From a bacterium (GTDB taxonomy: Bacteria > Bacillota > Sulfobacillia > UBA995), in assembly GCA_031082145.1 (NCBI GenBank), contig JAVHLP010000002.1:1-33203 (forward strand): a DNA stretch of 33,203 bases, in the 5' to 3' direction. A program made the position numbers and the translations under genes. A model generated the notes under the pieces. That model did not search any database. It was not told the DNA's origin and saw only the letters and a program-made list of their open reading frames with translations. Below are positions 1 to 33,203 of the stretch, in pieces (the first letter of the stretch is position 1; every line of letters begins with the position of its first letter).

Positions 1-62
1 CCAGGGGTGTAAGGACAGCGATGTCCTCAGCTGACTGGTACTAATCGGTCGAGGGCTTGACC
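1..62 (+). rRNA. rrl: 23S ribosomal RNA, 3' end (partial)
   Basis: The first ~62 bases carry the conserved end of bacterial 23S rRNA, including GACTGGTACTAATCGGTCGA followed by GGGCTTGACC, which forms the 3' strand of the terminal helix. The gene starts upstream of the window. A short spacer (63-123) with a run of C residues leads to 5S rRNA, so this is the distal part of a 23S-5S rRNA operon. The exact 3' end is placed by recall of Bacillus 23S and may be off by a few bases. Confidence 0.93.
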
Positions 63-123
63 CACTCTCTCCACCCGCACCCCCCCCCAGCACTTCCCCT
101 GTGTGGTCCAATATCAAAGGCTT

Positions 124-239
<116 letters not shown>

Positions 240-256
240 AAGCTCTTTCTTTTCTT

Positions 257-275
257 GCCGTGCGGGGGGCACGGC
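257..275 (+). other. Hairpin downstream of 5S rRNA
   Basis: GCCGTGC (257-263) and GCACGGC (269-275) form a perfect 7-bp stem with a five-G loop. The T-rich tract lies before it (244-256) rather than after it, so it is not a textbook intrinsic terminator for the rRNA operon. It may still mark the operon end or act as a processing stop. Function is inferred only from position. Confidence 0.35.
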
Positions 276-349
276 CTCCCCCGGTTCGCCGGTAGGAGGA
301 GGGAAGCCAACCGGCAGCAGGGAAATACCCTTCGGGGTCATGGAGGTGC

Positions 350-1474
350 GTGCTCATCCGCCGGCGGACCGTCTGGATCATGATGTCCTTCCTCCTGGTA
401 GCGTGCGCCGCCGGAGCCCGGGCTGGCGTCACTGCCCCGGCACTCTACCCGGACTTGGAAGACCTGGCGACCTTCAACCATCTTGTTGAGGGAGTGCCTC
501 CTACCGGTCTCACCTCCGGCGAGGGCGTCAAGGGCATCTACGTCACCGGATACGTGGCCAGCAGTCTCGCACTCGTAAGGCCCTTGCTCGCACTCGCCGC
601 CCGGACCGAGATCAACGCCATGGTCGTTGACGTCAAGGATGTCACCGGGCTAACCTACCGATCTCAGATCCCGGGGGCACCCCGGTCACGCGAGCTCATC
701 ACCGACCTCGAAGCCCTCGTAGACTTCGTGAAGCAAGAAGGGCTCTACACGATAGCACGGCTCTGCGTCTTTCATGATACCGACCTGGCTCAGGCCCGGC
801 CCGATCTGGCCATCCAGACCGTCGGCGGCGGGATCTGGCGGGACTTCGCCGGCGGCAGTTGGACCGATCCCTACCTCCAGGAGGTCTGGGACTACAACGT
901 CGCCGTGGCGATGGAAGTGGCCGCCCTGGGCTTTGACGAGGTTCAGTTTGACTATATACGCTTTCCGACCGATGGTGATCTCGGCCGGGCTGTCCATGCC
1001 GACAGCCGGGGTCTGAGCCGGGTCGAAGCCGTTAACGGGTTCCTGCGCCAGGCCCGCGCGGCGTTGCGTCCATATGGCGTTCCCATCTCGGCCGACGTTT
1101 TCGGGCTGGTGTGCTATGTCGATCGGGACACCGGCCTCGGGCAGTTGCTGGAGGAGATCATGGAGGTCGTCGACTACCTCTCGCCGATGGTGTACCCCTC
1201 CCACTACCACGCGGGCTCTTTTGGCCTGCCCGACCCCGACCAGGCTCCCTACGAAACGGTCTACGAGAGCTTGCGGCATGCCCGTCTCCGTCTGTCTCCC
1301 GAGGACTACGCGCGGATTAGGCCCTGGTTGCAGGACTTCACGCTTCGCCACCGCTACGGCCCGGAAGAGGTACGGGCGCAGATCCGGGCGGCCGAGGAGT
1401 CCGGTCTGACGGGGTGGCTGCTCTGGAACGCCCGCAACCGGTACACGCCATCCGCCCTGCGGCCGGCAGACTAG
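350..1474 (+). CDS. Secreted putative glycoside hydrolase (DUF4015 type)
   Basis: A 374-residue protein that fits the DUF4015 / putative glycoside hydrolase family, thought to form a TIM barrel acting on cell-wall or extracellular polysaccharide. Residues 1-25 look like a signal peptide (RRR n-region, hydrophobic core, ARA-G cleavage site). Recognisable family blocks are KGIYVTGYVA (61-70), NAMVVDVKD (89-97), FDEVQFDYIRFP (195-206), ISADVFG (246-252), YLSPMVYPSHY (276-286) and a C-terminal GWLLWNARNRY. Aspartates in the second and third blocks are candidate catalytic residues (inference). The start is GTG, with GGAGGTG only a few bases upstream; an in-frame ATG at 380 would leave a shorter but still plausible signal peptide. 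The gene stands alone just after the rRNA operon. Substrate unknown. Confidence 0.85.
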   Translation: MLIRRRTVWIMMSFLLVACAAGARAGVTAPALYPDLEDLATFNHLVEGVPPTGLTSGEGVKGIYVTGYVASSLALVRPLLALAARTEINAMVVDVKDVTGLTYRSQIPGAPRSRELITDLEALVDFVKQEGLYTIARLCVFHDTDLAQARPDLAIQTVGGGIWRDFAGGSWTDPYLQEVWDYNVAVAMEVAALGFDEVQFDYIRFPTDGDLGRAVHADSRGLSRVEAVNGFLRQARAALRPYGVPISADVFGLVCYVDRDTGLGQLLEEIMEVVDYLSPMVYPSHYHAGSFGLPDPDQAPYETVYESLRHARLRLSPEDYARIRPWLQDFTLRHRYGPEEVRAQIRAAEESGLTGWLLWNARNRYTPSALRPAD

Positions 1475-1543
1475 GAAGCCGGCCGGGGGGCAACGCTAGC
1501 AGTGGAAATGGAAGCAGGAATTGGTGTTTGGCCGGGCGAACAC

Positions 1544-1586
1544 AGGACCTCCGGAGGACACGCCGTCCCGGTCCTCTGTTGTTTTT
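1544..1586 (+). terminator. Possible terminator or attenuator before the EF-G-like gene
   Basis: AGGACC (1544-1549) can pair with GGTCCT (1570-1575), with an inner GGAC/GTCC stem (1556-1559 with 1565-1568), followed by a T-rich stretch (1579-1586). It lies between the glycoside hydrolase stop and the EF-G-like start. The stem has an asymmetric internal loop, so strength is doubtful. Confidence 0.35.
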
Positions 1587-1613
1587 GGCCAGAACCCGAA
1601 GGGAGAGTCGCCC

Positions 1614-3710
1614 GTGAGACGATACGCTCCGGAAAGCCTCCGCAACTGCGCCCTGATCTCGCACAGCGGCGCGGGCAAGACCTCTTTGGCGGAAGCGCTG
1701 TTGTTCAACACGGGCGCCGTGGATCGGCTGGGCCGTACCGACGAGGGGACCTCCGCGTTGGACCATGACCCCGAGGAAATCCGGCGCAAGATGTCCATTA
1801 ACGCCGCCATGGCTTCCGCCGAGTGGGAGGAGCGTAAGCTCAACCTGCTTGACACTCCGGGCTACTTCGATTTCGTGGGAGAAGTACTGGCTTCCCTCCG
1901 GGTGGTGGAGTCGGCTGTCGTCGTGGTTGATGCCGTCGCCGGCGTTGAGGTTGGGACCGAACTGGTGTGGCGCTACGCCGACGAGCGGGCCCTGCCCCGG
2001 GTGGTCGTCATCAACAAGCTGGACCGCGAGAACGCCCGCTTTGACAAGGCACTGGCAGCCCTCCAGAAGGCCTTCGGATCGGCGCTCCTGCCCGTCGGCC
2101 TGCCGCTCGGCGAGGAAGATGCATTCCGCGGGGTTCTCGACGTGATAGGCGATCGGGCTCTGGTACAGGGAGGGCGCGACGCGGCGGGGAAGAGCTTTCA
2201 GGAAGAGGAGGTCCCCGCCTCCGACCGGGATCGGGTCGCCGCCGCCAGGGATGCCCTCGTGGAGGTGGCAGCCGAATCCGACGATGACCTCCTGACCAAG
2301 TACCTGGAAGGAGAAGCACTTACCGCGGAGGAGATCAGGAGCGGGCTCCGGGCGGCCACGCTGTCCCGGCGCCTGGTCCCCGTGGTGCCGGCCAGTGGCC
2401 TGCGCAACATCGGAGTTCAGTTCCTGGCCCGGGTGATGGTCGACCTCCTGCCTTCCCCGGCCGATCAGGGAGCGGTGGGCGGACAACACCCGCGCAGCAG
2501 TGAGGACGTGTCCCGGCGGCCGGCCGAGGACGAACCGTTCTCGGCCCTTGTCTTCAAGACCATGGCCGACCCCTATGTGGGCCGTCTCACCCTGTTCCGC
2601 GTATACTCCGGGGTACTCCGGTCGGACTCGCACGCCTACAATCCCCGACCCGGGCGCACCGAGCGGATCGCGCAACTGTTCCTGGTCCGGGGCAAGCACC
2701 AGGAGGCCGCCCCGGCGCTTGGCCCCGGCGACTTGGGGGCGGTGGCCAAACTGCAGGAGACCACCACCGGAGACACTTTGACCGAGGAAGCCAAGCCGGT
2801 GGTCTATCCTCCCGTCGTCTTTCCTGAACCCGTGTTCGCAGTGGCGGTAGAACCCAAGGCCAAGGGTGATGAAGAGAAGATATCCTCGGGCCTCAGTCGC
2901 CTGACGGAGGAAGATCCCACCTTCCGGGTCAAGAAGGACTCGGGTACGGGGCAGTTGCTCATCATGGGCATGGGCGAGATGCATCTGGACATAGTCACCG
3001 AGCGGCTCAAGCGCAAGTTCGGGGTAGAGGTCACGTTGTCGAAACCACGAGTCCCCTACCGCGAGACCATTCGCACCCCGGTCAAGGTGGAGGGCAAGCA
3101 CAAGAAGCAGACTGGCGGCCGGGGCCAATACGGGCACGTCTGGATCGAGTTGGAGCCCATGAGCCCGGACGATGGAACCGAATTCGAGTTCGCAGAGAAG
3201 GTCTTCGGTGGTTCGGTCCCCCGCCAGTACATCCCGGCGGTGGAGAAGGGGATCCGGGAGGCCCTCCAAGAAGGGGTTGTGGCCGGCTACCCGGTGGTCA
3301 ACCTCAAGGCCACCCTTTATGACGGTTCGTACCACACGGTGGACTCCTCCGAGATGGCTTTCAAGATCGCTGCCTCGATGGCTTTCAAGAAGGGGGCCCA
3401 ACAGGCTAGCCCGGTTCTCCTGGAGCCCATCATGAAGGTGGAAGTGATGGTGCCGGAGCAATTCATGGGGGACATTATGGGCGATTTGAACCGCCGGCGG
3501 GGGAGAATCCAGGGCATGGAGCAACTGGGGACGGCGCAGGTGATCAAGGCGCAGGTTCCCCTGGCCGAGATGTTCGACTACGCGATTGACCTGAGGTCCA
3601 TGACCCAGGGGAGGGGCACCTATCGCATGGAGCATTCTCACTACGAGGACGTCCCGGCCACACTGACCCAGCAGGTGGTCGAGGAGGCCAAGAAGGCCAG
3701 GCAGGAGTAG
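1614..3710 (+). CDS. Elongation factor G-like GTPase (EF-G paralogue)
   Basis: A 698-residue translational GTPase of the EF-G-like subfamily (relatives of Thermus EF-G-2 and mycobacterial FusA2), distinct from the canonical EF-G at 31026. P-loop HSGAGKTS lies at 17-24, DTPGYFDF at 80-87, and NKLDR is the G4 motif. Switch I is degenerate (DEGTSALDHDPEEIRRK instead of the GTATMDWM type), and Tyr replaces the catalytic His of DTPGH; both are usual in this subfamily. EF-G domains III-V follow at full length, including [10 protein letters not shown] and YAIDLRSMTQGRGTY. GTG at 1614 is chosen because homologues begin a few residues before this motif (here RRYAPESLRN); an open frame extends upstream to 1521. 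Role uncertain: relatives have weak or no translocase activity, and ribosome rescue or stress functions have been suggested. Confidence 0.9.
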   Translation: MRRYAPESLRNCALISHSGAGKTSLAEALLFNTGAVDRLGRTDEGTSALDHDPEEIRRKMSINAAMASAEWEERKLNLLDTPGYFDFVGEVLASLRVVESAVVVVDAVAGVEVGTELVWRYADERALPRVVVINKLDRENARFDKALAALQKAFGSALLPVGLPLGEEDAFRGVLDVIGDRALVQGGRDAAGKSFQEEEVPASDRDRVAAARDALVEVAAESDDDLLTKYLEGEALTAEEIRSGLRAATLSRRLVPVVPASGLRNIGVQFLARVMVDLLPSPADQGAVGGQHPRSSEDVSRRPAEDEPFSALVFKTMADPYVGRLTLFRVYSGVLRSDSHAYNPRPGRTERIAQLFLVRGKHQEAAPALGPGDLGAVAKLQETTTGDTLTEEAKPVVYPPVVFPEPVFAVAVEPKAKGDEEKISSGLSRLTEEDPTFRVKKDSGTGQLLIMGMGEMHLDIVTERLKRKFGVEVTLSKPRVPYRETIRTPVKVEGKHKKQTGGRGQYGHVWIELEPMSPDDGTEFEFAEKVFGGSVPRQYIPAVEKGIREALQEGVVAGYPVVNLKATLYDGSYHTVDSSEMAFKIAASMAFKKGAQQASPVLLEPIMKVEVMVPEQFMGDIMGDLNRRRGRIQGMEQLGTAQVIKAQVPLAEMFDYAIDLRSMTQGRGTYRMEHSHYEDVPATLTQQVVEEAKKARQE

Positions 3711-3738
3711 GAAGACGAGCTGAGGCCGCAGGACTTCC

Positions 3739-3772
3739 GGGCACGGCAGCGGGTTGATCCCCTGCCGTGTCC
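3739..3772 (+). terminator. Terminator-like hairpin after the EF-G-like gene
   Basis: GGGCACGGCAG (3739-3749) pairs with CTGCCGTGTCC (3762-3772) over 11 bp including one G-T pair, and an inner GGG/CCC stem (3751-3753 with 3759-3761) closes the loop. The downstream tract (CTGCTTCC) is only weakly T-rich. Placed between the EF-G-like gene and the ctsR promoter, it probably insulates the two units. Confidence 0.55.
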
Positions 3773-3792
3773 CTGCTTCCGCCGCCGGGCCG

Positions 3793-3821
3793 TTAACAAA
3801 CCCGGGAGAATGTGCTACTAT
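3793..3821 (+). promoter_or_regulatory. Sigma-A promoter of the ctsR operon
   Basis: TTAACA (3793-3798) and TACTAT (3816-3821) are separated by 17 bases, and TGC just before the -10 makes it an extended -10 promoter. Transcription would start near 3828, directly on the CtsR operator. Confidence 0.8.
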
Positions 3822-3827
3822 GGTAAT

Positions 3828-3844
3828 GGTCAGAGAAGGTCAGG
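3828..3844 (+). promoter_or_regulatory. CtsR operator (autoregulatory site)
   Basis: GGTCAGAGAAGGTCAGG matches the CtsR heptad direct repeat RGTCAAANANRGTCAAA at 14 of 17 positions, including both GTCA half sites at the correct spacing. It overlaps the expected transcription start, so bound CtsR would block the promoter. No similar repeat was noticed elsewhere in the window. Confidence 0.85.
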
Positions 3845-3860
3845 CGCCCGGGGAGGGCTC

Positions 3861-4346
3861 ATGCCGGCTCTATGTGACCTGATAGAGGCCTATCTCCACG
3901 AGCTCCTGGGGGGCATTGAGGGAGGTGCGCTCGAAGTCCGCCGGAGCCAACTGGCACTTCGCTTCGGCTGCGCGCCGTCCCAGATCAACTATGTGCTGGA
4001 CACCCGGTTCACGGTGGAGAGAGGTTATCTGGTGGAGAGCAGGCGGGGCGGGCGTGGCTGCATTCGCATCGCCCGCCTCTCGTTCGATTCGCCGCTCGAC
4101 CTTCTCTTCCGGACCTACCGGGCGGTGGGCGAGGGTGTCTCCCCGGCAAGCGGCCACCAACTCGTCGTGCGTCTGCACGAGGGGGGTATGCTGAACCGGC
4201 GGGAAGCGGAGCTTATGAAGGTGGCTGTTGCTCGCGGGGTCTTGGACCCGGGTGACCGGGCCCGCTTGCTGAGGTCGATGCTGCTCTGCTTGTTGCGAGA
4301 GGGTTCACGAGAGCAGGCTCTCCGGGGAACGGGGGCGTCCCCCTGA
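3861..4346 (+). CDS. ctsR: CtsR, heat-shock transcriptional repressor
   Basis: A 161-residue class III heat-shock repressor that binds GTCA direct repeats and represses the clp genes at normal temperature. The N-terminal winged helix-turn-helix spans about 5-70, with the typical APSQINYVLDTRFTVERGYLVES (positions 38-60) followed by the wing RRGGRGCIRI (61-70). In Bacillus the wing has four glycines and acts as the thermosensor; here the third is arginine. The C-terminal part (about 80-155) is the dimerisation and McsA/ClpC-contact region. The ATG at 3861 has GGGAGG five bases upstream and matches family length; the frame continues upstream only into promoter sequence. First gene of ctsR-mcsA-mcsB-clpC. 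Confidence 0.95.
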   Translation: MPALCDLIEAYLHELLGGIEGGALEVRRSQLALRFGCAPSQINYVLDTRFTVERGYLVESRRGGRGCIRIARLSFDSPLDLLFRTYRAVGEGVSPASGHQLVVRLHEGGMLNRREAELMKVAVARGVLDPGDRARLLRSMLLCLLREGSREQALRGTGASP

Positions 4347-4362
4347 CGGAGGTGCTACGAGC

Positions 4363-4872
4363 ATGCTGTGCCAGGAATGCCGGAAGCGTCCGGCGACGGT
4401 CCATGTGACCAGGATCACCAATGACCAGCGCACAGAGGTCAATCTCTGCGAGGTATGTGCCCGCGAACTGGGAGAGGCCGAGCTTCTGGCCGAGCCCAAG
4501 TTCTCGCTTCAGAGCCTCTTGGCGGGGCTGCTGGCGAGCGAGTCGGCCCGCGCCGACCGCCGGGCCTCGCCACTTGATCCGTGTCCCCGTTGCGGGATGA
4601 CTTATCAGGACTTCACCCAGTCCGGCCGGCTGGGCTGCGGAGACTGCTACCGCCAGTTCGAGACGCGGCTAGACCCTCTGCTGCGACGGGTCCACGGCGC
4701 CACCTCCCACACCGGCAAGAGGCCGGCAAGGGGGGCCAGGCCGTCGCCCCTGGAGGAACTGGCCGAACTCCGCAAGACGCTTGAGGGATGTGTCCGCCGG
4801 GAGGAGTTCGAGCGGGCAGCGGAGATCAGGGATCGGATCCGGGAACTCGAACACTCCCGCGAAGGAGGCTGA
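4363..4872 (+). CDS. mcsA: McsA, zinc-binding activator of the McsB arginine kinase
   Basis: A 169-residue protein with four CxxC pairs (C3/C6, C29/C32, C74/C77, C92/C95), the treble-clef type zinc sites of McsA, and a C-terminal UVR motif (about 130-165, LEELAELRKTLEGCVRREEF and following) also found in UvrB, UvrC and the ClpC middle domain. McsA binds and stimulates McsB and helps release CtsR from DNA under heat or thiol stress. The ATG follows GGAGGTG, 16 bases after ctsR. The stop lies 4 bases before the mcsB start, so translation is probably coupled. Confidence 0.94.
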   Translation: MLCQECRKRPATVHVTRITNDQRTEVNLCEVCARELGEAELLAEPKFSLQSLLAGLLASESARADRRASPLDPCPRCGMTYQDFTQSGRLGCGDCYRQFETRLDPLLRRVHGATSHTGKRPARGARPSPLEELAELRKTLEGCVRREEFERAAEIRDRIRELEHSREGG

Positions 4873-4876
4873 AGTC

Positions 4877-5956
4877 ATGGGGTCTGTCTCCGCCCAGCGG
4901 ACGAGTAAGTGGATTGAGGGGGCTGGGCCCTACTCCGACCTCGTCATCTCCTGCCGGGTGCGGCTGGCCCGTAACGTGAGGGACCTCCCTTTCCCTCACC
5001 TCATGAGCAAGGAGCAGGCAGGGGAGCTCCTGGGACGACTGAAGCAGGCCTTGAGTAACCGGGGGGCGCGGTCACCGGACCACCGAATGACCCTGTACCG
5101 GCTGCGCGAGCTGTCGCCGCTGGATCGACAGGTGCTGGTGGAGAAGCACTTGATCAGTCCCCAGCACGCCAGGAACGTCGAGAAGGGAGCCGTTCTTCTC
5201 CGCGGCGACGAGGCGGTGAGCGTCCTTGTCAACGAGGAGGATCATCTCCGTATCCAGTGCCTGTATCCCGCCCTGCAATTGGACGAAGCCTGGCGTCTGG
5301 GCGGGAACGTGGATGACCTTCTGGAGCGGCACCTCGATTACGCCTTTCGCCCGGACCGTGGCTACCTGACGGCGTGCCCCACCAACGTCGGTACGGGCCT
5401 GAGGGCGTCCGTGATGCTACACCTGCCAGCCCTGGTGATAACCAACCAGGCCGGCCGCCTGAACTCAAGCATCGTCAAACTGGGCTTCATGGTCCGAGGC
5501 ATCTTCGGCGAGGGCACTGAGGCCCTCGGCAACATCTTCCAGTTCTCCAACCAGATTACTCTCGGCCGCTCGGAGGCGGAGATCATCGACAACCTGAGGA
5601 CCGTCACCGAGCAGATCGTCGAGCAGGAGCGATCGGCCCGGGAGACGCTGCTAAAGGAGACGCGCGGCTACCTTGAAGACAAGGTGTGGCGGGCGTACGG
5701 CATCCTCACCAACGCCCGGCTCCTGTCTTCGGCCGAGGCGATCCAACTCCTGTCCGAGGTCCGATTGGGTCGAGACCTCGGCTTCCTGCCCGGGCTAACC
5801 GCGGCGGGCCTTACCGAGTTGCTGGTAGCCACCAGGCCGGGATTCCTTCAGAAGCTGGCCGATCACCAGCTCTCGGCGACCGAGCGGGACTTGCACCGGG
5901 CCAGGCTGGTGAGGGAAAAGCTCCGGGCGGCCTCCGGCCTGCCCCAGGGCGGCTGA
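4877..5956 (+). CDS. mcsB: McsB, protein arginine kinase
   Basis: A 359-residue guanidino-kinase-fold enzyme that phosphorylates arginine on unfolded proteins and on CtsR, tagging them for ClpC-ClpP. Visible motifs: SDLVISCRVRLARNV (20-34), the catalytic NEEDHLR (119-125), TACPTNVGTGLRASV (165-179) with Cys167 at the redox-sensitive position described in Bacillus, and GEGTEA (211-216) holding the second catalytic Glu. RDLHRA at 337-342 is the RDxxRA allosteric phosphoarginine site, at the same numbering as in Geobacillus McsB. All key residues are present. The ATG at 4877 follows AAGGAGG; the longer frame overlaps mcsA and lacks homology. Confidence 0.96.
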   Translation: MGSVSAQRTSKWIEGAGPYSDLVISCRVRLARNVRDLPFPHLMSKEQAGELLGRLKQALSNRGARSPDHRMTLYRLRELSPLDRQVLVEKHLISPQHARNVEKGAVLLRGDEAVSVLVNEEDHLRIQCLYPALQLDEAWRLGGNVDDLLERHLDYAFRPDRGYLTACPTNVGTGLRASVMLHLPALVITNQAGRLNSSIVKLGFMVRGIFGEGTEALGNIFQFSNQITLGRSEAEIIDNLRTVTEQIVEQERSARETLLKETRGYLEDKVWRAYGILTNARLLSSAEAIQLLSEVRLGRDLGFLPGLTAAGLTELLVATRPGFLQKLADHQLSATERDLHRARLVREKLRAASGLPQGG

Positions 5957-5983
5957 GAGCCAAGCGGGGAGGGGGGAAACAGC

Positions 5984-8467
5984 ATGCCGAGTCACTACAT
6001 GTTCGGGAGGTATACGGAGAGAGCCCAGCGGGCCATTATCCTGGCCCAGGAAGAGGCCAGGCGCCACAACCACGCCGTCGTCGGCACCGAGCACCTGCTC
6101 CTGGGGTTGATCCGGGAGGGCGAGGGAGTGGCCGCCAAGGTTCTTCAGAGCATGGGGATTGGTCTGGAGAAAGTCAGGACCGAGGTGGAGAACATAATCG
6201 GCGGGGGAGAGCCCGAGACGGCCGGGGAGAGTCTCAATTTCTCCCCTCGGGCAAAGAAAGTCGTCATGGAACTGGCTCTGCTGGAGGCGCAGGCCCTGGG
6301 ACACAACTACATCGGCACCGAGCACCTCCTACTGGGACTGCTGCGCGAGGGAGAGGGAGTGGCGGCCAAAGTCCTCGAGAGCCTGGGAGCCGATCTGGAG
6401 AAGACCCGTTCCCAGGTCATGCAGCTTCTCGGCAGCCCCGCCGGCGGCGCCCAGCCCCCCGGCCCCGGGGCGGCGGGCGGAGCCCGGCGGGCTCGCAGCA
6501 AGACGCCAACGCTGGATAGTTTCGGGCGGGATCTCTCCCTGCTGGCCAGGGACGGTAAGCTCGATCCGGTCATCGGCAGGGAGAAGGAGATTGAGCGGGT
6601 CGTGCAGATTCTCTCCCGTCGCACCAAGAACAACCCGGTCCTGATCGGGGAGCCGGGCGTGGGCAAGACCGCCATTGTTGAGGGTTTGGCCCAGCGGATC
6701 GTGGCCGGCCAGGTGCCCGAAACACTGAAAGACCGGAGGGTGGTCACCTTGGACCTGGCTTCCGTGGTTGCCGGGTCGAAGTACCGGGGTGAGTTCGAGG
6801 AGCGCCTCAAGAAGGTGACGGACGAGATCCGGAATACCGGCGAGATCGTCCTCTTCATTGATGAGATGCATACCATCATCGGGGCAGGGGCGGCCGAGGG
6901 CGCCATCGACGCCTCCAACATTCTGAAGCCCGCGCTGGCCCGTGGGGAGTTACAGTGTATAGGCGCCACCACCCTTGACGAGTACCGCAAGCACGTGGAG
7001 AAAGATCCTGCCTTGGAGCGGCGGTTCCAACCCATCATGGTTGACGAACCCCCGGTGGAGGAAGCACTGGCCATCCTCAGGGGGCTACGGGACCGCTACG
7101 AGGCTCATCACCGGGTGGAGATCACCGACGAAGCACTTGATGCCGCGACGCGGCTGGCGGATCGTTACGTGGCCGACCGCTTCCTCCCCGACAAGGCCAT
7201 CGATCTGGTCGACGAGGCGGCCTCTCGGGTGCGCCTGCGCACTTTCACCGCTCCCCCTCACCTTAAAGAGTTGGAGGAGAAGCTGGAGGCCGTCCGCAAG
7301 GAGAAAGAGGCGGCGGTATCGGCTCAGGAGTTCGAGAAAGCCGCTCGCCTGAGAGACCAGGAACACAAGATGAAGAGCGAGCTGGAGGAGGAGCGCTCTC
7401 GCTGGCAGCAGCGGCAGGTGACCGACAAGCCGGTAGTCACCGCCGAAGACATCGCTTACATCGTGTCCAGCTGGACCGGAGTCCCGGTCACCAAGCTGGC
7501 TGAGGCCGAGACGGACCGGCTCTTGCGGCTCGAGGACGTCCTGCACGAGAAGATGATCAACCAGGATGAAGCGGTCCGAGCGGTGGCCCGGGCCATCCGC
7601 CGGGCCAGATCGGGCCTGAAGGACCCCCGGCGCCCGGTCGGATCCTTCATATTCCTGGGGCCTTCCGGGGTGGGCAAGACTTACCTCGGCAAGGCGCTGG
7701 CCGAGGCCTTGTTTGGCAACGAGGAAGCCATGGTCAGAGTCGACATGTCAGAGTACATGGAGCGGCACAACGTCTCCCGCCTGGTTGGAGCTCCTCCGGG
7801 CTACATCGGCTATGATGAAGGAGGGCAGTTGACCGAGGCGGTCCGGCGCAAGCCGTACTCCGTAGTGCTGCTGGACGAGATCGAGAAAGCGCACCCGGAA
7901 GCCTTCAACATCCTGCTGCAAATCCTCGAGGATGGCCGGCTTACCGACTCCCAGGGCAGGGTTGTCGACTTCAAGAACACCGTGGTGATCATGACCGCCA
8001 ACGTCGGCGTGCAGCTCCTCAAGAAGGATACGGCTATCGGTTTCCGAGCCACCCCGGACGAGTCGGGCGACTACGAAGCCATGAAGGAGAAAGTGCTGGG
8101 TGAACTCAAGCGGACCTTCCGCCCGGAGTTCCTGAACCGGATAGACGAGATCATCGTCTTCCGGCAGCTCTCTGACCAGCATCTGGGCAGGATCGTGGAC
8201 CTTATGCTGGCCGAAGTTGCCTCCCGGCTCAAGGAGAACCAGTTGGTGCTGGAAGTGACCCCGGCCGCGCGGGATCGGCTGGCCCGGGAAGGCGCCGATC
8301 CGCTGTATGGAGCGCGACCACTGCGGCGGTCGATCCGCCGGCTGGTGGAGGATCCGATGTCGGAGGAGCTTCTGAAAGGCACTTTCAGTCCCGGTGCCAC
8401 GGTGGTGGTGGACTTCCAGGACGAGGGCTTCACTTTCAAGGCCAGCAGCCAGACTCCCGCCGGCTGA
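5984..8467 (+). CDS. clpC: ClpC, AAA+ unfoldase of the Clp protease
   Basis: An 827-residue Hsp100 ATPase that unfolds substrates, including phosphoarginine-tagged proteins, and feeds them to ClpP. Two Clp-N repeats (about 5-70 and 80-148) each carry a GTEHLLLGL block; a Pro/Gly/Ala linker follows (151-168). NBD1 has Walker A GEPGVGKT (222-229), Walker [10 protein letters not shown] and a [11 protein letters not shown] sensor region. The middle domain, with the UVR-like [21 protein letters not shown], identifies ClpC rather than ClpA or ClpB. NBD2 has [16 protein letters not shown] and LLDEIEKAH; the C-terminal domain has [16 protein letters not shown]. Full length. The ATG is preceded by GGGGAGGGGGG. 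Downstream radA, present next to clpC in Bacillus, is absent. Confidence 0.97.
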
Positions 8468-8487
8468 GCGGTTGGGGGGCTAGTAGG

Positions 8488-9567
8488 TTGGCATCAGCCG
8501 GGACTGACGAGCGATTGCTGGACACCATGCGCCGGGTGGCCCCCGGTACGCCGTTGCGGGAAGGCTTGGATAGCGTCTTGCGCGGGCGCACCGGCGCCTT
8601 GGTGGTTGTCGAGGACGGCCCCGAGATAATGGCCATGGCCGACGGGGGATTCCGGCTGGACGCGCCCTTCCACCCGTCCAGCCTATACGAGTTGGCCAAG
8701 ATGGACGGGGCGATCATCCTGTCCGAAGACGGGCAGCGCATCGTCAGGGCCAACGTGCACCTCCATCCAGACCCGGGAATATCGTCCGCCGAGACGGGGA
8801 TAAGGCACCGGGCCGCCGAGCGGGTGGCCCGCCAGACCGGTGCGCTGGTGATCGCGATCTCGGCGCGTCGCAACGTGATCTCCGTGTACCGGGGGGGACT
8901 CCGTTACCTGACACGCGATCTGGGCTACTTGCTCACCGTCGGCAACCAGGCCGTTCAGACCCTGGAGCGAACCCGTTCCTCGTTGGATCAGGCCCTGAAT
9001 GGCTTGTCCACTCTCGAGTTCGACGACCTGGTGGTTGTCGCCGACGTCGCCGGGGTCATGCAGAAGATCCACGCCACCCTGCGGGTGATGGGCGAACTGG
9101 AGCACTACGCGGCCGAACTGGGTGAAGAGGGGCGGCTGATCACCATGCAACTGGAGCGGCTGTCCAGCGGGGTCGAGGAAGAGAGCCTCCTCTGTCTCCG
9201 GGATTACTGCCCGGTGGCGGACGACGCGGGCTACCTGGAGATGTTCCGCGAACTCCGCACTCTACCGCGCGACGTGACAGGCGATCGAGCGGCCCTGGCC
9301 CGGCGCCTGGGGTTGGCCAGCGGCCCGGGAGCGCTGGAGACTCCCGTCAGTCCCCGGGGCTACCGCCTGCTGAGTCGCATTCCTCGCCTGCCCATGGGGA
9401 TCATTGAGAATCTCATCAAGCGGTACGGGGCTTTCCCGCGAATCGCGGCCGCCGGTACAGAAGACCTGGACGGGGTCGAGGGCATTGGCGAGAGCCGGGC
9501 CCAGGCTATCGTGCGGGGGTTGGCCCGCCTCCGGGAGACCTTGCGCCGCAGCCCCCAGGAGTCCTAG
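8488..9567 (+). CDS. disA: DisA, diadenylate cyclase and DNA integrity scanner
   Basis: A 359-residue protein that makes c-di-AMP from two ATP and pauses at recombination intermediates. The DAC domain (about 15-145) has the catalytic DGA motif in LAKMDGAIIL (D73-A75) and RHR in GIRHRAAERVA (106-108). A helical spine follows (about 150-290), then a C-terminal helix-hairpin-helix DNA-binding region with VEGIGESRAQAIVRGLARL. The TTG start at 8488 has a G-rich ribosome site (8473-8479) at good spacing; the first ATG in frame is at 8527 and would remove 13 residues. The gene follows clpC by 20 bases, so read-through from the ctsR promoter is likely. Its stop overlaps the stop of the convergent gene on the other strand. 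Confidence 0.95.
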   Translation: MASAGTDERLLDTMRRVAPGTPLREGLDSVLRGRTGALVVVEDGPEIMAMADGGFRLDAPFHPSSLYELAKMDGAIILSEDGQRIVRANVHLHPDPGISSAETGIRHRAAERVARQTGALVIAISARRNVISVYRGGLRYLTRDLGYLLTVGNQAVQTLERTRSSLDQALNGLSTLEFDDLVVVADVAGVMQKIHATLRVMGELEHYAAELGEEGRLITMQLERLSSGVEEESLLCLRDYCPVADDAGYLEMFRELRTLPRDVTGDRAALARRLGLASGPGALETPVSPRGYRLLSRIPRLPMGIIENLIKRYGAFPRIAAAGTEDLDGVEGIGESRAQAIVRGLARLRETLRRSPQES

Positions 9568-9959
9568 CAGAACTTGAAGATGCCCAATGCCGAAAGGCGC
9601 TGGCGCTCCTTGAGGAGGACATCATAGAGGTTGAGGCTAAGCAGGTTGCACAACCCCGCCACGTAGAAGAGGTGATTGCCCAGTTCTACCTCAACGGCTT
9701 CGAGGCAGTTCTCACAGAGCTTACCGGCGAGGTGGGTGTCCATGTGGTCGCGCAGTTCCTGCAGTGAAACGTCCTCGGGGACGCGCTGGCGGGCGGCACT
9801 TATCGTGAGACAGCCACAACTGGTGATCGACTTGGCTATTGCCCGGTTAATGCGGGCGTTCGACTCCTGCAGCTTGGTCATGACATCCAGGACGCTTCGG
9901 TGCCGGACCAGGCAGCGCTCAACGGTGTCCTGGAACTCGCTGCAGAGAAGGTCCTTCAT
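9564..9959 (-). CDS. Conserved cysteine-rich small protein, function unknown (DUF1573-annotated clostridial type)
   Basis: A 131-residue soluble protein. From memory it resembles a clostridial family sometimes annotated with DUF1573; this was not searched. It has eight cysteines (6, 16, 48, 50, 82, 85, 104, 131), with CGC at 48-50 and CENC at 82-85 as possible metal or thiol sites. The C-terminal ELGNHLFYVAGLCNLLSLNL is reminiscent of the second half of MazG-like NTP pyrophosphohydrolases, but the usual Asp after ELG is Asn and no upstream EExxE pair is clear, so enzymatic function is not claimed. The start (MKDLLCSEF) has GGAGG upstream; the frame extends 12 codons further without support. 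It has its own promoter (10000-10029) and runs opposite its neighbours, ending tail-to-tail with disA by a 4-base overlap. Confidence 0.75.
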   Translation of the reverse strand: MKDLLCSEFQDTVERCLVRHRSVLDVMTKLQESNARINRAIAKSITSCGCLTISAARQRVPEDVSLQELRDHMDTHLAGKLCENCLEAVEVELGNHLFYVAGLCNLLSLNLYDVLLKERQRLSALGIFKFC

Positions 9960-9999
9960 AGGGAAACCTCCACTCCGCCAAAGACGCCGCGTCAAGCCA

Positions 10000-10029
10000 A
10001 TTGTAACCGAGCCAAGAGCGGTCTGTCAA
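10000..10029 (-). promoter_or_regulatory. Sigma-A promoter of the cysteine-rich gene (minus strand)
   Basis: Read on the minus strand, TTGACA (10024-10029) and TACAAT (10000-10005) are 18 bases apart. Transcription would start near 9993, about 35 bases before the ATG. Confidence 0.8.
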
Positions 10030-10088
10030 TTCCAGCTGGCTCTTGTACCTGCGTCGGAGCTTGTCGACCGGATCGGCCGGGAGGTATC

Positions 10089-10164
10089 TGGTGGACGTAC
10101 CGGGACTTGAACCCGGGGCCTCCGGCTTGCGATGCCGGCGCTCTCCCAACTGAGCTATACGCCC
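10089..10164 (-). tRNA. tRNA-Ala (anticodon CGC)
   Basis: A 76-nt cloverleaf on the minus strand with GGGCGTA pairing TACGTCC, D arm GCTCAGTTGGGAGAGC, anticodon loop ATCGCAA (CGC, reading GCG) and T loop TTCAAGT, ending in an encoded CCA. The G3-U70 pair, the alanine identity element, is present. Confidence 0.95.
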
Positions 10165-10180
10165 ACGCTGTACGAGATCA

Positions 10181-10210
10181 ATTCTAACCGATGCCCCCAA
10201 CCATCGTCAA
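10181..10210 (-). promoter_or_regulatory. Sigma-A promoter of tRNA-Ala (minus strand)
   Basis: On the minus strand TTGACG (10205-10210) and TAGAAT (10181-10186) are 18 bases apart, about 17 bases before the mature tRNA 5' end. It points away from the carD promoters in the same gap. Confidence 0.75.
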
Positions 10211-10248
10211 CGTGATGCTCTCGCCGCCGACAGCCGGAGAACGCATTG

Positions 10249-10278
10249 TTGACAGGGGCTTACGGGACGTGGTAAAAT
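10249..10278 (+). promoter_or_regulatory. carD promoter P1 (sigma-A)
   Basis: TTGACA (10249-10254) and TAAAAT (10273-10278) with an 18-base spacer. It is the upstream member of a tandem pair. Confidence 0.8.
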
Positions 10279-10288
10279 CATGGTTTCC

Positions 10289-10317
10289 TTGACACCAGCT
10301 GGCTGTCGTGGTACACT
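10289..10317 (+). promoter_or_regulatory. carD promoter P2 (sigma-A)
   Basis: TTGACA (10289-10294) and TACACT (10312-10317) with a 17-base spacer. Transcription would start near 10324, almost at the ribosome binding site, so P2 mRNA would have a very short leader. Confidence 0.72.
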
Positions 10318-10337
10318 GACCGAGTGGAGGTCTCTTC

Positions 10338-10829
10338 ATGGAGGGCACTTTTGTGTTCAACGTTGGCGACAAAGTCGTCTACCCCATGCACGGAGCAGGC
10401 ATCATCGAAGCCATCGAGGAACGGGAGATCCTGGGTCAGAGGCAGCAGTACTACGTGATGCGCCTACCCATCGGCGAGATGAAGGTCATGATCCCCACCC
10501 GCAACGTTGATGGCATCGGGCTGCGTGAGGTCATCGACCACGGAGAGGTCTGCAAGGTCTTTGAGATCCTCCGCTCGCAGAAGACCAAGATGTCGACTAA
10601 CTGGAACCGGCGTTACCGCGCGAATCTCGAGAAGATCAAGAGCGGTGACATCTTCGAGGTTGCCGAAGTGGTGAGAAACCTGATTCTCCGGGACAAGGAG
10701 AAGGGACTCTCCACCGGTGAGCGGAAGATGCTCGACAACGCCAAGCAGATCCTGATCAGCGAGCTTGTTCTGGCCCAGGGCATTGATGAGACGGAAGCGA
10801 GGGACTTGCTCGAAGATCTGTTCCGCTGA
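10338..10829 (+). CDS. carD: CarD/CdnL family RNA polymerase-binding transcription factor
   Basis: A 163-residue protein of the CarD/CdnL group, which binds the beta subunit of RNA polymerase through an N-terminal Tudor-like domain (also found in TRCF) and stabilises open promoter complexes, often at rRNA promoters. The N-terminal domain (about 1-65) has FNVGDKVVYPMHGAGIIEAI (4-23) and YYVMRLPIGEMKVMIP; the rest is the helical C-terminal domain, with NWNRRYRANLEKI and LDNAKQILISEL. The ATG has GGAGG upstream. The gene has two promoters and its own terminator, so it is a single-gene unit as well as lying in this conserved cluster. Confidence 0.93.
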   Translation: MEGTFVFNVGDKVVYPMHGAGIIEAIEEREILGQRQQYYVMRLPIGEMKVMIPTRNVDGIGLREVIDHGEVCKVFEILRSQKTKMSTNWNRRYRANLEKIKSGDIFEVAEVVRNLILRDKEKGLSTGERKMLDNAKQILISELVLAQGIDETEARDLLEDLFR

Positions 10830-10844
10830 GGGTCCTGACGGTCT

Positions 10845-10872
10845 GGGCGCCGGCGTCCCGCCGGCGCCCTTT
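10845..10872 (+). terminator. Rho-independent terminator of carD
   Basis: GGGCGCCGG (10845-10853) pairs perfectly with CCGGCGCCC (10861-10869) around a 7-base loop, followed by TTT. It begins 15 bases after the carD stop. The T tract is short but the stem is very GC-rich. Confidence 0.8.
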
Positions 10873-10889
10873 GCTCGGGGAGACCGGCG

Positions 10890-10919
10890 TTGAAAGCTCG
10901 GGAGGGGATGAACTATAAT
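10890..10919 (+). promoter_or_regulatory. Sigma-A promoter of the PIN/TRAM gene
   Basis: TTGAAA (10890-10895) and a perfect TATAAT (10914-10919) with an 18-base spacer, just upstream of the ribosome site GAGGAGGTGAGG. Confidence 0.8.
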
Positions 10920-10941
10920 TGAGCTTGAGAGGAGGTGAGGA

Positions 10942-12021
10942 GTGCTGCCGCAGAAGATCTTCCGGGGAGTGCTGACCCTCGGGGGGCTAGCGGGTGGATT
11001 GGTCCTCACAGCGAAGGCCTGGGACCCGGTCCAGGATTTCCTGGGCTACCGGTTCGCTCTTTCCCCCCTCTGGCCCACTGTGGGTGGGGGTTTGCTGGTC
11101 GGAGCGGTCGCCTTTCTGGTGGCTCCGTGGATCTGGGCCGGAGTCCGGGCGACTGCCGCTTGGCTGGAGGCCCGGCTTCACCGGGCCTCGCTGCAGGAGA
11201 TACTGGCGGGGTTACTTGGTCTGATTCTAGGACTCATTGTCGCTACTTTGCTGGCTTGGCCTTTCTCGCAGGTTCCCTTAGCGGGCCGGTACCTCCCGCT
11301 TGGAGCCAGCCTGCTTCTGGGCTATCTGGGCATCAGCGTGGGTATCAAGAAGCGGGATGAGTTCGGGAACCTCCTGTTCGGCCGTCGCGACCGCGGAGGT
11401 GGCAGCGGCGGCAATAAGATCCTCGACACCAGCGTCATCATTGACGGCCGGATCGCGGATGTCTGTAGCACCGGCTTTGTCGAGGGAACCCTGATTGTAC
11501 CCTCGTTCGTGCTGGAGGAGTTGCGCCACATAGCCGACTCCCCCGATGTGCTGAAGCGAAACCGGGGGCGCAGAGGGCTTGACGTGCTGCGCCGGATCCA
11601 GACCGAGCCGGGGGTGCAGGTCCAGCTCTACGAGCGCGACGCCGGCGGCAATGCCGAAGTGGATACCAAGCTGGTCCGCCTTGCCCGGGCGCTGGGGGCC
11701 AAGATCGTCACCAACGACTTCAACCTCAACAAGGTAGCTGAACTCCACGGGGTACCCGTTCTCAACATCAACGAACTCGCGAACTCGGTGAAGCCCGTCG
11801 TCTTGCCTGGCGAGGAGATGACCGTCCACGTGATCCGGGATGGCAAGGAGTCGGGACAGGGCGTTGCCTACCTCGACGACGGCACCATGATCGTGGTGGA
11901 CGGCGGCAAGAAGCACATCGGGGAGAGCGTGGGGGTTCTGGTTACTAGCGTTCTGCAGACTGCCGCCGGTCGCATGATCTTCGCCCGCCCCAAGGCGGGC
12001 GAGAGGATGTTGGACAGCTGA
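10942..12021 (+). CDS. Membrane-anchored PIN/TRAM domain protein (YacL type)
   Basis: A 359-residue protein of the Bacillus YacL family. The first ~135 residues hold four hydrophobic segments (for example LTLGGLAGGLVLTAKAW and EILAGLLGLILGLIVATLL). A PIN nuclease-like domain follows (about 155-285) with LDTSVIIDGRIADV and IVPSFVLEELRHIAD supplying acidic metal ligands, and KIVTNDFNLNKVAELHGV. The C-terminal TRAM domain (about 295-350; GQGVAYLDDGTMIVVDGG) is a likely RNA-binding fold. Substrate unknown; an RNA-related role is inferred from PIN plus TRAM. The GTG start has a strong GAGGAGG site. It is probably co-transcribed with ispD, 23 bases downstream. Confidence 0.92.
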   Translation: MLPQKIFRGVLTLGGLAGGLVLTAKAWDPVQDFLGYRFALSPLWPTVGGGLLVGAVAFLVAPWIWAGVRATAAWLEARLHRASLQEILAGLLGLILGLIVATLLAWPFSQVPLAGRYLPLGASLLLGYLGISVGIKKRDEFGNLLFGRRDRGGGSGGNKILDTSVIIDGRIADVCSTGFVEGTLIVPSFVLEELRHIADSPDVLKRNRGRRGLDVLRRIQTEPGVQVQLYERDAGGNAEVDTKLVRLARALGAKIVTNDFNLNKVAELHGVPVLNINELANSVKPVVLPGEEMTVHVIRDGKESGQGVAYLDDGTMIVVDGGKKHIGESVGVLVTSVLQTAAGRMIFARPKAGERMLDS

Positions 12022-12044
12022 GCGGGGACAACCGGCCAGGCCGG

Positions 12045-12746
12045 GTGGTCGCGCTGGTGCCGGCGGCGGGGTCCGGCTTGCGCGCAGGAGGAGAAGGGCG
12101 GAAGCTATACGAGCCTCTCGGCGACCGCCCAGTGCTCACGCATACCCTGGGCTTGCTGCAGGACTCCGACCTCATCGACGAGATCCTACTGGTCGTCAGG
12201 CCGGGAGACGAAGATCGCTGCCGGGACGAGGTCCTCCGGCCTGCTGGCCTTACCAAGGTCACCGGTCTGATTCCCGGTGGAGCGAACCGCCAGGAATCCG
12301 TCTTCCTGGGGCTCCGGCACATGGGTGGCGCAACCGACTTGGTCGTCATCCATGACGGGGCCAGACCCCTGGCATCGCCGGGTCTCTTGCGGCGGGTGAT
12401 CGAGGCCGGCCTGAGGGACGGCGCGGCAGTGCCCGGCATAGCGGTAAACGACACCGTCAAGCGGGTCAGGGCGGGAACAGTCGTGGAGACGGTGGACCGG
12501 GATGGACTCATGCGAATCCAGACGCCCCAGGTCTTCTGGTTCGACCTGATCTGGATGGCCCACAGCCGGGCGAGAACCGCGGGCGTGGTAGCCTCCGACG
12601 ATTCGGGCTTGGTGGAGCGTCTCCGCCACCGGGTGACGGTGGTGGAGGGCGAAGACGAGAACCTGAAGCTGACTGCCGCCTCCGACTTGCAGCTGGCCCG
12701 GGCCATCATGGAAGCCCGGACCCGCAGCGGGGGGGAGAGAGCCTGA
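12045..12746 (+). CDS. ispD: IspD, MEP cytidylyltransferase
   Basis: A 233-residue enzyme of the MEP isoprenoid pathway that transfers CMP from CTP to 2-C-methyl-D-erythritol 4-phosphate. The nucleotide-binding PAAGSGLRAG lies near the start, followed by KLYEPLGDRPVLTHTL, the conserved VVIHDGARPLA, VNDTVKRV, TPQVFWFD and ASDDSGLVE. The residue normally Gln in the K-Q-x-L segment is Leu, a mild variation. The GTG start at 12045 has only a weak ribosome site, and no ATG or TTG is available upstream in frame. The stop TGA shares its last base with the ispF ATG, so translation is coupled; adjacent ispD and ispF are commonly found. Confidence 0.93.
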   Translation: MVALVPAAGSGLRAGGEGRKLYEPLGDRPVLTHTLGLLQDSDLIDEILLVVRPGDEDRCRDEVLRPAGLTKVTGLIPGGANRQESVFLGLRHMGGATDLVVIHDGARPLASPGLLRRVIEAGLRDGAAVPGIAVNDTVKRVRAGTVVETVDRDGLMRIQTPQVFWFDLIWMAHSRARTAGVVASDDSGLVERLRHRVTVVEGEDENLKLTAASDLQLARAIMEARTRSGGERA

Positions 12747-13246
12747 TGTCCGGCCGGGCGCGGGTAGGACTGGGCCAAGACGCGCACCGGCTCGTCGCCG
12801 GGCGCGAACTGGTGCTCGGCGGGGTCCGGGTACCCTACGCCCTGGGACTGGACGGTCACTCCGACGCCGACGTGCTGGCCCACGCCATTATCGACGCCCT
12901 GTTGGGAGCCATGGGGGACGCCGACATCGGCACTCACTTCCCCCCGGGCGACCCGGCTTACAAGGACGCATCCAGCCTGGACCTCCTGGCGCGCGTAGGT
13001 ACCCTCATTCGCGGGCGAGGATATGTGGTGGGCAATATCGACGCCACCGTGCTGGCCGACGAGCCGAGGTTAGCCCCTCATAGCGCGGAGATGCGCCGGC
13101 GGCTGGCGCAGGCGCTGGCGATCGAGCCACACCAGATTAACGTGAAAGCGAAGACCATGGAGGGAATGGGTTTCGTGGGCAGGCGCGAGGGCCTGGCCGC
13201 GCTCGCAGTTGCCCTGCTGGAGCCCTACGGGGAGGATGGGCCATGA
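12746..13246 (+). CDS. ispF: IspF, MECDP synthase
   Basis: A 166-residue enzyme that cyclises CDP-ME 2-phosphate to 2-C-methyl-D-erythritol 2,4-cyclodiphosphate in the MEP pathway. The metal ligands are visible in GLGQDAHRL (Asp and His; most members have D-V/I-H) and in the His of GLDGHSDADVLAHA. GDADIGTHFPPGD and KAKTMEGMGFVGRREGL are the other family blocks. Normal length. It overlaps ispD by one base and the next gene by four (ATGA). Confidence 0.95.
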   Translation: MSGRARVGLGQDAHRLVAGRELVLGGVRVPYALGLDGHSDADVLAHAIIDALLGAMGDADIGTHFPPGDPAYKDASSLDLLARVGTLIRGRGYVVGNIDATVLADEPRLAPHSAEMRRRLAQALAIEPHQINVKAKTMEGMGFVGRREGLAALAVALLEPYGEDGP

Positions 13247-13983
13247 CCTGCCGGGTGGCGGCGACCTTGGCCTTGTTGGCGGTGGCCTTCACCTTATCCC
13301 CTGCCGGGGCAGCCCGGGGGCCGACCGGGCCCTGGTTTCGACCGGTGAGCGAGAGTCCTTCCGGGGCGGCCGAGGTGCTGATTGGCCAGGCGGTGGTGGT
13401 TCGCCTGAGGGCGCCTGTCGATGAGTTGTCCGCCGATGACCGGGCTCTGGTGGTGGCCACGCGTCTGGCCAGCCTTCTCTTCCACGGTCTGGACCCTGGG
13501 GATGTCTTCCCCGCCATCGCAGGTAGCCAGGTGGTGGTCATAGCCCAGAGCGTCCCCGTGGTTACCGTGGACGAGGAAACAGCCCGGCAACAGCAGGTGA
13601 GCTGCCTGGACCTGGCGCTCGCGTGGAGCAACAACCTCCGGCGGGCGCTGGGGGCGCCGGCGCTGGACGCCCAGACCGAGTACGGAGTCGCATCCTGGTA
13701 CGGGCCGGGTTTCCATGGCCGGCGGACCGCCAGCGGGGAGGTATTCGACCAGGAGGCTTTCACAGCGGCCCACCGCACCCTGCCCTTCGGAACGGTGGCC
13801 ATCGTCACCCGCACTGATACGGGCCAGTCGGTTGCCGTCCGGATCAACGACCGCGGGCCCTGGGTGCCGGGGAGGGTCATCGATCTCTCGCGGGCCGCCG
13901 CCAAGCTGATCGGGCTGGTCGGCGCTGGCCTGGCCGACGTCCGGGTGACCACGTGGTCGGTCGCCGAAGATGGATCACCCTGA
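13243..13983 (+). CDS. Secreted RlpA-like protein with an extra N-terminal domain
   Basis: A 246-residue exported protein. Residues 1-23 form a signal peptide. The C-terminal part (about 147-235) is a double-psi beta-barrel of the RlpA family, lytic transglycosylases acting on peptidoglycan: GVASWYGPGFHGRRTASGE (148-166), AAHRTLPFGT and INDRGPWVPGRVIDLS. E166, H177 and D203 fit the active-site residues described for Pseudomonas RlpA. No SPOR domain is present. Residues about 44-137 form a separate domain (VLIGQAVVVRLRA, VVVIAQSVPVVTVDEETAR, LALAWSNNLRRAL) that from memory resembles the exported domain preceding some MscS-type channels. It begins by ATGA overlap with ispF and overlaps mrnC by 14 bases. 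Function in wall remodelling is inferred. Confidence 0.85.
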   Translation: MTCRVAATLALLAVAFTLSPAGAARGPTGPWFRPVSESPSGAAEVLIGQAVVVRLRAPVDELSADDRALVVATRLASLLFHGLDPGDVFPAIAGSQVVVIAQSVPVVTVDEETARQQQVSCLDLALAWSNNLRRALGAPALDAQTEYGVASWYGPGFHGRRTASGEVFDQEAFTAAHRTLPFGTVAIVTRTDTGQSVAVRINDRGPWVPGRVIDLSRAAAKLIGLVGAGLADVRVTTWSVAEDGSP

Positions 13984-14380
13984 TCCGAAGCGGCTCCCTA
14001 TGCCGGTCCTGGCGGCCGTAGGGGACGCCGTGTGCAGCCTATACATCCGGGCCCGGCTGGCCTGCGGCGGCTCCTGGCGGGCCCGATCGCTGCACCAGGC
14101 GGCCACCCGCTGGACCAGCGCGGTCGGACAGGCCGGCCTGCTCCCGCTCCTGGACGGCTTACTTGAGCCGGACGAACGGGACATCGTTCGCCGGGGCCGT
14201 AACACGAAGACGGGCAGGGGTCCGAAGAACGTCCCCGTGGGAGTCTACCGGGCCAGCACGGGGTTGGAGGCCTTGCTGGGCTATCTCTACCTGCAGGGTC
14301 GCACCAAGCGGCTGGAAACCATACTCGAGGCGCTCTGGGAAGCCGCCCCGGGGGGTGGAGGTGGGGATGGTGAGGGTTGA
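13970..14380 (+). CDS. mrnC: Mini-ribonuclease 3 (MrnC)
   Basis: A 136-residue RNase III-like enzyme without a double-stranded RNA-binding domain, which matures 23S rRNA ends in Firmicutes. AAVGDAVCSLYIRARL holds the first catalytic Asp region; RRGRNTKTGRGPKNVPVGVYR and the STGLEALLGYLYLQG block, with its catalytic Glu, are diagnostic. The last residues are a glycine-rich tail. The ATG lies inside the end of the RlpA-like gene, and the end overlaps thyX by 14 bases. In Bacillus mrnC follows cysS; here cysS and cysE are missing from this place. Confidence 0.92.
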   Translation: MDHPDPKRLPMPVLAAVGDAVCSLYIRARLACGGSWRARSLHQAATRWTSAVGQAGLLPLLDGLLEPDERDIVRRGRNTKTGRGPKNVPVGVYRASTGLEALLGYLYLQGRTKRLETILEALWEAAPGGGGGDGEG

Positions 14381-15056
14381 GCTGATCGCCCATACTCCTG
14401 ATCCCCAGGGGGTGGTCGCCGCAGCCGCACGCCTCTGCTACTCGGAGGCCGGCATCGAGGCGATCCGCGAGAGCCAACCGGCCGGTCGGGTTTCGGGGTT
14501 TCTGGCCCTCCTGCAGGAAGCCGGTCACCTGTCGCCGCTGGAGCACGCGTCATTCACCTTTTACCTGGAAGGGTTCTCTCGCGTGACGACCCACCAGCTG
14601 GTGCGCCACCGCCTGGCCAGCTACTCCCAACAGAGCCAGCGCTACGTAAGAGTTGATAGCAACGACTTTGTACTCCCCCCCTCGGTCCGGGTCTCCCCCG
14701 CTGCCCGGGCCGAGTATGAGCGGGCCCTCGAGGTGACCGCCACCTCATACCGGCGGCTGATGGAACTGGGAGTCCCGCGGGAGGACGCCCGCTACTGCCT
14801 GCCCCAAGCGGTTGCTTCCCGTCTGGTCTTGACCATGAACGCTCGCGAGCTGCTCCACTTCTTCGAGCTTCGCACCTGCCGCCGGGCCCAGTGGGAGATA
14901 AGGCTGCTGGCCCTCTTGATGCTCCGGCAGGCCAGGAAGGTGGCCCCCGCCCTCTTCCGGTTGGCCGGGCCCGACTGCCTGACGCGAGGGGAGTGCCGGC
15001 AGGGGAAGTACTCCTGCGGGCGGCTCGGAAAGCCGGTCTCCGGGGAGGGACCATGA
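14367..15056 (+). CDS. thyX: ThyX, FAD-dependent thymidylate synthase
   Basis: A 229-residue flavoenzyme that methylates dUMP to dTMP using methylene-tetrahydrofolate and reduced FAD, unrelated to ThyA. The signature RHRx7S is present (R80-H81-R82 to S90, RHRLASYSQQSQRY), with SPLEHASFTFYLEG upstream and the active-site region NARELLHFFELRTCRRAQWEIR near the C terminus. Normal length. The ATG at 14367 has GGAGG at 14357-14361; GTG codons at 14361 and 14370 are in frame but worse placed. It is embedded between mrnC and rlmB with overlaps on both sides. Confidence 0.95.
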   Translation: MVRVELIAHTPDPQGVVAAAARLCYSEAGIEAIRESQPAGRVSGFLALLQEAGHLSPLEHASFTFYLEGFSRVTTHQLVRHRLASYSQQSQRYVRVDSNDFVLPPSVRVSPAARAEYERALEVTATSYRRLMELGVPREDARYCLPQAVASRLVLTMNARELLHFFELRTCRRAQWEIRLLALLMLRQARKVAPALFRLAGPDCLTRGECRQGKYSCGRLGKPVSGEGP

Positions 15057-15811
15057 CCCTGGAGCAGATCGAGGGCGTCAACCCCGTTGTTGAGGCGCTG
15101 CGAGCCGGCCGGCCCCTGACCAGGATCTTCGTCGCCAGAGATCTCCATCGGCCAGCGGTGGACCGGCTGGTGGCCCTGGCCCGTGAGCGCGGAGTGCCGC
15201 TGCAGGAGGTCTCCCGGGAGCGGCTCAGTCAACTGGCCCGCTCTCGCGCCCACCAGGGAGTGGTGGCCCTGGCCGCGGCCCGGGACTATGCCGATCTGGG
15301 GGAGGTGCTGGATCGCGCCACGGTGCCCTTTCTCGTAGCTCTGGACGAGCTACAGGACCCGCAGAACCTGGGTGCCATCATCCGCACCGCCGATGCCGTG
15401 GGTGCCGACGGGGTCATCGTTCCCGCCCGAAGGTCCGCCGGGTTGAGCCCAAGCGTGCTCAAGGCTTCGGCGGGGGCCGCCGAGCACGTGTCGGTAGTGC
15501 GGGTGACCAACCTGGTGGGAACTCTGAAGTTCCTTCAGGAGCGAGGACTATGGGTGGTAGGCGCCGATGCGGCGGGCGACCGTTGTTACTGGGAAGCCGA
15601 TTTTCGGGATCCGCTGACCTTGGTGATCGGCGGCGAACACCGGGGATTGCGCCGCCTGGTCCGGGAGACTTGTGATCACGTGCTCCGTATTCCGATGGCC
15701 GGGAAGCTCGACTCCCTGAACGCCGCCGCGGCGGCGGCGGTGTTCATGTTCGAGGTCGCCCGCCAGCGGACCGCGCGTGTGCTTGACTTGTCCAATCGCC
15801 GTACACTATAA
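15053..15811 (+). CDS. rlmB: RlmB-type 23S rRNA 2'-O-methyltransferase
   Basis: A 252-residue SPOUT methyltransferase of the TrmH/RlmB family (Bacillus YacO), which methylates a ribose of 23S rRNA (G2251 in E. coli). The N-terminal substrate-binding domain (about 1-75) begins IEGVNPVVEALRAG. The SPOUT motifs follow: LGAIIRTADAVGADGV, VIGGEHRGLRRLV and IPMAGKLDSLNAAAAAAV, which form the trefoil knot and SAM site. The ATG overlaps the thyX stop by four bases. The sigH promoter lies within its last codons. Confidence 0.93.
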   Translation: MTLEQIEGVNPVVEALRAGRPLTRIFVARDLHRPAVDRLVALARERGVPLQEVSRERLSQLARSRAHQGVVALAAARDYADLGEVLDRATVPFLVALDELQDPQNLGAIIRTADAVGADGVIVPARRSAGLSPSVLKASAGAAEHVSVVRVTNLVGTLKFLQERGLWVVGADAAGDRCYWEADFRDPLTLVIGGEHRGLRRLVRETCDHVLRIPMAGKLDSLNAAAAAAVFMFEVARQRTARVLDLSNRRTL

Positions 15812-15812
15812 T
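15783..15812 (+). promoter_or_regulatory. Sigma-A promoter of sigH
   Basis: TTGACT (15783-15788) and a perfect TATAAT (15807-15812) with an 18-base spacer, overlapping the rlmB stop codon. Transcription would start near 15819, leaving a leader of about 227 bases before sigH. Confidence 0.82.
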
Positions 15813-15818
15813 GATTAC

Positions 15819-16045
15819 GATATCAGCTCCAGCATACGATCAGACGTCCAGCGGTGCCGGTTCTCGAAGTGATCCGTCCAGACTCATCCGGGCCAGGCCC
15901 GGAACCCAAGCTGGCTTCTTCCGTACGGGAGAGGAGGCTGGGGAATCTCATCGCTCCAGATCCCGGGATGATCCCTCTGTTCCCCAAGCTCGTTGCTTGC
16001 CAGTCTGTTGGTCTATCTGGACGTGGACGCCGGAGGCGGTAGCTA
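15819..16045 (+). promoter_or_regulatory. Long structured 5' leader of sigH
   Basis: No convincing gene lies here. Two structures are visible: the near-palindrome CCGGGCCAGGCCCGG (15888-15902), and a long stem-loop in which GCTGGGGAA (15937-15945) pairs with TTCCCCAAGC (15980-15989, one bulged A), with a small inner GGGAT/ATCCC stem. No T run follows, so neither looks like a terminator. A leader this long suggests RNA-level control of sigH, but no known riboswitch class was recognised. Confidence 0.5.
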
Positions 16046-16726
16046 GTGAGCGTTGAGCCCCGCAGGGAGTGTCTGAGCTACCACTACGACACCATGGTTG
16101 ACGAAGACGTTGTGGAAGCTGCTCGAGAAGGGTGTGATCTGGCTCTCGAGTTCCTCATCAACAAGTACCGCAACTTCGTCAGGGCCAAAGCGCGGTCCTA
16201 CTTCTTGATCGGCGCCGACCGGGAGGACATCATCCAGGAGGGTATGATCGGCCTGTACAAGGCGATCCGCGACTTCCGCAGCGACAAGCTGTCCTCCTTC
16301 CGGGCGTTCGCCGAGCTCTGCATAACCAGACAGATCATTACCGCCATCAAGACGGCTACTCGCCAGAAGCACATTCCCCTCAACTCCTACGTGTCGCTGA
16401 ACAAGCCCATCTATGATGAGGACTCGGATCGCACCCTGCTGGATGTGATCTCCGGGTCCAAGATCACCGATCCCGAGGAACTCATCATCAGCCGTGAGGA
16501 GTTCGGCGACATAGAGGAGAAGATGGGGGAGATCCTCTCCGACTTGGAATGGAAAGTCCTCATGGCCTACCTGGACGGCAAGTCGTACCAGGAGATAGCC
16601 CTGGATCTGAAGCGCCACGTGAAGTCGATTGACAATGCCCTGCAACGGGTAAAACGGAAGCTGGAGCGATATCTAGATCATCGGTATCACACCGAGGAGC
16701 GCACCGGACGGCACTCGTCTGGTTGA
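16046..16726 (+). CDS. sigH: SigH, early sporulation sigma factor
   Basis: A 226-residue sigma-70 family factor of the SigH (Spo0H) type, which directs transition-state and early sporulation genes. Region 2 carries LEFLINKYRNFVRAKAR, GADREDIIQEGMIGLYKAIRDF and SSFRAFAELCITRQIITAIKT (core binding and -10 recognition). Region 4 has LSDLEWKVLMAYLDGKSYQEIA followed by the recognition helix KRHVKSIDNALQRVKRKL. The linker LNSYVSLNKPIYDEDSDRTLLDV is typical of SigH. The GTG start at 16046 has GGAGGCGG upstream. It has its own promoter and long leader. Its presence marks the organism as descended from endospore formers. Confidence 0.95.
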   Translation: MSVEPRRECLSYHYDTMVDEDVVEAAREGCDLALEFLINKYRNFVRAKARSYFLIGADREDIIQEGMIGLYKAIRDFRSDKLSSFRAFAELCITRQIITAIKTATRQKHIPLNSYVSLNKPIYDEDSDRTLLDVISGSKITDPEELIISREEFGDIEEKMGEILSDLEWKVLMAYLDGKSYQEIALDLKRHVKSIDNALQRVKRKLERYLDHRYHTEERTGRHSSG

Positions 16727-16734
16727 CGGTGGCC

Positions 16735-16763
16735 TTGACCACTGCGGTTGATCACGCTATAAT
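16735..16763 (+). promoter_or_regulatory. Sigma-A promoter of the tRNA cluster
   Basis: TTGACC (16735-16740) and TATAAT (16758-16763) with a 17-base spacer, ending 16 bases before the first tRNA. Confidence 0.85.
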
Positions 16764-16779
16764 CAGGGATGTTGACCCG

Positions 16780-16854
16780 GCTGGCGTAGCTCAAAGGAAG
16801 AGCAGCTGATTTGTAATCAGCAGGTTGCGGGTTCGAATCCCACCGCCAGCTCCA
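16780..16854 (+). tRNA. tRNA-Thr (anticodon TGT)
   Basis: A 75-nt cloverleaf: GCTGGCG pairs CGCCAGC, anticodon loop TTTGTAA (TGT, reading ACA), T loop TTCGAAT, discriminator T and encoded CCA. Confidence 0.96.
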
Positions 16855-16874
16855 TAAGATGATGAAGGCGACCC

Positions 16875-16960
16875 GGAGAGGTACCCAAGTGGCCAAAGGG
16901 GGCAGACTGTAAATCTGTTGGCTGACGCCTTCGGAGGTTCAAATCCTCCCCTCTCCACCA
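16875..16960 (+). tRNA. tRNA-Tyr (anticodon GTA)
   Basis: An 86-nt tRNA with the long variable arm of bacterial tRNA-Tyr: GGAGAGG pairs CCTCTCC, anticodon loop CTGTAAA (GTA), discriminator A, encoded CCA. Confidence 0.96.
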
Positions 16961-16973
16961 AAACTGACAACGG

Positions 16974-17050
<77 letters not shown>

Positions 17051-17059
17051 GTATAGACC

Positions 17060-17089
17060 ATCCCCGGGGCTGAGACCAGCCCCGGGGAT
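17060..17089 (+). other. Perfect 12-bp hairpin between tRNA genes
   Basis: ATCCCCGGGGCT (17060-17071) pairs perfectly with AGCCCCGGGGAT (17078-17089) around GAGACC. It lies 9 bases after tRNA-fMet and 9 bases before tRNA-Thr(GGT). No T run follows, so it is more likely an RNA-processing or stabilising element than a terminator. Confidence 0.7.
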
Positions 17090-17098
17090 GATATGCGG

Positions 17099-17174
17099 GC
17101 TGCCATAGCTCAGCCGGTAGAGCGGCGCCATGGTAAGGCGTAGGTCCCCGGTTCGAATCCGGGTGGCAGCTCCA
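17099..17174 (+). tRNA. tRNA-Thr (anticodon GGT)
   Basis: A 76-nt cloverleaf: GCTGCCA pairs TGGCAGC, anticodon loop ATGGTAA (GGT, reading ACC and ACU), T loop TTCGAAT, discriminator T and encoded CCA. It is the last tRNA before the terminator. Confidence 0.95.
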
Positions 17175-17178
17175 CATC

Positions 17179-17202
17179 AAAACCTCCTGCCGGGAGGTTT
17201 TT
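17179..17202 (+). terminator. Rho-independent terminator of the tRNA cluster
   Basis: AAAACCTCC (17179-17187) pairs with GGAGGTTTT (17193-17201) around TGCCG, ending in a T run. With A and T tracts on both sides it could work on either strand. It separates the tRNA cluster from tuf; the gap to tuf (17203-17297) shows no convincing sigma-A promoter, so partial read-through is possible. Confidence 0.88.
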
Positions 17203-17315
17203 CGCTGCCGGGGCGGAGTGACGCCGGGGAGGATTCACCTGAGGCCCGCCGAAGAGAATAGATCGTTTTTCCAATGGGACAATATGGCTACGGGGGCAAA
17301 AGGAGGAACGGGTTC

Positions 17316-18518
<1,203 letters not shown>

Positions 18519-18530
18519 AGGCCCGTTCGG

Positions 18531-18559
18531 TTGACTTCGCCGCCGCTTTATGGTACATT
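18531..18559 (+). promoter_or_regulatory. Sigma-A promoter of rpmG-tRNA-Trp-secE-nusG
   Basis: TTGACT (18531-18536) and TACATT (18554-18559) with a 17-base spacer, 13 bases after the tuf stop. Transcription would start near 18566, just before the rpmG ribosome site CTGGAGGAGG. Confidence 0.72.
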
Positions 18560-18589
18560 CAGTAGCGCGATTCCTGGAGGAGGCCGGCA

Positions 18590-18739
18590 GTGAGGCAGCA
18601 GGTCGTCCTGGCGTGCGGCGAGTGCAAGCGTCGCAACTACAACACCATGAAGAACAAGAAGAACGATCCCGGCCGCCTGGAGATCAAGAAGTACTGTCGC
18701 TGGTGTGGCCGGCAGACCGTTCACAAGGAGACTCGTTAG
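18590..18739 (+). CDS. rpmG: 50S ribosomal protein L33
   Basis: A 49-residue protein of the large subunit. After the GTG start it reads [16 protein letters not shown], then [19 protein letters not shown] and ends HKETR, closely matching Bacillus L33. Cys pairs CGEC and CRWC form the zinc ribbon, so it is the zinc-binding (C+) form. Ribosome site GGAGGAGG lies about 8 bases upstream. It sits in the usual place before tRNA-Trp and secE. Confidence 0.95.
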
Positions 18740-18767
18740 CAAAAAGAGCACTTTGCCTTTTCGGCGC

Positions 18768-18844
18768 AGGCCCGTAGCTCCAACTGGTAGAGCAGCGGAC
18801 TCCAAATCCGCGGGATGGGGGTTCGAATCCCTCCGGGCCTGCCA
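18768..18844 (+). tRNA. tRNA-Trp (anticodon CCA)
   Basis: A 77-nt cloverleaf: AGGCCCG pairs CGGGCCT, anticodon loop CTCCAAA (CCA), T loop TTCGAAT, discriminator G and encoded CCA. It lies between rpmG and secE, and must be cut from their shared transcript. Confidence 0.96.
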
Positions 18845-18868
18845 AAGCTTTTGACCGAGGTGGGTGCG

Positions 18869-19075
18869 ATGCGAGGGCTGGCGGCGGTTCCGGCTAGGGT
18901 GAGCCGCTTCATGCGGGAAGTGAGGGCCGAACTCAAGAAGGTGGTGTGGCCCGACCGGCGAGAGACGGCCGTCTATACGGTGGTCGTTCTGGCTTCGGTT
19001 GCGGTCGTGGCCCTCACCATATGGGTGGTCGACAACGTGGTGAGCGGCCTCCTGACGTGGGCCTTGTTCCGGTGA
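18869..19075 (+). CDS. secE: SecE, preprotein translocase subunit
   Basis: A 68-residue single-spanning membrane protein of the SecYEG channel. The amphipathic conserved helix (FMREVRAELKKVVWPDRRET) is followed by one transmembrane segment (about residues 36-55, VYTVVVLASVAVVALTIWVV). The length is typical of Firmicutes. The ATG at 18869 has GAGGTGGG upstream; an in-frame GTG lies 9 bases earlier. It begins 24 bases after tRNA-Trp. Confidence 0.93.
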   Translation: MRGLAAVPARVSRFMREVRAELKKVVWPDRRETAVYTVVVLASVAVVALTIWVVDNVVSGLLTWALFR

Positions 19076-19126
19076 GAGTTAAGACGGGAGGTGGGGGATC
19101 CCCTGATCGGGGGGTTCCCTGGCGCT

Positions 19127-19744
19127 ATGGAAAGCGACGTTAGAGATCCATCGGCCGTGGTCGGCGAGACCGAGACCGCGGCCGAACCCCTGGAAGAAGC
19201 CCCCGATTCCGGCCCCCGGCCTGACCGGCAGTGGTATGCTGTGCATACCTACGCGGGATACGAGGGAAAGGTCAAGACCAATCTCGAAAAGCGCGTGGAG
19301 TCCATGCTCATGGAGGACAAGATCTTCCGAGTTGTGGTCCCCACGGAGGAGGAGTACGAGTACAAGGACGGCAAGAAGCGGATCACCAAGAAGAAGATCT
19401 TCCCCGGCTACGTGCTGGTTGAGATGGTCATGAGTGATGACTCCTGGTACGTGGTTCGGAATACCCCCGGTGTCACCGGGTTTGTGGGTTCAGGTTCCCG
19501 CCCTGTTCCCCTGCAACCTTCCGAGATAAAGGCCATCCTGAGGCAGATGGGGATGGACGAGCCCAAGCCCAAGATCCTCTTCTCGGTTGGTGAGAACGTC
19601 AGGGTGACGAGTGGGCCCTTCAACGGGTTTGTGGGCACCATTCAGGAGATCAACATCGAGCGGGGTAAGGTCAAGCTCCTGGTGTCCATGTTCGGGCGCG
19701 AGACGCCCGTGGAGCTGGAGTTTGGGCAGTTGGAGAAACTCTAG
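19127..19744 (+). CDS. nusG: NusG, transcription elongation/termination factor
   Basis: A 205-residue factor linking RNA polymerase, Rho and the ribosome. The NGN domain begins at [15 protein letters not shown] (about residue 36) and includes [13 protein letters not shown] and [13 protein letters not shown]; the C-terminal KOW domain has [18 protein letters not shown] and ends [14 protein letters not shown]. An acidic extension of about 35 residues (many Glu, Asp and Pro) precedes the usual start. ATG at 19127 is preferred; the frame is open to a GTG at 19091, but that codon touches its own ribosome site. An internal start is also possible. Confidence 0.92.
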
Positions 19745-19767
19745 GAGAGCGCGGGAGGTCAAGCCCG

Positions 19768-20193
19768 GTGCCAAGAAGGATCATGGCCGTTGTGAAACTG
19801 CAGATCGCGGCGGGCAAAGCCACGCCGGCCCCGCCTGTCGGTCCGGCCCTGGGCCAACACGGGGTCAACATCATGGCTTTCTGCAAGGAGTTCAACGAGC
19901 GGACGGCAGCCCAGGCGGGGCTGATCATCCCGGCGGAGATCACCATTCTCGACGACCGCTCGTTCACTTTCGTGTGCAAGACGCCTCCGGCGGCCGTCCT
20001 GTTGAAGAAGGCCGCCGGCATCGAGACCGCCTCCGCCGAGCCCAACCGGGTCAAAGTGGCCAAGGTCTCCAGGGCAAGGGTCAAGGAGATCGCCGAGCAG
20101 AAGATGGTCGACCTCAACGCGAACTCACTGGATGCCGCCATGCGCATGGTTGAGGGTACGGCCCGCAGCATGGGGATCGAGATCGTGGACTGA
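19768..20193 (+). CDS. rplK: 50S ribosomal protein L11
   Basis: A 141-residue protein at the GTPase-associated centre of 23S rRNA, the site of thiostrepton action and RelA sensing. It matches the family from [19 protein letters not shown] (7-25) through [14 protein letters not shown] to the C-terminal rRNA-binding [19 protein letters not shown]. The GTG at 19768 gives MPRRIMAVV, aligning with the usual MAKKVVAVV, and has GGGAGG at proper spacing; the internal ATG at 19783 is too close to its ribosome site. Confidence 0.96.
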
Positions 20194-20250
20194 ACGGAAG
20201 CTGTGGGAGGGTCCGAGGCTGACCCGCCTAACCACAGGAGGGGATGACCG

Positions 20251-20943
20251 GTGGGTAAGAAGCGTCTAGATAGCATCAAGCAACTTGACCGCGAGCGGCT
20301 GTATGAGCCCCTGGAAGCGGTAGCCTTGCTCCGCCAGTTGAGCCATGCCCGGTTCGACGAGACGGTCGAGGTCGCGGTCCGCTTGGGGGTTGACCCCCGG
20401 CACGCCGACCAAATGGTCCGGGGAACGGTTGTCCTGCCCCACGGCACCGGACGTTCGGTGCGGGTGCTGGTGTTCGCCAAGGGCGACAAGGCCAAGGAGG
20501 CGGAGGCGGCGGGAGCCGACCACGTGGGAGCCGACGATCTGGTCGCCAAGATCCAGGAAGGTTGGACCGACTTCGATGTTGCCGTGGCCACCCCGGACAT
20601 GATGGGGGCAGTGGGCAAGCTGGGGCGGATACTGGGTCCTCGGGGGTTGATGCCCAACCCCAAGACGGGGACCGTGACCTCTGAGGTGGCCCGGGCGATA
20701 AGCGAGATCAAGGCCGGCAAGATCGAGTACCGCACCGAGAAGGCGGGGATCGTACACGCGCCGATTGGCAAGCTCTCGTTTGATGACACGAGGTTGGTGG
20801 AAAACTTCCGGGCCCTCATGGACGCCCTGATCAAGGCCCGGCCATCTGGGGCGAAGGGGCAGTACCTGAGAGGTGTGACCATCTCCTCCACAATGGGCCC
20901 GGGGGTGAAGGTGAACGCGCACAAGGTCGCTCCCGCCGAGTGA
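20251..20943 (+). CDS. rplA: 50S ribosomal protein L1
   Basis: A 230-residue L1-stalk protein that binds 23S rRNA and helps the E-site tRNA leave; in many bacteria it also represses the L11-L1 m[52 protein letters not shown] and [16 protein letters not shown] are the standard blocks. The GTG start has AGGAGGGG upstream. It is followed by the L10 leader promoter. Confidence 0.96.
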
Positions 20944-20949
20944 CGGGCT

Positions 20950-20979
20950 TTGACAGCGCCCGGCGGGGTGTGCTATCAT
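20950..20979 (+). promoter_or_regulatory. Sigma-A promoter of rplJ-rplL
   Basis: TTGACA (20950-20955) and TATCAT (20974-20979) with an 18-base spacer and TGC before the -10 (extended -10). It begins 7 bases after the rplA stop. Confidence 0.8.
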
Positions 20980-20985
20980 TCAGCC

Positions 20986-21111
20986 GGTGTGACCCAACCT
21001 AACCGGCCCCGTGGCCGGTGCGTCCTGAGACCGTAGGTGCTCGGCAGAGCCTAAGCGAACCCGGTGGGATCTCCGGGGGACGCCTACCGAGGGCGGCAGG
21101 GAATCCGAAGC
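20986..21111 (+). promoter_or_regulatory. L10-type ribosomal protein leader
   Basis: The rplA-rplJ gap holds a structured leader like the Firmicute L10 leader, which the L10/L7-L12 complex binds to repress its own operon. ACCGGCC (21002-21008) pairs GGCCGGT (21013-21019). GTAGGTG (21033-21039) pairs CGCCTAC (21081-21087), enclosing a large internal region. GGCAGG (21095-21100) can pair CCTGCC (21111-21116), which excludes the downstream terminator-like hairpin. Identity is by position and by recalled leader features, not a covariance search. Confidence 0.7.
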
Positions 21112-21141
21112 CTGCCTCGCCATCGGTGGCGGGGCAGTTCT
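21112..21141 (+). terminator. Attenuator hairpin in the rplJ leader
   Basis: CTGCCTCGCCA (21112-21122) pairs TGGCGGGGCAG (21127-21137) over 11 bp with one T-G pair, loop TCGG, followed by TTCT. The T tract is weak. Its 5' arm shares bases with the alternative GGCAGG/CCTGCC pairing just upstream, as expected of a terminator/antiterminator switch. Confidence 0.6.
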
Positions 21142-21170
21142 GATCTGGTGGGACGGGAGGAGAACTGAAG

Positions 21171-21710
21171 GTGGGCAGTCGGCACGATAAGCAGCTGGAA
21201 GTGGCCGAACTGGCCGGGCGGCTGGGGCGGGCGGTTGCGGCCATCTTCACCGACTACCGCGGCCTTGGCGTGGCGGAGATCACCGAGTTGCGGAAGCGCC
21301 TTGGTAGAGCCGGGGTGGAGTACCGGGTGGTCAAGAACACGCTAACTAGACTGGCTGCTCGCAACGCGGGACTGGTCGACATCGAGTCATTGCTCGAGGG
21401 GCCTACCGCGATCGCCTTCGGGTACGAGGATCCGGTGATCCCCGCACAGGTGCTGGCCAGCTTCGCCCGGGATCACAAGGAGCTCGAGTTCAAGGGCGGC
21501 TTGGTGGAGGGGCAACTGCTGGATCGGGGCCAGGTCCAGGCTCTGGCCGACCTGCCTCCGGCGTCGGAACTCCGAGCCATGCTGGCTCGGAGCCTGGCCG
21601 CGCCCGTGGTATCGCTGGCCACCGTGCTGCACGCCCCGCTTCAGGGGCTGGCCCGCAGCCTTGAAGCCGTCAGGGCCAAGCGGGTAGAGCAAGCAGGAAC
21701 GGCGGCCTGA
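21171..21710 (+). CDS. rplJ: 50S ribosomal protein L10
   Basis: A 179-residue base of the ribosomal stalk, binding 23S rRNA with its N-terminal domain and L7/L12 dimers with its C-terminal helix. FTDYRGLGVAEITELRKRL and YRVVKNTLTRLAA are family blocks, and the C-terminal helix runs to the end (LHAPLQGLARSLEAVRAKR). The GTG start has GGGAGGAG at good spacing. It is preceded by its own promoter and L10-type leader and followed by rplL after 26 bases. Confidence 0.95.
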   Translation: MGSRHDKQLEVAELAGRLGRAVAAIFTDYRGLGVAEITELRKRLGRAGVEYRVVKNTLTRLAARNAGLVDIESLLEGPTAIAFGYEDPVIPAQVLASFARDHKELEFKGGLVEGQLLDRGQVQALADLPPASELRAMLARSLAAPVVSLATVLHAPLQGLARSLEAVRAKRVEQAGTAA

Positions 21711-21736
21711 AACCGCCGGCATTGGAGGGTTAATAG

Positions 21737-22114
21737 ATGGCGAAGGTTCAGGAGGTCTTGGGGCTCGTCAAGGGTATGACGGTGGTGGAGTTAGCCGAGT
21801 TGGTCAAGGCCATCGAGGAGGAGTTCGGCGTGTCGGCCGCAGCCCCCGTGGCCATGGTGCAGGCTGCCGGACCGGCAGCGGGACCGGCGGCTGAAGCCGA
21901 GCAGGTGGAGTTTGACGTTGTCCTCACCGGATTCGGTGACAAGAAGATCCAGGTCATCAAGGCGGTCCGGGAGCTCACCGGGCTGGGCCTCAAGGAGGCC
22001 AAGGACCTGGTGGAAGGCGTCCCCAAGCCGGTCAAGGAGAAAGTCAGCAAGGAGGAAGCCGAAGAGGCGGCCACCAAGCTGAAGGAGTCGGGGGCAACGG
22101 TAGAAGTCAAGTGA
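21737..22114 (+). CDS. rplL: 50S ribosomal protein L7/L12
   Basis: A 125-residue stalk protein that recruits translational GTPases. The N-terminal dimerisation domain (about 1-35), an Ala/Pro/Gly-rich hinge (about 36-52) and the C-terminal domain with [38 protein letters not shown] and [11 protein letters not shown] are all typical. ATG start with GGAGGGTT upstream. A terminator-like structure and an rpoB promoter follow. Confidence 0.97.
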
Positions 22115-22118
22115 GGCG

Positions 22119-22168
22119 GGGGCCGGGTGGCGATCCGATCGGGTCGCAGAGGGCCCCTTTCTTCTCTT
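22119..22168 (+). terminator. Terminator or attenuator between rplL and rpoB
   Basis: GGGGCC (22119-22124) pairs GGCCCC (22152-22157), enclosing an inner stem GCGATCC/GGGTCGC, followed by the pyrimidine tract TTTCTTCTCTT. Partial termination here would lower rpoBC output relative to L7/L12, as known for E. coli. Confidence 0.7.
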
Positions 22169-22195
22169 GACAGCCCAGGAGGCTCATGGTATTAT
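22167..22195 (+). promoter_or_regulatory. Sigma-A promoter of rpoBC
   Basis: TTGACA (22167-22172) and TATTAT (22190-22195) with a 17-base spacer, overlapping the end of the terminator T tract. The leader to rpoB is about 120 bases. Confidence 0.83.
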
Positions 22196-22324
22196 TACTA
22201 CTTGCAATCTTGCGGGTAGGGCCGGACCGGCCTGACCGCCAACTCCTCCGACCCACTGCGAAATCGGGACCCGGGGGCTATTTTGGCTTTTTTTGATCCG
22301 CACCGCGAGGGGGAGAGGACCGAG

Positions 22325-25300
22325 ATGCCCGAGCCCGTCGAGGAGGGCACCGAGCAGAGGGTGACTTACTCCCGCATCCGGGAAGTGCTGGATCTTCCCA
22401 ACCTCATCGAGATCCAGCAGCAGTCCTATGAGTGGTTCCTCGCCGAAGGCCTGAAGGAGATGTTCCGTGATATCTCACCGATCCAGGACTTCACGGGGAC
22501 CCTGGTCCTTGAGTTCATTGATCACTCCTTGGGAGAGCCCAAGTACACCGTGGAGGCATGCAAGGAGCGGGATGTAACCTATGCCGCCCCGCTCAAGGTC
22601 AAGGTGCGGCTCATCAACAAGGACACCGGTGAGGTCAAGGAGCAAGAAGTGTTCATGGGCGACTTCCCACTAATGACCGACAAGGGCACCTTTGTGATCA
22701 ACGGCGCCGAGCGGGTTATCGTCTCGCAAGTGGTCAGATCACCCGGGGTGTATTACTCGGAGCAGATGGATGCCAGCGGCAAACAGCTGTTCTCGGCCCA
22801 GGTGATTCCTAACCAGAGGGGTGCCTGGCTGGAGTTCGAGAGCGACGTCAACGACAGTATCCATGTCCGGGTAGACCGCACCCGCAAGCTGCCGGTTACG
22901 GTGCTACTCCGGGCCCTGGGCTACGGAACCCGGGAGGAGATCTTGGAGCTGTTCGGGGACAACCCCTTCATCCTCCAGACGCTGGAACGGGATGGCACCG
23001 AGTCGGAAGAAGAGGCCCTGGTTGAGATATACAAGCGGTTGAGGCCTGGCGAGCCGCCCACCGTGGACAGCGCCCGTACCCTCCTGGAATCGCTGTTCTT
23101 TGACCCCCGGCGGTACGACCTGGCCGGTGTTGGCCGCTACAAGCTCAACAAGAAGCTATCCTTGCGCCGCAGGCTCCCCGGCCAGGTCGCGGCCAGAGAT
23201 ACAGTTGCCCCCGGCAGTGGAGCGGTCCTGGTGACGGAAGGGACCGTGATCGACCGGCGCCTGGCAGGACAGCTCGAGGACGAGGGGATCAGCGCGGTTG
23301 ACATCCGGCTCCGTGACGGCTCGATTGTACGCGTGGTGAGTAATGGACAGCGGCCAACCGAGATTGGCATCCTGACCCGGGAAGACGTGTTGGCGGTGGT
23401 GAACTACCTCATCACCTGCCACTACGGCTTGGGAACGGTGGACGATATTGACCACCTTGGGAATCGTCGCCTGCGTTCGGTGGGAGAACTCCTCCAGAAT
23501 CAGTTCCGGATCGGGCTATCCCGAATGGAGCGGGTAGTCAAGGAACGAATGACGATCCAGGATATCGACATCATCACTCCCCAGGCCCTCATCAACATCC
23601 GGCCGGTGGTAGCGGCGGTCAAGGAGTTCTTCGGGTCGAGCCAGCTCTCACAGTTCATGGACCAGACCAACCCGCTGGCCGAACTCACCCACAAGCGCCG
23701 CCTGTCCGCGCTGGGGCCAGGAGGCCTGTCGCGCGAACGAGCTGGCTTTGAAGTGCGGGATGTGCACCACTCGCACTACGGACGGATGTGCCCCATAGAG
23801 ACGCCCGAGGGTCCCAACATTGGCCTCATAGCTTATCTCTCCACCTATGCCCGTATCAACGAGTTCGGCTTCATTGAAACCCCCTACCGCCGCGTAGACC
23901 GCGAGCGCCGGGTGGTCACCGAGGAGATCGTCTTCCTCACGGCCGACGAGGAGGACAACAACGTGATTGCCCAGGCCAACGAGTCACTGGACGAACGGGG
24001 CTGGTTCGTCGAGCCTAGGGTGACCGCCCGTCGCAGACACCAGATTAACGTAGTCGCCGCGGAAGACGTGGACTACATGGACGTCTCTCCGAAGCAAGTG
24101 GTTTCGGTCGCATCGGCCCTGATCCCGTTCCTGGAGAACGATGACGCCGGTCGGGCCCTGATGGGCTCCAACATGCAGCGCCAGGCTGTGCCCTTGCTGG
24201 CGAACGAGGCGCCCCTGGTCGGGACGGGAATCGAGGACAAGGTCGCCCGGGACTCGGGAGCCGTTCTCCTGGCCCGGCGGGCGGGGGTGGTCTCGGCGGT
24301 GTCGGCCACCGGTCTTCAGATCGTCACCGATGGTGGCGAGGTGGATACCTACCGGCTCACCAAGTTCATCCGGTCCAACCAGGGAACCTGCATCAACCAG
24401 CAACCCCTCGCCCGGCTAGGCGAGCGCGTGCAGCGGGGGCAGGTGATCGCCGACGGCCCATGCACCAGGAACGGCGAACTGGCCCTGGGCAAGAACGTCC
24501 TCGTGGCCTTCATGCCCTGGGAGGGCTACAACTATGAGGATGCCGTGCTCATAAGCGAGAAGCTGGTCAAGGAGGATCTGTACACCTCCATTCACATTGA
24601 GGAGCACGAGTCAGAGGCGCGGGACACCAAGCTCGGGCCGGAGGAGATAACCCGGGACATCCCCAACGTGGGCGAGGAGGTTCTGAAGGACCTCGACGAC
24701 CGGGGGATCATCCGAGTCGGGGCGGAGGTCCGCCCCGGCGACATCCTGGTCGGCAAGGTGACCCCTAAAGGAGAGACGGAGTTAACGGCGGAAGAACGCC
24801 TGCTCCGAGCCATATTCGGCGAGAAGGCCCGCGAGGTCCGGGATACCTCGCTGCGGGTTCCCCATGGCGAGAGCGGTATTGTTGTGGACGTGAAGGTTTT
24901 TTCACGGGATAACGGCGATGAACTCTCTCCTGGAGTCAACCAGCTGGTGCGGGCCTACATAGCTCAAAAGCGCAAGATCTCCCAGGGAGACAAGATGGCC
25001 GGCCGCCACGGTAACAAAGGGGTCATCGCCAAGATCCTGCCTGAGGAGGACATGCCATTCCTCCCCGACGGTACCCCGGTGGAGATCATACTCAACCCCC
25101 TGGGAGTTCCTTCCCGCATGAACATCGGGCAGATCCTGGAGACCCATCTGGGCTGGGCGTGCAAGGTTCTTGGGATCAGGGTGGCTAGTCCCGTGTTCGA
25201 CGGCGCCACCGAGAACGACGTCATCTCCTTGCTGGACCGGGCAGGCCTGCCCGCGAACGGGAAGACCGCCTTGTATGACGGGCGTACCGGGATACCTTTT

Positions 25301-26074
25301 GACAACGAGGTCACGGTCGGCTACATCTACATGATGAAGCTTGCCCACCTGGTGGACGACAAGATCCATGCCCGCTCCACCGGACCCTACTCCCTGGTGA
25401 CGCAGCAGCCGCTGGGAGGCAAGGCCCAGTTCGGTGGCCAGAGGTTTGGCGAGATGGAGGTCTGGGCGCTGGAAGCCTACGGGGCGGCCTACACCCTTCA
25501 GGAGCTGCTCACCGTCAAGTCGGACGATGTGGTGGGCCGCGTCAAGACCTACGAGGCCATCGTGAAGGGTGACAACGTGCCTGAACCGGGCGTCCCCGAA
25601 TCCTTCAAGGTGCTCATCAAGGAACTGCAGAGCCTGTGCCTTGACATCAAGGTGCTGGCGGAGGACGCCAAGGAGATCGAGATTCGCGAGACGGAGGAGG
25701 ACATTACGGAGACCGCCCGGGCTCTCGATCTTGACATCGGCGGCGAGGAAGAACCCGACCTGGTCGGCGGCATCTTTGAGGAAGACGAGGAGGACGAGGC
25801 CTCCCGGCCGGTCGCCCAGCTACTCCAGCCCGCCGAGGCGGAGGTCGAGGAAGAAGAGGTCGAATCCCCGGCGACAGAGGTCCCGGCGGCCGAGGCCCCT
25901 CCGACTCCAGCCGTGGTGGAGTTCACCGATGACGACCTTGATATCGACCTCGACCTTGACGCCGAGGACGAGGAGGAAGACCTGGAACCCTATGAGCGGA
26001 CCGACGAGCAGGATGGCGAGCATCCTCGCCGGCGTGGGTTCGTGCCCGACGAAGAAGAGACGGACACAGAGTAG
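22325..26074 (+). CDS. rpoB: RpoB, RNA polymerase beta subunit
   Basis: A 1249-residue catalytic core subunit. Family blocks include [17 protein letters not shown] near the start, the rifampicin region [20 protein letters not shown] with Q, D, H and S at the classical resistance positions all wild-type, [30 protein letters not shown] and [24 protein letters not shown]. After the normal end (ARALDLDI) comes an acidic tail of about 110 residues (25739-26071), rich in Glu, Asp and Pro and ending in [11 protein letters not shown] at 22325 is chosen because a purine-rich ribosome site (GAGGGGGAGAGG) precedes it; the frame is open from a TTG at 22283 that spans a seven-T run. Confidence 0.96.
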
Positions 26075-26110
26075 GTTGAGCATCCGCGAAGGATGGAGGA
26101 GGACGGCCCC

Positions 26111-29100
26111 TTGATGGATGTCAACCATTTCGATTCCATGCGCATCGGTCTGGCATCGCCCCAGCAGATCAAGGAGTGGTCCCGGGGCGAGGTCAAGAAG
26201 CCGGAGACGATCAACTACCGGACCCTCAAGCCGGAGCGGGACGGGCTGTTCTGCGAGCGTATCTTCGGGCCGCAGCGGGACTGGGAGTGCCACTGCGGCA
26301 AGTATAAGCGAATCAGGTACAAGGGCATCGTGTGTGACAAGTGCGGCGTGGAGGTCACCCGCGCCAAGGTGAGGCGGGATCGCATGGGGCACATCGAGCT
26401 CGCCGCCCCGGTCTCCCATATCTGGTATTTCAAGGGGATCCCCAGCCGGATGGGTCTTTTGTTGGACATCTCTCCCCGGTCGCTGGAGAAGGTTCTCTAC
26501 TTCGCCGCCTACATAGTCCTCGACGGGGGTAACACCCCGCTTGTCAAGAAGCAACTGCTCACCGAGAACGAATACCGGGAGCACCGGGAGAAGTACGGGA
26601 CGTCCTTCCGGGCGACGATGGGAGCCGAGGCCGTCCAGGTGCTCCTGGAGGGAATCGACCTGGATGCTTTGGCGGGCGACCTTCGAACTGAACTCAGAAC
26701 CGTCAGCGGCCAACGCAAGCTCAGGGCGATCCGGCGCCTCGAAGTGGTGGAGGCCTTCCGGAAGTCGGGCAACCGCCCGGAGTGGATGGTCCTCGAGGTT
26801 GTCCCCGTGATCCCGCCAGAACTCCGTCCCATGGTCCAACTGGACGGAGGGAGGTTCGCGACGTCCGATCTCAACGACCTCTACCGCCGGGTCATCAACC
26901 GCAACAACCGGCTCAAGCGTCTTCTGGATCTGGGCGCGCCGGACATCATCGTGCGCAACGAGAAACGGATGCTGCAGGAGGCCGTGGACGCCCTCATCGA
27001 CAACGGCCGTCGCGGGAGGCCGGTTACCGGACCCGGCAACCGCCCTCTTAAATCGCTGTCGGACATGCTCAAAGGCAAGCAGGGGCGGTTCCGGCAGAAC
27101 CTCCTGGGCAAGCGGGTCGACTATTCCGGACGCTCGGTCATCGTGGTTGGCCCCGACCTGAAGCTCCACCAGTGCGGTCTCCCCAAGGAGATGGCCCTTG
27201 AGCTTTTCAAGCCGTTCGTGATGAAACGTCTCGTTCAGCTCGGCCATGCTCACAACATCAAGAGTGCCAAGCGGATGGTGGAACGGGTGCGCCCCGAGGT
27301 CTGGGACGTACTGGAAGAAGTGATAAGCGAACACCCGGTCCTCCTTAACCGGGCGCCCACCCTGCACCGCTTGGGCATTCAGGCCTTCGAACCGGTGCTC
27401 GTCGAGGGACGGGCGATCCAGATCCACCCTCTGGTATGCGCGGCTTACAACGCTGACTTCGACGGTGACCAGATGGCGGTTCATGTCCCCCTTTCGGCCG
27501 AGGCTCAGGCTGAGGCGAGGATACTGATGCTGTCTGCCCACAACGTGCTCAACCCCAAAGACGGACTCCCGGTAGTCACTCCCACCCAGGACATGGTTCT
27601 CGGCTGCTACTACTTGACTGCCGGCAAGGATGGGAGCAGGGGCGAGGGCAAGGTCTTCGCGGAAGCGGACGAGGTCGTCCTGGCCTACGAGTCCGGCGCG
27701 GTGGACCTTCACAGCTGGATTGAGTTGAGGACGGCGCAGGGAAGGCTGAGAACTACGCCGGGAAGAGTCATCTTCAACGAGAGCCTGCCGGAGGAACTGC
27801 GATTCGTCAACGATGTCGTTGATCGCAAGGTCCTAGGCGAGTTGGTGGCGCGGTGCTACCGGCTGTACGGCAGCAACAAGACTGCTTGGGTGCTGGACAG
27901 CGTCAAGCGGTTGGGCTTTCGTTTCGCCACCCAGGCGGGGACGACCATCGGCATCTCGGACATCGAAATCCCCGCGGAGAAGCAGGGGATTCTATCCGAC
28001 GCCGATGACCAGGTTAACGAAATCGAGGCCCAGTACCGTCGGGGACTGATAACCGCCGACGAGCGCTACCGCAAGATCACCGAGGTCTGGGGTAGGGCCA
28101 AGGACGAGCTTACGGATCGGCTGATGGAGCGCATGGGCCCCTTCAATCCGGTCTACATGATGGCGGTATCCGGAGCCCGGGGTAACGTCCAGCAGATATC
28201 GCAACTCGCGGGGATGCGGGGCTTGATGGCCGACCCGTCGGGCAGGATCATCGAGCTGCCCATCCGCGCTAACTTCCGTGAGGGCTTGACCGTCCTCGAG
28301 TACTTCACCTCCACCCACGGAACCCGCAAGGGCCTGGCCGACACGGCACTGCGGACGGCCGACTCCGGGTACCTGACCCGGCGGCTGGTGGACGTGGCCC
28401 AGGACGTAATCATCCGGGAGGAGGACTGCGGGACCACGCAGGGGATTGCGGTCGGGGAGATCCGGGAAGACAACGAGGTCATCGAGTCCTTGCCGGACCG
28501 GGTAGTGGGTAGGGTTGCCAGCACCGATATCATCCATCCGGACACCGGCGAGGTGCTCGTTCCCGCCAACCAGGAGATTGATGAGGATGCTGCCGGGCGC
28601 ATCACCGCGGCGGGGATAGACGAGCTGGAGATCCGCTCTACCTTCACCTGCAAGTCCCGCCACGGACTATGCATGCGCTGCTACGGTCGTAATCTGGCTA
28701 CCGGTCGCAGGGTCGAGGTGGGCGAGGCGGTGGGGATAATAGCGGCCCAGTCCATCGGCGAGCCCGGCACCCAGTTGACCATGCGGACCTTCCATACCGG
28801 TGGGGTGGCGGGAGACGACATCACCCACGGTCTTCCCCGGGTGGAGGAACTCTTCGAAGCCCGCAAGCCCAAGGGACAGGCCATCATCGCCGACCTGGAC
28901 GGAACGGTGCATTTCGCCGAAGACCGGGGGCGCCGGGAGCTCGAGATCCGTTCTCCCTACGGCGAAGTCTCCACTCATGCCCTCCCGTTCGGGGCAAGGG
29001 TAAAGGTGCGCGAGGGCCAAGCGGTGAGGGCGGGTGAGGAGATCACCGAGGGCTCGGTTAACCCCCACGACCTCCTGAAGGTCCGGGGCCTCCGGGGCGT

Positions 29101-29713
29101 TCAGGTGTACCTGCTGCAAGAAGTCCAACGGGTGTACCGCCAGCAAGGCGTTGACATCAACGACAAGCACGTTGAGATCATCATCCGCCAGATGCTGCGC
29201 AAGGTTAAGGTCGAGGATCCAGGTGATACCGACCTCTTGCCGGGCGGGGTGACCGACCTCTTTGACTTCGAGGACGAGAACGAGCGAGTCCTGGCCGCCG
29301 GCGGGCAGCCGGCGGTGGCCCGGCCAATGCTCCTGGGCATCACCAAGGCATCGCTGGCTACCGACTCGTTCTTGTCGGCGGCCTCTTTCCAGGAGACCAC
29401 CAGGGTCTTGACCGAGGCGGCCATAAAGGGCAAGCGGGACCCATTGCTGGGACTGAAGGAGAACGTGATCATAGGTAAGCTGGTGCCGGCGGGAACCGGC
29501 ATGGCCAGATACACCAGCGTCCGGGTCAGCTACGAAGAGCCCGTCGCCGACGAACCGGAGGATCCGATTTTGGCCCGGTTGAAGGGAACCGGAATGGCCG
29601 ACGATGACGACGAAGAGGCGGTCCAAGGGCTGGAGCCGGAGGAGTCCCCCGGTTCTGAGACGGAGACCGCCACCGAGCCGTTGACAGGCCCAAACCCATC
29701 AGCTAAAATATAG
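26111..29713 (+). CDS. rpoC: RpoC, RNA polymerase beta-prime subunit
   Basis: About 1200 residues holding the active site. The N-terminal zinc site is C60, C62, C75, C78; the Mg-binding NADFDGD is at 447-453 (D449, D451, D453); the second zinc site uses CGTTQG and [11 protein letters not shown]; the trigger loop and later blocks ([16 protein letters not shown], then [18 protein letters not shown]-like sequence) are present. It ends in an acidic tail of about 50 residues (DDDDEEAV and following). TTG at 26111 is chosen: the ribosome site GGAGGAGG lies 8 bases before it and the product [10 protein letters not shown] aligns with the usual MLDVNNF. ATG at 26114 is almost equal; the ATG at 26093 precedes the ribosome site. 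Confidence 0.95.
29681..29709 (+). promoter_or_regulatory. Sigma-A promoter of the str operon, inside rpoC
   Basis: TTGACA (29681-29686) and TAAAAT (29704-29709) with a 17-base spacer, lying in the last codons of rpoC. It would drive the L7Ae-like gene, rpsL, rpsG, fusA and tuf independently of rpoBC. Confidence 0.82.
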
Positions 29714-29764
29714 AAGTGTCTGTTACCCGGCCTCCCGAGGGGGCGGGAAGGGGGTCCCGGGCCA

Positions 29765-30016
29765 ATGCCCGTCGACTTGGTGAAACGGGCGCAGAGGCGC
29801 ACGGTGGGAGCCAAACAGACGCTGAAGGCGGTGGACCGAGGGATCGCCACGTTGGTAGTGGTGGCTCGGGACGCTGACGAGCGGGTTCTCCGGGATCTCC
29901 TGCGGTGTTGCGAGGAGAGAGGCGTGACCGTCCTGTACGCGGAGTCCATGGAAGGGCTGGGACGGGCCTGCGGGATACAGGTTGGGGCGGCGGCCGCGGC
30001 CGTCATAGAGGAGTAG
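29765..30016 (+). CDS. L7Ae family RNA-binding protein (YbxF type)
   Basis: An 83-residue protein of the bacterial L7Ae/L30e-like family (Bacillus YbxF, RplGB), which binds kink-turn [27 protein letters not shown] and the C-terminal [14 protein letters not shown] match the family layout. YbxF lies in the same place, between rpoC and rpsL, in Bacillus; the kink-turn target in vivo is not established. The ATG follows GAAGGGGG. It starts the str operon here and is followed by rpsL after 17 bases. Confidence 0.9.
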
Positions 30017-30033
30017 CCAGGGGAGCGAGACAT

Positions 30034-30408
30034 GTGCCCACAATAAACCAGCTAGTCAGGAAAGGGCGCCAGGCGGGGCAGGGCAAGTCGAAGGCGCCCG
30101 CCTTGCAGGCCAACCCCTTCCGGCGCGGCGTGTGCACCATCGTGAAAACGGTCACCCCCAAGAAGCCGAACTCGGCCCTTCGCAAGGTGGCCAGGGTCCG
30201 GTTGACCAGCGGTATCGAGGTGACCGCCTACATACCTGGGATTGGTCACAACCTGCAGGAGCATTCGGTAGTGCTGGTGCGCGGGGGCAGGGTGAAGGAT
30301 CTGCCGGGAGTGCGTTACCACATAGTTCGGGGAACCCTGGACGCAGCGGGTGTAGCCAACCGCCAGCGGGCCCGCTCCAAGTACGGGGCGAAGCGACCCA
30401 AGCGTTAA
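30034..30408 (+). CDS. rpsL: 30S ribosomal protein S12
   Basis: A 124-residue decoding-centre protein. It begins [11 protein letters not shown] after a GTG start and has the conserved [40 protein letters not shown] and [18 protein letters not shown]. The lysines mutated in streptomycin resistance are wild-type at the first site (PKKPNS) and Lys is kept in [13 protein letters not shown] at 30034 has a GGGGAG site upstream and gives the expected N terminus; longer frames overlap the previous gene. Confidence 0.97.
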
Positions 30409-30449
30409 GAGCATATCGGCGGGGCCGACGGGCCACCGCCGTGGCTTGG

Positions 30450-30479
30450 CCGGGGGGCCCGTGGGTCTGGGCCCCCCGG
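30450..30479 (+). promoter_or_regulatory. Perfect 11-bp GC hairpin in the rpsL-rpsG spacer
   Basis: CCGGGGGGCCC (30450-30460) pairs perfectly with GGGCCCCCCGG (30469-30479) around GTGGGTCT. It has no following T run, and the rpsG ribosome site begins about 15 bases later. The rest of the 101-base spacer is also GC-rich and able to fold. In E. coli, S7 represses the str operon by binding this spacer; a similar role here is inference. Confidence 0.6.
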
Positions 30480-30509
30480 GTGCGTCAACCGATTTGGGGG
30501 TGCGCGGAG

Positions 30510-30980
30510 TTGCCGAGGCGGGGACATGTTCCCAGGCGCGACATTGAGCCTGATACGGTGCACGGCAGTGTCACCGTGGCTCGGTTCATCAACAAGGTCA
30601 TGATGCGGGGGAAGAAAGGTATGGCCGAGCGTACATTCAGCCGTGCCATGGCGATAGTGGAGGAGAAGTCGGGCAAGGACGCCCTCTCGGTGTTTGAGCA
30701 GGCTCTTCGCAATGCCACCCCCTTCCTGGAGGTCAAGGCCAGGAGAGTGGGAGGATCCACCTATCAGGTACCGGTTGAGGTAAGGCCGGAGCGCCGTACT
30801 TCCCTGGCCATGCGTTGGCTCCTAGCCTACGCCAGGCAGAGGCCCGAACGAACGATGGAGCAGAGACTGGCGGGGGAGATCCTGGACGCGGCGGCCGGTA
30901 CGGGCGGAGCGGTCAAGAAGCGGGAGGACACGCACCGCATGGCCGAAGCCAACAAGGCTTTCGCTCACTACCGCTGGTAG
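30510..30980 (+). CDS. rpsG: 30S ribosomal protein S7
   Basis: A 156-residue primary assembly protein of the 30S head. It starts [14 protein letters not shown] after a TTG codon, then [50 protein letters not shown] and [15 protein letters not shown] at the end. The TTG start is required to give the family N terminus; a GGGGG site lies about 9 bases upstream and no ATG is available nearby in frame. It follows rpsL after an unusually long structured spacer. Confidence 0.95.
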
Positions 30981-31025
30981 TCTGAGGGAGTCTCATCACT
31001 CCGGAGGAGAAAGGGGGGAAGAAAC

Positions 31026-33101
31026 GTGCCCAGGGAAGACAGGCTGGAGACCACGCGCAACATCGGAATTATGGCGCACATCGACGCCGGCAAGACCACA
31101 ACCACCGAGCGGATCCTCTTCTACACCGGGCGGCTGCACCGGATGGGGGAGGTGCACGACGGCACTGCCACCATGGACTGGATGGTACAGGAGCAGGAGC
31201 GCGGGATTACCATCACCTCGGCGGCAACCTCCTGCTACTGGAGAGGCCATCGCGTTAACATTATAGACACGCCAGGTCATGTGGATTTCACCATGGAGGT
31301 TGAGCGGTCGCTCAGGGTGCTGGACGGGGCGGTCGCTCTGTTCTGTGCCAAGGGGGGAGTTGAGCCCCAGTCGGAGACGGTTTGGCGACAAGCCGAGCGC
31401 TACCGGGTGCCCCGGATCGCCTACGTTAATAAGATGGACACGGTGGGCGCGGACTTCCCCCGGGTTCTCAGGATGATGCGCGAGCGGCTCGGGGCCAAGC
31501 CGGTGGCGGTGACCCTGCCCCTGGGAGCCGCCGAGAGTTTCCGTGGTCTGGTGGATCTCATCCGGCAGCGAGCCATCTTCTATGAGGATCCTCTGGGGAC
31601 GATCTACCGTGAAGTTGACATCCCCGCCGAGATCCGGTCGGAGGCTGCCGCCTACCGCGAAGCCTTGGTGGAAGCAGCGGCCGAGTTCGACGACGGGGTG
31701 ATGGCCAGGTACCTTGATGGTCAGGAGATCCCGGAAGGCGATCTCCGCCAGGCGATCCGCAAGGGCACCCTGCGGACGGCGATCGTCCCCGTCCTCTGCG
31801 GGTCCTCTTACCGCAACCGGGGCGTCCAGCTCCTCCTGGACGCGATCGTAGACTACTTGCCGTCGCCGGTCGACTTGCCACCGGTTGAGGGCGTCCATCC
31901 TGAGAACGGGGCCACCGAGAGCCGGGCTCCCAGCGACGACGCCCCTCTCGCCGTACTGGCGTTTAAGATCATGACCGATCCCTACGTGGGTCGGCTGACT
32001 TTCCTCAGGGTATACTCAGGGGTGTTGAGGACCGGGGCCGCCGTCCACAACGTGGTCCGCCACCGCAAGGAACGGATCGGCCGCCTCCTGCGGATGCACG
32101 CCAACCACCGGGAGGATGTGGAGGAAGCCCGGACGGGCGACATCGTGGCTGCCGTCGGCCTCCGCAATACCACCACCGGCGATACCGTGTGTGACCCTCA
32201 GCACCCGCTCATCCTGGAGGCCATCCCCTTCCCCGAACCGGTGATTGCGGTGGCCATCGAGCCCCGCACCAAGGCCGATCAGGACAAAATGACGACGTCG
32301 TTGAACCGGCTCTCGGAAGAGGATCCTACCTTCCGGAGCCATACCGATCCCGATACCGGTCAGATCATCATCTCCGGCATGGGAGAACTGCACCTCTCCA
32401 TCATCGTCGACCGGCTCCTGCGGGAGTTCCAGGTTGAGGCCAACGTGGGCAAGCCCCAGGTAGCCTATAAGGAGACCATCACCCGCCGGGCGCGAGGTGA
32501 GGGGCGCTACGTGCGCCAAAGCGGGGGGCGCGGGCAGTATGGGCACGTCGTGCTGGAACTGGAGCCTCTGGCCAGGGGCGGCGGGTTTGAGTTCAAGAGC
32601 GCCCTAACCGGTGGGGCGATTCCCCGCGAGTTCATACCGGCAGTGGCCGAGGGACTGAGGGAGGCCTTGCAGTCCGGTGTGGTGGCCGGCTACCCTCTGG
32701 TCGACCTCCGGGCAACCCTGGTGGACGGCTCCTGTCACGAGGTGGACTCATCCGACATCGCCTTCAAGATTGCCGGGTCCATGGCCTTGCGTCAAGCTGC
32801 CGGGAAGGGAGAACCCTGCCTGCTGGAACCCGTAATGCGGCTGGAGACCGTGGTCCCCGAAGCGTATCTGGGCGAGGTGATTGCCGACATTAACGCCCGC
32901 CGCGGTCAGGTGGAGGGCATGGAGAGTCAGGGCGAGCTCCAAGTCTTGCGGGCCAACGTGCCCCTGGCGGCGATGTTCGGCTATGCCACGGACCTCCGGT
33001 CCAAGACCCAGGGCCGTGGAACCTACACGATGCAGTTTGCCAGCTACCGGGAGGTCCCGGTGGAGTCGAATAGGCTGCTTGCCAGTTCTCACGGCGCCTA
33101 G
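31026..33101 (+). CDS. fusA: FusA, canonical elongation factor G
   Basis: A 691-residue translocase GTPase. AHIDAGKT (17-24), switch [19 protein letters not shown] (46-63), DTPGHVDF (81-88) with the catalytic His, and NKMD are intact; domains III-V are complete ([23 protein letters not shown]). This contrasts with the EF-G-like paralogue at 1614, which has Tyr for the His and a divergent switch I. The GTG start follows a G/A-rich site (AAGGGGGGAAG). It is the fourth gene of the str operon. Confidence 0.97.
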
Positions 33102-33149
33102 GTCCGGACGGGCGCGCCAAATAACATTCCGGGGAGGCCGGAGCGGAGC

Positions 33150-33203
33150 ATGGGCAAGAAGAAGTTTGAGCGGACGAAGCCGCATGTCAACGTGGGAACG
33201 ATC
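33150..33203 (+). CDS. tuf: Elongation factor Tu (second copy, 5' part only)
   Basis: The last 54 bases encode [18 protein letters not shown] and are identical base for base to the start of the first tuf (17316-17369), whereas the upstream sequences differ. The ribosome site GGGGAGG precedes the ATG by about 12 bases. It follows fusA by 48 bases in the normal str operon order. The gene is cut by the window end. Confidence 0.93.
   Translation, partial: MGKKKFERTKPHVNVGTI

Follow-up and report, generated by a model that had tools for sequence, protein, structure and literature searches.

A widely conserved gene placed antisense between the clpC-disA and carD operons encodes a predicted MazG-type fold with a four-cysteine insert

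What is the function of a small gene that is read against the operons on both of its sides? The gene lies in a 33,203-nucleotide stretch of DNA, here called the window, from a bacterium of the Sulfobacillia lineage UBA995 (GenBank assembly GCA_031082145.1, contig JAVHLP010000002.1). At positions 9564..9959 on the minus strand, an open reading frame (ORF) encodes a protein of 131 residues with eight cysteines, as the original prediction described. It meets disA (8488..9567, plus strand; NF010009, E 6.9e-128) tail to tail. The disA stop codon TAG occupies 9565–9567 and the stop codon of the gene is the complement of 9564–9566, which gives the expected overlap, 4 nt long. On the 5' side, a divergent CarD-like gene (10338..10829, plus strand) takes its name from the original prediction and has no NCBIfam match. 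Next to it is the most constant 5' neighbor (10942..12021, plus strand), which we take, from gene order, to encode a PIN/TRAM-type (YacL-like) protein; its NCBIfam match is weak. In the window, disA directly follows clpC (8467–8488), and in most relatives radA intervenes. The accessible part of the literature on the neighbors of the gene, on MazG-like proteins and on pseudoenzymes yielded no paper on this gene.

The gene is real and protein-coding, and it is under strong purifying selection. Two relatives compared at the family level (L001 and L002) differ over 131 codons at 16 first, 11 second and 58 third positions, with dN 0.11, dS 1.27 and a dN/dS of about 0.09. The concentration of the differences at third positions (58/85) and the low dN/dS indicate that the gene evolves as a protein. 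Together with the existence of homologues, this substitution pattern rules out a spurious reading frame. An ORF that overlaps the gene on the plus strand (9676–10110) contains in-frame stops over the shared part in the relative L003, and is therefore taken to be a shadow ORF. A Shine-Dalgarno sequence, GGAGG, is located at 9967..9971 (minus strand), 7 nt before the ATG, and similar 4-mers precede 114 of 117 genes of the family.

The gene was initially called an orphan, a description that does not hold. Of 61 near genomes, 51 have a single-copy relative; so do 244 of the 398 that were sampled across the phylum. A named collection contributed 468 candidate stretches, 397 of which encode a relative, and 80 of these were kept for analysis; the carriers include Symbiobacterium, Tepidanaerobacter, Fervidicola, Thermincola, Thermoanaerobacterium and Clostridium. 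Records from a plasmid collection add Acetoanaerobium (43% identity) and Paenibacillus (41% identity). The window protein gave no match in the NCBIfam search and one sub-threshold match in Pfam. Judged by sequence similarity, the family is widely conserved, with members in Symbiobacteria, in Clostridia and as far away as Paenibacillus, and is claimed by no Pfam or NCBIfam model.

We also considered whether the gene is mobile, plasmid-borne or part of a defense system. No match was found among 50,697 phage records and none by PADLOC, arguing against a mobile gene and a defense gene, respectively. The two plasmid records with a match are 2.63 and 2.70 Mb in size and have core operon genes around it, again arguing against a mobile gene; clpC and radA surround the match in the Acetoanaerobium record, and radA, disA and ispDF that in the Paenibacillus record. 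The two PLSDB records (NZ_CP154629.1 and NZ_CP054613.1; loci L251 and L252) are labeled as plasmids, yet carry core chromosomal operons. Two weak extra matches with internal stops, L157 (G218:C48:14689-14823) and L158 (G214:C97), may be decayed second copies or chance.

Synteny was scored in 99 loci, comprising the 80 named loci, 17 further loci and the two plasmid-collection records, and the CarD-like protein of the window served as the tblastn query for CarD neighbors. On the 3' side, mcsA, mcsB, clpC, radA or disA could be scored in 95 of the 99 loci and lies on the opposite strand in all 95, confirming the antisense placement. On the 5' side, carD, PIN/TRAM or ispDF could be scored in 89 loci, and all are on the opposite strand in 86; in the three exceptions (L067, L079 and L085, Fermentithermobacillus-type), CarD alone is inverted. 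A match to the CarD query in L049, at a distance of 8.7 kb on the 3' side, was left out of the count. Where both sides can be scored (n=86), the neighbors include RadA in 72 loci, DisA in 50, CarD in 73 and PIN/TRAM in 85, so the gene does not always sit beside disA or carD. In several gene-less loci (for example L188, L192 and L194), radA or disA is followed by carD within a few hundred bases with no relative in between; other gene-less loci are truncated there or have longer gaps. These counts, together with the gene-less loci, suggest that the gene is tied to a place and not to one neighbor. The antisense slot between the clpC-(radA)-(disA) and (carD)-PIN/TRAM-ispDF operons is fixed.

A special tie to DisA had been suspected from the neighborhood in the window. 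Among the 398 phylum genomes, DisA is present in 150 carriers and absent from 94, and is present in 69 non-carriers and absent from 85. This association and that with SpoIVA are both formally significant, by statistics that ignore kinship. With 94 of 244 carriers lacking DisA, and DisA found in little more than half of the loci scorable on both sides, the gene is not a strict DisA partner.

A promoter, TTGACA-18-TACAAT, is located at 10000..10029 on the minus strand, 40 nt before the start codon, and agrees with the consensus at 11 of 12 positions with one mismatch. Between 9400 and 10400, four promoter-like sites are observed versus 0.2 expected. Among the relatives, 82 of 117 have a site that departs from the consensus at no more than one position, with a spacer of 18 in 70 and of 17 in 12. 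A perfect TTGACA-(16-18)-TATAAT occurs in 71 of 115 upstream regions of 200 nt each; no perfect site was seen when these regions were shuffled 20 times each. Across 97 loci (1.58 Mb), 57 perfect sites are upstream of the gene, versus 54 in all other places. Of these 54, about two dozen, by eye count, are on the opposite strand within approximately 340 nt of the gene start, and are probably the divergent carD promoter. Whole genomes contain between 5 and 54 perfect sites with a spacer of 17 or 18. The spacer is 18 in 50 of the 57 perfect sites at the gene, versus 25 of the 54 elsewhere; genome-wide, by eye count, spacer 18 is common in high-GC genomes and a minority in Clostridium and Thermoanaerobacterium. 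Thus, a strong sigma-A promoter (TTGACA-17/18-TATAAT) is conserved far beyond chance, and the gene does have the strong promoter of its own that was proposed. That one place, one orientation and a consensus promoter are kept across the phylum suggests that the gene likely has a basic function.

In the window, tRNA-Ala(CGC) (10089..10164, minus strand) lies just upstream of the gene, and in 20 of the 80 named loci it is found on the same strand within 250 nt. When this tRNA is nearby, the best promoter-like site tends to lie 150–170 nt upstream, suggesting that the tRNA and the gene are likely co-transcribed there, in one lineage. Upstream of the CarD-like gene, the plus strand also has two strong promoter-like sites (10249–10278 and 10289–10317), each with a TG preceding its second hexamer.

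The original prediction noted a resemblance to MazG-like folds. An AlphaFold2 model based on 27 sequences has a mean pLDDT of 90.2, with helices at residues 2–16, 23–48, 83–106 and 111–130, and two small helices between strands 51–53 and 77–79. All 50 PDB matches listed by Foldseek are of the MazG, HisE or dCTPase/dUTPase type; the leading ones have probabilities of 0.9–1.00, and the listed matches have E values of 0.04–0.8, with none reaching 0.001. Structure comparison with VIA returned 2a3q (Z 10.4, rmsd 3.4, 99 residues) and 2a7w (Z 10.2, rmsd 1.8, 80 residues), followed by unrelated helical proteins at Z of about 8, a genuine but modest margin. The most divergent subfamily, f135, was modeled separately, with other members in the alignment (pLDDT 81.8), and again matched the MazG superfamily, at best with Z 9.7, rmsd 3.1 over 102 residues, versus 7.3 for the best unrelated protein.

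Profile comparisons gave a graded picture. With hhalign, the probability was 89% against six small MazG proteins encoded in these genomes, with residues ~46–87 mostly unpaired, 9% against a larger set of MazG N-terminal domains and 73% against the pooled set. A PDB profile search gave weak matches to YpjD and other MazG proteins, and its top row was the unrelated EscO. One divergent member, L152, matched the MazG-like PHROG 229 at E 3.2e-6. The Pfam MazG models PF03819 and PF12643 gave no match for the window protein; L059 scores 16.1 of 22 bits against PF03819 and P0002 14.5 of 27 bits against PF12643, both below the cut-off. Taken together, the two predicted models, the structure searches and the profile comparison bear out the MazG-like fold: as modeled, the protein has a MazG-type all-alpha fold, in which residues ~46–87 are a cysteine-bearing insert between helices 2 and 3. 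A canonical MazG domain is encoded by a separate gene in 24 of 25 related genomes, indicating that the gene at 9564..9959 is not the MazG of the cell.

Is the catalytic site retained? In the accessible portions of the structural reports, the Mg ligands are Glu119, Glu122, Glu138 and Asp141 in M. tuberculosis MazG (PMC10014863) and Glu35, Glu38, Glu54 and Asp57 in S. solfataricus MazG (PMC2954211), that is, two acids three residues apart on helix 2, plus a Glu and an Asp on the long helix that follows (PMC10014863, PMC2954211). hhalign pairs LQESNARINR with LTEEVGELAR and ELGN with ELGD. By this alignment, residues 32–36 (ESNAR; codons at 9852..9866, minus strand) correspond to the EExxE of MazG enzymes, and residues 92–95 (ELGN; 9675..9686, minus strand) to the ExxD. 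We scored the ligand-equivalent positions 33, 36, 92 and 95 over 117 distinct proteins. Position 33 is Glu in none (S, A, T, N and a few others), position 36 is R in 114 and K in 3, position 92 is Glu in 112, and position 95 is Asp in none (N, R, K, A, Q, S and others). As aligned, three of the four MazG Mg ligands are lost in all 117 proteins and one has become an invariant Arg/Lys, in agreement with the incomplete catalytic set of the original prediction.

In the S. solfataricus enzyme, Tyr102 and Phe103, which follow the Asp by three and four residues, are described as sandwiching the sugar (PMC2954211). At the equivalent places, Phe98 is present in 114 and Tyr99 in 116 of the 117 proteins (codons at 9663..9668, minus strand); 29 reference MazG loci have mostly L and Q there. 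A deoxyribose-specific Asn was not seen at the equivalent offset, where position 122, mapped by offset, is L, I, V or M. The ligand losses, the Arg/Lys and the retained aromatic pair suggest that the pocket has been rewired and has not merely decayed.

The eight cysteines divide evenly. Cys48, Gly49 and Cys50 (9810..9818, minus strand) and Cys82 are each present in 117 of 117 proteins, and Cys85 in 116 (one Asp); Cys82-Glu-Asn-Cys85 is encoded at 9705..9716 (minus strand). The other four cysteines are not conserved, with C6 in 68, C16 in 37, C104 in 99 and C131 in 6 of the 117. The two conserved pairs adjoin the sole strands of the model, 51–53 and 77–79, which must pair in a single chain, and the four cysteines are therefore probably close together in the predicted structure. 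They would hold a structural metal, most likely zinc, with CGC as the first half and CxxC as the second half of the proposed site.

The MazG shape, the rewired catalytic site, the added four-cysteine site and the constant backwards position suggest that the protein is probably a regulator; a role as regulator or sensor is suggested by the conserved residues and the location, and a nucleotide or redox sensing role may be envisaged. Our main reading, to which we assign a probability of about 0.35, is that the protein is a regulatory, metal-stabilized pseudo-pyrophosphohydrolase of the MazG superfamily whose binding target is a nucleotide-like ligand or a partner protein. It would no longer hydrolyze NTPs, and the four cysteines of the insert would hold a structural metal. 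The charged face of helix 2 (R19, H20, S22, D25, K29, E32, R36, R39 and K43), together with Phe98-Tyr99, would bind the nucleotide-like ligand or partner protein without a metal. Ligand-dependent binding of a partner could then make it a regulator within a locus for protein quality, DNA repair and transcription. A more far-reaching version of this reading is unlikely: a widespread, catalytically dead and metal-stabilized nucleotide sensor, expressed from a near-perfect housekeeping promoter, through which Clp proteolysis, DNA repair and control by CarD/RNA polymerase would be coupled to the nucleotide state.

Alternatively, the protein could be an adaptor or anti-adaptor for ClpC/McsB or RadA, with the MazG fold as scaffold and the charged face as docking surface. 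Its place beside mcsAB-clpC(-radA), constant in 95/95 scorable loci, is consistent with this idea, as is the behavior of f135 (L150–L154, five genomes). There most of the charged face is replaced together (R19V, H20N, D25Q, K29Q and R39Q in most or all), and the cysteines, G94 and Phe98-Tyr99 are kept, a pattern that also counts for our main reading. Nevertheless, several sampled genomes without the gene retain clpC, mcsB, radA and disA intact. The gene also has its own promoter and runs in the opposite direction, which indicates that it is not co-transcribed with the mcsAB-clpC operon. We consider an adaptor unlikely.

An enzyme that is still active through a rearranged site is also unlikely; in it, E32, E90, E92 and others would carry out a different hydrolysis or act in the oligomer only. 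E32 is present in 112 and E90 in 105 of the 117 proteins, and the retention of these two residues and E92 in most members makes an altered but active metal site possible; sites in the superfamily may assemble from swapped helices, according to the accessible portion of one report (PMC2954211). On the other hand, three of the four standard metal ligands are absent from all 117 proteins, one being replaced by Arg/Lys, and E32 and E92 are themselves altered in f135.

A regulator at the level of transcription is distinctly unlikely. In this scheme, the cysteine insert would bind nucleic acid or RNA polymerase, and the protein would act with CarD or autoregulate the intergenic region. The gene is head-to-head with carD in most loci, some of which have consensus promoters on both strands between the two genes. 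However, the search found no CarD in 13 of the 86 loci and an inverted one in three, and the Foldseek matches listed include no nucleic-acid-binding fold, an absence that is no proof. A strict sporulation gene is not favored, and a sporulation protein of any kind is improbable. SpoIVA is present in 226 of 244 carriers versus 109 of 154 non-carriers (45 lack it), in statistics that ignore kinship, but 18 carriers lack it, including 3/3 f9 genomes and three of f75, and the promoter is of the sigma-A type. It is highly improbable that the conserved part is the convergent transcript, with antisense interference with radA/disA from a consensus promoter and a secondary protein, even though the arrangement is convergent in 95/95 loci and no intrinsic-terminator-like site was found in 9400–10400, as the protein is under strong purifying selection and the gene persists in loci without an adjacent DisA or RadA.

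If the protein is a pseudo-pyrophosphohydrolase as proposed in our main reading, an NTP-cleaving fold would have been turned into a regulator, for which the locus suggests ClpC/McsB, RadA and CarD as candidate partners.

How does the family compare with known systems? A helical hairpin resembles Acb2/Tad1 (PF24729) at E 0.055–0.12, scoring 13–14 of 27 bits, below the cut-off and most likely by chance. About 23 residues around the CGC motif resemble DUF1573 (PF07610) in weak matches (best E 0.0018). We rejected this assignment because two members reach 12.7 and 13.7 bits, short of the 26.1 required, the likeness covers the CGC stretch only and the predicted fold is MazG-like. Relatives presumably carry DUF1573 protein names in NCBI. 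No literature linking DUF1573 to disA was found; for Clostridium, the accessible portions of selenoprotein reviews list a UGC form of DUF1573 that is different from this family. With the MazG superfamily (YpjD 2gta, 5ie9, DCTPP1/RS21-C6, HisE and Vibrio iMazG), the protein shares, as modeled, the helical fold over the whole chain, the ELG motif on helix 3 with an aromatic pair after it, and the C-terminal helix. Unlike MazG family proteins, it has no Pfam or NCBIfam score above the cut-off, and what is new is a widely conserved variant of a known fold that lacks a model in either database. The variant differs from the superfamily in its insert of about 40 residues with four cysteines, and from the MazG enzymes in the apparent replacement of three of the four Mg ligands, one by Arg/Lys.
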